From Siphonodentalium dalli (lineage: Eukaryota; Mollusca; Scaphopoda; Gadilida; Siphonodentaliidae), in the NCBI GenBank assembly GCA_032622095.1, contig CP136066.1:91223319-91287318 (forward strand): a stretch of DNA of 64,000 nt. The letters are read 5' to 3'. Shown in pieces: positions 1 through 64,000 of this stretch. Numbering within the stretch: the first letter of the stretch is position 1; the number at the start of each line of letters is the position of its first letter. The notes beneath the pieces were generated by a model that was given only the letters and a program-made list of their open reading frames with translations, ran no database searches and was not told the DNA's origin. The translations under genes were made by a program, and so were the position numbers.

Positions 1-298
1 AATCTATGGAACCCAAGCAAATCAACATCCATTTCTTAAGTACATGTAGATCAGTGACAAATTAATAGAAAACAGGCGCCCTTTACCCTGTTGTTTGTGT
101 TGAGTCAGTGTATTTGAGACATGTTTACGTCTAGGTGTTGTGGAAATACGTTAATTACTTGCACTTTGCTCTTGTTGGCAATTTGATTGAAACCTTAATA
201 TATGTACAGTGACTGTGTTTACATAGAGATATAGATAATAGTTGTTATAGTTAACTGTTCTGAGTACGGTAGCGTACTAGTAAGGTTTTTCTCGTCGA

Positions 299-530
299 GT
301 GAGATGTGGTGGATTCTTTTCACAAGTTGTTGGGCGAAAACCCATTATGAATGTCCTCATAGTAGGGAACATCCATGGATACCAAATTTCATTGAGATCC
401 AGGCACTACAGTTCAAATTATGACCTGAACAGACATCGGACGGATGAACATAAGGACGCACGCCCACTCCGACACACAGACGGACAGATGCAAAGGAGGA
501 TAGGTGCCCTCCCCCTCTTTTTTTAGTAAA
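299..530 (+). repeat. Dispersed repeat ending in GACGGACAG
   Basis: The text GAACATCCATGGATACCAAATTTCATTGAGATC ... CGGACGGATG ... AGACGGACAG has the same form as other 'NNATTTCATTGAGAT ... CGGACGG' repeats here. It forms open frames on both strands but no recognisable protein. Copy boundaries are uncertain. Confidence 0.45.
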
Positions 531-925
531 AACTACCAACCATAATAATCTGTAATAAGGTATACTGCGGTGTGATATTAGAATTACCGTACTCAGTCAC
601 AAGGGCGCGATTTAAGCGGTATCGCATCGCTATTTGCGATACAATATACACGGTTTGACGATGCACTATCAGCCTGCTTCTCGCGAATTGCGATACATGA
701 TGTACTCCTTTCATGAACGCATGAATTGCTAAAATTCCTCAGCTCACTTTCCATGCATTTAATGTCATTATCAGTTTTGTAAATAAGCCATGGAAAGACT
801 TTCTGCCATGCTTAAACACTTTTTATTTTTACAACAGAAATGTTTGTATTGTAAACAGAATACCACATGGTCCCATCAACCACATTTGTTAACAAGAGCT
901 ACGCTGGTCGGCAGGAACTGGTAAA

Positions 926-1740
926 AAAGGGGCATAACTCTGGTAAAAATTGGCGGACGGGACTCAAATTTGAACTTGACCTGTGTTTTGGTGGGAGAAA
1001 GTAATATACCAAATTATCATTGAATCCGATAAGCTCTAGTAAAGTTATCATTCGGACAACAAATTTCAGGGATTTTCTAAGTCAAATTACGTCAAATAAG
1101 GGGCATAACTCTGGTGAAAATTGGCGGACGGAACCCAAATTCGAACTTGAGCTGTCTTTTCTCCTGTCTTTTCTCCAAATTTGATTGAAATCGGTTCACT
1201 CTAACTAAAGTTATCATCCGGACAACAAATTTCAGGGATTTTCTAAGTCAAATTACGTCAAAAAAGGGGCCATAACTCTCGCAAAAATTATCGGATTAAA
1301 ACGAAATTCGGACTTGAGCTGTATTTTGATATATGTAATCCACAAAAAACGGGTTTTGCGTATAAACATTCCAAAATCGAGTTATCATCCGGAAACCAAA
1401 AAACATAAGAAAAACTGAATTTTCTGAGTCGAAAAAGGGGCATAACTCTGCCAAAAATGGTCGGACAGAACCCAAGTTCGAACTTGACCTGTATTTTGGT
1501 GGGAGAAAGTAATATACCAAATTTGGATTCATTCCGATAAACTATACTAAAGTTATCATCCGAACAACAAATTTCAAGGATTTTCTAAGTCAAAAAACGT
1601 TAAATAAGGGGCATAACTCCGGTGAAAATTGGCGGGCGGAACCCAAAAGTTATCATCCGGACAACAGGTTAACGGACGGACGGACGGACGCCCGGACGGA
1701 CAGACCAATACTATAATACGGCCTTTTTTTCAAAAGGGCG
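926..1740 (+). repeat. ~170-bp tandem repeat, about 4.8 copies, with GGAC tail
   Basis: Units start with GGGGCATAACTCT at 929, 1100, 1266, 1437 and 1608 and include AATTGGCGGACGG, GAACTTGACCTGT and AAAGTTATCATCCGGAC. The array ends in a (GGAC)n run at 1672-1700 and an ATACGGCC tail. A related fragment in the opposite sense lies at about 48115-48280 (CACAGGTCAAGTTCGAAT). This is a dispersed molluscan-type repeat. Confidence 0.85.
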
Positions 1741-1797
1741 TATAAAAATGCTTTCATTGGCTGTCAAGAAATGACCAACCAATCAGAATCAATTTAA

Positions 1798-1990
1798 TAT
1801 GGATCCGGGCCCACTCGCCCCAGGCAGTTTTTGAGGCGAGCTGGCCCAGCTTTGAGGGGCGAGTTGGCCCGGGTATTACATTTGTATTAAAGTTGTAAAT
1901 AAGTTAATAAATATCAATATATTAATTTCTTAAGTTCAGATTATGATATATTTCAGAGTTATGTCCATCAATTTTGACATTTAGATGATA
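1798..1990 (+). repeat. GGATCCGGGCCCACTCG repeat, copy 1
   Basis: It begins GGATCCGGGCCCACTCGCCCC and carries GGCGAGCTGGCCC motifs, then GTTATGTCCATCAATTTTG. The same order appears at 10679-10872. A GC-rich cluster of the same GGGGCGAGCTGGCCC word lies at 2536-2620. Confidence 0.75.
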
Positions 1991-2227
1991 TTCAACAACA
2001 TTCGTTCAATGATCAGTAGCCGTCGACCTTGAAACCGACAGCCGGGTGGCATACACCCACAAAGCAAAGTGCATCCGAGAACTGTGGGATTCTTACACAG
2101 CCGATACTAGTACACCAGAACTGACCACAGGCGCATTCCTCAAGAAATGTGCGTCGTTATATTTGAAGAGGAATGCGTCGAGAGGAGCGGCGGCCAATTG
2201 ACTGTGGATAATTCATTCGCTGTAATT

Positions 2228-2335
2228 CGTCATATTCATTCATCATATTCATTCGTCATATTCATTCATCATATTCATTCCGTCATATTCGTTCGTCAAA
2301 TTTAGTCATCGTAATTTTTCATATTCATTCAAGTT
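2228..2335 (+). repeat. TTCATTCATCATA microsatellite
   Basis: About eight imperfect copies of (T)CATATTCATTC / CGTCATATTCATTC. Simple sequence. Confidence 0.85.
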
Positions 2336-2535
2336 CATGTTACTAGTATATATTAATAAATGTTCTTATGTTTTATTCTTGTTATCAGCGAAAATAATTA
2401 TCACTACTACCAAAATATCCCAATCTATCTCCCGACAACCCTTTGTCTTAGAGAGAGAGAGAGAGGGGGAGAAAAGGGGAGAGAGAAAGCAAGCAAAACA
2501 ACACCAAACAAACAACTTAAATAAGACATTATCCC

Positions 2536-2625
2536 TTGGGGCGAGCTGGCCCGGGTCGAGCTGGCTCGGGGCGAGCTGGCCCAGGTCGACTGGGCCCTGG
2601 GGCGAGCTGGCCCGTTTCCTTTAAT
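2536..2625 (+). repeat. GGCGAGCTGGCCC short tandem cluster
   Basis: Four imperfect copies of GGGGCGAGCTGGCCC occur in 90 bp, following a (GA)n tract at 2450-2470. The word is that of the repeat at 1798. Confidence 0.7.
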
Positions 2626-2985
2626 ATAGCATGGTCATGCTTGATGTGCATGAATACACGCCTTATCAAATAATAGAGTTATGCCTCTTGCTTTGTAAAT
2701 TATATCGACCTCAGACTGTTACGCTCTGTATTCTGCAAGCTGGCAATATGTGGACCGGATTGTGGGTTTTGCATGCATACTGGTGCCAGGGACGAAAATT
2801 CCTACTGGTATATATTTTAGTTCTAGCGCCTACTACTGTAATATGACAATACCTGCCATTGCCTAGCCTCTGCCCCCAGGATAGACTACGGTAAGAAAAT
2901 TAAACTAAAAAGTGAAAACAATCTGTAATTAAATTGTTATTTAATATTGTAAACTGGGCGTAATATTATAAACCTTTTATCACAG

Positions 2986-3123
2986 CAGTGAGTTGATCTA
3001 TGTCATCTCAGCACATATCATTGAGGTGGGCAGATTGCCGGATCGGATTGGATCGAACTCGTTTGATCCGGCAATCTGCCCACCTCAACTCAACGTGATA
3101 CTATGACACGGATCAACACACTG
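2986..3123. mobile_element. Hairpin MITE with a 23-bp perfect core
   Basis: TGAGGTGGGCAGATTGCCGG (from 3022) is the perfect reverse complement of the stretch ending at 3087; arms 3022-3044 and 3065-3087 are 23 bp with a 20-bp loop. Pairing continues outward with mismatches (GTTGATCTATGTCAT against ATGACACGGATCAAC) to about 2986 and 3123. It is too long for a simple terminator and no gene is near. Confidence 0.7.
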
Positions 3124-4829
3124 TCTAGTCTGTTGTCATAATATGTATTTATCACTCTTCTGTTCTTCATTTGACAGCTCGCTGTCATTTACTGACAATT
3201 ATGATAGGCCTACGGCCCATGCAGGTGCGACCACGGCCGAGTAACTTAATTTATAACCCTGTGGATGTGTGGTGACTCCAGTAGCGTTCTTTAACGTGCA
3301 CACACCGAGGTGTGTACACGGGTCAGCCAGTAATGTCCACGACCGATCGGACAGCGTACTGCACCACGACAACATACCTGGACAAATGTTGTAATGGGGG
3401 AAATCGGCATTTTTGCATTCGGATCTTTATCAGGTCGGGCACAGGTGCCAATAGTGGGGGGGGATAGTTGCAAAATCGTTCACTTTGTGATAGAAGCGCC
3501 AAACTTTCAGAGTTTGTTAAGTAGTTGGTGAGTATCACTAAACTGGCTGGTTCCAGATTTTGGAGGTCACCTTGACCTTCAATTTGACCTTGACCTTTTT
3601 GAAAATCTCAGTTTTTGGGTTGGGTGGTTTATGCCATCCTCTTCTTGTGAAAATCGCATCTTCTCACAGTTTTCTCAATACAGTTATAGTTGGGAGGTGA
3701 CTACGGTTCATTTGGGCCAAAACATATCTAAATTTTCATAAGATGGCCGCCAATATGGCCGCCGGAAGTTGAAAATGTGACAATTTTTCACAAATATCTT
3801 CTAGTTCAATGCATGCTGTTTGGAACTGGTTGAGTAATGCAACTTTATTTTGTGTTTTGTATATTAACCGATAATTGGAGCAATTAAATATGCAATTATT
3901 GTGGTCCTAGCCCCTTCCGATCCCTCAAAACTTCGATTTTACAGGATGCGGTATAAAATTTCACAAAAAATCACAATTGGGAATCTAGTCATATTTCAAC
4001 AAGAAATGAACATAACTTTGTAATGTAAGTGAGGCATATCATTACCTATGAATATTCCAAATCACTGGAACCAAAATTCTTACTTTGGCTCAAAATGGCT
4101 GCCAATATGGCCGCCAAAATATGGAAAATGGTAAATATTACACCAGCGTCTCCTGCAATCATTTGCAAGTTGTGGTTGATGTATAAAATTGGCAATTATG
4201 CATTCTATACATTGAATACTAACATGTCTGATGCACCATGGTTAATTGTTACTATTGTCACCACTGACATCGTCAAAAATATTGGACTTTTCTCTCAAAA
4301 ACTTGACATAAATATTGGCAAAAATTCACTTTTCAGGTTTGGACCATTTTTTCAGGTAAAATGTAACTATCTTTGGATTGAAAGGTTTTTATTGTTTTGG
4401 TCTATCTTAAATGTGTCTCACTACGGTGTTTATAGACCAAATTGCTCAAGATGGCTTCCAAAATGGCAACCAAATTTGTAAAATGTTAATTTTTTAAATA
4501 TATCCCGAACATTCTCTGCATTATCCGAAAATGTAGCAAAATGTGACTCACTTGGTTATTATACGTGTTAGTTAATTAACTGACAACTAAATGTTCTATT
4601 CTGGTTGTCCCACTTCCGTATGGGGCAAAATAAATTCATTTTAAAGTATGTAATTTTGCCGAGCACCTCTTTTGTGATTTTGGCCATAGTTATTGAAAGG
4701 AAATGGGCAGAACTTTGAGACAGAATTGAGATGGACCATAATATTTGGCTATTCTGGTCCATTATGCTAAGAAAATGTCAACTGAATACAGTGTGGATGC
4801 CAAGATCGTAGCCAGGGAGTTACTCTATG

Positions 4830-6440
4830 ATCATACGTGAGGTGAATAGGTATACAGTGAGTTATTGTATGTCATGACTTATGTGAATAGGTATACAATG
4901 AGTGACTATATGGTTATGAGTGGGTTGTCCATTGTAAGATATATGTATACAAGGAGATGTCATGGTCAGGTGTGAGGTGAATCGGTATGCATGGAGTGAC
5001 TGTATAGTGTATGATTGTGTATATCCAGGTGTGCCTGTATGGGCATTGGTGTGGTGTATGGATATAGCTACATGGTCATCTATGTGTTGATTATGTATAT
5101 ATGGAGTGACTCTAAGGGCATGGGTGTGATGTACATGTGTTGTCTGTATGATCATAAATGGGTGTGTTGGTAAATAGGGTGTGATTTGACTGTTACGGGT
5201 AATGTGTATAGGTATACATGGAATGACTGTACGGACATGATTGAATATGATTACCTGGAGTAAGCTTGGTGGACATTGTCGAGTGTGTGAGTATATAGGG
5301 AGCGTCTTTGTGGTAACGGGTGGGATGCATATTTATATATCTTATGGATGTATTATCATTGGTTGGTGTATAGGGATTAGCTCTATTATCATGGATGGCA
5401 TGTATGATTATACAGTGAATTGCTGAATTGTCATGTGTGAGGTGTATATGCAAGTATGGATTGTTTGGGTGGTTGTGTGTATATCTGGAAGGGCTGAATG
5501 GCCATTAGTGAGGTTTACTTGTATGCTTGGAGTGAATCTATGGTCTAGGGTGGGCTGTATATGTATATTGAGTGGTTATATGACTATGTGTGTCGATATA
5601 GGTATACAGGTAGTGAATGTATGGTCAATGGTGAGATGAGTACATGTATGTATACAAGTAGTGACAGTATGGTCATAAATATAATGGACATCTATACAGG
5701 GGGTGACTATTAAAATGGTCATGTGTCAGGCGTATGAGTATACCTGGTGTTCCTGTTTGGTGACTCGTGGCGGTATGGTCATATCAGTATACACATGTGT
5801 TGCTTTTTGTCATGGGCAAGGGATATGTGTATATAGCAAGTGGCTATATGGCCATGGATAAAGTGCATATGCATACATGGAGTGACTATACTGACATGGC
5901 TGGGATGTATTAGTATATATTGAGTGACTATGCGGCTATGGTGTGACAAATAGGGATACAGGGAGTGACATGGCCAATGTTGAGGTGAATATGTATGCAA
6001 GGATTGACCATGGTCGTGTATGAATGTTTTGAATAGGTACACACGGTGTGACTATATGGCCATAGGTCAGGTACCATTGGTGAAGGTATGTGTATGAAGC
6101 GAATGGCTATATGGCCATTGGTGAGGTGCATATGTATACCCGGAGTGACTTTATGGTCATTGTTGATGTATATATTGATTGTCTATTTGACCACGTGTTT
6201 GGAGAATATGTATACAGGGGATGACCTTATGGCCAATGGTGAACTGAATGGGTATACAAGGAATGACTATATAGTTATCGGTCATGTTTAGAAGTATCCC
6301 CGGTGTGCCTGTATCGTGACGCGTGGCTGTAAGGTCACCCGTGGTCATGGGTCAGGTGTACATTTATACAGTGGGTCACTATATTGTTATGTCTGTGGTG
6401 TTTATGTATATAAGTAATGACTGTGTGGTAATAGGTGGCC
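4830..6440 (+). repeat. Degenerate ~45-55-bp tandem array, left arm of foldback 1
   Basis: About 30 diverged units follow the pattern GAGTGACTATATGGTCATGG, then GTGAGGTG, then GTATACA. The array ends near 6440, and the same motif continues in reverse from 6545. Translations of either strand give repetitive His/Tyr/Thr-rich strings, which are products of the repeat and not proteins. Confidence 0.8.
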
Positions 6441-6544
6441 ATCGTTTTCCGTGTTTAACGCCCCCCCATGTTTTTAAACACCATCAAGATAGAGAACTCT
6501 CTGACATGACCTCTCCATTGATTAACATATCCTTGAGTTATTGT

Positions 6545-7140
6545 GTCACCCAAGGTACACATGTACAACCCACCCATTACCTCAGTCACTCCATATTTAC
6601 ATAAACACAACACAAATGACAACATAGTCACCCACTTTATACACGTACACCTGATCATACAGCCATACTTGGTTATACCCATACATACCACAAACGACGA
6701 TACAGCCACGAGTCACCATGTATGAACACCAGGTATACACATACACCTGACACATGGCCATATAGTCACTCTATGTATACATATTCACTGCATTCACGAT
6801 CATACGGTCACGCGTTGTATACCTATTCACCTCACCGTGGACTATACAGCCACTACATGTATACTTATTCGCATATCCATTACCATAGAGTAAATCCAGT
6901 TATACATATGCACATCACCAATGGTGAGCCCTTCCAGATATACCAATACCCGCACATACAACATCTCATAAGTTCCACACTTGCCATACTCATGATCATG
7001 CATCTACTACCCATACACCATCAATGATAACACATCCACAACATATATAAATATACAACCCGCCGTTGCCAACAGGGCACTCCCCATATACCCACACATC
7101 ATCCATGACCATACAATAACTCGCGGTATACCTATTATCC
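6545..7140 (-). repeat. Inverted counterpart of the tandem array, right arm of foldback 1
   Basis: Units such as ATGGCCATATAGTCACT, then ATGTATACATATTCACC are reverse complements of the units to the left. This side is about 600 bp against 1,600 bp on the left, so the array has expanded or shrunk on one arm. The ~100 bp between (6440-6545) is unpaired and contains a CCCCCCC run. Confidence 0.8.
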
Positions 7141-8871
7141 TCATCTACGATCATAGAGTAACTCCCTGGCTGTCATCTTGGCTTCCACCCTGTATCCAGT
7201 TGATAAATTTTTATCATAATGGGCCAGACTATACCCACATCTCATGGTTCATCTCAGTTCCGTCTCAAAGTTCTGCCCATTTCCTTTCAATAATATGGCC
7301 ATAATCACAAAAGAGGTTATCCGCAAAATTCCATACTGCAACTTTAAAATGAATTTGTCATGCCCCATACGGAACTAGGATAAACATAATAGAACATAGT
7401 TGTCAGTTAATTAACTAACAGGTATAATAACCAAGTGAGTCACAATTTGCTACCTTTTCGGATAACGCAGAGAATAATTTTCTGGATATGTGTAAAAAAT
7501 TTACTTTTTACAAATTTGGTTGCCATTTTGGAAGCCATCTTGAGCAATTTAGTCTATAAACACCATAGTGTGACACATTTAAGATAGGTCAAAACAATAA
7601 ACACATTTGATACCAAAGGTAGTTGCATTTTATTTGAAAAAATGGTCGAACCTTGAAAAGTGATTTTTTGCCGATATATATGTCAAGTTTGTGAGAGAAA
7701 AATCCAATATACCTGGTGATGTCAGTGGTGACAATAGTAACAATGACACATGGTGTATCAGACATGTTAGTATTCAATGTATAGAATACAGATTAGCCAA
7801 TGTTATACATCAACCACAACTTGTAAGCAATTGCATGACACCCTGGTGCAATATTTACAATTTTCCATATTTTGGCGGCCATTTTGGCAGCCATTTTGAG
7901 CCAAGGTAAGATTTTTGGTTCCAGAGAATTGGAATATTTATAGGTAATGATATGCCTCACTTGCATTACAATTTTCTTTTCATTTCTAGTTGAAATATGA
8001 CTAGAATCCCAATTGTGATATTTTTGTAAAATTTTGTACCGCGTTCTGTAAAATCGAATTTTTGACGGATTGGAGGGGTTAGGGCCCCAATAATTGCATA
8101 TTTAATTGCTCCAATGATCGGTTAATATACAAAACACAAAATAAAGTTGCATTACTCAACCAGTTCCAAACAGCAGGAAATGAACTAGAAGATATTTGTG
8201 AAAAAATGTCATATTTTCAACTTCCGGCGGCCATATTGGCGGCTATCTTATGATAATTTAGATATGTTTTGGCCCAAATGAACCGTGGTCACCTCCCAAC
8301 TATAATTGTATTGATAAATCTGTGAGAAGATGCGATTTTCACAAGAAAAGGATAGCATAAACCACCCAACCCAAAAACTGAGATTTTCAAAAAGGTCAAG
8401 GTCAAATTGAAGGTCAAGGTGACCTCCAAAATCTGGAACCAGCCAGTTTAGTGATACTCACCAACCACTTAACAAATTCTGAAAGTTTGGCGCTTCTATC
8501 ACAAAGTGAACGATTTTTATGTTTTCCTGTAATTACCCCCCCCCCCCCACTACAAATGAGCTAAATAGCTCATTTGAGCTCACATAGCTAAATCGAGCTA
8601 AATTTTTAATGTGATTTAAATCCATTTCCTCAGTTCAACACATGCATCAAATTATCGCATTGCGAATTTACATTCATTTAATAGTTAGACCCCATGTCAA
8701 GCTTCTCAGAAACTCCTTCCGTACAAGTAATTAAAACAGCAGTGGCGTGATCAAAGGCAATTTGATTAACACTTTTAGGAGAATGATTATTACTTCTTTT
8801 TGAACATACAAATTGTGTTTATAAAACTGCCGCTTCTGCATATTAATTTACCTGGAATATATTTCTGAAGG

Positions 8872-9373
8872 TTAAAGGCACGTGAGGCCTTAGTTGTCGA
8901 AAATATTCATACGTGTTCTAATCACCGTAAACAGAAAAACATTAAAACGCATACAGTTTCGTTCATATATACCATGACCATCACGTAAACAGCATGTTAT
9001 CATAAAGACCTAATATATTTTACCTAGGCAAGAGCCTGATTGTGTTACAGAAGACAGCACAATGCTACTGGCTAATCACACACAAATGGCATAAACGCTC
9101 TTTATTAGTTCCATATCAGGAATTCACCAACAAAGAACGCTCTTTATGTTTACCATCATAATATAAACAAACACCAGAAAAGTTACTTTTTATGCTTTTG
9201 TTTACATAACAATGGTCAAACATTTGACAATAACATACTGTTTATGCGATATTTCTTATTTGTATACGGACAAAGTCTGTCTACATTTTGATGTTCTTTC
9301 TGTTTGTGGCGGTTTTTGACGGGTGGAAATATTTTCACAGGATACCCACCGCCAAGGCCAACCGTACCTTTAA
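8872..9373. mobile_element. MITE of the TTAAAGGCAC family, copy 1
   Basis: Ends are TTAAAGGCACG and CGTACCTTTAA. Inner sequence carries CACACAAATGGCATAAACGCTC and ACAACTCTTTATG-like stretches that recur at 50463-50886, and a right part (TTCTTTCTGTTTGTGGCGG, TACCCACCGCCAAGGCCA) that recurs at 38386-38470. It lies inside the 3431-10018 element, a third nesting level. No coding capacity was seen. Confidence 0.7.
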
Positions 9374-10089
9374 GGACACAAGGTTACAATGTCTTGTCCG
9401 ACTGGATAAACCATGGGCATAGATTTACGATATATCATTTGCCGAACGTACACTGATCTGCCATTAAGAGAAGAAAAAATACGGAAGCGCGAGTGGTCAG
9501 TACATTCATATTTTACACATCGGTTACTGTGTCTTCTATTGTGTCGATGTGGTGAAAGCGCGTGGCTTTCCGTATCTTCCAACCAGTGAAATTCAATTAA
9601 AATCATGCTTATAAACACATAGACGGAGCCTGTTTTGAGCAGCCAATCAGAACGTTTGTTTCATTTTATCTTAGGATAAGCTTAGACACAGCGGAGCGAA
9701 TCTGACACAGCACGATTTGCCGACTGAAAAGTCAATTTAAAACTATTTTCTCTCACGAATTTTAATGAAAACATATGGATAAATCCTTAAGCAAATGTCA
9801 CGTAAAAGATATCAAGACTGTTGTGAGTAGATGAGCACACGATGTATTTGTGAAGCTCAATACTAGGTTGGTCCAGTAGAAATAAATTCGCAATGCGATA
9901 ATTTGTTGCACGTGTTGAACTGAGGAAATGGACTTAAATCATATTAAAAATTTAGCTCGATTTAGCTATTTGAGCTCAAATGAACTATTTAGCTCATTTG
10001 GCACCTGTGCCCGACCTGTTTATTCAGTGATCTCGAATGAGACTTTTCAGCCTGACAAACTTGGTATCTGACAAAGTTCTAATTTTTGT

Positions 10090-10172
10090 CAGCATACCCT
10101 GACCAGGTTGAGATCCCCGGTCCGCTAGCACGAGACACCAGTAAACTACCACTCGGCTACCGACTTCCCAAT
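10090..10172 (-). repeat. tRNA-like head of a SINE
   Basis: Read on the minus strand, TAGCCGAGTGG fits the Pol III A box (TRGYNNARNNG) and GGGGATCTCAACC is a diverged B box at roughly tRNA spacing. The acceptor stem does not close, and there is no clean anticodon arm, so it is not a working tRNA. A tail continues to about 10024, next to the TTTAT duplication of the neighbouring transposon. A tRNA-derived SINE is the best reading. Confidence 0.5.
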
Positions 10173-10313
10173 CCCATTTGCTTATAACTTTCAGCAAAAA
10201 CAAATTTCTCAATATAGCCTTCACCTGTAATTGAAATTGCTTGTGGCCAATGTGGGTGAAACTATTGAAGCTGTAACCTTGCAATTCCAGGAAGCTGAAC
10301 TTGGAAGTCAGAT

Positions 10314-10334
10314 TGTTGTTGTTGTTGTTGTTGT
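10314..10334 (+). repeat. (GTT)n microsatellite
   Basis: Seven GTT units. Confidence 0.9.
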
Positions 10335-10678
10335 TTCAAGTTGAAATTCAACTTCAAGACGACAACTCGGACAAGAGGTGACTGGCACTGGCACTGGCAG
10401 TGGCAGTTTTATTGAACTTTAGTATAACTTCGACTCACCTGCAACAGTCTTCTGATGTTGTGTCCATTTCGATAACACGAAATTAAATACATGACATAAT
10501 TGAAATGTACTTTGCGAGTCGGGCCTCCATTACCCAGAATAACTAACCTAGTTAGCAAATCAATATTAATTTATAGGTCTCTGTGTCAAATGTCATAAGG
10601 GACGATGCTGAATGAAACGGTGGCTGGAGAAGTCGGCCCCGAGCGAAGTCGGCCCCATTCGAAGACGGATCCTACTAA

Positions 10679-10872
10679 ACGGATCCGGGCCCACTCGTCC
10701 CAGGGCCAACTCGGTCCAGGCAGTTTTTGGGGAGTGCTGGCCCAGTTTTCATGGCCGAGTTGGCCCGGGTATTAAATTTGTGTTAAGTTAATGTATATTA
10801 GATATTAATTTCTTAAGTTCAGATGATGATATATATTTCAGAGTTATGTCCATCAATTTTGACATTTAGATT
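10679..10872 (+). repeat. GGATCCGGGCCCACTCG repeat, copy 2
   Basis: Second copy of the element at 1798-1990, sharing GGATCCGGGCCCACTCG, GAGTTGGCCCGGGTATTA, TTAATTTCTTAAGTTCAGAT and GAGTTATGTCCATCAATTTT in the same order. It is close to the 3' side of the LINE. No terminal repeat was identified. Confidence 0.75.
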
Positions 10873-10879
10873 ACGGTAC

Positions 10880-11490
10880 CGTACTTTAGGCACGTTTGTT
10901 TGCAAAGATAATAGCCAGTAGGCCTATATTACATTATATTAGTCGGTTTGAACTATAAACCGGAGAATTCATAAATAACAATAATAAACTGTTTTCACAT
11001 TCTGAATATTAAAGATTCTCTTATTCTCTGAGTTCATCTCACTATCTTGGGAAACCCTTAGAAGTCGTACTGTGCCCATTCCTATCAAAAAAATTAAGGA
11101 AGCAGGTTGTTTACACAGTAACCAGTCGGCTAATCACACAGGTCTCACACCACTTCAGAAGGTGAGATGGCTGCAAAACGTGTGATAGATAATCACTTCC
11201 ACGTGCCGACCACATAAGAGTATATAAGCAGTGCAATGATTATCTGACATAATAATTTGTTTGTTATGCTTATGTTTCACCATCCTGTTACCTGTTACCT
11301 ATCTGGAGATTCTGCCTTCAAAGGCACACCGACGGTCTGTCGTGGTTATTCGTACAGTTGAATGATATTCATAAAAACCATCACCATTGTGTATATACAT
11401 AACATGTGTATATGTACATTTAAGATTGGCAGCATGCCGGTATATCAGTTCTAAGAAAACTTCTGGATAAAATATCAGTTAAAATCTGGG
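10880..11490. other. No gene; probable LINE 3' flank
   Basis: Sequence downstream of the LINE's last stop (11495). No poly(A) or short terminal repeat was found to mark the LINE end. Confidence 0.4.
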
Positions 11491-11494
11491 GGTG

Positions 11495-12025
11495 TCACCT
11501 CGTCTTCTTTGAAAACAGTTGAAGCTTATTATATCTCTCTCTATGTAGATTATATGTCAGTCTCCGTGAGTGGAAGTGTAAATCAGTAAGACCAGCTTTT
11601 GAAATATCGTTGGTAGCTGCACTGGGATCAATAATCAGCTGCAATAGACTGTGTTTAGTTATGGGGTTTCCAAGCTGGTGTTCTTTTAGTACTGCATCCT
11701 CAAGTTTCGAAAGGGCAGCACTGCGTGCTCCATATAATGCATTACAGTTAATAAGGAAGTGTTCCAACGTCTCAGGTGCTTTTCGACAGAGCTGACAAGT
11801 AGGGTCTACTTCATTCTTGTTGTACTTGGCATGGTTTGACTGGAGCGTGTAGGTACCGGTAACAATTTTTGCTTTGACAGGTATTCGTGTATAATCACGG
11901 CTACTGAGCTGACAAGTCTGAATAACTGGATGACAGGTTCGAGGGGGATAGACCTTAGAGAGATGGTTCAGTGAGGGATACAGGATAGCTTCATTGAGAA
12001 TAAGTTGTCGCCAATGCTTGTTCAC
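11495..12025 (-). pseudogene. LINE C-terminal CCHC knuckle
   Basis: The last segment of the element. It contains CQLCRKAPETLEHFLINC, spacing C-x2-C-x8-H-x4-C, the cysteine-histidine motif found at the C-terminus of many non-LTR reverse transcriptases. It is followed by a short helical tail (RRLTYNLHRERYNKL) and a stop at 11495. The start is not a true initiation site; the frame is the continuation of the upstream piece after a frameshift. Confidence 0.85.
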
Positions 12026-12576
12026 CGCTTTTTGATTATCATCTTCGTATGTAATTTTGGTGAAGGATTATGGAGCATATATAGAGGTTCTGGTAGGTTG
12101 TACATAAGAAGCAATTCTTTGATGGCGATAAACCAGCTATGACTGGTTGATGATTTACTGTCAAGTTGTCTTTGTGCCAACTGTCGTTCGCAGGATTTCT
12201 CAGGAAGTCGGCATATGTTGGTGAATAATCCAATTGCTTTCTTGTGAATTATAGCTTCGATAGGTAGTAGTCCTGATAAAATGTAGATAGCTGGTTTTGC
12301 AGCATTGTTCGGTAGAGATAGCAGTTGTCGTGCGAGTCGTCCCTGATGTAACTCCAGTTTATCCAGCTGTGTACCCGATGGTAATATAACCTCAAGTCCA
12401 TAAGAATAGAGTGGGGATATGTATGTGTTGAACAGAGCAAAGGCTGTTATTGGATCGACACCATTTTCACCATGGAGACCTGCTCCAATCAGTGCATATG
12501 CAGCTTTTGTAGCCCTCTTTATATTCTCATCCACTGCTGTCTGGGATTGATTATTCCATGTTCTTGTGATACCCAT
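12022..12576 (-). pseudogene. LINE thumb / connection region
   Basis: This is in frame with the reverse transcriptase fragment, seven codons below its TAA. It shows the usual post-RT features of LINE proteins: GITRTWNNQSQ, YALIGAGLHGENGV, FNTYISPLYSYGLEVILP. Near 12030-12060 the coding sense moves to another frame (YEDDNQKAVNKHW), a second frameshift. Confidence 0.82.
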
Positions 12577-12597
12577 ATGCGAAGTGCTCTCAACTGT

Positions 12598-13521
12598 TTA
12601 CATGTCAGCACCGTTAATGTTAAGTGGTGGATAAATTATTTCAGGCTGATTGGAGGTCTTTACTTGAAGGATGACTCTCTTTTTCTTTTGAAGTAGGTAG
12701 CCTTCCTTACGGCTATACTCGTAGCAGATGTCGACCAGATGTTGAAGTTTCAGTGGACAGTTACTGAGAAGAGTTACATCATCTGCACATGTTGGGGAGG
12801 TAACATTGGCTGGACCAATATATGTTGTGCAATCCGAAAGAGATAGACGGTACAGAAGGTCATTTATATATACTTTGTAGAGGTCAGCACTCAACACTTC
12901 ACCTTGACGTACCCCTTGGTGATTGATGAAGCGTTGTGAAAGTTGGTTCTGCCATTTAACAGCTGTAGTTGCATTATCATACAGTTTCTTAATCATCATC
13001 CATTCATGGTCTTCGACACCAATATAAAAGAGTTTCTTGAGAAGATTATCATGTACAACTACATCAAATGCAGATTTGGCATCCAGAAATGCTATATATG
13101 ATGGGCGATTGAGGTCTCTGTTATTGCGACACCATTCCTCCACAATCAGTGAACAGTTCATAGGCGATGAATGTTTTGTAAATCCGCGTTGGAGTGGATT
13201 CTGTGACTCTATAATCTTCTTGTTGATTCGAATTTTTAGTACAGCTTCGATGGTACGGCATAAGACAGGAGTTATTGTTATACCACGGTAGTTGCATGAG
13301 TGATGTTTATCTCCCTTGTTCTTGAAGATTGGATTTAGAGTACCTAGCGTTAGACATTCTGGCAGATCATCAGCTAGAACTAGGTGGTTGATGAGATTCC
13401 GTATAATGGTCAGCAGGTCACTGCCAGGAAAGTAAAGGTGTTCAGCTGAAATTCCATAGGGATCTAATGCTTTTCCCCTGTTTAGCATTTTTATTGCTTG
13501 GTGAACGTCATCGCATGTCAC
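12598..13521 (-). pseudogene. LINE reverse transcriptase domain
   Basis: This fragment carries the reverse transcriptase palm: NYRGITITPVLCR near its start, box A in AFLDAKSAFDVV, box B GVRQGEVLSADLYKVYIND, and the catalytic pair in CADDVTLLS. Both box A and box C aspartates are present. The same frame stays open upstream to the frameshift at about 13741. It ends at a TAA (12598-12600) directly before sequence that continues in the same frame, so one point change accounts for the break. Confidence 0.9.
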
Positions 13522-13634
13522 TGTATTGAAGAGTAATGTTGGAGCAATTTCGCAGAGCTGCTGAATACTGTATTTCTCTTTCTGTATGGATTTAATATAA
13601 TCAGCATCAATCTCGTTACTTGGTGATTCAGTTG

Positions 13635-15080
13635 CTAGTTTCTTAAAGTGGTTAAACCATCCCTCAAGTATGTTTTCACTGCCATAAATTTCTTCGCCAA
13701 CATGTAAATCTTCAATGAGGCAGTTTGATCGTTTTTTTTTTGCTTGCGGATCAATCTATGGAATAGCTGGTTGTCAGTTGATCGTGCATTGATAATTTCT
13801 TCTTTCACCAGTGCTTTTGTTGTAGCTTTTTGCACTCTTATCTCCCGACGTAGGGCTTGAGTGGTTAGCTGCTTTTCAATCAACATATGGTTAGTGGAGT
13901 CAATTGGACGTCCTTGAGTTTTCCATTTAAAAAACGCTTGCTTTTTCTTTTGCACAGCATCAGTTATAGCTGGAGATAAGATTTTGAAGGATTTCCGCCG
14001 AGCCGAAACTTTTCTTCTTGGAGTAAGTTGATCAGATGCAGTAGACAGAGCATGGTGGATAAGTTCTATATATGTACCAGGATCAGTAGATAAAGTATTG
14101 CGATTGAGTTTGGAGAGTTCATCACTGACGGCTTGTTGGTACTTATCCTTATCAATTTTTCTCCATGGAATTCTTCTGGTAATTATAGGAGGATTTTCTT
14201 TCTTCTCGGTAATAGCAAGATTAACCTTCACTAACATCAGCACAGGATGATGGTCAGATACATTACCATTAAGATCTTGTAGACTGTCCACAGATATTAT
14301 ATCGTCTTCTTTTGATTTGTGTATCAGTATAAAGTCAATTAAAGAGGATCCATAACCATTGACGTTATTGAAAGTTTTTTCAGTTTGTGGTGACGTCATT
14401 CCATATTTCTCTATAAGCGCTGCTATACCATTAGAGCGTAATGAGTTATCATTTACATGAATATTTTCGTTGAAGTCGCCTCCAAGCATAATCTGGTGTG
14501 TGTTTGCAAAATTTCCCAAAATCACATCTAGCTGGGTGATGCATTCTAGATATTCAGTCACTGATTCCTTGTTGCCTTTGCATGGTAGGAAAACTGCTAT
14601 AATTAGAAGAGGGTCCATCGTTGAGAGCTCGATACATAATATCCTATTATTTCCTTCAGGCATTTCCTTTACTAGGGGATCAAGTTTCTCTTTCCACATG
14701 ATGGCTACACCACCCCGTCCTCTGGGCATTTGGATAGGTGGAATGGGATCACCTGTGTCAACAGCTTTACCAGTTGCATTAAATACATCAGAGATAGTTT
14801 GAAGTTCATGTAGTTGACAGTCATATAACCAGTGTTCTTGAATGAGAAGAATATCGGCCATACTTGCAAGATCAGGTAAAATAACGTCGCATGTATGAAT
14901 ATTCTTACAATTATACGTAATAACGGACAGTACTTCTTTATTTTCTTCTACCTTCTTGTTGCTATCAAAATTAATCAAATCCATTAGTTCCGCCCCTTCC
15001 AAATCCTCCCGGGTCATTCCCAAATCTCCAATAAATAAAATAAAAATCTGACATAAAAACCACAAAGATGTTACGAACAT
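13635..15080 (-). pseudogene. LINE endonuclease domain (N-terminal part of ORF2)
   Basis: The open frame holds the exonuclease-endonuclease-phosphatase fold: VITYNCKN with the first catalytic Asn, ADILLIQEHWL with the metal-binding Glu, GRGGVAIMWK, GGDFNENI with the Asp/Asn pair, LIDFILIH, and SDHHPV with the terminal Asp-His. All key residues are present, so this domain may be intact. This enzyme nicks target DNA to prime reverse transcription. The frame then reads into a basic linker and goes wrong in the A10/T10 run (13732-13741). After that the neighbouring frame (EEIYGSENILEGWFNHFKKL) carries the conserved continuation. The first ~21 codons probably come from flanking repeat. Confidence 0.88.
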
Positions 15081-15590
15081 GACTTTTGGAACTTATTCCC
15101 TATTCCTTATTCCTTATTTTTTTAAATATCGCTTTCGACCGATTTGACGGCATGGTAGGTGCATGGGTGGCCGGCCCCAAATACCACCTAGAAACACCCC
15201 ACCATCACCCCGGGGGTGCCACACCGAGGGGGTGAAAATGGGGTATGGACCATTTTCGAGAACGGTAAGAATTTCGGCCGATTTGACGGCATGGGTGGGT
15301 GGCCGGCCCCAAATACCCCCTAGAAACACCCCGACCCCCCACCCATCACCCCGGGTGGTACCACCCCGAGGGGGTGAAAATGGGTAGGCCTATGGAGCAA
15401 TTTCGAGAACGGTAAGGATTTCGGCCGATTTGACGGCATGGGTGGGTGGCCGGCCCCAAATACCCCCTAGAAACACCTCGACCCCCACCCATCACCCGAG
15501 GGGGTGAAATGGGATATGGAGCAATTTCGAGAACGGTAAGGATTTCGGCCAATTTGACGGCATGGGTGGGTCAAATACCAAAAAAATGAG
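15078..15590 (-). repeat. ~130-bp tandem units with ACTTATTCCCTATTCC end
   Basis: The outer end (ACGAACATGACTTTTGG, then TATTCCCTATTCCTTATTCC) is the inverted copy of the end at about 26950-26991. About four units follow, with CGATTTGACGGCATG, GGCCGGCCCCAAATACC, ACACCCCGACC and GGGGGTGAAAATGGG. The LINE abuts this end. Reading frames in the array are artefacts of the repeat. Confidence 0.8.
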
Positions 15591-15599
15591 ACGAAAATA

Positions 15600-16830
15600 A
15601 GTATACCCACCAGCGCCCCTTAATTAATGTCCACACCGCGACGCTGTCAAAGGAAATAGAACATATGTCGGGAGAGTACCAAAGTGGCTCAAATAGTACA
15701 CATGTGGTGAAGAATCGTGCATAAAAACGAATGGACGCCTGACATAAACAGAAACTGAAAAAAATTGAAGAAAACATAAAAAAAATTCCACACCGAGACA
15801 TGTCCACATGCACCGCGACGCAGAATAACGTTAATTACACCCAGTCACAGACAAATTTCACGCTTAGAATATTTGGGTGGTTCTGCTGTAAAAGGGTCAA
15901 CACAATGTGCATACACATATAGTTCCTATTGGATCTGGGGTGAGTGAGGGGGTGAGTGGAGTGAGTGGGGGGGGGGGTGATCAACGGAACCTAACCAATG
16001 TTCTAACTGCGGGGCGATTTCCGGTTCGTGTGGTATAGCAACGGCGCCATTGACACAGTTTGGGCCATCGGAATATCTCAGTGACAATTCTATCTGATTG
16101 AGCGCACCGAGAAACCCCTAAATACCAAATTTCAGTTCGATATCTTGACACATGTGAGAGAAATCCATCGACAATGTTTCTACTGTAAATTCTCATTGCA
16201 ATTTGGCGAACCCCTTGAGGAACAGAGTTTGATTGACGTATGTTCACGTTGTCTACATCAGAGTTCCCCGGTCGTTTGGCGTCAAACCAAGTGTACGATG
16301 GACCAGGGCATGTCCGACTTGATAGGAATCGCTCTTTATGTGATCAAAATCTGTTTCCAATTATCATATCTGATTCGTTGACCTCTTAGAGAGTTTGAAC
16401 TCTAAGTCACGCCCACAAAGACATATCAATTTCCACCACGTATATTCAAATGGCTGTATCTCATAGACGTGTCAACGTGCGGAGCTGCGCGATACGTCGT
16501 TTGGACGGATACATCATCGGCTACTCCATGATGTACAAGCTGAATATATACTCATAACGATAATTCAACTATTAAAGGGCACATGTCAACAAAATGGCTC
16601 AATTTTGTTTGGTTTCCATTAATCCTGATATTCGAATTAAACACAAGTTTTGGAGAAAGAGCGAATTTGACAATGACGTCGTCCTGATTCAACCCAAAAA
16701 ACGTCATTGGCACATGCTGTAATGAACGACCTTGATTGACCTTGACCTTGCCCTATAGTTTTGCCAAATGCCATTTTCGTCGTGGTCACCATTATGTGTG
16801 CTACATACTGATACTAACATAAAATTCATC
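15600..16830. other. No gene or repeat family identified
   Basis: It has GAGTG-rich simple sequence at 15940-15980 with a G run at 15969-15978. Short open frames have no recognisable motif. Confidence 0.5.
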
Positions 16831-16984
16831 GGCATGTGACATATTTAATTTTTTCAGAATTTTCTGGACGAATTTGTTCATTTAAGGGAGAATCATCCAT
16901 TTACGCCCAATTTGCATGTGGCCGCTATAATGGGCTATATAACCAGGGGGGGCAGGAAAAAATTTGCATACACAACGCTGAATT

Positions 16985-17090
16985 TTTTTTTTTGCAGCAC
17001 TTTGGACCCCCACCCCCCCCCCCCCCCCCCTCTTTGTGCAAAAAAAATATTTTTTTCCACTCATGGTTTTGGGACCCCCCCCCCCCCTTT
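16985..17090 (+). repeat. Two poly(C) tracts in a low-complexity repeat
   Basis: C runs of about 18 at 17013-17033 and 14 at 17076-17090 are separated by T- and A-rich runs. Similar C runs occur at 18818-18842, 18877 and 19119. They could form i-motif or G-quadruplex structure; this is inference. Confidence 0.7.
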
Positions 17091-17330
17091 CCAGTCACAT
17101 TTGAATGAAATTTATCAAGCTGGAGAGCCATTATAGGCAAAAACATCAGGGTGTAGAATGTCCAGTGAAGGTGGCTATTGTTGAGAAACAGAGAATTGTT
17201 AAATTAGAATGAACATATATAATAATTATCAGTCATTCGTAATTTGACCATTCTGTTTTTTCAAGCATCATCCAACTTTGGTGTACTTTCGCCACCAGTT
17301 AAACTCAAATACTAATAATCTATAACTATG

Positions 17331-17641
17331 AGCACAAGCAATACACTCATGAGATTAAAAACATTTATCATGAAAAACTCAACACAAACAGCTGACACAA
17401 CCAGTGAAACAACTTTAAAAAAATATTTTATCTAATTATTTATTCCAGATTTTGCACTGGACTTTGTGTAATGTGCATTTATCCATGAAATGCACTCGTG
17501 TTTACTTTATATATTTTTTAAAGTTGCTAGTTAAATTGAAGTTGTAAATACACAACACACCGGAAAATTATATGCTGCCCAGGTTGAGATGGGGTTTTCT
17601 AGATAAATGTTTTAAATCTCATATGAGTGTATTGCTTGTGC
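17331..17641. repeat. Inverted repeat, about 37-bp arms
   Basis: AGCACAAGCAATACACTCAT with the following AGATT.AAAACATTTATC at 17331-17368 is repeated inverted at 17602-17641. The loop is ~235 bp. No target duplication was found. Probably a worn MITE. Confidence 0.6.
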
Positions 17642-17649
17642 TGAGACAG

Positions 17650-18650
17650 TTCAGCTCTTTTTGTTATGCAGTATTTCATAAAGTGTATGTCCTATATATT
17701 TCCATTGGAAGTGTGTCCTTATAAGTGTTTTGACTGGTGGTATTAATATAGTTTCCTATGAACGATCCACTCAGATCTTATTGGATTTAATGGAGGCAGA
17801 TGTAGCAGTGACTTTCTATGCAAAATGTATCAGATATATTCATTTTCATTTTATCATCGATGTCGTTCAACTAACATTTCTAAATTGAATTTTGAAAAAC
17901 GCTGAAGCTGATTGAAGAATTATTTAAGTTACTTTAAACTCAGGTGAGTTTCAATTATCGTTTTTCAAAGTGACTTACAAAATCTTTATCTAATCTGGAT
18001 TAAGAAATGAATGAGTTTAACAAGAAACTTTGGTTACATTTTCTGGTACAAAATTACCCAAGTATTTCAGACTAGACACTTATCAAACTGTTTCTTGCCT
18101 GTTTTACAATATGCAGTGTACGTGGTTAGATGGATCATTTTAATATTAACAATAGCTAAATGGTTGTAGAATAGCGCATATAAATAAATAATATCTCATT
18201 ATTTCACAAGTGAAAGACAGTCATGTTTTACTAAGAAAATGCTATTGAGACTGATAGAGATCCATGTGAATGTCTGTTCATTACTAATTGGGTATGTAAC
18301 ACTGTAGCACTTTTGTCTTTTATAGTATTAGTAACTTTGTGCCAGAAACATGCTTATAGATTAGAGAACAGGCATGTTCTACATTTATTTTACACATTAT
18401 TTCAGTTTCATATCAGACTTAATTGGAGAGTTGAATTTCAGTTTGATACCACAGATAGTGGTAATGTGATATTTTATTTTACTTACTGAAGTATATGTGG
18501 TTTATTTGTCTTTAGAGTTCATTATAATATATTTACATACCAAGTGGTTATCCAACCCAGGTGGGCCAGCGCAGTTAAAAATTTCACGAAGGTTTACTTA
18601 GTATTAGAAGGGACCAAATAATCAAAACATTCTGAGGCCAACCTGACCAC
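17650..18650. other. AT-rich stretch with no recognised feature
   Basis: No long open frame, no tandem repeat and no clear inverted repeat were noticed on either strand. Confidence 0.5.
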
Positions 18651-19086
18651 AGATAACTGTACCTAGTATCTTGTGTGTACACTACAGGTGTTATTTAGAT
18701 CATAAACAATCATTATATAGTCTAAACAGCTTGTAATTAGGTCAAAAAATGGCAAAAGGAAAAAAATTGCAAGCACCAGAAAACACCGGAAAAAACGTGT
18801 TTTCAGGAGCTGCGACCCCCCCCCCCCCCACCCCCCCCCCCCTCCGACCTTGTGTCGGAATTTTTTTGCACGACCCCCCCCCCCTGATATAACCGAGTAT
18901 TTTTGACAATAATTTGCCCATAGGTTCGCAATAGGCGGAGTCACCCCCAAAACTGGCCACAAATAAGATAAATCTCCCAGAATCGGAAATTGTTTGACAG
19001 TAATTTGCCCATAAGGCGGCTATGGACGAATTCACATCAAGAGGGGCCATGACGCAATAACATAGGTATCTTACAATCGGGAGTTT

Positions 19087-22000
19087 TAGTCCAGGAGATA
19101 TTGGTCGACCTCTGCACCCCCCCCCCCCCAGGACTCAACTTCACCCCACTAATTTTCTTTCTTAAGGTCTCCTCTAATTTTTTTCACTTGTTAACAAGAA
19201 AAAAAAGTGGCCGCAGAGACTCCAGACAAGATGGCGTCCATCATGGCGGCCATTTTTTTTAAATGCACCAGGTCTCTTTGATCGCCGTTATAGTAAAGAT
19301 GATATCACATGCGGTCTTGTTTTCCGCTCGATTCGTTATGCTAATATACAACCCTTACAAGTTAGCCAAAAATCCGACACCAGAATCCAATATGGCGGCC
19401 AAGATGGCCGCCGAAATGTGAAAATATGCTATTTTTCTTACATGTTACCACCTTTCGTTTGTCTCTGTGGGAAAATGTTGGAATCTTTGCGTCATGTTAT
19501 ACATGTATCACATAGAGTAGTCATTGGCGACCACATGGGGACCATAATATATATTCATTGTGGGATATTTTTGTCCGATATCACGTTTTCCCAAATTCCG
19601 GTATAATAGGTCAAAGCCGAATCTACGTTAATAACGCGATGTAATGTTTCGAATCAATGAATGTTATTGCTATTATAACAACACCCATGCATATATATGT
19701 GCAGGAGATACTCAAGCTAGGATTCCTCTTATACCTGAATTGAGGAATATTTACCCAAATCAAAGATGGCGGCAAAAATGGCCACCAAAAATAAAAAATC
19801 GCCGAAAATCGCCGATTTTAACATAAGTGAGCATTATTGTCATGAAAACTCCACACCTGCTTACTATTGTGAGTTGGGAACATTTAGGCGTAGAACTTTC
19901 CTTGTACCATATCCAAATAAAAGTCCGCCAAATCCAAAATGGCGCCCACAATGGCGGACAGATTTTGAAAAATCACCGAAATTCCCTCATATTCACATCA
20001 TTGGGCATTATTGTCGAGACAACTCCATCCATGCGTATAGTTGAGTTGGAAATACTGAGGTGAAGTAATTACCTTACATCTCATGTAAGAAATGGTTTTC
20101 CAAATCGAAGATGGCGGCCAAAATGGCGACCGAAATTTGAAAACACGGCTACATTCCTTTACTTTCTTAGGATGGGCGCTATTGTTTCGCGATTTCTACC
20201 CACCATTACATGTTTATATGTATGAATTATTCATTAGGGTTTGGCAAGTGATACTCACAGTCAATATGGCGGCCAAACTGGCGGCCAGAAATTGAAAAGA
20301 AGCCGATATTATCACTTACTAATTTCAACTTTTTGTCATAATATCGATTTGTATAGACGAAACGGTACATAATATAAGCCATCTATTAGTTCCAATGTAA
20401 GTCGTAGCCTTTTGGAAGGATGAAAACCCACAATCGCGATGTGGCATTTCAAAATCCATTCTCCACTAAGGGCTCATACTGGCCGTAACCGTATATAGGT
20501 GCGCCGAATAGTTATATTATGACTTCCAAGAATCAAAACAACAGTACCTGAGCTTATTCTGAATTGCCACATTCAGCATTATCTAGACCCGTTTCCGTCT
20601 CTTCGTCAGATTAATCTATCTCACTCACAACAACAGTTTACTACACTTCTTTGTAGAAGGGTGCCACTAATCGAAATGTTTCAAACAATACATATGCCGG
20701 TGTGCAGCTCACGTGTTTTTATCGAAAGCTTGGAATTTTTAGCGAGCTTCATTCGTGGTATAGCTTATGGTATAATTGAGATGCTACATATGTGGTATAG
20801 GCGTCATCTTGTGTAATACACTAGAAAGGTATTCGTCGATGCGTATACTAGCTTTCAGAAGGACCTATCTATCTGCGTATTGTCAGCTTTGGTGACCTAA
20901 TGGGGATAACAACGTGTACACCTGGTGATCTTCCCAAACAGCCACTTCTCAATATATGGTTAATCAATTCACATACTCATCTAATGCACTGACGTACCCG
21001 GACAACTTCTGTATATGGCTTCGAATGTTGAAAGCCCGACATTTGACGGATGTATTTCTGCTAAGGCGTAAAAGACAATAATGCATAATATACCCAAACT
21101 CCTTGAACATGATCATAAGAATAAGCTTGTTGGCGTCAAGCAATCGTCTCACCGAACAGATCCATGCAGATGATAACAATACACACGGTGCTAGTTTGTG
21201 GGTATGTGTCATGATAGTCGAAATGAAATTGGACCATGACTGCACCGCCCCTTATTTTGTTATGTTTTAGATTCAGACAGGATCTCATGTGTGGCTTTGC
21301 TTTCCTTGTATGCTAAGATTGTATGTTCCCATCCGTTTGGAAGCCGTTCTTAAACAACTGGACCAGGCGTGTGCCATTGGCTACTGCTGTATAAGCCCCA
21401 CCAAGACTGCGGTGTAGTCTTAAAGACGATACCTTTGATAGTTGGATGATATGTCATACTCACGCTGGGTGGTATGGTTCAAGAAAGTACAAATGCCATC
21501 AACAAAAGGGTGAAATGTTCAACGCGAAGAACATCCAAAGGAATGTTACGTTGATGAGCTCTTGCATTCAGTTCAACAAACGTTGGTACACCAAGTGATT
21601 TCACCATTGCGACCATTTTCCTGCATGAGACATTAACTACTATATTCTAAAGTTATATATATAAAGCTATATGATCATAAAGGTCGCGTTCCCCAACGTC
21701 CACAGCCATTGCCATCGAGACTATAAATTGTTCTTTAAATACATAGTGAAATAAATGCACTACAGTTCCTGGCATTTTCTTGAATAATACCACCCACATA
21801 CTGTCACTAACCCTGAGATAGGATAACAAAACACGCATACATTCATGCTATAAAGACATTATCCTTTAGTCCATCGGATTGTTTTGAGGGAGGCTAGCAT
21901 AGTATTACCCAGACAAAAATGTACGTAGTTGAATCAGAAAGGCTTCGAAACGGATGTGGAAATACAATCTTACCACACCAATTAAAACCGACACGCATGA

Positions 22001-24153
22001 CATTCTATATCTTAAACATGCACCAGGTGTAGGGGTGGTGTATACCGTGGACCATTTCATTCCCACTATCATGGCGCATGTCCACAAACTAGCACCACGA
22101 GCATTGTTCTTCTCTGCTGGGAGATATTCGACGAGACAACTGCGGGGCGTCACACAGTTTGCTTCGGATCATGGTCAAGAAGTGTGGGTAGTCTGTACAT
22201 TATGGTCTTCTCCTTAGCAGATATACATATGTCCAAGGGAATGAGACAGCTAACAACCTTCGAAACACTGTCGAAGTTGTCCACATATGCCAATTCGTTC
22301 GCTGAATTTGTGAGTTGACGAACCATCTATTGAGAAGTGACTAGCTAACTGGTTCGCCAGGTGTACATGTCGTTATCCCCATGGGGTCCCGGGTATGAGA
22401 AACATACATAGAGATTACCTTCTGTAAGCTTGTATACTCATCGGTCATATGCCTTCCTAGTTCAAGATGACGCACAAATATCATATTTAGCAAATATTTA
22501 AAATCGTAAGCTAGACACCGGAAAATGAATTGTTTGAAACGTTATGATTAGAGGGACCCTACTCCCAGGAAGTGGTGAATACTTTGTCGGTGTGAGCGAC
22601 CTAGATTTATCAGACAAAGACTTGGAAGCTGGTCCAGATAATTATGGACGGGACGTGGCAAATCAGAATTTGTTATCAGGTAATTGTTCTGATATAACTA
22701 TTCGGAACACCTACATGTACACTTACGGCCATTATCGGCGCTAAGTGGAGAATGGATTTCGAAATGCCACATCGCGATATTAATTGTGGTTTTTCATCTT
22801 TCCAGAAGGATACGAGATATGTTATGCGTTTTGATACATTTAAGTTGAACTAGTAGATGGTGTATGTACAGTTTCGTCCATACATACCGATATTATGACA
22901 AAAAGTTGAAATTAATATGTGAAAATATCGATTTCTTTTCAATTTCTAGCCGCCAATTTAGCAGCGATCTTGGCTGTGAGTATCAATTGTCAAACCCTAA
23001 TGAATACTTCATGTCAATATTCCATATCAACATGTAATGGTCGATAGAAATCGCGAAACAATAACGCCCATCGTAAGAAAGTAAAGGAATGTAGACTTGT
23101 TTTCAAATTTTGGTCGCCATTTTGGCCGCCATCTTCGATTTGGAAAACAATTTCTTGCATGAGATGTAAGGTAATTACTTCACCTCAGTATTTCCAACTC
23201 AACTGTAAGCATGGGTGGAGTTGTCTCGACAATAATGCCCAATGATGTGAATATGAGGGAATTTCGGTGATTTTTCAAAATATGTCCGCCATTGTGGGCG
23301 CCATTTTGGATTTGGCGGACTTTTATTTGGATATGGTACAAGGAAAGTTCTTAGCCTAAATGTTTCCAACTCACAATAGTAAGCAGGTGTGGAGTTTTCA
23401 TGACAATAATGCTCACTTATGTTAAAACCGGCGATTTTCGGCGATTTTTTATTTCTGGTGGCCATTTTGGCCGCCATCTTGGATTTGGGTAAATATTCCT
23501 CAACTCAGGTACAAGAGGAATCCTAGCTTGAGTATCTCCTGCACATATATATGCATGGGTGTTGTTATAATAGCAATAACATTCATTGATTCGAAACATT
23601 ACATCGCGTTATTAACGTAGATTCGGCTGTGACCTATTATACCGGAATTTGGAAAAACGTGATATCGGACAAAACTATCCCGCAATGAATGTATATTATG
23701 GTCCCCATGTGTTCGCCAATGACTCCTCTATACGATAAATGTATAACATGACGCAAAGATGCCAACATTTTCCCACAGAGACAAACGAAAGGTGGTAACA
23801 TGTAAGAAAAATAGCATATTTTCACATTTCGGCGGCCATCTTGGCCGCCATATTGGATTCTGGTGTCGGATTTTTGGCTAACTTGTAAGGGTTGTATATT
23901 GGCATAACTAATCGAGCGGAAAAAAAGACCTCATGTGCTATCATCTTTACTATAATGGCGATCAAAGACACCTGGTGCATATAACAAAAATGGCCGCCAT
24001 GATGGACGCCATCTTGTCTGGAGTCTCTGCGGCCACTTTTTTTTCTTGTTAACAAGTGAAAAAAATTAGAGGAGACATTAAGAAAGAAAATTAGTGGGGT
24101 GAAGTTGAGTCCTGGGGGGGGGGTGCAGAGGTCGACCAATATCTCCTGGACTA
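19087..24153. mobile_element. Foldback element 2 (5.07 kb, 2.1-kb inverted arms)
   Basis: Ends are TAGTCCAGGAGATATTGG and its reverse complement. Flanking TTT triplets (19084-19086, 24154-24156) suggest a 3-bp duplication. The left arm 19087 to ~21250 pairs with ~22030-24153 throughout, although diverged. The loop is about 780 bp and has no recognised gene. Each arm contains six or so modules of ~165 bp with paired ATGGCGGCC words. No transposase was found, so movement would depend on another element. A third copy of one arm starts at 63501. Confidence 0.85.
19220..20310 (+). repeat. Modules with paired ATGGCGGCC words, left arm
   Basis: Modules at about 19229, 19391, 19761, 19937, 20104 and 20260 each hold two ATGGCNNCC words 8-14 bp apart, followed by GAAATTTGAAAA or similar. 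Spacing is ~160-175 bp (one double gap). The mirror-image series lies at 22955-24015. Confidence 0.8.
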
Positions 24154-24154
24154 T

Positions 24155-24980
24155 TTGGCTTCATATTATGGCCCGTTTGCATATTTACAGACTCTACTTA
24201 CGCCCAATTTGCGGCCGGAAATAATGGGCTACCCGGGTACTCTTATTGCGGTGATTTGTAACAAAATGGGCCATAATTTAAATAGAATTGAACCGCACCT
24301 AGTGTGGCTATGACGAATTCATCACAAGAGTGGCCACCAATGGAATATATCTCCCACGATAGGCAATTTAACAATTTCGGGGTTAGTTTTGACTCTACTT
24401 CCGCCCAATTTGTGGCCTGGCATAATGAGCTACTTGCTGCCGATCCTGGCCAATCCGGCAAATATTTCGAATCGGTGGCTGAAGAAAAACTAGCTACCAA
24501 AAAAAATATATTGAAATAGAAACAGGGAACAGGGAACTAAAATATTTTAATCGGAGGCTGAATAAGGAACATGCATGGAGCAAGGAACTGAATGCATGGA
24601 CTTCCCACACACGAGAACGAAGCCACGTCCCTGGTCAAGACAAAAATATTCCCCAATCTCAGTCAGACACGGAGTCATCAAGTACAATTCTATTCACAAG
24701 AATAACGTCGGTCGTCGAAATTGATACATTGTCTGTGAACGTTGCAATGACGTCAAATACAGGAATCTATTTTTGCTACATCAAAGGACACCGGCCGCCC
24801 TTTGATCAGAACTTGATACAGGCTGCATCAGAATGCACGACTCTTAACGCCGCCACCCCCCCCCCCCCCGGTGTGTGAGGATGTGGTGTTTCTATGGGGT
24901 ATTTGGTGTGAGGGTTGGCGGGCGTTCTATAGGTGGTATTTGTGGCGGGCCGGAAGAGACATTTTTGCGGACAAGGAATC
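24155..24980. other. No gene seen; diverged repeat between foldback 2 and the 130-bp array
   Basis: TGGCTATGACGAATTCATCAC and TACGCCCAATTTG recur from 16895 and 19017, so this is dispersed repeat. Short runs GGAACAGGGAACT resemble the neighbouring end sequence. Confidence 0.5.
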
Positions 24981-24984
24981 AGGA

Positions 24985-25505
24985 ATAAAATAAATGGCTC
25001 AAACCCGATGTATCCCCCGGGGTGAGGGGTGATGTGCTTCTAGTTGGTATTTGGGGCGAGCCATCCACACATGCCGTCAAATTGGCCCAAATCCTTACCG
25101 TTCTCGAAAATGCTCCATACCTCATTTTTACCCCCTCGGGTGACATCCCCCCCGGGGTGATGGGTGGGGGTCGGGGTGTTTCTATGTGGTATTTGGGGCG
25201 GGCCACCACCAATGCCGTCAAATCGGTCGAAATCCTTAACGTTCTCGAAAATATATGGTCCATACCCCATTTTCACTCCTTCGGGGTGGCACCCCCGGGG
25301 GTGATGGTGGGGTCGGGGTATTTCTAGATGGTATTTTGGGCAGGCTACCCACACATGCCGTCAAATCTGTCGAAATCCTTACCGTTCTCGAAATGGTCCA
25401 TACCCCATTTTCACCCCCTCGGGTTGGCACCCCCCGGGGTGATGGGTGGGCGTCGGGTGTTTCTAGATGGTATTTGGGACCGGCCACCCACCCGGTGTCA
25501 GACCG
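24985..25505 (+). repeat. ~130-bp tandem units, plus orientation
   Basis: Four units of the family at 15078-15590 in the opposite sense: GGTATTTGGGGCGGGCC, ATGCCGTCAAATCGGTCG, AAATCCTTACCGTTCTCG, CATTTTCACCCCCTCGG. The expected outer end with TATTCC repeats is missing here; a diverged AGGAATCAGGAATAAAATAAA stands at 24976. Confidence 0.8.
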
Positions 25506-25508
25506 GTT

Positions 25509-25796
25509 TTCCGAAGACCTATTACTACGAAGGCCCACAACTCCGAAGACCCGATTCTCCGACGGCCCACAACTCCGAAGACCCGATTCTCCGACGGCCC
25601 ATAACTCCGAAGATCCGATTCTCCGAAAGCCCATAACTCCGAAGGGCCGATTCTCCGAAGACCTATAACTCCGAAGAACTATAACTCCGAAGGGCCGATT
25701 CTCCGAAGACCTATAACTCCGAAGGCCCGATTCTCCGACGGCCCATAACTCCGAAGGTCCGATTCTCCGAAGGTCCGATTCTCCGAAGATTTTGTT
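25509..25796 (+). repeat. CTCCGAAG tandem array
   Basis: About 18 short units of CGATTCTCCGAAGGCC and CATAACTCCGAAGGCC (15-16 bp, in pairs). The inverted array is at 26492-26755. Confidence 0.88.
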
Positions 25797-26491
25797 TTAT
25801 CGGGGTATTATCGTTTACTAAATAGTGTACAGTCCAGTGGCGAAGCCAATGGGTCCCAAAATTCCCACTGCCCCCATTAAACCTCTACTTGCTATTTCAG
25901 ACAATATGGGCCCCTACCAAAACATGTCCAATGTCATGTAAACGCCCGGAAATCGTTCATGGGGCATCAAAATATTCAAACTTTTCCTACTGCCCCCACC
26001 TAAATGGGAATCCTGGCCCGCCACTGACTATACACCAGATACTATAACGTTACGTTGGCCCATGAGATGCCAGAGTAAAATGTACAGGGGTGAACGGGGA
26101 AGAACTTGTCGCCCCTGTGCATGTTAGGCTACTCTGACATTCTTGCAGCGTTTCGTTATAATATACCCGGTGCACACCAGTGGCGGAGCCAGGGTTCCCA
26201 TTTAGGGGTGCACATTAATTAGCATATGTGGGGGATATGTGGGGGATATATCATGCATATGATATGCCGAAAGCATATCACGAAGGCCTGATTTGGGGAG
26301 CGCATACATGGGAGGGGTCGCCCCAATCGTTGGTCCGGGGGCTCCCCTGGGCAGGAACACTGTGAATATTTGAATGCCTAGGAGGGATTTCCTGACGTTT
26401 ACATGACATTTGACATGTTTTTTGGGGGCGGTCTTCCCTAGGGCCCCATTGACCCCGCCACTGGACTGTACACTATTTAATAAGCGATAAA

Positions 26492-26755
26492 ACATGATCT
26501 TCGGAGAATCGGATCTTCGGAGAATCGGACCTTCGGAGAATCGGCTCTTCGGAGTTATAGACCTTCGGAGTTATGGGCGTTCGGAGTTATAGGCCTTCGG
26601 AGTTATGGGCTTTCGGAGTTATGGGTCTTCGGAGTTATGGGATTTCGGAGAATCGGGACTTCGGAGCTATGGGCTTTCGGAGAATCGGGGCGTCGGAGAA
26701 TCTGACCTTCGGAGAATCGGACCTTCGGAGTTATGGGTCTTCGGAAAAACGCTAC
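26492..26755 (-). repeat. CTTCGGAG tandem array (inverted partner)
   Basis: Units GAATCGGACCTTCGGA and GTTATGGGCTTTCGGA are the complement of the array at 25509-25796. The 690 bp between also pairs at its edges: GTGTACAGTCCAGTGGC near 25828 with GCCACTGGACTGTACAC near 26458. Confidence 0.88.
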
Positions 26756-26757
26756 GT

Positions 26758-26991
26758 AACCCACCCACCCATTCCGTCAAATCGGTCGAAATCCTTACCG
26801 TTCTCGAAAATGGACCATACCCCATGTTCACCCCCTCGGTGTGGCACCCCAGGGGTGATGGTGGAGGTCGGGGTGTTTCTAGGTGGTATTTGGGGCCGGC
26901 CACCCACACATGCCGTCAAATCGGTCGAAAGCGACATTTTTTAAAATAAGGAATAAGGAATAGGGAATAAGTTCTAAAAGTAATGTTCGTG
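26758..26991 (+). repeat. ~130-bp unit and outer end of the inverted complex
   Basis: One and a half units, then GTCGAAAGCGAC, AATAAGGAATAAGGAATAGG and GTTCTAAAAGTAATGTTCGT. This end is the inverted copy of 15078-15180. Confidence 0.8.
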
Positions 26992-27214
26992 TGTACCGTA
27001 CCATAATTCAGCATTTGTATTGGTGAGAGCTACCCCTTCATCGTTGTTAATGCTTTTCAAGTTTATCATTACAGGTTTCAGTTCTCCATAGCGAAGAAGA
27101 TAAAAAAAAGAGGGCTACACAATTTCTCACAAGAAAACCATAGTCAGAAATGGTAACGCCACCAAGATCATATTATTAGCCATAAATATAAATTATAATA
27201 TAATTATAATATAA

Positions 27215-27266
27215 AATATTATTCATTAGTTAGCGCTAATATAGGTGCTAACTAATGAATAATATT
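27215..27266. repeat. Perfect 20-bp hairpin
   Basis: AATATTATTCATTAGTTAGC (27215-27234) and its exact reverse complement (27247-27266) with a 12-bp loop. It lies in AT-rich sequence beside an ATAATATAATTATAATATA run. Confidence 0.85.
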
Positions 27267-27884
27267 ATTTGATTGACTTATTATATAACATCTTCATCTT
27301 ATTCACAACTTTAAGGAGTCCTTCTGGCACACGAGAATATTTATCGCCGTTTGATTTGCACCAAGTGAACTCGGCGCATATATAATTGATAGAACAGACC
27401 TCTATTATGCTGATCGTGTCGTTATTTGTTTAAAATACGTATCAATTGACATATACGCACCCCTTCCCTCATTAAAATCTACATATATCGCCCATTTTAG
27501 GGGACCTCCGCGAATTCGGGGACTTCCGCAAAGTGGTCTCCGCAAATAGGGAACTACTGCAAATCGTCGCACCCAATGCAATTTGTAAACAAATACGGTT
27601 GACATGCGTTTTAACGAGGTGAGGTTTAATTTTTTAAAAAGAAGCAATGCTACATATAAACTATTTGTCATGGACTCAGCCAGTGTGCCATATATCTGTG
27701 TAAACTAAGGTCGCTTTGCGTGGTAAAAGTGAAAAGTGAAAGTGGAAATTCGGAAAATCCTATTGAAAATGAAGTACAATTTTGGGAATTCCGCGGCAGA
27801 ATAAGAGAATCTATACTATTGAAAGTGAATGTACGATTCCTGGAATTCTATCAGATATCGCGACTCTGTTCGTTTTCGTGATCA

Positions 27885-28453
27885 TCTATCTCATATATAT
27901 TTTGAAGACCTCTGTCTGTATGTTTGCATGTTTGTCGTATGTTTGTCATTTATACAAATCTACGATTCACGACCGATCGGGACGAAACTTGGTACGTGTG
28001 TGTAGTTTGACCAGGCGGTGGACCTTGTCGTATTGGCGAGCCCGTGCGGCGCCCGCTTCGCGCATGCGCAGACGAGATCTCGGAAACGGGTGGAGCTATC
28101 GACTTGAAATTTGCTATGTGAATGTATCATGCCCCGGATACGAATTGTATCGGGTCGCCGAGCCCGTGCGACGCCAGCTTCGCTCATGCGCAGACCAGAT
28201 CTCGGAAACGGGTGGAGCTATCGACTTGAAATTTGGTATGTGAATGTATCTTGCCCCGGATACGAATTTTATCGGGTCGCCGAGCCCGTGCGACGCCAGC
28301 TTCGCGCATGCGCAGACGAGATCTCGAAAACGGGTGGAGCTATCGATTTGAAATTTGGTTTTTGAATAGCCGGGACAACGTCAGGCTGGGTAGAGCTATC
28401 GACTTGAAATTTGGTTTTTGAATAGCCCGGACAACGTCGGGCTCATCGGCTAG
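27885..28453 (+). mobile_element. Helitron-like element 1 of 6
   Basis: The 5' end is TCTATCTCATATATATTTTG, preceded by A (27884). It contains 122-bp tandem units (28020-28355). The 3' end has the hairpin AGCCCG-gacaacgt-CGGGCT, an 8-base spacer and CTAG at 28450-28453, as expected for Helitrons (5' TC, 3' hairpin then CTRR, insertion between A and T). Non-autonomous: no Rep/helicase frame. Confidence 0.8.
28020..28440 (+). repeat. 122-bp satellite units inside Helitron 1
   Basis: About three units; CATGCGCAGA falls at 28062, 28184 and 28306, a 122-bp period. Each includes GGGTGGAGCTATCGACTTG, ATTTTATCGGGTCGCC-type text, and GCGCATGCGCA in two of the three. Arg-rich open frames on both strands come from the repeat. 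Confidence 0.88.
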
Positions 28454-29581
28454 TCTATACTATATATTTTGAGACTTCGTATATATGTGTGTGTGTGTGT
28501 GTGTGTACTTCATAGAATCCAAAACGCGTGTACATATTGAGCTCAAACCTCCTATGTAAGTGTCAAATCCCACCGACACGACCGTGGTCGCGGTTTAGAG
28601 AAGCTCAGAGCACCCGTTCTCCAATCTCAAATCACCGCAAACGCACGGCGTGGGTTAATCAAGTGATTATTTAATGAGCGTTTGTTTTTGACGCATCTCT
28701 ATAAAGAGCGTCTGTTTGCCATTCAACGTTATTTGCATCTGCAGAGAGATATACGGAACATACATTAAATTTAAAAAACATTTGTTTCTGATCAACCCTG
28801 CGAGCACGGATGGCGCGCTTTGTTTTTACAGTATATAGTTATATACCGAAATCATCCCAGATAATCACGAATATAGCATCAGATTTCTCCCCAGATATAC
28901 CGTTATAAAGCTACTGGAATCTGCCAATCTACGGGAAATTCCAGGGAATGCCGATTGAGCTCAAACTTGCTACCCACGGGAAGTGTCATATATATGAGTG
29001 TGTCCTTTATAGACTCGAACCGATTGAGCTCAAACTTGCTAAATAAGAAAATAGCCCCCAAGCCGTAAATATCAACAACAACGATATTACTAAATACACG
29101 TTTTCGGCAATGTGAGAGTTTTCGGGGAGCCGTGATGCCAACAACAACCACCCGAAGCCCTGAATGCCAACAACAGATTCAATGCAATGTTATCTATTAT
29201 GCAGAGAGATTTCACGACATTACGACGGGTACGGCAGACTCAAAATATTATGCAGACAGATTTCCCGACGGGAAGCGTTTGTTTTAAATTCAATGCAATG
29301 TTATCGTAGAGAGATTTCACGAAACAAAGAATGCGTTGTCTGTCGTTCCTAGGAAGGGGGGATTTCTACGGGTAAATTTTTCCGCCAGAAACAAAAAAAT
29401 TAATTAAAACAATTTACAATTTAATTAAAACAATTTAAAATTAAAAAAAATTAACAATAAAAAAACAATTCAGAAACAAAATATATTAAATTTAAAAAAC
29501 ATTAAATTCATATTCAAAAATGTCATGTTTCTGAAACAAAGCCATGGGACGAATGCCGCCAGTGGCGGGCTAACCTGCTAG
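28454..29581 (+). mobile_element. Helitron-like element 2 of 6
   Basis: It starts TCTATACTATATATTTTGAG directly after the CTAG of element 1. A (GT)n run follows, then a body shared with elements 4 and 5 (GTGATTATTTAATGAGCG, GCATCTGCAGAGAGATATAC). The 3' end has CCGCC-agt-GGCGG, an 11-base spacer and CTAG at 29578-29581. Confidence 0.82.
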
Positions 29582-30633
29582 TCTCTTCTATATATTTTGA
29601 GAACTCCTTGTATTCGAGAGATAGCCCACACCCTCCGGACCTCAATGATATGATCGTGAATGAGTATTGATATACCCCACTAAACTTTGACAAACACCAG
29701 TAATGGTGTGTAGATCATTTACATATCTCTCCTATATATTTTGATACAATCTATCTAATTTACATATCTCTCTTATATATTTATGTTTGTGTGTGTGTTG
29801 TACTTCATACAAATCTACGATTCTCGACCGATCGGGACGAAACTTGGTACGTGTGTGTAGTTTGACCAGGCGGTGGTCGTTGTCGTATTGGCGAGCCGTG
29901 CGACGCCCGTGCAGCGCATGCGCAGACGAGATATCGGAAACGGGTGGAGCTATCGACTTGAAATTTGCTATGTGAATGTATCTTGCGCCGGGTACAAATT
30001 TTATCGGGCCGCGGAGCCCGTGCGATGCCCGTGCAGCGCATGCGCAGACGAGATCTCGGAAACGGGTGGAGCTATCGACTTGAAATTTGCTATGTGAATG
30101 TATCTTGCGCCGGGTACAAATTTTATCGGGTCGCCGAGCCCGTGCGACGCCCGTGCAGCGCATGCGCAGACGAGATATCGGAAACGGGTGGAGCTATCGA
30201 CTTGAAATTTGCTATGTGAATGTATCTTGCGCCGGGTACAAATTTTATCGGGTCGCGGAGCCCGTGCGATGCCCGTGCAGCGCATGCGCAGACGAGATCT
30301 CGGAAACGGGTGGAGCTATCGACTTGAAATTTGCTATGTGAATGTATCTTGCGCCGGGTACAAATTTTATCGGGTCGCCGAGCCCGTGCGACGCCCGTGC
30401 AGCGCATGCGCAGACGAGATCTCGGAAACGGGTGGAGCTATCGACTTGAAATTTGGCATGTGAATGTATCTTGCGCCGGGTACAAATTTTCATGCGCAGA
30501 CCAGATCTCGGAAACTGGTGGAGCTACCGGGTACAAATTTTTCTTATTGAAACGCGTGGAGCTAAAAATTTAAAAAACATATATATAAATGTCATGTTTC
30601 GGACAAGCCGCCGGTGGCGGGCTAACCTGCTAG
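29582..30633 (+). mobile_element. Helitron-like element 3 of 6
   Basis: It starts TCTCTTCTATATATTTTGAG. A second start-like word (TCTCTCCTATATATTTTG) lies near 29727, which may mark a nested start. It holds five full 122-bp units. The 3' end has CCGCC-ggt-GGCGG and CTAG at 30630-30633. Confidence 0.8.
29870..30515 (+). repeat. 122-bp satellite units inside Helitron 3
   Basis: Five full units (CATGCGCAGACGAG at ~29918, 30040, 30162, 30284, 30406) and a truncated sixth. Units alternate in small variants (GATATCGG / GATCTCGG; GTCGCCGAG / GTCGCGGAG), so a two-unit higher-order pattern is visible. Confidence 0.88.
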
Positions 30634-31683
30634 TCTATACTATATATTTTGAGACTTCGTATATATGTACTTCATAGAATCGAAAACGGTTCGCTCGATT
30701 GAGTTCAAACTTCCCATCTAAGGGTAAAAACCCAAGAACACCGTAGTTGTCGGGTTTTGGAGAAGCTCTGAGCACCCTTTATCCACTCCCAAATCACCGC
30801 AAAGGCACGGCGTGGGTTAATCAAGTGATTATTTAATGAGCGTTTGTTTTTGACGCATCTCTATAAAGAGCGTCTGTTTGCCATTCAACGTTATTTGCAT
30901 CTGCAGAGAGATATACGGAACATACATTACATTTAAAAAACATTTGTTTCTGACCAATACTGCGAGCACGGATGGCGCGCTTTGTTTTTACAGTATATAG
31001 TTATATACCGAAATCATCCCAGATAATCACGAATATAGCATCACATTTCTCCCCAGATATACCGTTATAAAGCTACTGGAATCTGCCCACGGCAATGTCG
31101 GCTTATATGACATATTTACTACACATGACAGCCGATTGACAATTGGTCTCTATATATGTACCAAAATTACGCCGCGTTGGTGACTGGGAAATTCCAGGGA
31201 ATGCCGATTGAGCTCAAACTTGCTACCTACGGGAAGTGTAATATATATGAGTGTGTCCTTTATAGACTCGAACCGATTGAGCTCAAACTTGCTAAATATT
31301 GACTGGGAAATTCCAGGGAATGCCGATTGAGCTCAAACTTGCTACCTACGGGAAGTGTCATATATATGTGTGTGTCCTTTATAGACTCGAACCGATTGAG
31401 CTCAAACTTGCTAAATACGGGAAGTGTCATGGACGGGTTCATTGAAAAACAAAAAAAAATCGGGTAAAATTGAAAAACAAAATTAAAAAGGCACAATTAA
31501 CTCCTTGAAAAACCAAACAAAATCGGGTAAAATTTAAAAACAAAAAAATTAAAAAGGCACAATTAACTCATTGAAAAACAAACAAATTAACTCATGCAGC
31601 ACAAGTGTCTCGGAACCTGTTGCAATTGCTTTTTCGAACAAAGCCATGGGACGAATGCCGCCAGTGGCGGGCTAACCTGCTAG
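30634..31683 (+). mobile_element. Helitron-like element 4 of 6
   Basis: It starts TCTATACTATATATTTTGAG. The body matches element 2 and has an internal ~115-bp duplication (31185-31420) around GATTGAGCTCAAACTTGCTA. The 3' end has CCGCC-agt-GGCGG and CTAG at 31680-31683. Confidence 0.82.
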
Positions 31684-32793
31684 TACTATATATTTTGATA
31701 CTTCCGTATATATGTGTGTGTGTGTGTGTGTACTTTATAGAATCGAAAACGGCTGGCTCGATTGAGTTCAAACTTCCCATCTAAGGGTAAAAATCCACGA
31801 ACACCGTAGTTGTCGCGTTTTGGAGAAGCTCTGAGCACCCTTTATCCACTCCCAAATCACCGCAAAGGCACGGCGGGGGTTAATCAAGTGATAATTTAAT
31901 GAGCGTTTGTTTTTGACGCATCGCTATAAATAGCGTCTGTTTACCATTCAACGTTATTAGCATCTGCAGAGAGATATACGGGAACATTGAGTGGTTTCCT
32001 ATGCGGGGAGATTTATTGGATGCCATAGTACTCTTACAACATCATTGTTATAGTATGTATGACACTTAGGTCAGGGCTTAGGGGGCGGTAGTTATAGGCA
32101 TAATGCTTCTCAGAAATCCCGGTTACAAACCAACCGGTTACAAACAAACGCAACGTTATCGCTCGAAATTTATTATGCAGAGAGATATACGGGAACAAGT
32201 GCTTTCCTATTTTTAGAACGCAACACATGGGGTTCACGACGGGATTAATTGACTGTCCGCTCTTTGTGAGGATGGGGTTCACGACGGGATTAACTTTGCG
32301 GGGACTATTGACAATCTCGTAAGGGTGGACAACCTCTGTCAGGGGCTGCTCAATGGCCACGGGCAGGTTAAAAAAAATCATACCTCTTCTGGGTCTGGGC
32401 GTGTATAGACATGAGCGTGTTGTGTTCCTAAGAACGCGGAGCGTGTTGTGTTCCTAAGAACGCGGATCGGGTAAGTTTTTCCGCCCTAGGTGAGCTCAAA
32501 CTTTGTATATAAGTGTAAAAACACACGGGGATCCTCGACGTCGCATTGTGTGAAACATTCTTATGTCTGTCGTTCCTAGGAATTTTTCATCGGGTCAGTC
32601 TTAACCTTCAAACGGGTACCCACAAATTATATATTGGACCCCGACACGACCTTGACCTTGAAAATGATCAATTCAAGGTCAAATCGGGTAAAATATTGAA
32701 AAACCCAATATTAACTCATTGAAAAACACAAACAAAACATAAAACATTGCCATGTTTCTGACCAAGCACGCCAGTGGCGGGCTAACCTGCTAG
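31684..32793 (+). mobile_element. Helitron-like element 5 of 6
   Basis: It starts TACTATATATTTTGATACTT, so the leading TC appears lost or shortened. The body matches elements 2 and 4 near 31760-31985. The 3' end has CGCC-agt-GGCG and CTAG at 32790-32793. Confidence 0.78.
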
Positions 32794-32816
32794 TCTATTA
32801 TATATTTTGGAAGATT

Positions 32817-32847
<31 letters not shown>

Positions 32848-33529
32848 AATCGATGAACTCGAAAACGGCCGACCCGATTTCGATGAAACTTGTGGGGGTA
32901 TGTGGGGGTATCTTCGGCCGGGGAGTGACATATGCCTATTAATTTGCCCGTGCGACGTGACCTTGACCTTGAAATCGGGTAATTTCAAGGTCAAACGCCC
33001 GAATATCACGGGAGTTCGATGAAACTTGGTATGTGGGGATGCCATCGGCCGGGGAGTGGCATAAACCTATCAATTTGCCCGTGCGACGTGATCTTGACTT
33101 TGAAATCGGGTCATTTCAAGGTCAAACGCCCGAATATCACGGGATTTCGATGAAACTTGGTATGTGGGGGTACTTTCGTATGGGGAGTCTCATAAGCCTA
33201 TTCATTTGCCCGTGCGACGTGACCTTGAAATCGGGTCAATTCAAGGTCAAATCGGCAATTTTGATGGAATTTCGACAAAATGTTATACATAGGGTTACTT
33301 TTGTCCATGAGTGTTTTGGGCGGGTCCAATCGTGACACCGACCTGACCTTGACCTTCAAAATGATCTATTCAAGGTCAAATCGGGTAAAACCGGATGGAT
33401 TTCGACGGGCACGTTTGTCGGGTACTTTTGTCCGGGCAGTGTTTTGGACTGGTCAAACCGTGACCCCACTTGACCTTCAAAATGGACAATTCAAGGTCAA
33501 AGCCCGGACGAAGTCGGGTCACCTTCTAG
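32794..33529 (+). mobile_element. Helitron-like element 6 of 6
   Basis: It starts TCTATTATATATTTTGGAAG, with a (GT)n run. The body has ~125-bp repeats with GATTTCGATGAAACTTG, GTGCGACGTGACCTTGA and TCAAGGTCAAA. The 3' end has CCCGgacgaagtCGGG, then CTAG at 33526-33529 followed by T (33530), so the outer boundary of the array fits an A|T target. Confidence 0.82.
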
Positions 33530-33757
33530 TAGGTTATATAAGGTCTATATGACCACGAAAACGAGTCGATACATCCATCGATACAAACCCATTGTGTATA
33601 CGATACAATTTTGACTTGATGAACAGAAAATAAAAGATCGCGGTTACTCCAACAGAACTTGCAGGCATCCGCACTCCAATTAAAATTACCCATAATTCAT
33701 TCACTACACCAGGGGCTCCCAATGGGTTATACATTATTTTCAGGCTATCAGATTATT

Positions 33758-33926
33758 TATATTTTCAAGAACATATTATTACACCGGTGACTTTAAGTTT
33801 ACAATTTCAGCCTGTCCTGACTCTATCGGTACGATTGAGTCATATTTTCAAGAACATATTATGTACACCGGTGGCGTTAACTTTACAATTTCAGCATCTA
33901 CGTGATTCTATTGGTACGATTGAGTA
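33758..33926 (+). repeat. Direct ~85-bp duplication
   Basis: ATATTTTCAAGAACATATTA, ACACCGGTG, TTTACAATTTCAGC and GGTACGATTGAGT occur in the same order twice (33758-33838 and 33840-33926). Just outside the Helitron array. Confidence 0.8.
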
Positions 33927-34395
33927 AGGTACAAAACAAAAATCTCCCACAGTGCATTCGTCCAGTCGACCACAGAAAATCCAAATCTCCAAAACAACTT
34001 ACACCACCTTGTGGCGTAATAAAGAGTAATCTCTAATATTGCTAAACCTTCATATTGTTAAATAAACATAAATGTCATTGTGTGTTCTTATTCACACTAC
34101 TTGCCGTTTTTATTATTATTTATTTTATTTGTGATTGGCATATCTTAATATCACAAATTTTCTAAAATCAGTATTATTCAAGTTGGCATTATAATTTATA
34201 TATGAACGACAATAAACGAAATTGAAATTTCAAACTACATCTTTTACCGGGCTCGGCTCGGACTCGGACTACAGCCTTTGGTGTGTACTATTTTTCACCA
34301 TCTGGAATTAATCGGCCAACATCGGTGATTTCCGTACGCAAAATCAATTTCTGCCAAGAACGATAATCCGAGAACTTGCGATTGCACCTGCAATA

Positions 34396-34403
34396 TTTGG
34401 CGG
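34396..34403 (+). promoter_or_regulatory. E2F-like site upstream of the zinc-finger gene
   Basis: TTTGGCGG lies about 35 bases before the start codon at 34437. E2F sites have a TTTSGCGC-like consensus, so this is one base off. A single short match has little weight on its own. Confidence 0.2.
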
Positions 34404-34436
34404 CCTAGCAAAAATTGTTTGCAACCATTTCAAAAT

Positions 34437-34738
34437 ATGGCGTCTACGAGCGAAGACGAAGATTGTCCAAAGGACAAAACGCAAACAAAACTATCAGTAA
34501 CGGATCGATCAGGGCGACCGAAGCTATCCACTGAATCGAAGATTGGGCGACCGAGGCTGTCCCCTGAATCAAAGATTAAGTCATCATTTGAACGAGCGGA
34601 GAAGAGAAGGGTTGCGGACCATAACCGTATTCGGTTAAATCAGGAGATCGGGAGATGGCGTGAGGCAGGGAGAATTTGTAAAATTCCAAAATCACAGAGA
34701 AATTCAGATCAGATGATCGCAACAATTCTCCTGGACAA
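34437..34738 (+). CDS. Exon 1 of AT-hook / zinc-finger gene (start codon to splice donor)
   Basis: This is the first coding exon of a three-exon gene, with 100 full codons plus two bases. The ATG at 34437 has A at -3 and G at +4 (AATATGGCG). Residues 27-50 hold two AT-hook-like cores (SGRPKL and IGRPRL), each next to basic residues. These are followed by a basic, probably helical stretch (FERAEKRRVADHNRIRLNQE) and end in IATILLD. The exon stops at a strong donor, AA|GTAAGT, at 34739. The two leftover bases AA pair in phase with the first base of the exon at 46038, giving Lys. AT-hooks bind the minor groove of AT-rich DNA, so a nuclear DNA-binding role is inferred. A TTTGGCGG site lies 40 bases upstream. 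I see no TATA box. The exact function is unknown. Confidence 0.68.
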
Positions 34739-34784
34739 GTAAGTACCGGTAGCCTACATACATACAGTATTATATAGACAGTAT

Positions 34785-35460
34785 TATTATGCCCCCCCCC
34801 CCCCCCACACAACGAAGTTTGTGCCCCCCCCCCCCACACAAAACGAAGTTTGTGGGGGGAGGGTATACTGGAATAGCTTGTATGTCATCCGTCCGTCCGT
34901 CTGTCGTCCGTCTGTGGACGCAAATTTGTCCGGAATTTTTCTCAGTCGTTTTTTTTTTATCATTTTCGGTTAAACTTGGCACAGACATAAACCACCTTGG
35001 GAACCTTTGATTAAGACGTCTGTCAGACTTTTGTTTCGTGGAGTTATCCCCCCTTTTCTACATAATTTTTTTTTGCAACATGTATAATTTTGTCCGAGCT
35101 TTTATTCCTACATTTTTTGGTCAATTTTGTTTAAACTTGGCACAGCTATTTGGTACCATATGGGAACCAATGCCCCTGCGATTATGATGTCTGTCCAACT
35201 ATTTTTTGGGGAGTTATGTTTTCGACTTAGAATTTTTTTTGCAACATGCATAATTTTGTCCGAGCTTTTATTCCTACAGTTTTAAGTCAATGTTTTTGAA
35301 ACTTGGCACAGATATTTAGTAACATGGGAACCTGTGCACCTGCGATTATGATGTCTGTCAGACTTTTGTTTCGTGGAGTTATCCCCCCTTTTCTACATAA
35401 TTTTTTTTCGCAGCATGCATAATTTTGTCTGAGCTTTTATTCCTAAATTTTTCGGTCAAT
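34785..35460 (+). repeat. ~175-bp tandem repeat in intron 1
   Basis: After two C runs with ACGAAGTTTGTG comes a GTCCGTCCGTCTGTC tract, then about three and a half units with AAACTTGGCACAGA, GGGAACC, GATGTCTGTC, GAGTTATC and AATTTTGTCCGAGC. A dispersed repeat of the same style as others here. Confidence 0.8.
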
Positions 35461-35462
35461 AG

Positions 35463-35488
35463 GTTTAGGATTAGGGTTAGGGGTTAGG
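35463..35488 (+). repeat. Short interstitial telomere-like repeat
   Basis: TTAGGATTAGGGTTAGGGG, then TTAGG: about four copies of TTAGGG with mismatches. It directly follows the ~175-bp array. Confidence 0.6.
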
Positions 35489-35700
35489 CGTGTGCACCAT
35501 ATTAATACGAAGGTACCGGTATACAGTTGTTTATTGTGGTGCATACCCGGTATGTTTCTTGTGAGTATTTGGCAGGTTAGCAAAATTGGGGGGGGGGGGG
35601 GGCTGTGGGGAGTCATCACTCAATCAATTGTGCTTAAGCTCAAATACCACATACTGTGCTTAAGCACAACTGGGGGATTTATGCTTAATATAATGAATTG

Positions 35701-36332
35701 CGCTTAAGCAGACTTTCATTTTTGAGGCGCGCGATCGCTCTTGCGCACCATCGTACGGCTAAAACTGAAAACCAGCGAGCGATCGATTGCGCACCTAGGC
35801 CAAATACAGAGAGCGAACCTGATAACGCTATTATCAGTGTCTACCCAGACGAGGTCACACGGTGTGACGTGTCAAATGTACTATCTGTCTGAGACTGAAT
35901 GAATCGAAGCTAAAAATATATTTCTATGTACCGGTATGGCTTATGACGTCACATAAATTCCTCGAAAATCAAAGCGAGACCACGTGGCCGGGAGATGTTG
36001 ATATTTATTCTGTCAGCTTGGAATCTGAGTATTAAATTGATTCCTTATTAATAATTATGAATTACATTTAATATAGGAGCATGTACTAGAATATAAAACA
36101 TAGTGTGTAACATTCACTTGTGCTTATGGATAGTGGATTAAGCAGTGTTAAACTATCAAAGAGATTCACTGGACATCGATCGTGAGTAAACAAATTCAAT
36201 TTACGCGGCATTTATGAATGTATTTCCGCTGTTTATTTTATCTCGATAGAAACCGCGCGCCTGGCCAAAACCCAGCGAGCGGGACTCTGCGCGCCTACAT
36301 TTTCTAAAAATGAAAGTCTGGCTTAAGTCGCA
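35701..36332. mobile_element. TIR element with CTTAAGCAGACTTTCATT ends
   Basis: CTTAAGCAGACTTTCATTTT at 35703 is mirrored by AAAATGAAAGTCTGGCTTAAG at ~36307-36327 with one insertion. Inner GC-rich words (GCGCGC, CCAGCGAGCG) recur on both sides. No transposase. Confidence 0.65.
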
Positions 36333-36625
36333 TTCTCAGCTAAATGAGCCCAATATGCAATTTTCGTGTCACTGTTGATTTTCAAAAAGAAAACGGGTGA
36401 CATATTTGATATACTATCCTAAGTTTTACAACATACGTTGATATAAAATGAATAAATAGCACTACTCGCTCAAAATTCCACTTCCCGCGCGTCGACGTTA
36501 CTTCATGCCGTCTATATGGACCCAAAACACCCTGTCGCAAGCTGTACCATATGTGAAACGTCGTCGCCGGCAGAACGTGATATCGCCGATTTAAACCACA
36601 AGACCAGTGCGCTAGCACACATGCA

Positions 36626-36841
36626 TACAGTAATGCCCTAAGTAATCGACCCCTTAACCACAGCAGAATCATGGGTAACTTTTCAGGATTTAGTCGGAAA
36701 TATGGCTTGTTGCCATTCATCGGAAAGCTCTCGGGAGTGCTTTCCGATGAATGGCAACAAGCCATATTTCCGACTAAATCCTGAAAAGTTACCCATAATT
36801 CTGCTGTGGTTAAGGGGTCGATTAATTATAGCATAACTGTA
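36626..36841. mobile_element. Tc1/mariner-like palindromic MITE, copy 1
   Basis: TACAGTAATGCCCTAAG ... AACTGTA with arms of about 100 bp that are almost perfect (AACCACAGCAGAATCATGGG, CGGAAATATGGCTTGTTGCC). TA at both ends would fit the TA target of Tc1/mariner. Confidence 0.85.
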
Positions 36842-37778
36842 GTTCCTGCTGAACTCGGGATAATTACCACAGTTCTATGACATCAGGAGTGGGTGTCGCA
36901 AAATTATGTGACAGAATATGTTACCGACGAAATAACTCTCATACATGGCTCTTGAAATTGTTTTTACATCATGCAATACTCAGTAAAAGTTAACTTATAG
37001 GCCGCACATGATATATGTAAAGCCCGTTCCATTAAGTTTGCCGCGTAGTGTTGGAGGAATTCCATAAGTAGTGCCACTTTAGAAGGGTACAGAAATTTTG
37101 TGGCAGATACATTACCTAGCTTTTACCCTGCATCTGGTTGGGAGTCGTTTCTTTATTCATACTCAGTTGTTTGCATATTGCTTATAATTTATTATACACA
37201 TCGAGTATTAGGAACGGTTGCAGATTTTTATGATTTCCCTGTGAAATAATTGTTTGATTCCGACAGAATACGTTACTGACAGAATACGTTACCTATTTAT
37301 ATTTCTGTTAATCATCCACTGTAGCAATCTATGCCAAAGTCGTTTATGAATTCACAAGAATCGTGTAAATATTTGGTGTTTTAACAGCGTCACTATCCAT
37401 GAGAAGGGATGATGATGCTGGGAGAGCTTACTCTTGTAGGCATACTTCGCTCATATCAGTAGGCTACCGTATAATATTATGTAATATGGCAATATTGAGC
37501 ATGGATTGGACAAGCTTCATCGATAATGGTCGAACTATCAGCAGCAGTTGGTCTGTAGGCCTATATGAGCTCAATATTGGGGTAGCTTGTGGCATTTTTC
37601 CATAATGCATTTGCAAAGTAAGGGTTAATAACAGTGCACGAGAGATTAAAGCAGCCTAGTTAGCAGACACACCCGTTGTTGGTACTCAATCTATAGTATT
37701 TTGAAAGAGAATATCCACGTAGACCTGAGAAACAGATTTAAATAATCAAGTGTCATTGTGAATCTGTCGGTTCATTGT

Positions 37779-37982
37779 TACTATAAACAGTCCTTAACCA
37801 CAGCAGAATTATGGGTAACTTTTCAGGATTTAGTTGGAAATATGGCTTGTTGCCATTCAACGAAAAGCTCTCATTGAGAGCTTTCCGATGAATGGCAACA
37901 AGCCATATTTCTGACTAAATCCTGAAAAGTTACCCATAATTCTGCTGTGGTTAAGGAGTCGATTATTTAGACCATTACTGTA
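37779..37982. mobile_element. Tc1/mariner-like palindromic MITE, copy 2
   Basis: Same family as 36626-36841; the left end is diverged (ACAGTCCTTAACC) and the right end is CCATTACTGTA. Arms otherwise pair over about 90 bp. Confidence 0.85.
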
Positions 37983-38069
37983 CCAATGGTTGTGTTTATT
38001 TTATAGGTGAACGGAATTTTTGTTATCGGCAGTTATATATTCGATCATATGTGCATATAAATTTATATA

Positions 38070-38470
38070 GACTGATGGCCTTCGCGGTGGGTATTGCTGT
38101 TAAGATAGTCACATCCATTAAAACCGCCAACAGAAAGAATATTAAAATATAGACAGATTTTGTTCTTATACCAATCATAAATATCGCGTAAATGGTATGT
38201 TAGTGTCAAGTTTGTATGCTTTGTTATGTAAACAAAAGCCATGTATACGCTTTGTTATGTAAACAAAAGCCAAAAATGTTACAGAACCTGGCTTTCATTT
38301 ACATTACACAGCGTACGGACTTGACAATAACACACCATTTACGCAATATTTATATCTGGTATAAGAACTAAAGATGTCTATATTTTAATATTCTTTCTGT
38401 TTATGGCGGTTTTAACGGGTGTGACTATTTTAACAGCAATACCCACCGCGAAGGCCATCCATGCCTTTAA
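38070..38470. mobile_element. MITE of the TTAAAGGCAC family, copy 2
   Basis: A near-perfect inverted repeat of about 85 bp per arm: GGCCTTCGCGGTGGGTATTG at the left is mirrored by CAATACCCACCGCGAAGGCC at the right, followed by AGAAAGAATATTAAAATATAG and its complement. The right end closes with GCCTTTAA. The left TTAAAGG end is not seen, so that side is slightly truncated. Confidence 0.75.
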
Positions 38471-38575
38471 GTTGCATGTCATGACTGGGGGAATGAGATG
38501 GTGGTATGAATTGCATATATACGGCACTCTTATTTCAATAATTTGATTATCAGTATCAGGTCAGAAAAAAGTATG

Positions 38576-38760
38576 ACGCATGTGACATGTGAGATACTGT
38601 TTTGAACTTATGATATGTGTCATGCCATCACGATTGACCAAACATGTGTATATACTTTATATATATGTTTTATAGATTGACAATATATGTGGTCAATCGT
38701 GACAGCGTGACACAATCATATATATCATAAGTTCAAAACAGTATCTCACATGATCCATAT
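38576..38760. repeat. Hairpin with ~65-bp arms
   Basis: GTGAGATACTGTTTTGAAC and CACGATTGACC at the left pair with their complements at 38690-38755. The right arm, extended to 38800, is repeated in inverted orientation at 38942-39090, so the hairpin shares a sequence with a second inverted pair. Confidence 0.75.
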
Positions 38761-39092
38761 ATTTTGGAATGTTCGTCAGCTTCACTAGCCTTCATGTCTG
38801 ACACACCAGGAGTGGTTTATTGGGAAATGCTTGTTGTTTATTTCTTGGGAAGGTGTGTATTGATTACAATAATGTGATACATTGATGGTAAGAGCTCTTA
38901 GAGCTCAGTTGGAAAATGTGATGACCCCCCCCCCCCCCCCCCAGACATGAAGGCTAGTGAAGCTGACGAACATTCCAAAATATATGGATCATGTGAGATA
39001 CTATTTTGAACTTATGATATATATGTTGAAAACAAATATGATTGTGTCACGCTGTCACGATTGACCACATATATTGTCAATATATAAAGAGA
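38690..39092. repeat. Nested inverted repeat around a poly(C) tract
   Basis: CATGATCCATATATTTTGGA and AGCTTCACTAGCCTTCATG (38750-38800) are mirrored at 38942-39000. A run of 18 C stands at 38925-38942. Confidence 0.7.
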
Positions 39093-39174
39093 TAGAGTTA
39101 TTCCCCTTCCATTGAGTATAATAGACTTTATAGTACAGTCCGGATCAAAATTAAATACAGGACACACCTTGGTA

Positions 39175-39262
39175 CCTCGACAAAAACAACATGTTCCCAG
39201 TTTATTCGACCGGATCAGTTAATAATACAATGTTTTGGAGCTTCCTCTTTCAAATGGTATAC
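39175..39262. repeat. Inverted partner of 44062-44165
   Basis: AATACAATGTTTTGGAGCTT, CCTCTTTCAAATGGTATA and AAAAACAACATGT are inverted at 44062-44165. TTCCCCTTCCATTGA follows both (39105, 44245). The 4.8 kb between hold other repeats. It may be the edges of one old large element. Confidence 0.55.
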
Positions 39263-39918
39263 AACATGGAATATGTTGTATATAATGTGATCTGGTGATT
39301 CGAAAATTAAGTGGGCCTTTAAACCTGGGAAAAAGAACTATTTTCATATCAGCATCCCTGTCCTAAAAGTGGTGTCTCATTCCTGGAGCTTTGGTGTCTC
39401 AGTCCTCGAGCTCTAGTGTTTTTTATTAAATCAGCATAGATCTCTTGCACAGATCTATAGTATTTCCATGGTCATATAGTGCGAATGTGGTGTCACTGTT
39501 GTCTTCTTTTCCTCATATGGTGTGCCAGTGTAGTTATAAACGTTATAAACAGCGCTTTCATATTTTAGTTTGCTTCAGAAAGGTGTGACAAATATGCGTC
39601 GTTATTTTTGTTTGTTTTTGTATATTTCTAAGTGGTATATAAAGCAAATAAATACTCAATTGCTCTTCTCAGTCTTCTGTGTGGTAATAGATGAAGTACA
39701 TGTAATTTCAGAAGAGCATTAATATGCCAGAGTGAACACAGATGATGTCATTTATGTGAGTGAAAGCTGTAGAACTAGTCAATTTGAACATGAACTTGGT
39801 CACATTGAAATTGGCAAAAACAATCAGGAAAAGTCTGAAATGGCATGATGATATACTCAATATACATGTATGGGGTATGCACCAGGCAACAGCTCATCTC
39901 CTGTTTAATTTAAGTTTT

Positions 39919-40475
39919 TAGCTCACCTGAGACGAAGTCTCCGGTGGAGCTATAGTCATCACTCCTCGTCCGTTGTACCGTCCGTCCGTCAACAATTTTT
40001 TAAACATCTTCTCCTCTGAAACCATCATACCGAATTGGTTCATATTTGGTGTGGATGTTCCCTAGTTGAATCACATTCAGATTTGTTCAAATGAGGTCAC
40101 TGGGTGAAATAGTTGTGAAAGCAGGGCCATAACTCTATTCCTCCATAGTAATTCTTAGAACAACTTCTTTTACTGAACTATAAGGCCGTATGGATTCATA
40201 TTTGGTGTGGATGTTCCCTAGTTGACTCAAATTCAGATTTGTTAAAATGAGGTCACCATGTTGATTATTTGAGAAACCAGGGCCATAACTCTATTCCTCC
40301 ATAGTAATTCTTAGAATGACTTCTTCTTTTGAACCATTTGACCGATTTAGCTTACATTTGGTATGGAGAGTCCCTGTGTGACTGGGGTTCAGATTTGTTC
40401 AAATGGGGTCACTGGGTCAAATAGGGGCAGAGCCAGGGCCCAGGGACATAATTCTTTAATTTTTTTTTATTTAAA
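39919..40475 (+). repeat. Dispersed TTAGCTCACCTGAG repeat, copy 1
   Basis: Begins TTTTAGCTCACCTGAGACG, GTCTCCGGTGGAGCTATAG, then CGTCCGTCCGTCAACAATT and ~170-bp units with TTCATATTTGGTGTGGATG, AGATTTGTTCAAATGAGG and GGGCCATAACTCT. This class is widespread in molluscan genomes. Other copies: 44330, 54918, 59508. Confidence 0.85.
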
Positions 40476-40554
40476 TCCATGTTTTAAATCCTTGCCCCCT
40501 CTTATCTGGCAGAAAGCTCAAGCGTTTTGATCGCATGAGCATTATTTTAACGCC

Positions 40555-40622
40555 AACAGTCATTCTTTTTTAAGAATGCCCGTGGGCATTATTTTTTAAG
40601 AATGCCCGTGGGCATTATTTTT
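40555..40622 (+). repeat. 26-bp tandem repeat
   Basis: TTTTTTAAGAATGCCCGTGG, then GCATTA in two full copies plus a partial one. Confidence 0.85.
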
Positions 40623-40715
40623 TACGAATACGCGAGGGATTAAATCGACTGAGGGACGTCATAGAGTGGCTCCTCCCCCAATCATGTATGTTGAGTCAAG
40701 AGCCTATCGGCAAGC

Positions 40716-40910
40716 TTAAAGGTACTTAATCCGATCGGGCCCTCATAAGTTACTATTTCTTTGGCTTCGGGGATAAAATGGTTGATTCGAGACGAGTAAG
40801 TCTACCTATCAACGCTCATAGTGATCAGATTGTTTTTTGAAGTTTTGTTATTTCAATTGTTTCTGGCCCAGTACTTGATCGGATTACTTGATCGGATTGA
40901 ATACCTCTAA
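40716..40910. mobile_element. TTAAAGGTACTCAATCCG MITE, copy 1
   Basis: TTAAAGGTACTTAATCCG at the left and CGGATTGAATACCTCTAA at the right. Shares TTTGGCTTCGGGG and AGTGATCAGAT with copy 2. Confidence 0.65.
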
Positions 40911-40999
40911 TTTGTCTGAGCTAATTAAAACTGACAAATATTTAGCGATTTTGATTTTATATTGCCAAAAACTAAAATAAAATTTCTTCAAACTTTGAT

Positions 41000-43180
41000 A
41001 CAAAAACACCAACAGCTATTTGGACTTACTATTTAGAAAAGTCCACAGGCAGGCTAAAACACACATATATAACATCTAAATACGTCCCTAAGTCGGTCAA
41101 ATAAACACAAAACCGTTTAACACAGATTTTAACTATATATACCTGTTCCGTAATAACATTGTATTTTATAGCAGGTAAAGGTCCCAACTCGAGTTTGCAT
41201 GGTTTGGGGGACTTGAATTAATCGATTGTACTATAATGCGTCGCTTGGAATTTCATTGATGTTGGCTCACAAAGCTACACAAATCTTGCAACCTCGAGCT
41301 GGGGATTTATTTTCAAGGAACAGTATTAACACATAAATATATTCCCTGCGTGGTTTGTTCAATCTTCAACCCCGTCAGAAGATAATAGAAAAGGTTCACA
41401 GGGGTTGAACATATGGAAAATGATATATACAGGGGTATATAGCCAGAGTAAAGATTCATGGTATGATCAAACATGTGGGCCGAACTTGAACATTCTAGGG
41501 TGAACATACGTAAGGCGTTCGCATTGGTCTGTAAAATCATTATCACCAAGAGAAAATGTTGAACAATGGATTGGTTTTATTCTTGTGTTGATTGTCGATA
41601 AGACATGGATAAAGTGATCATGCGTTTTTTTTTACTTTTCTTGAAGCACGAGTCGTTTTACAATCGATACAATCTATTTGGTAAATGGTCAACAGAACCG
41701 AGATTAAGCAATATTTGGCGATAACATGACTAGCAATGTTACAGTACTGTTCACATAAGTATGCAAAATGCATGGAAAGTGTCGTTGTTGAACATCAGCG
41801 ATCCAGTTAAAACGAGGTTTTGGTGTTTGAAAAAAAATTGTGTGCACATTTACTCACTGCGAAAACCCCATGTTTAATGCTGGCATACAACATTCCATTA
41901 TCAACTGAATTTAAAAACAAAACAAAACAAATCGAGGCCTGAGTTTTCATGGAGTTAGACTTTTTTTTATAGATGCTAGGATTTTACAGATTTCAGGCTC
42001 ATGTCTCAAATTGTTTCATGATTCCCCACAATTGGTACAGTTAATAAATTCCAAACCACGGGGTGGGAGCAAATGAAATTACACGACATTGCGAGCTCGG
42101 TCTGGTTAAAAGGGGCGGGATGCAGCCGAAAAATCACAGGAGCCCTCTAGCCACGTCGCTGATGACTAATCAACTATATATTGGAACGACATATAATCAC
42201 TATTTACGCGATTGTATGCCGTTTCGAAGAAAAGATAATACATGCTATACATTTGCGCACTAACCATTTGTTAACTTCTGTGGGTGATACTTAAAGGTAC
42301 ATGTAAGGTCATCGTGGTGAGTGAATATTTGGAAATCACACGTTGGGAAATTGCTAACAACGGGGGTGGCCCATGTCGTTTAAGAATTGTCCAATAACTG
42401 GAAATGTTATGATACTTTTCAGGTTGAAACATCATGAAAGGGGTTGGTGTGCGAAATTAAATTGTCATGTTGTTCTGAGTCACGTCTAGCCACGCCCATG
42501 TGTATAAACCACAGGATGATACTTAAAATTCAAGCAAGTACATCATGTAGGTTTCTTTCTGATAATAATTGGAAATTCAAAATACCCCATGCAATTGAAC
42601 ACTATAATACTTCTATGCATGCATATTCTACACAAGACAACAATGAGAAAGAATCAGTAAACCCGTTTATGCAAGCTTCTTGTGTGCGTTCGATTTATTA
42701 ATAATGAGACAGTTTTACCAGGTATCGTGTTGTTGGCGCCAGGATATTCGAAAAATCACATTGTATAAAGAGCGTTTTTACATCATTACCATTATTTTTC
42801 ATGTTTTATTTCCTGATAAATTATTATGGAATGTTAACGTATTTGATGTCGAATTAGATGAGGCATCTTTAAATCAAGAAAGAAAAAAAAATAAACAAAC
42901 ACAATTGGATAGTAATATATTGCTCACATATACAGTGTCCGAATCCATGGCGCAACGACAAACTTCGGAAGAAACGTCCCTCAACTGGCGAGTCCTAATT
43001 CGAATTAAATAATAATTGAAATGTGTTGCTTTTCGGCGTGGACAACACGGACATCACAAACTGTCCGTGCTGAACTGTAGGCGTGTACTCTGGTAATCAA
43101 GGCAGAGATGTGGGTCAGACAAAATGGATAGTTGGCTCCAATGACAATTCAATGAGTGGGTTTTAAGTCAGATAATATTC
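41000..43180. other. Intron 1 stretch with no recognised gene or repeat
   Basis: Open frames at 42063-42263 and 42680-43012 have no domain, no strong splice sites and AT-rich composition. Treated as noncoding. Confidence 0.45.
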
Positions 43181-43184
43181 TCAG

Positions 43185-43252
43185 CGTCGGGAATTCGGTA
43201 AAGAATAGACTCGGACAAGCCCTCGTCTATTCTTTTACCGAATTCCCTCTGC
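43185..43252. repeat. Hairpin GAATTCGGTAAAGAATAG
   Basis: GGGAATTCGGTAAAGAATAG pairs with CTATTCTTTTACCGAATTCCC, one bulged base, loop ~14. Confidence 0.8.
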
Positions 43253-43459
43253 TTCGAACATTATCCTTTACTTAACTTTTATCTCAATATCCACATTTAT
43301 CAGGCTGGGAGAGAATGAGGTGTTTGAATGAAATTTAATCCTATGTGTTTACAGCAATCTCAAATACAACTCTAACTGTTTGACAGTTTACACATTTTAT
43401 AATAGTATTAACCATTTCATTACCAGAGCTATGCTGGTACAGCAAAAAGACTCTGCGCC

Positions 43460-43500
43460 AGTGTATTCTCCTATATATAAGAGAATACACTGGGGATCAA
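43460..43500. repeat. GCCAGTGTATTCTC hairpin
   Basis: GCCAGTGTATTCTCCTATAT pairs with ATATAAGAGAATACACTGG. Related to hairpins at 43765-43828 and 52088-52310. Confidence 0.7.
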
Positions 43501-44329
43501 GGAAATATTGTTAGGCCAATTTTGTCAGACATCCAAATAAATCAGACATGTCCTATTCTCGCAGGGATGTCCCCACATATGTTTGGGGAGGGGGCAAATT
43601 TCTCAGATTTGTTCATTGAGATGTAATTTTTTTTCCAAAACCAATTATGTATACTAAAATAAAATGAATATAAAATAATAGACCATTGATCAAGAGAAAT
43701 GAGCTCCTAGTTTTAATATTTGTCCAATATTTATTATTTTATAACAAGGTACTAGTATCATGCCAGTGCATTGTCTTATATATATGTGAGTGTCCCATAG
43801 GTAGCCTCACCTAAGAGAATGCACTGGCTCTCAAGGTTAAGGAAATATTGTTAGGCAAATGTAGACAAGCATCCAAATAATTCACAGATGTCCTATTCTT
43901 GCAGGGATGTCCCCATGGGTTGAGGGGGTGGAATTAGCAGATTTGTTAAATGAGATGTAATTTGTTTTCTCAAAATTAATTATTTAGACTAAAATGAATA
44001 TAAAATAGTAAATTACTTAATTTTTTAACCCCCCAGATTACATTATATAAAATATATGCCATATTATATACCATTTGAAAGAGGAAGCTCCAAAACATTG
44101 TATTATCAACTTTTCTAGTATAATAAACTGTGGACATGTTGTTTTTATTGAGTTGCCAAAGAGTTTTGTCATCTAGATTGCAGTAAAAAGCTAAATTATT
44201 TTCAATGCAGGGGGAATAACTCTATATATATAAAGATGGAGTTCTTCCCCTTCCATTGAAAAGTTTGAATTCTGTTGCATTCTGGGATCCAAAGGGGGGG
44301 GGGAGTCATTCTATAATTTCAGTAGTTTT

Positions 44330-44680
44330 TGGCTCACCTGAGACGAAGTACTCGTCCGTCCGTCAACAATTCTTTAAACTTCTCCTCTGGAACCATAAGA
44401 CCGTATGGGTTCATATTTGGTGTGGATATTGCCTTGGTGACTCACATTCAGATTTGTTCAAATGAGGTCACTGGGTCAAATGTGGGCAGGGACATAACTC
44501 CAAAAAATATTAAACATTGCAAGTGAAGTCTGACATTTTATAAACATTTCGTGGAGATCTGCTAGAGGTCATTAATTCCCAATTACAACATCAATCTATT
44601 ACCTTGGGTGACAGATTTGTGAAAATGGTATTACAAAGTCGAATAAGGGCATTGCCAGAGACATAACTATTTCACAACAT
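44330..44680 (+). repeat. Dispersed TTAGCTCACCTGAG repeat, copy 2
   Basis: Starts GGCTCACCTGAGACGAAGT and goes through CGTCCGTCCGTCAACAATT to TTTGTTCAAATGAGGTCAC. Shorter and more diverged than copy 1. Confidence 0.8.
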
Positions 44681-45317
44681 ATTAATTCTTAAAATATGTA
44701 TGGAAGAACCAAGAACTAGTTGGCTTATTTAGCATGGAATGTTCTTGTTTGACTGCAATACAGATATTTTTAATGGGGTAACCTGGAAAAATAGGGGCCA
44801 AGCGAAGGACAGTTTCCTTCTTAATATGCTTCCTTCACAAGGACCATCAGGTCTATTTTATAAAAAGGCGCTTGTGAGATTGGAAATTTCCATGTGTAAT
44901 TCCAACCTAAGACTTGGGAGTCTTGAGCCTAGTCGGGAGGGGACTTGTTGGTGGGGGGGGGGGGGGGGTGATCAGTAGTGTACAGTTGGTAATTTGGCCA
45001 CATATCCTGTTTAGATCTACTTTTAAAGTGATTATGAAAAGTTCCAACTATTGTGGTCTCCAGAGTCCCAGTCTTATCAGTCTTTGCAGTCTGGTGAGCG
45101 ACCCCACAGTCATTGACTGTCTTGTTAAAGTAAATTGGGACTTCAGGTTTAGCCGTAATTATTGAAATGGATGTCAAATTCCTGGTAGTTCTTCTCTTCT
45201 CACATTTCGCTCACATCGAATAATGAACGTGGTTCTACTTCTATTTTAAGACAATACATTGATTGTTTCTATACCTGTATTGCCTTACATGGGTCTGTTG
45301 TATTTCTCAATGTGGTG

Positions 45318-46155
45318 AAGATAACCTGGCATTAAGGAAACTTTTTACGATATATACATAACATCATTCAACATGGTGCGAAACAGTTTCCATAATTACA
45401 TGTTGCTTTACAACCTCCAAGTTGAAAAACAACCGACATAGAAAGAAATGTTCTGCATATATTTTGAGACTATAATTTTCAAAGTACATGTAGTTGCAAC
45501 TCTGCTTTTTTTGTACTCTTTACTACTAGTACTGATAGTGTAATGATCAATGAGGTCAAAATTTAATAAAATACAAAAGCACAAAGTACAGTCATGTTAT
45601 TTTTCTTTTCTTACAGATTCTTTGCGAGCAAATCTTCTAGTCCCGAGCCTGCTGAGCCTGGTATAAGCTCTGACATTCGTACTATTATAACATCAACTCC
45701 ACGATTATCTGCTACCGCTATTACACATGCTGTGTGCAAGATAACCTGGCATTAAGGATACTTTTTACGATATATACATAACATCATTCAACATGGTGCG
45801 AAACAGTTTCCATAATTACATGTTGCTTTACAACCTCCAAGTTGAAAAACAACCGACATAGAAAGAAATGTTCTGCATATATTTTGAGACTATAATTTTC
45901 AAAGTACATGTAGTTGCAACTCTGCTTTTTTTTTTACTCTTTACTACTAGTACTGATAGTGTAATGATCAATGTGGTCAAAATTTTATAAAATACAAAAG
46001 CACAAAGTACAGTCATGTTATTTTTCTTTTCTTACAGATTCTTTGCGAGCAAATCTTCTAGTCCCGAGCCTGCTGAGCCTGGTATAAGCTCTGACATTCG
46101 TACTATTATAACATCAACTCCACGATTATCTGCTACCACTATTGCACATGCTGTG
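45318..46155 (+). repeat. 421-bp direct tandem duplication carrying exon 2
   Basis: Two nearly identical units run from about 45318 to 45734 and from 45738 to 46155. Both start AAGATAACCTGGCATTAAGG and end CATGCTGTG. Differences are a few substitutions and a length change in a T run. The second unit alone continues into the intact 3' half of the exon. The high identity over intron and exon alike suggests a recent event. A short TGTG match at the junction would fit slippage or microhomology-mediated duplication. Confidence 0.85.
45617..45734 (+). pseudogene. Truncated duplicate of exon 2
   Basis: This repeats the first ~118 bases of the exon at 46038-46196, including its pyrimidine tract and ACAG acceptor, with only two or so base changes. 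It breaks off after CATGCTGTG, where the second unit of the duplication begins, so it lacks the genuine donor. Reading on leads to a stop (TGCAAGATAACCTGGCATTAA). It should be skipped in a normal transcript, or be a source of misspliced RNA if the GTGTGC at the junction acts as a donor. It is part of the 45318-46155 tandem duplication. Confidence 0.75.
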
Positions 46156-46196
46156 CACACCAATGATTCTTCCGGCATATCGAGTGGAGGATCAAG
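46038..46196 (+). CDS. Exon 2 of AT-hook / zinc-finger gene
   Basis: This 159-base exon is preceded by a long pyrimidine tract and TTACAG, and followed by donor AAG|GTAATT at 46197. It opens with one base that completes a codon and closes with two, matching both neighbouring exons. It encodes a Ser/Pro/Thr-rich linker (FFASKSSSPEPAEPGISSD... HTNDSSGISSGGS) with no recognisable fold. The intron before it is about 11.3 kb and full of repeats; the intron after it is about 2.8 kb. The exon sits in the second unit of a 421-bp tandem duplication, and only this unit keeps the 3' end of the exon and its donor. It is probably the functional copy. Other exons in the long intron cannot be excluded. Confidence 0.66.
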
Positions 46197-46465
46197 GTAA
46201 TTTGTTAATGTTGTTACATGCTGGTAGCATGATATGGGGGGGGGGGGGGGTCATCACTCGTCCCAGTAAATCCTGGTGACAGTACTCGACATTTCAAAAT
46301 TTCAAGTGTGGAGTAACTAGGTCTAGGTTTCAGGTTTCAGATAATTATCTTTGAATGGGAAATGTTTGAAATAATTGTGATATAAATTTTCCAACTGATA
46401 TTTCTAAGGTAAATTATTTGTGTTTCTAGTTCCAAGAGATAATCAATTCAGCTTCACATATATTT

Positions 46466-46536
46466 AAACCCCCACTCTTGAATATACCCCCACTCTTGAA
46501 TATACCCCCACTCTTGAATATACCCCCACTCTTGAA
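46466..46536 (+). repeat. 18-bp tandem repeat
   Basis: CCCCCACTCTTGAATATA in almost four copies inside intron 2. The minus strand reads as repeats of QEWGYI; no gene context supports a protein. Confidence 0.9.
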
Positions 46537-46567
46537 CAGAATGGGGCCCATTATGTGGTATATACTG

Positions 46568-46953
46568 CAAGCCTGAGTTTAGTGTGCCTGTCATTTTCAG
46601 CATGAGGTCCCCAGAGGGTGAATTTAGTGACGCTTTCCGCACACTGAGCTAGCATCCCCAAATTCACCCTCTTTAGACCTCATTTTTCATGGCCTCATCT
46701 GCTATGGGAGACATAGACACAGATTGAAGTTCCCAAATGGTGAATATTGTGATATACACCCATTGGGAACCTCGATTATGCAATGCGTCGTCTGCCAATT
46801 TGAGGATAGAGAAACTAAACTAAAAAAGAAATACATGTAGTTTCTTTGTGAAGAAGTTTCTATAGAAATTTGATAATAAAGAAACTTTCCAGAGAAGATG
46901 AGCCCTAAGCAGACCTCATTCTGCAAATGGCAGGCACACTAAACTCAGGCTTG
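46568..46953. mobile_element. hAT-like MITE, copy 1
   Basis: Ends CAAGCCTGAGTTTAGTGTG and CACACTAAACTCAGGCTTG are exact complements. Inner CAGCATGAGGTCCCCAGAGG recurs in the other copies. Flanks ATATACTG and GTATATTG agree at six of eight bases, a possible worn 8-bp duplication. Confidence 0.8.
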
Positions 46954-47039
46954 GTATATTGGATTGACCTCATCCATACGTCATTCCGTCTGGACATCTA
47001 CCTGTATCCCTCCGTTTTTCCATACGTCTGTCCGGTCAG

Positions 47040-47800
47040 ATCTATCAAACACCAATTTGTCAGATCTGAATGAAATATGGTATGGATGTTCACTACTATG
47101 AGGGCATTCAACGGAGTGTTCAATCGTTTTTTCCTGAATTTCAGTTTTAGAGTTATTCATCTTTGTTTATCTGTAAATATATTTTTTTTGTCCATCCGAG
47201 CAGTTATCTCCACCACCGTTTGACGAATCTCATTGAAATTTGATATGGATGTTCACTACTATGAGGGTATTCAACAGAGTGTTCAATCGGTTTTTCCGGA
47301 TTTGCCATTCAAGAGTTATTCATCTTTGTTTATCTGGAAATGTTGTTTTTTGTTTGTACGAGCAGATCTTTATCACCACCAGTTGACAAATCGCAATGAA
47401 GTTTGGTATGGATGAGGGAAATCAATTGAGTGTTCAATCATTTTATCGAGTGTTCAATCGTTTTTTTCCAGTTTTACATTCTAGACTTATTCATCTTTGT
47501 AGATTTGGATGTGTTGGTTTTTTGTCCGTATCTCCACCACCAATTGATGGATTTCAATGAAGTTTGGTATGGATGTTCACTAATATGACAGCAATCAGGG
47601 CTCAAATTACTAGTTACTGGATTAGCATCGCAATATGCAATGCAGTTTCCAATTTCTTCTAACCAAATTGCAATGAAAAAAATGTATTGGTAGGGAATGC
47701 TATACAAAATCTGTGCAGTGCTGAAAAATGCAAAAAATTAATCACCCCCTGATGTCAATCAATTGAGTGTTCAATCATCTTGTTCATGTAATCCATTTTA
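47040..47800 (+). repeat. ~165-bp tandem repeat in intron 2
   Basis: About four units with GAAATTTGATATGGATGTTC, ACTACTATGAGGG, TTCAACAGAGTGTTCAATCG and GAGTTATTCATCTTTG. A dispersed-repeat style array preceded by GTCTGTCCGGTCAG. Confidence 0.8.
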
Positions 47801-48099
47801 CAGTTATCTATCTGTTTATATGAAAATGATGGGTGTTTTTACCCATCCAAGCAGATATCTCGCCCATACTTTGTTTCATATTGAATTAAATTTATTAGCT
47901 CACAATAATAATTAACATTTTGCTAAATACTAGTATTATTGATGATATAACAAGATGGGAATGGGAAACAGGTGCAATCAAAAAGGAAGAGTGTATGTTG
48001 GTGATAAGCTCAGTATTTAGTTTCACCATAGTCATAGGCTTTGGTAGGCTAACGATGTACATGTATATGATTGTCCCCCAAATATTTTTTTTGGGACTA

Positions 48100-48600
48100 T
48101 TAAAATAACCGGCTTCTGTCTGTCCGTCCCTCTTACCCTCTGTCCATTTTATTTTGGGCTATCGGATCAAAATCAGATTTGGTATCTTTGTTTATCAGCT
48201 CAAAACACAGGTCAAGTTCGAATATGGGTTCAGCCAGCGCAATTTTGCCGGAGTTATGACCCCTTATCGAATCAGGATCGCCTTAGCGCTATTTATCAAA
48301 TATTACCAAACAGGTTGGACAAAGTGCATACACAACAATGGGTATGTAATAAAGTCATGTGACCAGTTTCAGGATATCCCAGTGAGTTTTTCCCTGGAGC
48401 TTATTCACAATTTATTTCCTTACCCGCACACTCTATCACCAAGATATAATGGTATCTCAACACCTCAACCAGTGGATTTTTTTCCACCCCTTCATATGTG
48501 TAACTCCAACCACATGAGAAATATGGGTAAGGCCAACAATAAAAACCTCTTTGTTTCCGATACCCTGCCTGGCTGATATTTTCTTGCCTGCCTCAATTTT
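48100..48600. repeat. Diverged dispersed repeat in intron 2
   Basis: GTCTGTCCGTCCCTC, then CAGGTCAAGTTCGAATATGG and GGAGTTATGACCCC relate inversely to the array at 926-1740. The open frame at 48154-48576 shows no domain. Confidence 0.5.
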
Positions 48601-49023
48601 TGTTTTTCAATTTTCTCCAGAAGGCTAGTCTATAGTTACCTGTTAAGAGTGTCAATGTGAATATTTATCGTTTTTCTCAATCCCAAAAGAAAAACAAGTT
48701 GGTTATTAAGTTCAATGTTGGTAGAGATCTTACTGCAGAGTGAATGAATTGAAGGGACAGCATGTTTTTATCAAATGCTTGGCTCATATTCAATACACAT
48801 TGATCTACCATATTCCATGGGACCGTGACTACATTATTATATCGCTAACAGCTGTAAGGTTTTAAAGAAAAACAAATCCCTAGCTGCCTGTCTGGAAAAT
48901 TATCCCAATGTTATTGGAAACAGAGAAGTTTTTTGTTTTGGCCTAAGAAGGGCTTTTAGTAAAATATTTATCTTCTGGATAAAGTTACATGTGTGACTCA
49001 TGTGAATACCATCTTATTTTCAG

Positions 49024-50254
49024 AGGCTGTGCATTGAAAGATGATGTGATGCCATGGAAGTCGGAGGGCACTATGTTTATGGATGCTGACAACTCAGTTA
49101 AACTCATGGTCGCACCCAAGTTAGAATCTCAGTATAACACGTCCGACAACAAAACAATGTTAAGCATTGGGCAGAATGAAATATGTGATACCCAAAGTGA
49201 AGGACGACTACTTGATAGTAACACACTCACAGATACCTGTGAACCACCTGAATTTGTGTGCGGTATGTGCTTTGATGAATACGATGATGGTGGTTCTCTT
49301 GTAGATCACATTGAGACACATCACACAGTGATGAATCCCAGCCTGTTACAACCTCATCTTGTTGATTTGCCAAATTTTGATGCAGATAACAATATGAATT
49401 CAGAACAGCAGCATTCGCAGGGCACGAACAATACCGGTAAGTCATTTATAGATGACAAATGCTCTTACAATAGTGTGGAATTACATAAAACAATCAGCGC
49501 AGAAAGTATCAAATCTGAACAAAACACTGGGACACAAACTTTAAATCCAAGTGATGATTCCGATGGAGCGAGTGATGGCGAATGTGAACTTTCTGATGGA
49601 GATTCCAACAAAACAAGTGGTGTACAATCTATAGCAACTGACAATTCAAACACACAAGTTCAGGATACACTGCAGGTGGATCTAGTCTCAGGTAACAAGA
49701 ATACCAATTCATGTTGCATATGTGGATATAGTTTTTCACGATCTTATATAAATTCCAAAGGGAACGTTGACTCTTGTGGTAAGAGTAAATGCAGATTGAA
49801 ACCAAATTTGTTAGAATTTTACAATCGGTTGTGTGTTCACAGAATTCTTGGAGTTACGAGAACCTTTTTCCACCCTGATTACAGCATTTGTACTTCTTGT
49901 CATCGTTGCGTGCTGCGAGTCGATAGACATCGCTCTACCTTGAATGAAGTAGAAAATGAACTGAGGGAAAGGCTCAAGGCACGCCATACTGATAAGAATA
50001 CAGATGCGGCATGGGTCATACGAAAACGCTCAAAAAAATTAAAGCTTGCTGAAAAGCAAGCACAGGAGAGCAAGGAAAGAATGTTTACAGTGCTGCCAAT
50101 ACCGAATAATTATAAGACGCTGGCACCAAAAGGAACCCCTCCCACACCAGCTCCATTTGTCAGAAAAGATCCAGCTAAATTTATACGAGTATCGATCAAC
50201 CCTGGCCACCCAATTCTCCCAAAAAACTTGTCTAGTCTACCTAATTCAACTTGA
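49024..50254 (+). CDS. Exon 3 (last) of C2H2 / ZAD-like zinc-finger gene
   Basis: This is the terminal exon of 1,231 bases, from acceptor TTTTCAG|A to TGA at 50252. Joined with the two upstream exons the protein has 563 residues. A C2H2 finger lies at about residues 233-253 (CGMC, then H-x3-H, spacing C-x2-C-x12-H-x3-H). A Ser/Asp/Asn-rich acidic stretch follows. A cysteine cluster at about 384-449 begins C-x2-C and ends C-x2-C-x2-C (CTSCHRC); a helix of charged residues (TLNEVENELRERLKARH) comes next. That layout resembles the treble-clef ZAD and related zinc domains of invertebrate transcription factors, but the match is by eye. A basic patch (RKRSKKLKLAEKQ) could be a nuclear signal. The role is inferred to be nuclear and DNA-associated; no named orthologue was recognised. 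Confidence 0.75.
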
Positions 50255-50462
50255 TACTAGAGTGGGATCAGGTCTTTATTCTGACTGTTCAGTATTCTAA
50301 ATTTTTCTTCAAAAGTATCAAAATTTTCTTTAGGCACCTGCATGGGTTAAGAACCCATCCTACAACTTTATTCACCATAATGAATTTTATTTTTTAATTG
50401 TGTTGCTCCGTCTATGATCATGATGACTTAATTAGATAACAAGCATGTTGTGCTGAAAATAG

Positions 50463-50886
50463 TTAAAGGCACGGGTGGCGTTCATTGCAGAAATATTCAT
50501 ATTTGTTCAAATCGCCATCAACAGAAGGAATAATAAAATATATACAGTTTTGTTCATATGCCAAACATAATCAGCACTTAAATAGAATATTGTCGTCGTG
50601 CTCGTGTTACAGAAGTTGTGCTTCTGTTTACATAATACAGCGCAATTCTATTGGTTAATCACACACAAATTATATAAACGCTCTTTATTATTTCCATATC
50701 AGGAAAACAGTAACAAATAACGCTCTTTATGTTTACCATATCCGGATCTAAACAAAAGCCAGGTAACATAACGTTTTTTCCTTTTGTTTACATAACAAAG
50801 GAAAAAAAGTTACAATAACATACTGTTTATGCCATATTTCGGATTAGTATAACATACCCGCACGCCAATGCTGCCCATATCTTTAA
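50463..50886. mobile_element. MITE of the TTAAAGGCAC family, copy 3, beside the zinc-finger gene
   Basis: It begins TTAAAGGCACGGG and ends ATCTTTAA. It shares with 8872-9373 the segments around GGTTAATCACACACAAAT, AACGCTCTTTAT and TTTTGTTTACATAACAA. It sits 210 bp beyond the stop codon of the zinc-finger gene and provides the first AATAAA downstream. Confidence 0.7.
50532..50537 (+). terminator. Possible poly(A) signal AATAAA inside a downstream MITE
   Basis: No AATAAA was seen between the stop codon at 50254 and the MITE that begins at 50463. The first one found lies at 50532 within that MITE. If used, the gene's 3' end is supplied by a transposable element. This is a weak inference because variant signals upstream were not excluded. 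Confidence 0.25.
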
Positions 50887-50937
50887 TGGTAGAGTATTTT
50901 GTTTTGCTTTGTCCTTAGTCTCATTCTGTTTCACTTT

Positions 50938-51470
50938 TTAGCTCATCTTGACAAAGTCAAGCTTGGGCTATTGCCATGGGTTGGCATCTGTCGTCTGTCC
51001 GAACTTGCATCCATCGTGGCGTCCATGCATCCGTCAACAATTTCGTTTGCACACCCTACACGCCACATTCCTTATCCAATCGTCACCAAAATTCATGTTC
51101 GGGGTGACCTCTAGATGGGAGCCATCAATATTTACTAAAATTCATTGAAAAACATGGGCACCAGCAGCCATCTTGGGTTTCAAATTTGATTCCATTGGGA
51201 CACCCTGCAGTCCGCATTTATCGGAGAAATGTTTTGAAACTTTACAGGCATGTTTAGGATCACCTCTAGATGGGAGCTATAAAATTGGAATTTTTTTTGG
51301 TGAAAAATATGGACAGCGGCTGCCATCTTGGATTTTACTCTTTGCATGACTAAATTCTTTGGCACACTCTACAGGCCTCATCCCTCATCCGATCATCACA
51401 AAATTCATTGAAATACATGGCCATCAGCAGGCATCTTGGATTTTACTCTTTGCATGACTAAATCGTACAT
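50938..51470 (+). repeat. Dispersed repeat with GCCATCTTGG units
   Basis: TTAGCTCATCTTGACAAAG, GGCATCTGTCGTCTGTCCG, then ~150-bp units with CATCTTGGATTTTACTCTTT and TGCATGACTAAAT. A diverged relative of the array at 60140-62495. Confidence 0.75.
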
Positions 51471-51939
51471 GCTACATCCCAAAATATCGCCACAGTGTTG
51501 AGTATTTTGCTCATTGCTCACTATTTACGCGCTGTTTATAAACAAACGCTCCACTCACACCAAGTGTGTTTTGTGGATACTATGTGTTTTGTGGATACTA
51601 ATTTAAATTTAATTTAAAATTCAGTCAGGCTAGCAAAAACTCCATTGGATTCTGTCCAGAAGTTATTATATGGACATGTGCCGTCCAGGCCTCAAAAATG
51701 GTGCCAGACATTTGCAGAATGAGGTTCCCAGAGGGTGAATTTAGTTATGCTACCCCGCACAGTGGGCTTGGTCACCAATTTCATCCTCTGGGGACCTCAT
51801 TCTGCATGGCGTCAGCTGCTATGGGAGACCTAGACCTAGACTCAAGATTTAAGTTTCCAGAAGATGGTGATATGCACTCATTGGGCACCTTGATTATGCA
51901 TTATCGTCAGACATTTTGTGGAAAGAAAAACTTAATTAA

Positions 51940-52331
51940 CCCTTTACCCAACAAACCGACCAAAACCGGTCAAATAAAGCTTCAACAGCCTAAAATATCT
52001 TCGGTCTGTCTCAATAGAACCATACAAATATGGGTATCATTGGAACCGGCTCCTTGACCACATTGTGATAGTAACAGTTATGCCCTGTGCCAATGCATTC
52101 TCTTATATATGCGAGTCGACCATAGGTCGCCTCGCATATATAAGAGAATGCATTGGCCTAAAAAAAATCTTTTTTTAACACTTTTTACCATTTTTTCTTA
52201 TATTCTTTAACAATTTTATAATTTTTAATGTGTTAAGCCAATGCATTCTCTTATATATGTGAGGCGACCTATGGTCGACTCGCATATATAAGAGAATGCA
52301 TTGGCACAGGGCCCTTCTGTTGGGTAAAGGG
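51940..52331. mobile_element. piggyBac-like MITE nested in a hAT-like MITE
   Basis: TTAA flanks the element on both sides (51936-51939, 52332-52335). Inside are CCCTTTACCCAACA and its complement. TTAA duplication and CCCT-type ends are typical of piggyBac. No transposase. It contains the double hairpin 52088-52310. Confidence 0.75.
52088..52310. repeat. Two GCCAATGCATTCTCTTATAT hairpins
   Basis: GCCAATGCATTCTCTTATAT with GCGAGTCGACCATAGG pairs with its complement ending at 52153; the same hairpin recurs at 52236-52308 in the opposite orientation, separated by an AT-rich spacer. Confidence 0.85.
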
Positions 52332-52610
52332 TTAAAAAAGAAAGAGAAACTTTCTCAAGAAACTAAAACACTTGTTAATTGATAATAATGATACTTTCAA
52401 GAGAAGATGGGGCCTAAGAAGAATGAGGTTCCCTGCAGAATAGCATCACTAAATTCATCCTCTGGGGACCTCATTCTGCAAATGTCAGACACACTATTTC
52501 CAGGCTTGGTCATATGGTCAAATGCAAGTTTGGCCTGGGTATATCATAAATGTTGTGTTTCACCATTTCACCAGATGTCTCTATAATAAATGATATACAT
52601 GTACCCAAAC

Positions 52611-53030
52611 TTAAAGGTACTCAATCCGATTAAGCAGCCCTCAATTACTATTTATTTGGCTTCGGGGTTAAATAATATTTGAATCGAGTCGAGGAACCCA
52701 TCCATCAAAGCTCAGAGTGATCAGATATCAATTTTTAAAATCTATTATTTTTCACTACCTGGAATATTTAGTGGCCCAGTAAAAGTTGACGGGAAGACCA
52801 AATAGCGGATGAAGATAGATAACTCTAAAATCAAGTGGCTTTTTGTGTCAAATATTTGACAAACCAGCAAAATTTTATTGCACAAAATGTTGATAAATAG
52901 CAGGTTTTAGACAATTTTATACTAGAGTTGACTGTGGTTAGCATTATTTTTTGGCAATTAATCGATTCTGATAACTGAAGCGGCATTTAAAAAAAAATGT
53001 TGTTGTTGGAATCGGATTGAGCACCTTTAA
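52611..53030. mobile_element. TTAAAGGTACTCAATCCG MITE, copy 2
   Basis: TTAAAGGTACTCAATCCGAT at the left and ATCGGATTGAGCACCTTTAA at the right; 420 bp, no coding sequence. Confidence 0.8.
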
Positions 53031-53296
53031 CACCTGTCAGTAATAGCTGACCTTTGGACAGATTTAAAATTGAATATGAAACCTTGATTCAGTGTTTAAA
53101 ATACTATTGTACTGGTATTGCTATTCAATAGTTTACAGTACTTTGGGTTTTTCGAAAGAAAGGTCCTACATTTTCTAAGTGCTTTCATAAAAAATAATTA
53201 TTTTGATACATTCCGAGTAACTCACCTTTTATATAAAGAACTCCACACCTCACTTCTGTACTTATTCATTGAATAATGTATCAAGTTATAATAAAT

Positions 53297-53355
53297 AAAT
53301 AATCATTATCATAGCCGTAGACTATTTAAAGGTGTCTATGGCTATGATTAATTAT
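53297..53355. repeat. Hairpin ATCATAGCCGTAGAC
   Basis: AATCATTATCATAGCCGTAG pairs with CTATGGCTATGATTAATT around TTTAAAGG. Part of the same text recurs at 53818. Confidence 0.6.
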
Positions 53356-53596
53356 ATTTATTACACTCCTATGCGTGATTTCCATTTAAAACGCTGACAT
53401 TTAAATATGGTAATGTCACTAGTGAATTATGTCATTTTTCGTTACGTCATTTAGGTTACGTCGCTTACTGATCTTGACTGAAATTTTGGTGATTAATCTA
53501 TCTCCACATTGGGACTTTGATGCATTAATTATGTTTGTTTTTATCATATTTGGTGAACCAAATTGATGCAGAAGTGTAATAAATAGTCTTAATAGA

Positions 53597-53757
53597 GTAA
53601 TCAATTAGTTCCCAGAATTACGTTAAATAATTCACTCGAGGTGAGAGACGTTTAGGTAAGAAACTTGTGCGCTAATGCACACTCGTTTCTTACCGACGTC
53701 TCTCGCCTCTCATGAATTATTTGACGTAATTCTCGGAACCAATTGATTACTCTCTAC
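53597..53757. mobile_element. Palindromic MITE
   Basis: GAGTAATCAATTAGTTCCC and GAATTACGTTAAATAATTC at the left pair with GAATTATTTGACGTAATTC and GGAACCAATTGATTACTC at the right; the centre GGTAAGAAAC...GTTTCTTACC also pairs. Confidence 0.85.
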
Positions 53758-54208
53758 ATAACTCAACACATTATACACAATTACAGAATACTATTTAATT
53801 TTACAAAAGGGTGCATGTCTATGGCTATGATTATTTATATATATTTACATACTAAGTGTGATCATTACTAAATCCAGCATTCCGATTGGTCGGCGCCCAC
53901 GTGGCTAGTTGCAATTATTTTCTCGGTGAACGCGCAACAGCTCATAACTGCAGCCTCATAATTACATCGACACGTCATCAGTTTCGGAAAGAAGAACGCG
54001 TAATGTAATGGGCGCATTTGGACTCGCGCAGGATTGACTTAATACATCATCGGGTTTCAATATAAAGAGAAATTGTTCCTGTTAACTTTTGCCAAGGGTG
54101 CTATGGGATATTTTGGGCTTGTTTTGTCATGATATACTTTTCCGATTTAAATACATTTACAAAAGTGGCTTTTTCGCTATATGTATATAAATATAAGGAT
54201 TAACTGTC

Positions 54209-54346
54209 ATTTAGACTGTTTTTATGGTGATGTAACCGTGAGGTAAGTGGTCATAACTTGTATTTAAAACCCTTCGGGTTTTACACAAGTTATGACCACT
54301 TACCTCACAGTTACATCTCCATAAAAACAGTCCACATGACAGTTAA
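54209..54346. mobile_element. Palindromic MITE
   Basis: GACTGTTTTTATGGTGATGT and GAGGTAAGTGGTCATAACTTG pair almost perfectly with the right half; the centre is AAAACCCTTCGGGTTTT. ~60-bp arms. Confidence 0.85.
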
Positions 54347-54469
54347 TACTTATATAACTCGATACATTATACACAATTACAGAATACAATTTAATTTTAC
54401 AAAATTATTTATCAGGGACAGCATAAGAATCGTCTACCTGCCATCCCCATGGATCAATAGCAGTGCATA

Positions 54470-54850
54470 TACAAAAAATACTGTTAATGTTTTATCCAAG
54501 TTGGTCTTATTATGGAAGTGTATATACATGTGCAATAATATTGTTAATGTGTTTATCCCAGTTGGTCTTGTTATGGCAGTGTATATACAGTAATGCCGAA
54601 AATAATCGACTCCTTAACCACAGCAGAATTATGGGTAACTTTTCAGAAACTTTTTTAGTCGGAAATATGGCTTGTTGCCATTCGTCGGAAAGCTCTCACT
54701 ACAAGCCATATTTTGGACTAATTCCTGAAAATTTACCCATAATTCTGCTGTGGTTAAGGAGTCGATTATTTGGGGCATTACTGTACATTTACAATAATAC
54801 TGTTAATGTGTTTATCCAAGTTTGTCTTGTTATGTATGGTACATGTGTAG
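54470..54850 (+). repeat. ~62-bp minisatellite interrupted by a MITE
   Basis: Units hold TGTTAATGT, TTTATCCAAGTTGGTC, TTATGG, AGTGTATATACA. Two lie before and one after the MITE at 54586-54785. Confidence 0.75.
54586..54785. mobile_element. Tc1/mariner-like palindromic MITE, copy 3, inside a minisatellite
   Basis: TACAGTAATGCCG ... GGCATTACTGTA. It interrupts an array of ~62-bp units (GTTAATGTGTTTATCC, GTTGGTCTTGTTATG) that continues on both sides (54470-54585 and 54786-54850). Confidence 0.85.
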
Positions 54851-54917
54851 TGCAAAAATTAATATATTAAACGTTTGTCTCTGAAGAAGAATAATGTATT
54901 TCATTCATCACTCGATT

Positions 54918-55300
54918 TTTAGCTCACCTGAGATGAAGTCTCCGGTGGAGCTATAGTCATCACTCCTCGTCTGTCCATCCGTCCATCAACAATTCTTTAA
55001 ACATCTTCTTCTCCCAATCCATAAGACCGATTGGGTTCATATTTGCTGTGGATGTTCCCTAGGTGACTAACATTCAGATTTGTTCAAATGAGGTCACTGG
55101 GTCAAATAGTTGCAAAGACAGGGCCATAACTCTTTCCCTCCATAGTATTTCTTAAAATTACTTCTTCTCTTGTATTATCGTGTCGAATGGGTTCATATTT
55201 TGTACGAAGGGTCCTTGGGTGACTGGGGTTCAGATTTGTTCAAATGAGGTCACTGGATCAAATGTGGGCAGAGCCAGGGACATAACTAAAAAAAAAAAAA
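54918..55300 (+). repeat. Dispersed TTAGCTCACCTGAG repeat, copy 3
   Basis: TTTTTAGCTCACCTGAGATG, GTCTCCGGTGGAGCTATAG, CCGTCCATCAACAATT, ending in an A15 run at 55287-55301. Confidence 0.85.
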
Positions 55301-55440
55301 AATTCAGATTTAACTCCTTGCTCAATTTAAACACACAAAAGTTTTTATTATTAAAATCATGTTATTAAATTTGAAAAACTCTTCACCATTTTAACATCCT
55401 CAGAGTTATGAAACTTTAATCTTTAATGAAATCACAGAAA

Positions 55441-56362
55441 CCACACCGTATTACCGATCCGGATTACCACCGGTCACGATGCGGATCACTACCGGCTGTT
55501 TTGACAAAAGCGTGCCACGTGGCATCATTGTAGTTGGATCATTTTCGCCCTACATTCTGTGGAAGGTGTGAATTTTTTCTCCCTTCGTGTATAGGAGTAA
55601 CTGGGCTAGCGGAGGACGCCGATAAATCTGATAAGTATACAATATATGTTCACTTATTCTTATATTTGTAACGCATGTTTACCATTGTGTTTCATTATTT
55701 CGAGCAGTAGCTGATATGGATGGTTCATGTTTTATTTCTTTATGCGGTATTCTCGTGGTACGAAAAGATAGACCATTTACTAAGTCATTCGCCTAATGTA
55801 CACGTTTGTATGTTCGATTTGTGGCCATCTGGGACGTTTTGAACATAGATACCCATGAAATGAACGGGTACGGATCTGTACCGGCAGGTGATGCGGATGT
55901 GTACACAAAATAGTGAACGGTGCCGATCCGCATCCTGTTTTTTGGAACCCATGAGTATGGAAATCGATACTACGCGTTTAATTTACATTCAACTTGACAA
56001 ACCATATTGCCATTTTGTACAGTTATGGACATTCTTGTATACGCAACAGAAATAAGAGAAAATTCCATGCATTTGCATCATGTATTGTGCCAATGAAGAT
56101 AAATAATGGGCCACGTGCAACTAGATCCTAGTAACATATGCTACCTCTAAGGTTATCGTAGGCGATTATTTTATATTTTCTTGGCGTGGCCATTTTCTAA
56201 TGTATGTAAGAAAGACGGCGGCAACAAACTTTGTGTGGGTTACATTCAGATATATAATATAATTAACGTTTTAGTCGACCTACCGTTACACAAATTGCCA
56301 CTTTCAGCCGGTAGTGATCCGCATCGTGACCGGTGGTAATCCGGATCGGTAATACGGTGTGG
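55441..56362. mobile_element. TIR element with perfect 58-bp ends
   Basis: The first 58 bases (CCACACCGTATTACCGATCC ...) are an exact reverse complement of 56305-56362. AAA stands on both sides (55438-55440, 56363-56365), a possible 3-bp duplication. Inner words GATCCGCATC and ACGGATCTGTACCGG echo the ends. 922 bp, no transposase frame. Confidence 0.85.
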
Positions 56363-56633
56363 AAACTTTCCATCACCCCTCCCCCACACATGACCCAGCC
56401 CCCCCCCACCCTGCCCACAACCAAAGCCCCTTCACCCCATATCATATCACAACTTACCTCTCACCAGAAGCAGTTATTACTAGTATACCTGCCAGAAGAC
56501 TCAGTCTGGTGGCTTCAGAAAGACAAAGTCAGGTCATTATTAAATTGAGATCAGAATGACAGATTAGAGATTAGAATGTTGTTGGCCAGGTTTGTGTAAA
56601 CAACACTAGCACTGGTGCTTGTTATAATCAAAT

Positions 56634-56755
56634 TAAAATTTAGTGTGTCTGACATTTGCAGAATGAGGTCCCCAGAGGGTGAATTTAGTGTTGCTACCCT
56701 GTACAGCAGGCTAGAATCACCAAATACACCATCCAGGGACCTCATTCTGCTTAGA
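56634..56755. mobile_element. hAT-like MITE, copy 3 (partial)
   Basis: TTTAGTGTGTCTGACATTTG, then GAATGAGGTCCCCAGAGGG and the mirrored CCAGGGACCTCATTCTGC. Outer right end missing. Confidence 0.7.
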
Positions 56756-56924
56756 AATCATCTTCTGGGAAGCATCTTGAGTATCAAATTGATATTTTGT
56801 TTTAGTTACTTTTTGACTTTTTCCCTTCTGATTAGTTTCTATGTCCCCTAATTTGCAGAAGATTAAATGCATAATTGAGGTGCTCAATGGATATGGCAAG
56901 CCGTTTTCACATTTTCGATTGATT

Positions 56925-57053
56925 TGGACTTAAGTCCAATAATTGGACTTAAGTGCAATTAATTGGACTTAAGTCCAATTCATTTGGACTTAATTCCAAA
57001 TCAATTCGCTAATTGGACTTAAGTCCAATTCATTTGGACTTAAGTCCAATTAT
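56925..57053. repeat. Cluster of TTGGACTTAAGTCCAA palindromes
   Basis: Six or so copies of an 18-bp palindrome ATTGGACTTAAGTCCAAT, some with one mismatch, in ~125 bp. It directly precedes the ~160-bp minisatellite. Confidence 0.88.
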
Positions 57054-58300
57054 TGGCAGCCATCTTGGATTTTACTCTTTGCATGACTAAATCCTTTGGC
57101 GCAGGCTACAGGTCGTAGTTTTGATCAGAACTTCATGAAATTTGTCATGGATGTTAACAATGACATGTAGATGGGAACGAGTGATTTTGGGGTTGTTCGG
57201 CCAAAAAACATGGCCACCAGCAGCCATCTTGGATTTTACTCTTTGCATGACTAAATCCTTTGGCGCGGGCTACAGGTCGTACCTATGGTCTGATCTTTAT
57301 GAATTTTGTCATGAATGTTGACATTGACATGTAGATGGGAACGAGTGATTTTGGTGTCGTTCCGCCAAAAAACATGGCCGCCAGCAGCCATCTTGGATTT
57401 TACTCTTTGCATGACTAAATCCTTTGGCACGGGTTACAGGTCGTACCTTTGGTCTGACCTTTATGAAATTTGTCATGAATATTGATATTGACATGTATAT
57501 GGGAACGAGTCATTTTGGGGGTCATACGGCCAAAAAACATGGCCGCTGGCAGCCATCTTGGATTTCAAAATTCAATCCATTGGCACGGGCTACAGGTCGT
57601 ACTGTTTGTCTGATCATCATGATATTTATCATGGATGTTAATATTAACATGTAGATGGGAATGAGTCATTTTGGGGTCGTTTGGCTTAAAAAACATGTCC
57701 GCCAGCAGCATATTGGATTTTACTCTTTGCATGAATAATCCTTTGGTGCGGGCTACAGGTCGTAGCTTTGGTCGGAACTTCATGAAATTTGTCATGTATG
57801 TTAACAATGACATGTAGATGGGGAAACGAGTCATTTTGGGGTCGTTCAGCCGAAAAACATGGCCGCCAGCCAAGTCTTGAAATAGGGTGTCTGTCATTTG
57901 CAGAATGAGGTCCCCAGAGGGTGAATTTAGTGATGCTACCATGCATAGCGGGCTAGCATCACCAAATTCACCATCTGGGGACCTCATTCTGCTTACACCT
58001 CAGCAGAATGAGGTTCCCAGAGGGTGAATTTGGTGATGCTAGCCCGCTATGCGGGTAGCATCACTAAATTCACCCTCTGGGGACCTCATTCTGCAAATGA
58101 CAGACACCCTATTTCAAGGCTTGCCGCCAGCAGCCATCTTGGATTTTACTCTTTGCATGACTAAATCCATTGGCATAGGCTACAGGTCATACCTTTGATC
58201 AGATCATTATGAGATTTGTAAAGGCTGTAGATGGGAACAAGTCATTTTGGGGTAATTCGGAAAAAAACATGGCTGCCGGTGGCCATTTTAGAATTTACTC
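57054..58300 (+). repeat. ~160-bp minisatellite, array 1
   Basis: About seven units with GGCTACAGGTCGTA, GATGTTAACAATGACATGTA, GGGAACGAGTCATTTTGGGG, AAAACATGGCCGCCAGCAGC, CATCTTGGATTTTACTCTTT. Interrupted by the MITE at 57871-58123. Confidence 0.88.
57871..58123. mobile_element. hAT-like MITE, copy 4, in the ~160-bp minisatellite
   Basis: Ends CAAGTCTTGAAATAGGGTG and CACCCTATTTCAAGGCTTG. Perfect 8-bp duplication CCGCCAGC at 57863-57870 and 58124-58131. Removing it restores the minisatellite word CCGCCAGCAGCC. hAT elements make 8-bp duplications. The element is a near palindrome of two ~95-bp arms. Confidence 0.88.
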
Positions 58301-59500
58301 TTTGCATAAATAAATCATTTGGCACACCATAATCACCACATCCCTGATCCGATCATTATGAATGTTGATATTGACATGTACATCTAGTCTTACTTAGATA
58401 TTTCAATTAGCACTTTTCCTATTCCTCCATTTATACTGTCGACCATTAAATTATTCCCCTACCTAAGTTGAGCTACAGTGTCATTGACACTTTCATTATT
58501 CCATCATATAAGTATTTTGTGTTGGATGTACTTGCGAGTATTGACACATATGAATGTACATTTATGAAATTGACAACTTCCCAATAGCTTTCAGGGCAGA
58601 TCGTAACGACATTAACATCGCGTGTGAATTTTGAATATGCCAAACATCAGAAGGGGGTAACATAATTCTATGACATATTTGGTTGACATAGCATGGACCG
58701 ATATTGGCGATTTAACCACGAAAATTATGGTCAATAAAGGGTGATTCTCAAAAGCATAATGGCCTAGGTGGATACCAAGTTACTAAAAATATACATAATT
58801 GTGAAAGAAAGCACTCGTGAGATGCGATGACTAAATGCAACATCGTGCGTGCGAATGGGAGCCATCAATTTTTTTCCAAAATTTCAAGTACAAATGTTCA
58901 AGAGTCTTTTAAACACTTTTTAATCTGGTACTTTTACTAATATGCCTGCACTTTACCAAGGTGATATCAGACTACTTTACCATGTTAGTACCAGGGTACT
59001 TTACCATGGTAGCACCAGAGAACTTTATTAGTACTACATCTACTATGGTAACTTTTAGAATCCTTAAAATTTGAGGCATCATGTTGGAGGTCATAAATGA
59101 CACGTGTGATTACATATAAGGTGTTAAGCTCTTCTTGGCTGAACAATAACAATATTCTTGCCCCATTTTGTTATCTTTTCACACCGGGTACAATTGTTTT
59201 GCATGCTGATTAACTGACGAAATATGATTTTCTTCTCGCAAAAAGAGACAGAAAACACCTCAGCTGCATTATGTGCTATTGTGAAATAGAGTTATCTCTA
59301 ATGGTAGTACCGTAATACAACCATATTGTGATAGTACCATGGTAGTACCATGGTGCTTATTATATGCGTTGCTTCCAGTCAGTGATGGATTTTATGAATA
59401 ACTCAGTTCAACATTCCCTGGTATTAATGTTATGTGTCGCTATTACAGCTAATAACATATCCTGTGATTTCGAATGAGGTGAGTTAATGCCATGCTGTAC
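58300..59500. other. No gene; degenerate ACCATGGTAGTACC words
   Basis: ACTTTACCATGGTAGCACC-like words occur several times at 58925-59050 and 59320-59355. Otherwise nothing recognised. Confidence 0.5.
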
Positions 59501-59507
59501 CTGTTTT

Positions 59508-59890
59508 GCTCACCTGAAATAAAGTCTATAGTCATCACTCCTCGTCCGTCCATTTGTCCATCCATCCATCGAGCCATCTGTCCATCCATAAAGAATTGTC
59601 TTCTTCTCCAGTACCATAAGACTGAATGGGTTCATAATTGGTGCGGATGTTCCCTGGGTGACTCACAATCAGATTTGTTAAAATGAGGTCACCAAGTCAA
59701 ATATAGTCACTGTTGCAAAGCTAGGGCCATAACTCTTTCCCTCCACAGTAATTCTTAAAATGACTTCTCATGAACCATCGAACCTATTTAGCTTATATTT
59801 GGCATGGAGGGTCCTTGTGTGACTGGGGTTCAGATTTGTTCAAATGGGGTCACTAGGTCAAATATGGGCAGAACTATTTTTCTGGAGGAA
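59508..59890 (+). repeat. Dispersed TTAGCTCACCTGAG repeat, copy 4
   Basis: GCTCACCTGAAATAAAGTC, CGTCCGTCCATTTGTCC and CAGATTTGTTAAAATGAGG; a CCATC/CCATCTG tract replaces the usual CGTC run. Confidence 0.8.
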
Positions 59891-60139
59891 AAATCACCTT
59901 AAGCAACATAATGTCTGAAAAGATGAATCAGTATCAGATCATTGCAAACGTGGTTAAATAATATTTCTGCTGTTTTTGGGCCTTCACACAATACAAAAAC
60001 AGTTCTTAAAATTGCCACCAAAAAACTAAGATATCCAATGAATTATGTTTGATTTATTTACTCGCAGAGAGTAATGATTTCAGATGGTTGACTGAGCGCA
60101 TACACTAGCTGGGTTCATAAGGTCAATAATGCAGTGTGT

Positions 60140-62495
60140 TTTTAGCTCAACTTACTTTTGTAAGTTTGAGCTATTGCCATGGCTTGGCGTCCGTCGTCCG
60201 TGTGTGCGTGTGTCCGTCAACAATTTCCTTTGGCGCGGGCTACAGGTCGTACCTTTGGTCTGATCTTTATGAAATTTTGCATGAATGTTGACATTGATAT
60301 GTAGATGGGAACGAGTCATTTTGGGGTCATTCGGCCAAAAAACATGGCCGCTGGTGGCCATCTTGGATTTCAAAATTCAATCCATTGGCGCGGGCTACAG
60401 GTCGTACTGTTCGTTTGATCATCATGAAATTTGTCATGGATGTTAATATTGACATGTAGATGGGAACGAGTCATTTTGGGGTCGTTTGGCCAAAAAACAT
60501 GGCCGTCAGCAGCCATCTTGGATTTTACTCTTTGCATGACTAAATCATTTGGCGCAGGCTACAGGTCGGTAGTTTTGATCGGAACTTCATGAAATTTGTC
60601 ATGGATGTTAACAATGACATGTAGATGGTAACGATTGATTTTGGGGTTGTTCGGCCAAAAAACATGGCCGCCGGCAGCCATCTTGGATTTTACTCTTTGC
60701 ATGAATAAATCCTTTGGCGCGGGCTACAGGTTGTACCTTTGGTCTGATCTTTATGAAATTTGTCATGAATGTTGACATTGACATGTAGATGGGAACGAGT
60801 CATTTTGGGGTCATTCGGCCAAAAAACATGGCCGCTGGTGGCCATTTTGGATTTCAAAATTCAATCCATTGGCGCGGGCTACAGGTCGTGCTCTTCGTCT
60901 GATCATCATGAAATTTGTCATGGATGTTAATATTGACATGTAGATGGGAACGAGTGATTTTGGGGTCATTCAGCCAAAAAACATGGCCGCCAGCAGCCAT
61001 CTTGGATTTTACTCTTTACATGACTAAATTCTTTGGCGCAGGCTACATGTTGTAGCTTTGGTCAGAACTTCATGAAATTTGTCATGAATGTTAACAATGA
61101 CATTTAGATGGGAACGAGTGATTTTGGGGTCGTTCGGCCAAAAAACATGGCCGCCAGCAGCCATCTTGGATTTTACTCTTTGCATGACTAAATCCTTTGG
61201 CGCGGGTTACAGGTCGTACCTTTGGTCTGACCTTTATGAAATTTGTCATGAATATTGATATTGACATGTATATGGGAACGAGTCATTTTGGGGTCATACG
61301 GCCAAAAAACATGGCCGCTGGCAGCCATCTTGGATTTTACTCTTTGCATGACTAAATCCTTTGGCACAGGCTACAGGTCGTAGTTTTGATCAGAACTTCA
61401 TGAAATTTGTCATGGATGTTAACAATGACGTGTAGATGGGAACGAGTGATTTTGGGGTTGTTCGGCCAAAAAACATGGCCGCCAGCAGCCATCGTGTATT
61501 TTACTCTTTGCATGACTAAATCCTTTGGCGCGGGCTACAGGTACGTCGTACCTATGGTCTGATCTTTATGAATTTTGTCATGAATGTTGACATTGACATG
61601 TAGATGGAACGAGTCATTTTGGGGTCATTCGGCCAAAAAACATGGCCGCTGGTGGCCATTTTGGATTTCAAAATTCAATCCATTGGCTCGGGCTACAGGT
61701 CGTGCTGTTCGTCATGAATGTTAACAATGACATGCAGATGGGAACGAGTGATTTTGGGGTTGTTCGGCCAAAAAACATGGCCGCCAGCAGCCATCATGTA
61801 TTTTACTCTTTGCATGACTAAATCCTTTGGCGCGGGCTACAGGTACGTCGTACCTATGGTCTGATCTTTATGAATTTTGTCATGGATGTTAATATTGACA
61901 TGTAGATGGGAACGAGTGATTTTGGGGTCGTTCGGCCAAAAAACATGGCCGCCAGCAGCTATCTTTGATTTTACTCTTTACATGACTAAATCCTTTGGCG
62001 CGGGCTGCAGGTCGTAGCTTTAGTTGGATCTTCACGAAATTTGTCATGGATGTTAACAATGACATGTAGATGGGAACAAGTCCTTTTGAGGTTATTCAGC
62101 CAAAAAACATGGCCGCTGGAGGCCATCTTGGATTTAAAAATTAAATCCATTGGTGCGGGCTACAGGTCGTACTATTCGACTGATAATCATGAAATTTGTC
62201 ATGGATGTTAATATTGAAATGTAGATGGGAACGAGTCATTTTGTGGTCGTTCGGCCAAAAAACATGGCCGCCAGCAGCCATCTTGGATTTGACTCTTTAC
62301 ATGACTAAATCCTTTGGCTCGGGCTGCAGTTCGTAGCTTTAGTCGGATCTTCATGAAATTTGTCATGGATATTAACAATGACATGTAGATGGGAACGAGT
62401 CATTTTGAGGTCATTCAGCCAAAAAACATGGCCACCAGCAGCCATCTTGGATTTTACTCTTTGCATGACTAAATCCTTTGGCACAGCTACATGTA
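60140..62495 (+). repeat. ~160-bp minisatellite, array 2, ~14 units
   Basis: It begins TTAGCTCAACTTACTTTTG, CGTCCGTCGTCCGTG and GTCAACAATTTCC, then about 14 units of the same kind as array 1. Units come in variants (CAGCAGCCATCTTGG versus TGGTGGCCATTTTGG) that partly alternate. An end segment (CATTTCAATTAGCACCTTTC and GTTGAGCTACAGTGTCATTG) also occurs at 58398-58490, after array 1. Confidence 0.9.
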
Positions 62496-62499
62496 GGTT

Positions 62500-63500
62500 A
62501 GACATTTCAATTAGCACCTTTCCTATTCATCCATTTACTGTCAACCATTAAATTATTCCCTTACCTAAGTTGAGCTACAGTGTCATTGACACTTTCATTT
62601 TATAAATATTTGTATATCTACAAAAAAAAGTTGTTTTTTATTTTTTCAACCCACTTTTTTTTTTACATAATTACAACGTATTTCTCATAGTGTGAGGGTG
62701 AACAGGTGTTGTTATAGTACTATAACATACATTTGTTATAGATGAGAATGATTTTCCCCTTCAAATTGATAATTTGAAATTGAGATATTTTGAAAATTCT
62801 AGAATGGGGTGCATCCTTGAGATGAGTGAAGTATCCAATGATGTTACTCGCATTCTCCGTTCTATAGAGTTGTTCATCTTCGTTCGTCAGGAAATCGCGA
62901 CCTGATTTCCATTCTGTCCTAAGTGCATTTTTTGTGTTTCCGAGTAAATCGATTTTTAAATTTCAAAGTTCTGGCAATTGGTTGTTATTAGACTTATGGT
63001 GGATATCCTGGTATCTGCCGAGAAATCAGTATTCATTCTGCCAATAACCATCAACTTCGATAAGGAGATGCTCTTTCTTATATGATATTTCGACCAGTTT
63101 CGGGAGGTGGGTGCGATTTTTTGCATTTAGCACAATATGGACTCAGTCTTAGTAGAATATTTTTCGTGGGACACTATGGAAACGGAATTTTTTTCAGGAC
63201 CGGTCTGTTCCAAGTGGTGATTATAAAAGAGATAATACGCACTTGGGACAACATGAAGAAATAATTAGTCTCAATTTACCGTATAACATGATATAATTAG
63301 ATATTACAATGTGAGCAGAGTGTGATATGTGCGCTCTTTGGAACAGTTAGCCAGCACATCGACATAGCAACAAGCATTTTGAATTGGTGTTTTATGGAAA
63401 GTACGCGACTCTTGATGATATATTGCATACGTAATGTTGATATGGCTTCATGGAATGTACTCTTCGTTAATGTTACATTGCGAATTTGACGCGTATATAT
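62500..63500. other. No gene or repeat family recognised
   Basis: AT-rich, with A and T runs at 62620-62665. A short copy of the post-array segment ends near 62600. Confidence 0.5.
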
Positions 63501-64000
63501 TAGTCCAGGAGATATTGGTCGACATATGCACCCCCAGGACTCAACTTCACCCCACTAATTTTCTTTCTTAATGTCTCCTCTAATTTGTTTCGGTTGTTAA
63601 CAAGAAAAAAAGTGGCCGCAGAGACTCCAGACAAGATGGCGTCCATCGTGGCGGCCATTTTGTTTATATGCATCAGGTCTCTTTGATCGCCGTTATAGTA
63701 AAGATGATATAAAAAGCGGTCTTGTTTTCCGCTCGGTTCGTTATGCTAATATACAACCCTCACAAATTAGCCAAAAGTCCGACACCAGAATCCAATATGG
63801 CGGCCAAGATGGCCGCCGAAATGTGAATATATGCTATTTTTCTTACATTTTACCACCTTTCGTTTGTCTCTATTGGGCAAATATTGTCATCTTGGCGTGA
63901 ATTTATACATTTATCGTATAGAAGAGTCATTGACGAACACAATGGGATCATACTATATATTCATAGCGGGATATTTTTGTCCAATAACACGTTTCCCAAA
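63501..64000 (+). mobile_element. Foldback family 2, third copy, cut by the window edge
   Basis: It starts TAGTCCAGGAGATATTGG and follows the left arm at 19087 in order: CTCAACTTCACCCCAC, AAGTGGCCGCAGAGACTCC, CAAGATGGCGTCCAT, ATGGCGGCCAAGATGGCC. The rest lies outside the window. It lacks the long C run of the first copy. Confidence 0.88.

Follow-up and report, generated by a model that had tools for sequence, protein, structure and literature searches.

A head-to-tail array of six Helitrons in a scaphopod genome, probably built by successive insertion at resident 5′ tips

Six Helitron elements, recognized by reading the sequence, stand head to tail with zero spacer at positions 27885-33529 of the window (the whole 64,000-nucleotide stretch of Siphonodentalium dalli DNA analyzed here; GCA_032622095.1, contig CP136066.1). 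The array is probably a stack of canonical (Helraiser-like) non-autonomous Helitrons that arrived by successive insertions and grew leftward. That newcomers entered resident elements at their 5′ tip or just within it is shown by the forms of the junctions, a displaced TCTA and the recurrence of that displacement elsewhere.

Results

Layout of the array

The left host flank (27765-27884) is a piece of a dispersed host repeat whose last base is the A of the target A|T. As a preliminary description had stated, the array is bounded by A at 27884 and T at 33530, and its inner junctions lie at 28453|28454, 29581|29582, 30633|30634, 31683|31684 and 32793|32794. That description began element 1 at 27885. 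The true start is 27889, where the tip TCTCATATATATTTTG begins, and the TCTA at 27885-27888 belongs to element 5: it is that element's initial tetranucleotide, which elements 1-4 pushed to the left end of the array.

All six elements lie on the forward strand, as does the displaced TCTA. Element 1 (27889-28453; non-autonomous, end CATCGGCTAG) contains a 122-bp satellite at 28037-28367. Element 2 (28454-29581; non-autonomous, tip TCTATACTATATATTTTG, end CCTGCTAG) has relatives in other loci. Element 3 (29582-30633; non-autonomous, tip TCTCTTCTATATATTTTG) carries a second tip-like sequence at 29726 in addition to the 122-bp satellite at 29892-30490. Element 4 (30634-31683) is of the element 2 type, and element 5 (31684-32793) lacks its first four bases, having been cut at TCTA|TACT. 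Element 6 (32794-33529; tip TCTATTATATATTTTG, end CACCTTCTAG) is probably the oldest insertion and is a third body type, with a 131-bp repeat at 32897-33251. Beyond it, also on the forward strand, is the host side of the target, a T followed by the TATA-like sequence TAGGTTATATAAG (33530-33542), which is one of 27 right flanks collected. The two body types recognized earlier were confirmed: elements 1 and 3 share the 122-bp tandem repeat, and elements 2, 4 and 5 can be aligned with one another (92, 85 and 80% identity for pairs 2/4, 4/5 and 2/5 over 79-85% of their length).

Helitron class and 3′ hairpins

Counting the four displaced bases of element 5, elements 1-6 have the TC.. tips and CTAG ends of canonical Helitrons (Helitron1). 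Insertion is at A|T without target duplication, also as in Helitron1, with A as the left neighbor in 41 of 43 cases and T as the right neighbor in 25 of 27. Helentrons, or Helitron2, and their non-autonomous relatives are described in passages of PMC5148889 as having non-canonical ends and subterminal inverted repeats.

GC-rich inverted repeats were found upstream of CTAG, with exact arms of 5-6 bases at four of the six ends. These arms stop six bases before CTAG at 28453 and nine bases before it at 29581, 30633 and 31683. The ends at 32793 and 33529 failed the exact-arm filter, and both fold into a weaker stem. RNA folding of the last 36 bases at 29581, 30633 and 31683 preferred a different, overlapping pairing. 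The hairpins placed 8-13 bases before CTAG in the preliminary description are present, at a spacing that is roughly, not strictly, right given these RNA folds.

The empty site and A|T insertion

When the 120 bp on either side of the array were joined, the resulting sequence had 40 matches, each aligned over 230-240 of its 240 bases at 91-94% identity. All four host-repeat copies read that lack the array are contiguous across A|T, contain no TCTA and read TAGGTTATATAGG on the T side of the site. Solo copies with A|T flanks, which the preliminary description required, exist as well, exact tips preceded by A numbering 1,860.

The G|T form of the inner junctions had been taken to exclude insertions at A|T. 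It does not, because the A|TC front of a resident is itself an A|T site: a newcomer entering between the A and the resident TC leaves CTAG|TC behind it, and the A is carried to the left edge of the array. Every insertion step in the window can therefore be an A|T insertion.

The displaced TCTA

One inner junction is odd, reading CTAG|TACT at 31684, and the missing TCTA is found at the left end of the array. The tip of element 5 is thus split between 31684 and 27885-27888, which places elements 1-4 inside element 5. Among 100 places listed, a total of 16 boundaries have CTGCTAG|TACT as the next junction at a distance of 600-1400 bp downstream. TCTA immediately precedes 15 of these 16; comparison boundaries without CTGCTAG|TACT within 5 kb have it in 10 of 45 cases (Fisher p = 5.9e-7). 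TACT.. as a distinct 5′ end type, and with it a variant 5′ end of element 5, was accordingly rejected; the element 5 tip is cut at an internal A|T. Cuts in the TCTATACT tip among 100 junctions listed fall at position 0 (23 cases) and position 4 (23 cases), both of which are A|T sites; none falls at positions 1-3 or 5-9. The tip TCTCATATATATTTTG directly abuts CTGCTAG in 13 of the 100.

The tally of TCTA against TACT is inexact. TCTA is in surplus in L007 (6 versus 3), L008 (3 versus 2) and L009 (5 versus 3), which carry-over of the leftmost 5′ end, as described for Fusarium FoHeli in passages of PMC5148889, would explain. TACT is in surplus in the parts read of L011 (3 versus 1) and L005 (1 versus 0), where the left ends are outside the sequence read or were not identified.

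Rolling-circle concatemers, in which the transposase overruns the element end so that a single insertion event brings in several units joined head to tail, are an improbable source of the window array. A concatemer by itself yields no CTAG|TACT with a displaced TCTA. Near-identical units would be expected, but neighbors in the window have different bodies or are 85% identical, and the 11 CTAG|TACT neighbor pairs that survived alignment filtering reach at most 99.9% identity. Elsewhere, neighbors across CTAG|TCTATACT can be 100% identical (units 1-2 and 2-3 of L005, 2-3 of L006 and 1-2 of L011), and precise head-to-tail circle junctions are known for Helraiser from passages of PMC4778049. The preliminary description had offered two options, concatemers and an element end that serves repeatedly as target. 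The second of these is supported by how the junctions read and by the displaced TCTA, which recurs elsewhere, and concatemers of a single element do not fit.

Junctions across the genome

A search for further CTAG|TC junctions, recommended earlier, found more than 13,000 exact CTAG|tip junctions genome-wide. The pattern CTGCTAG-N(0-14)-TATATTTTG has 9,846 genome matches versus 17 for a reversed control, far above chance. An assembly artefact can practically be dismissed, as the same junction types number in the thousands, whether counted across all nine contigs or genome-wide, with consistent displaced bases.

Some junctions recur as such. The 207-bp junction of elements 2 and 3 is present at 39 other places among the matches listed, on eight of nine contigs and at 97-100% identity, so a portion of the array may have come in as a preformed composite. 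Such a composite (for example, elements 2+3) would have formed once and moved as a unit after replication passed the first CTAG, reducing the number of events in the window. Bypass of an end is known for Helraiser (passages of PMC4778049), and full-length element 2 relatives are 98.4-99.1% identical in six of eight loci read. However, the right partner of the element 2-like parts varies (686-900 versus 1,052 bp, with a body that differs in places), and the left partner is another variant in two of the eight loci. Both partners belong to abundant young families for which repeated independent pairing is also possible, and element 3 tips occur without CTAG in front (201) as well as with it (245). 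We therefore consider a transposed composite unlikely, though the likeliest of the alternatives weighed here.

Target motif and resident tips

Among 27 right-hand target flanks, T is first in 25 and TATA falls within 15 bases in 26, giving a motif of A|T followed by TATA near +6. In five 15-base bins farther out, TATA occurs in 5-7 of 26-27 flanks each, and 2,000 shuffles gave a mean of 8.2 and a maximum of 16. Left flanks have no excess of TATA (7 of 43).

A matrix built from the target flanks was used to score A|T sites within the elements. The tip site ranks top of 87, 218, 188, 168 and 111 such sites in elements 1, 2, 4, 5 and 6, respectively. For elements 2, 4 and 5 (168-218 sites), the top-ranked site is TCTA|TACT. 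Resident tips thus in most cases resemble the sites chosen in ordinary DNA. At position 0, A|TCTATACT fares badly: it ranks 56th of 218 sites in element 2 and 34th of 188 in element 4. The element 3 tip, ranked 20th of 189, also scores poorly. Tips that score poorly are nevertheless directly behind CTAG in 57% (2,513/4,373) of cases for TCTATACT and 55% (245/446) for the element 3 tip, compared to 54% (8,729/16,318) for a well-scoring tip.

Target mimicry as the sole cause was rejected on this basis, since the TCTATACT and TCTCTTCT tips are joined just as often despite their low scores at position 0; A|TCTATACT in particular ranks low and its junction is common. Moreover, the score of the element 6 tip is matched by ∼0.4% of the 11,294 A|T sites taken as background, which extrapolates to millions of equally good sites genome-wide, so that the motif alone would predict far fewer self-hits.

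Candidate autonomous partners

The autonomous Rep-helicase partner with the same ends that had been anticipated is represented by L016, a candidate judged by its element 1 type ends. Its intact frame encodes a predicted 1,613-aa protein with domain matches to Helitron_like_N (9.3e-56) and PIF1 (5.3e-68), HSH at residue 692, and Y832/Y836; comparison with PDB 7lcc gave E = 2.4e-271. Two RepHel copies of the element 2/4/5 type were found (L015 and L017), both with frames split in three. RepHel elements with matching ends sit inside such arrays, one of them with an intact frame.

Discussion

If the array grew by successive insertions, element 6 would have entered A|T of the host repeat first, and element 5 would then have entered the A|TC fronting element 6. 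Element 4 would have entered the A|T four bases inside the element 5 tip (TCTA|TACT), pushing TCTA to the left, after which elements 3, 2 and 1 would have inserted in turn, each into A|TC before the newest resident. Transposase from autonomous relatives presumably accepts a resident 5′ tip as target owing to the similarity between that tip and the preferred site (A|T, TATA at ∼+6). Tips without this resemblance at position 0 may still be targeted because the Rep nuclease nicks A|TC anyway to start transposition. We suggest, tentatively, that the 5′ tip in this lineage reproduces the target sequence that these elements prefer (A|T, TATA at +6 to +9). Tips would then act as landing pads, the donor nick site and the target being the same sequence, with leftward stacking in fixed orientation and displaced bases that record the order.

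Homogeneous arrays elsewhere, with units that are 100% identical, need an extra step, which may be either multi-unit rolling-circle products or unequal crossing-over. Note that some have higher-order repeats of constant period, as in L011, where units 1, 2 and 4 are identical and likewise 3 and 5. That unequal crossing-over or segmental duplication among existing Helitron arrays shuffled units into the order seen in the window is very improbable. Crossing-over multiplies junctions and cannot create them, and the window array has no repeated unit and outer ends that coincide precisely with the A|T of a host repeat left intact in all other respects.

The elements resemble Helraiser/Helibat1 of bats (PMC4778049, PDB 7lcc) in their TC..CTAG ends, 3′ hairpin, A|T target without duplication and RepHel domains. 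Passages of PMC4778049 report an AT-rich preference that is strongest on the 3′ side, an AT-rich stretch near the element's own cleavage site, and copies inserted directly beside another Helitron, with empty sites; there, in contrast, adjacent insertion is given as one among several ways in which 39 exemplars acquired new 3′ ends. No TATA-positioned motif, displaced-tip footprint or tip-versus-target comparison was found in the text passages of PMC4778049. Tandem arrays of plants and bats, as cited in passages of PMC5876387, are also head to tail without spacer and are interpreted there as support for rolling-circle replication, whereas the window array is heterogeneous and nested. For FoHeli, passages of PMC5148889 propose self-insertion, including into the 5′ end of another element, to explain composites; short repeated 5′ termini ascribed there to the same process resemble those of element 3. 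FoHeli differs in its Helitron2-type ends and few cases, and target mimicry was not found in those passages. Tandem and self-inserted Helitrons are thus already known; the displaced-tip footprint and tip mimicry were not found in the literature passages compared.

In the literature, tandem Helitron arrays are mostly taken to be a trace left by rolling-circle replication; the plant tandem case of Xiong et al. 2016 reportedly consists of amplified centromeric elements. The four-base displacement separates nested insertion from concatemers and yields the order of insertion, and one genome provides thousands of junctions. Should the tip turn out to copy the target, a single nuclease specificity would account for initiation, targeting, orientation and array growth. 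If tips do serve as landing pads, more than half of the exact tips counted in the genome would have been hit by self-stacking, which would then be one of the main routes of growth and would also give rise to satellite-like DNA.

Array organization and host site

Six Helitron-type elements without spacers fill positions 27889-33529 of the window (C6:91223319-91287318 in a genome of 2.23 Gb and nine contigs), each with a 3′ end of CTAG. The junctions and these ends bear out the preliminary description of six elements joined head to tail; the array is real and made of known transposons. Its proposed limits, 27885-33529, hold from 27889 onward, whereas TCTA at 27885-27888 does not belong to element 1. 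As had also been described, elements 1-5 fall into two body types: the 122-bp satellite occurs in elements 1 (from 27889; tip, or 5′ end, TCTCATATATATTTTG) and 3 (from 29582; tip TCTCTTCTATATATTTTG), and elements 2 and 4 (from 28454 and 30634; both with tip TCTATACTATATATTTTG) share a body with element 5 (from 31684; tip TACTATATATTTTG). Body identity is 92% for 2/4, 85% for 4/5 and 80% for 2/5, with 79-85% of the length aligned. Element 6 (from 32794; tip TCTATTATATATTTTG) carries a 131-bp repeat.

When the 120 bases on each side of the array were joined, at least 40 matches were obtained, each spanning 230 or more of the 240 bases at 91-94% identity (best 40 of 790 candidates scored); two additional short flank matches are inverted. 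In all four host copies read among these 40, GATCA|TAGGTTATATAGG is continuous over the junction, without TCTA, duplication or loss. Because these empty sites are uninterrupted and TCTA-free, the first insertion is placed at an A|T site in a dispersed host repeat, and the TCTA at 27885-27888 is foreign to host DNA. Inverted arms CGTTTTCGTG and CACGAAAACG (27865-27875 and 33551-33565) bracket the target, and the host repeat family has two inverted self-matches. Elsewhere in the window are long minus-strand frames (11495-15092) that we take to resemble a non-LTR retrotransposon endonuclease and reverse transcriptase, a 421-bp unit in two tandem copies (45318-46155; 98% matches), TCCGAAG-type 16/32/48-bp repeats on opposite strands (25510-25788 and 26496-26745) and a GC-rich 142-147-bp tandem repeat (25034-25491 and 15197-15571).

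Element 3 contains extra tip-like sequences at 29726 and ∼29768, TCTCTCCTATATATTTTG and one resembling TCTCTCTTATATATTTATG. Tips at +7 and +151 are present in all eight relatives read. The internal tips recall Fusarium, where multiple 5′ termini have been reported (PMC5148889).

Inner junctions and proposed nesting order

The G|T inner junctions had been taken to exclude A|T insertions, in favor of concatemers or targeting of element ends. That exclusion fails, because a resident's start, A|TC, is itself an A|T site: insertion there would yield A-(new..CTAG)-(TC..resident), leaving CTAG|TC inside the array and moving the A to the far left. The exceptional inner junction, CTAG|TACT at 31684, fits an insertion that used the A|T lying four bases into a tip (TCTA|TACT). 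Since the four bases missing from the tip at 31684 are the TCTA standing at 27885-27888, elements 1-4 appear to be nested in element 5, with the stack growing leftward. Of the mechanisms originally proposed, repeated tip targeting thus stands: the array was most likely, and we think quite probably, built up as elements inserted one after another at and within the tips of residents.

Elements 2 and 3 may instead have moved as one composite unit. Their junction recurs in at least 39 other places at 97-100% identity (best 40 of 1,329 candidates scored), and six of eight junction loci read have a left partner 98.4-99.1% identical to element 2, but the right partner varies in length among these eight (686-900 versus 1,052 bp). 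At L053, L054 and L072 (and near L039), CTACTGGAATCTGCCAA, part of the element 2 body ending at window position 28927, precedes tips, followed by A|TCTACGG; either a single site within another Helitron has been hit repeatedly or a composite has spread.

Recurrence of the displaced TCTA

CTGCTAG|TACTATATATTTTG occurs 1,541 times in the genome (control, 0). A looser pattern, CTGCTAG followed within 14 bases by tip sequence, has 9,846 matches, of which the first 100 all lie on contig C1 below 31.5 Mb. In these 100, the TCTATACT tip was cut immediately before its first base (position 0) in 23 and at position 4 in 23; cuts at positions 1-3 or 5-9 were absent from the same 100. Upstream letters were read in 72 of 100 listed A|TCTATACT places, the other 28 containing no pair, so that all 16 junction pairs were covered. 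TCTA stood directly upstream in 15 of the 16 places with a CTGCTAG|TACT junction 600-1400 bp downstream (in the single miss, L047, it lies three bases farther up), versus 10 of 45 of those lacking such a junction within 5 kb (Fisher p = 5.9e-7). The latter numbered 46 before removal of L019 as a duplicate of L018; these solo copies, 0.4 Mb apart (C1:6.06 and 6.47 Mb), have both printed flanks identical and represent a segmental duplication. Because only CTGCTAG-type 3′ ends before TACT were counted, those 10 may include true cases. Excluded from the comparison were ten further places whose downstream junction lay within 5 kb yet not at 600-1400 bp; 8 of them have TCTA.

TCTA and TACT balance in L010, L012, L013 and the window; L010 also has one CTAG|TATT junction without a partner in the part read. 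TCTA exceeds TACT in L007 (6 versus 3), L008 (3 versus 2) and L009 (5 versus 3), and TACT exceeds TCTA in the parts read of L011 (3 versus 1) and L005 (1 versus 0), where left ends lie outside those parts or are unrecognised. We infer that surplus TCTA could be carried over when the outer TC serves as start, or arise by slippage. TCTA runs of up to four extra units precede TCTATACT tips without matching TACT in L007, L026, L059 and at other boundaries, and could mean that a TCTA microsatellite is seeded when tips are used repeatedly.

Target motif

Right-hand flanks (n = 27) were the 28 found, minus L019 (duplicate) and L069 at 1392, L009 at 1548 and L011 at 114 (element sequence), to which L008, L015 and L032 were added manually; L037 was retained despite its likeness to a decayed tip. 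The first base is T in 25, and beyond it conservation peaks at +6 to +9 (T 74%, A 85%, T 85%, A 85%). The 15 bases next to the junction contain TATA in 26 of 27 flanks; five bins farther out have it in 5 to 7 of 26-27, and shuffled flanks give a mean of 8.2 (at most 16). Left flanks show no TATA excess (7 of 43; farther bins 7-11 of 43).

A 13-column matrix was built from the 27 flanks and used to score A|T sites. Ranking first were the element 1 tip at 27889 (of 87 sites), position 4 of elements 2 (of 218) and 4 (of 188), the element 5 cut site (of 168) and position 0 of element 6 (of 111), all within the top 0.03-0.43% of 11,294 background sites. Against a tip-target match, the matrix places A|TCTATACT 56th of 218 (element 2) and 34th of 188 (element 4), and the element 3 tip 20th of 189. 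The authors describing the bat Helitron Helraiser point out AT-rich sequence close to where the element is cleaved (available text of PMC4778049). Neither the displaced-tip footprint nor a tip/target comparison was found in the literature searched (subscription papers, figures and supplements lay outside its scope).

A search for further CTAG|tip junctions, as had been proposed, gave 13,028 exact cases: 2,513 with TCTATACT, 8,729 with TCTATTAT, 245 with TCTCTTCT and the 1,541 TACT junctions, counted with CTG in front. For the first three, which are full tips, copies with A in front come to 1,860 (including those behind TCTA), 7,589 and 201, respectively, so that CTAG is the immediate neighbor of 57%, 54% and 55% of these tips. 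The share hardly changes with how well a tip matches the motif, so choice of motif cannot be the only cause of these junctions; a contribution from nicking at the A|TC of the resident itself, from composites or from amplification is required.

Autonomous partners and other arrays

Searching the genome with PF14214 gave at least 151 matches (best 150 of 457 candidates scored). The Rep-helicase partner with the same ends that had been sought is represented at L016, where an element of 8.7 kb has an open frame of 1,613 aa (PIF1, 5.3e-68; Helitron_like_N, 9.3e-56; Helraiser 7lcc, 2.4e-271) and ends of the element 1 type (tip TCTCATATATATTTTG; one difference in the last 30 bases). L015 and L017 (8.5 kb) share their tip with elements 2 and 4 and carry the corresponding CTGCTAG end; their Rep-helicase frames are split in three. 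All three directly adjoin other Helitron ends, that is, they lie within arrays. Helitrons are densely clustered over at least 70 kb at C1:13.71-13.79 Mb (L010, L016, L087); most share one strand, and the cluster includes an element with an intact Rep-helicase frame. One element end in L069 has two complete GCCAGTGGCGGGCTAACCTGCTAG-type 3′ ends separated by 33 bases (at 1392 and 1425), which may reflect end bypass.

Tandem Helitron arrays in plants and bats have been cited as support for rolling-circle transposition (PMC5876387), and self-insertion has been proposed for Fusarium Helitrons (PMC5148889), each according to the available text. In L005, L006 and L011, neighboring units are 100% identical, in every case across CTAG|TCTATACT, whereas neighbors across CTAG|TACT are 82.6 to 99.9% identical (11 pairs passing the alignment filter). 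This difference suggests two processes, nesting and amplification, the latter of which may be by rolling circle or crossing-over.
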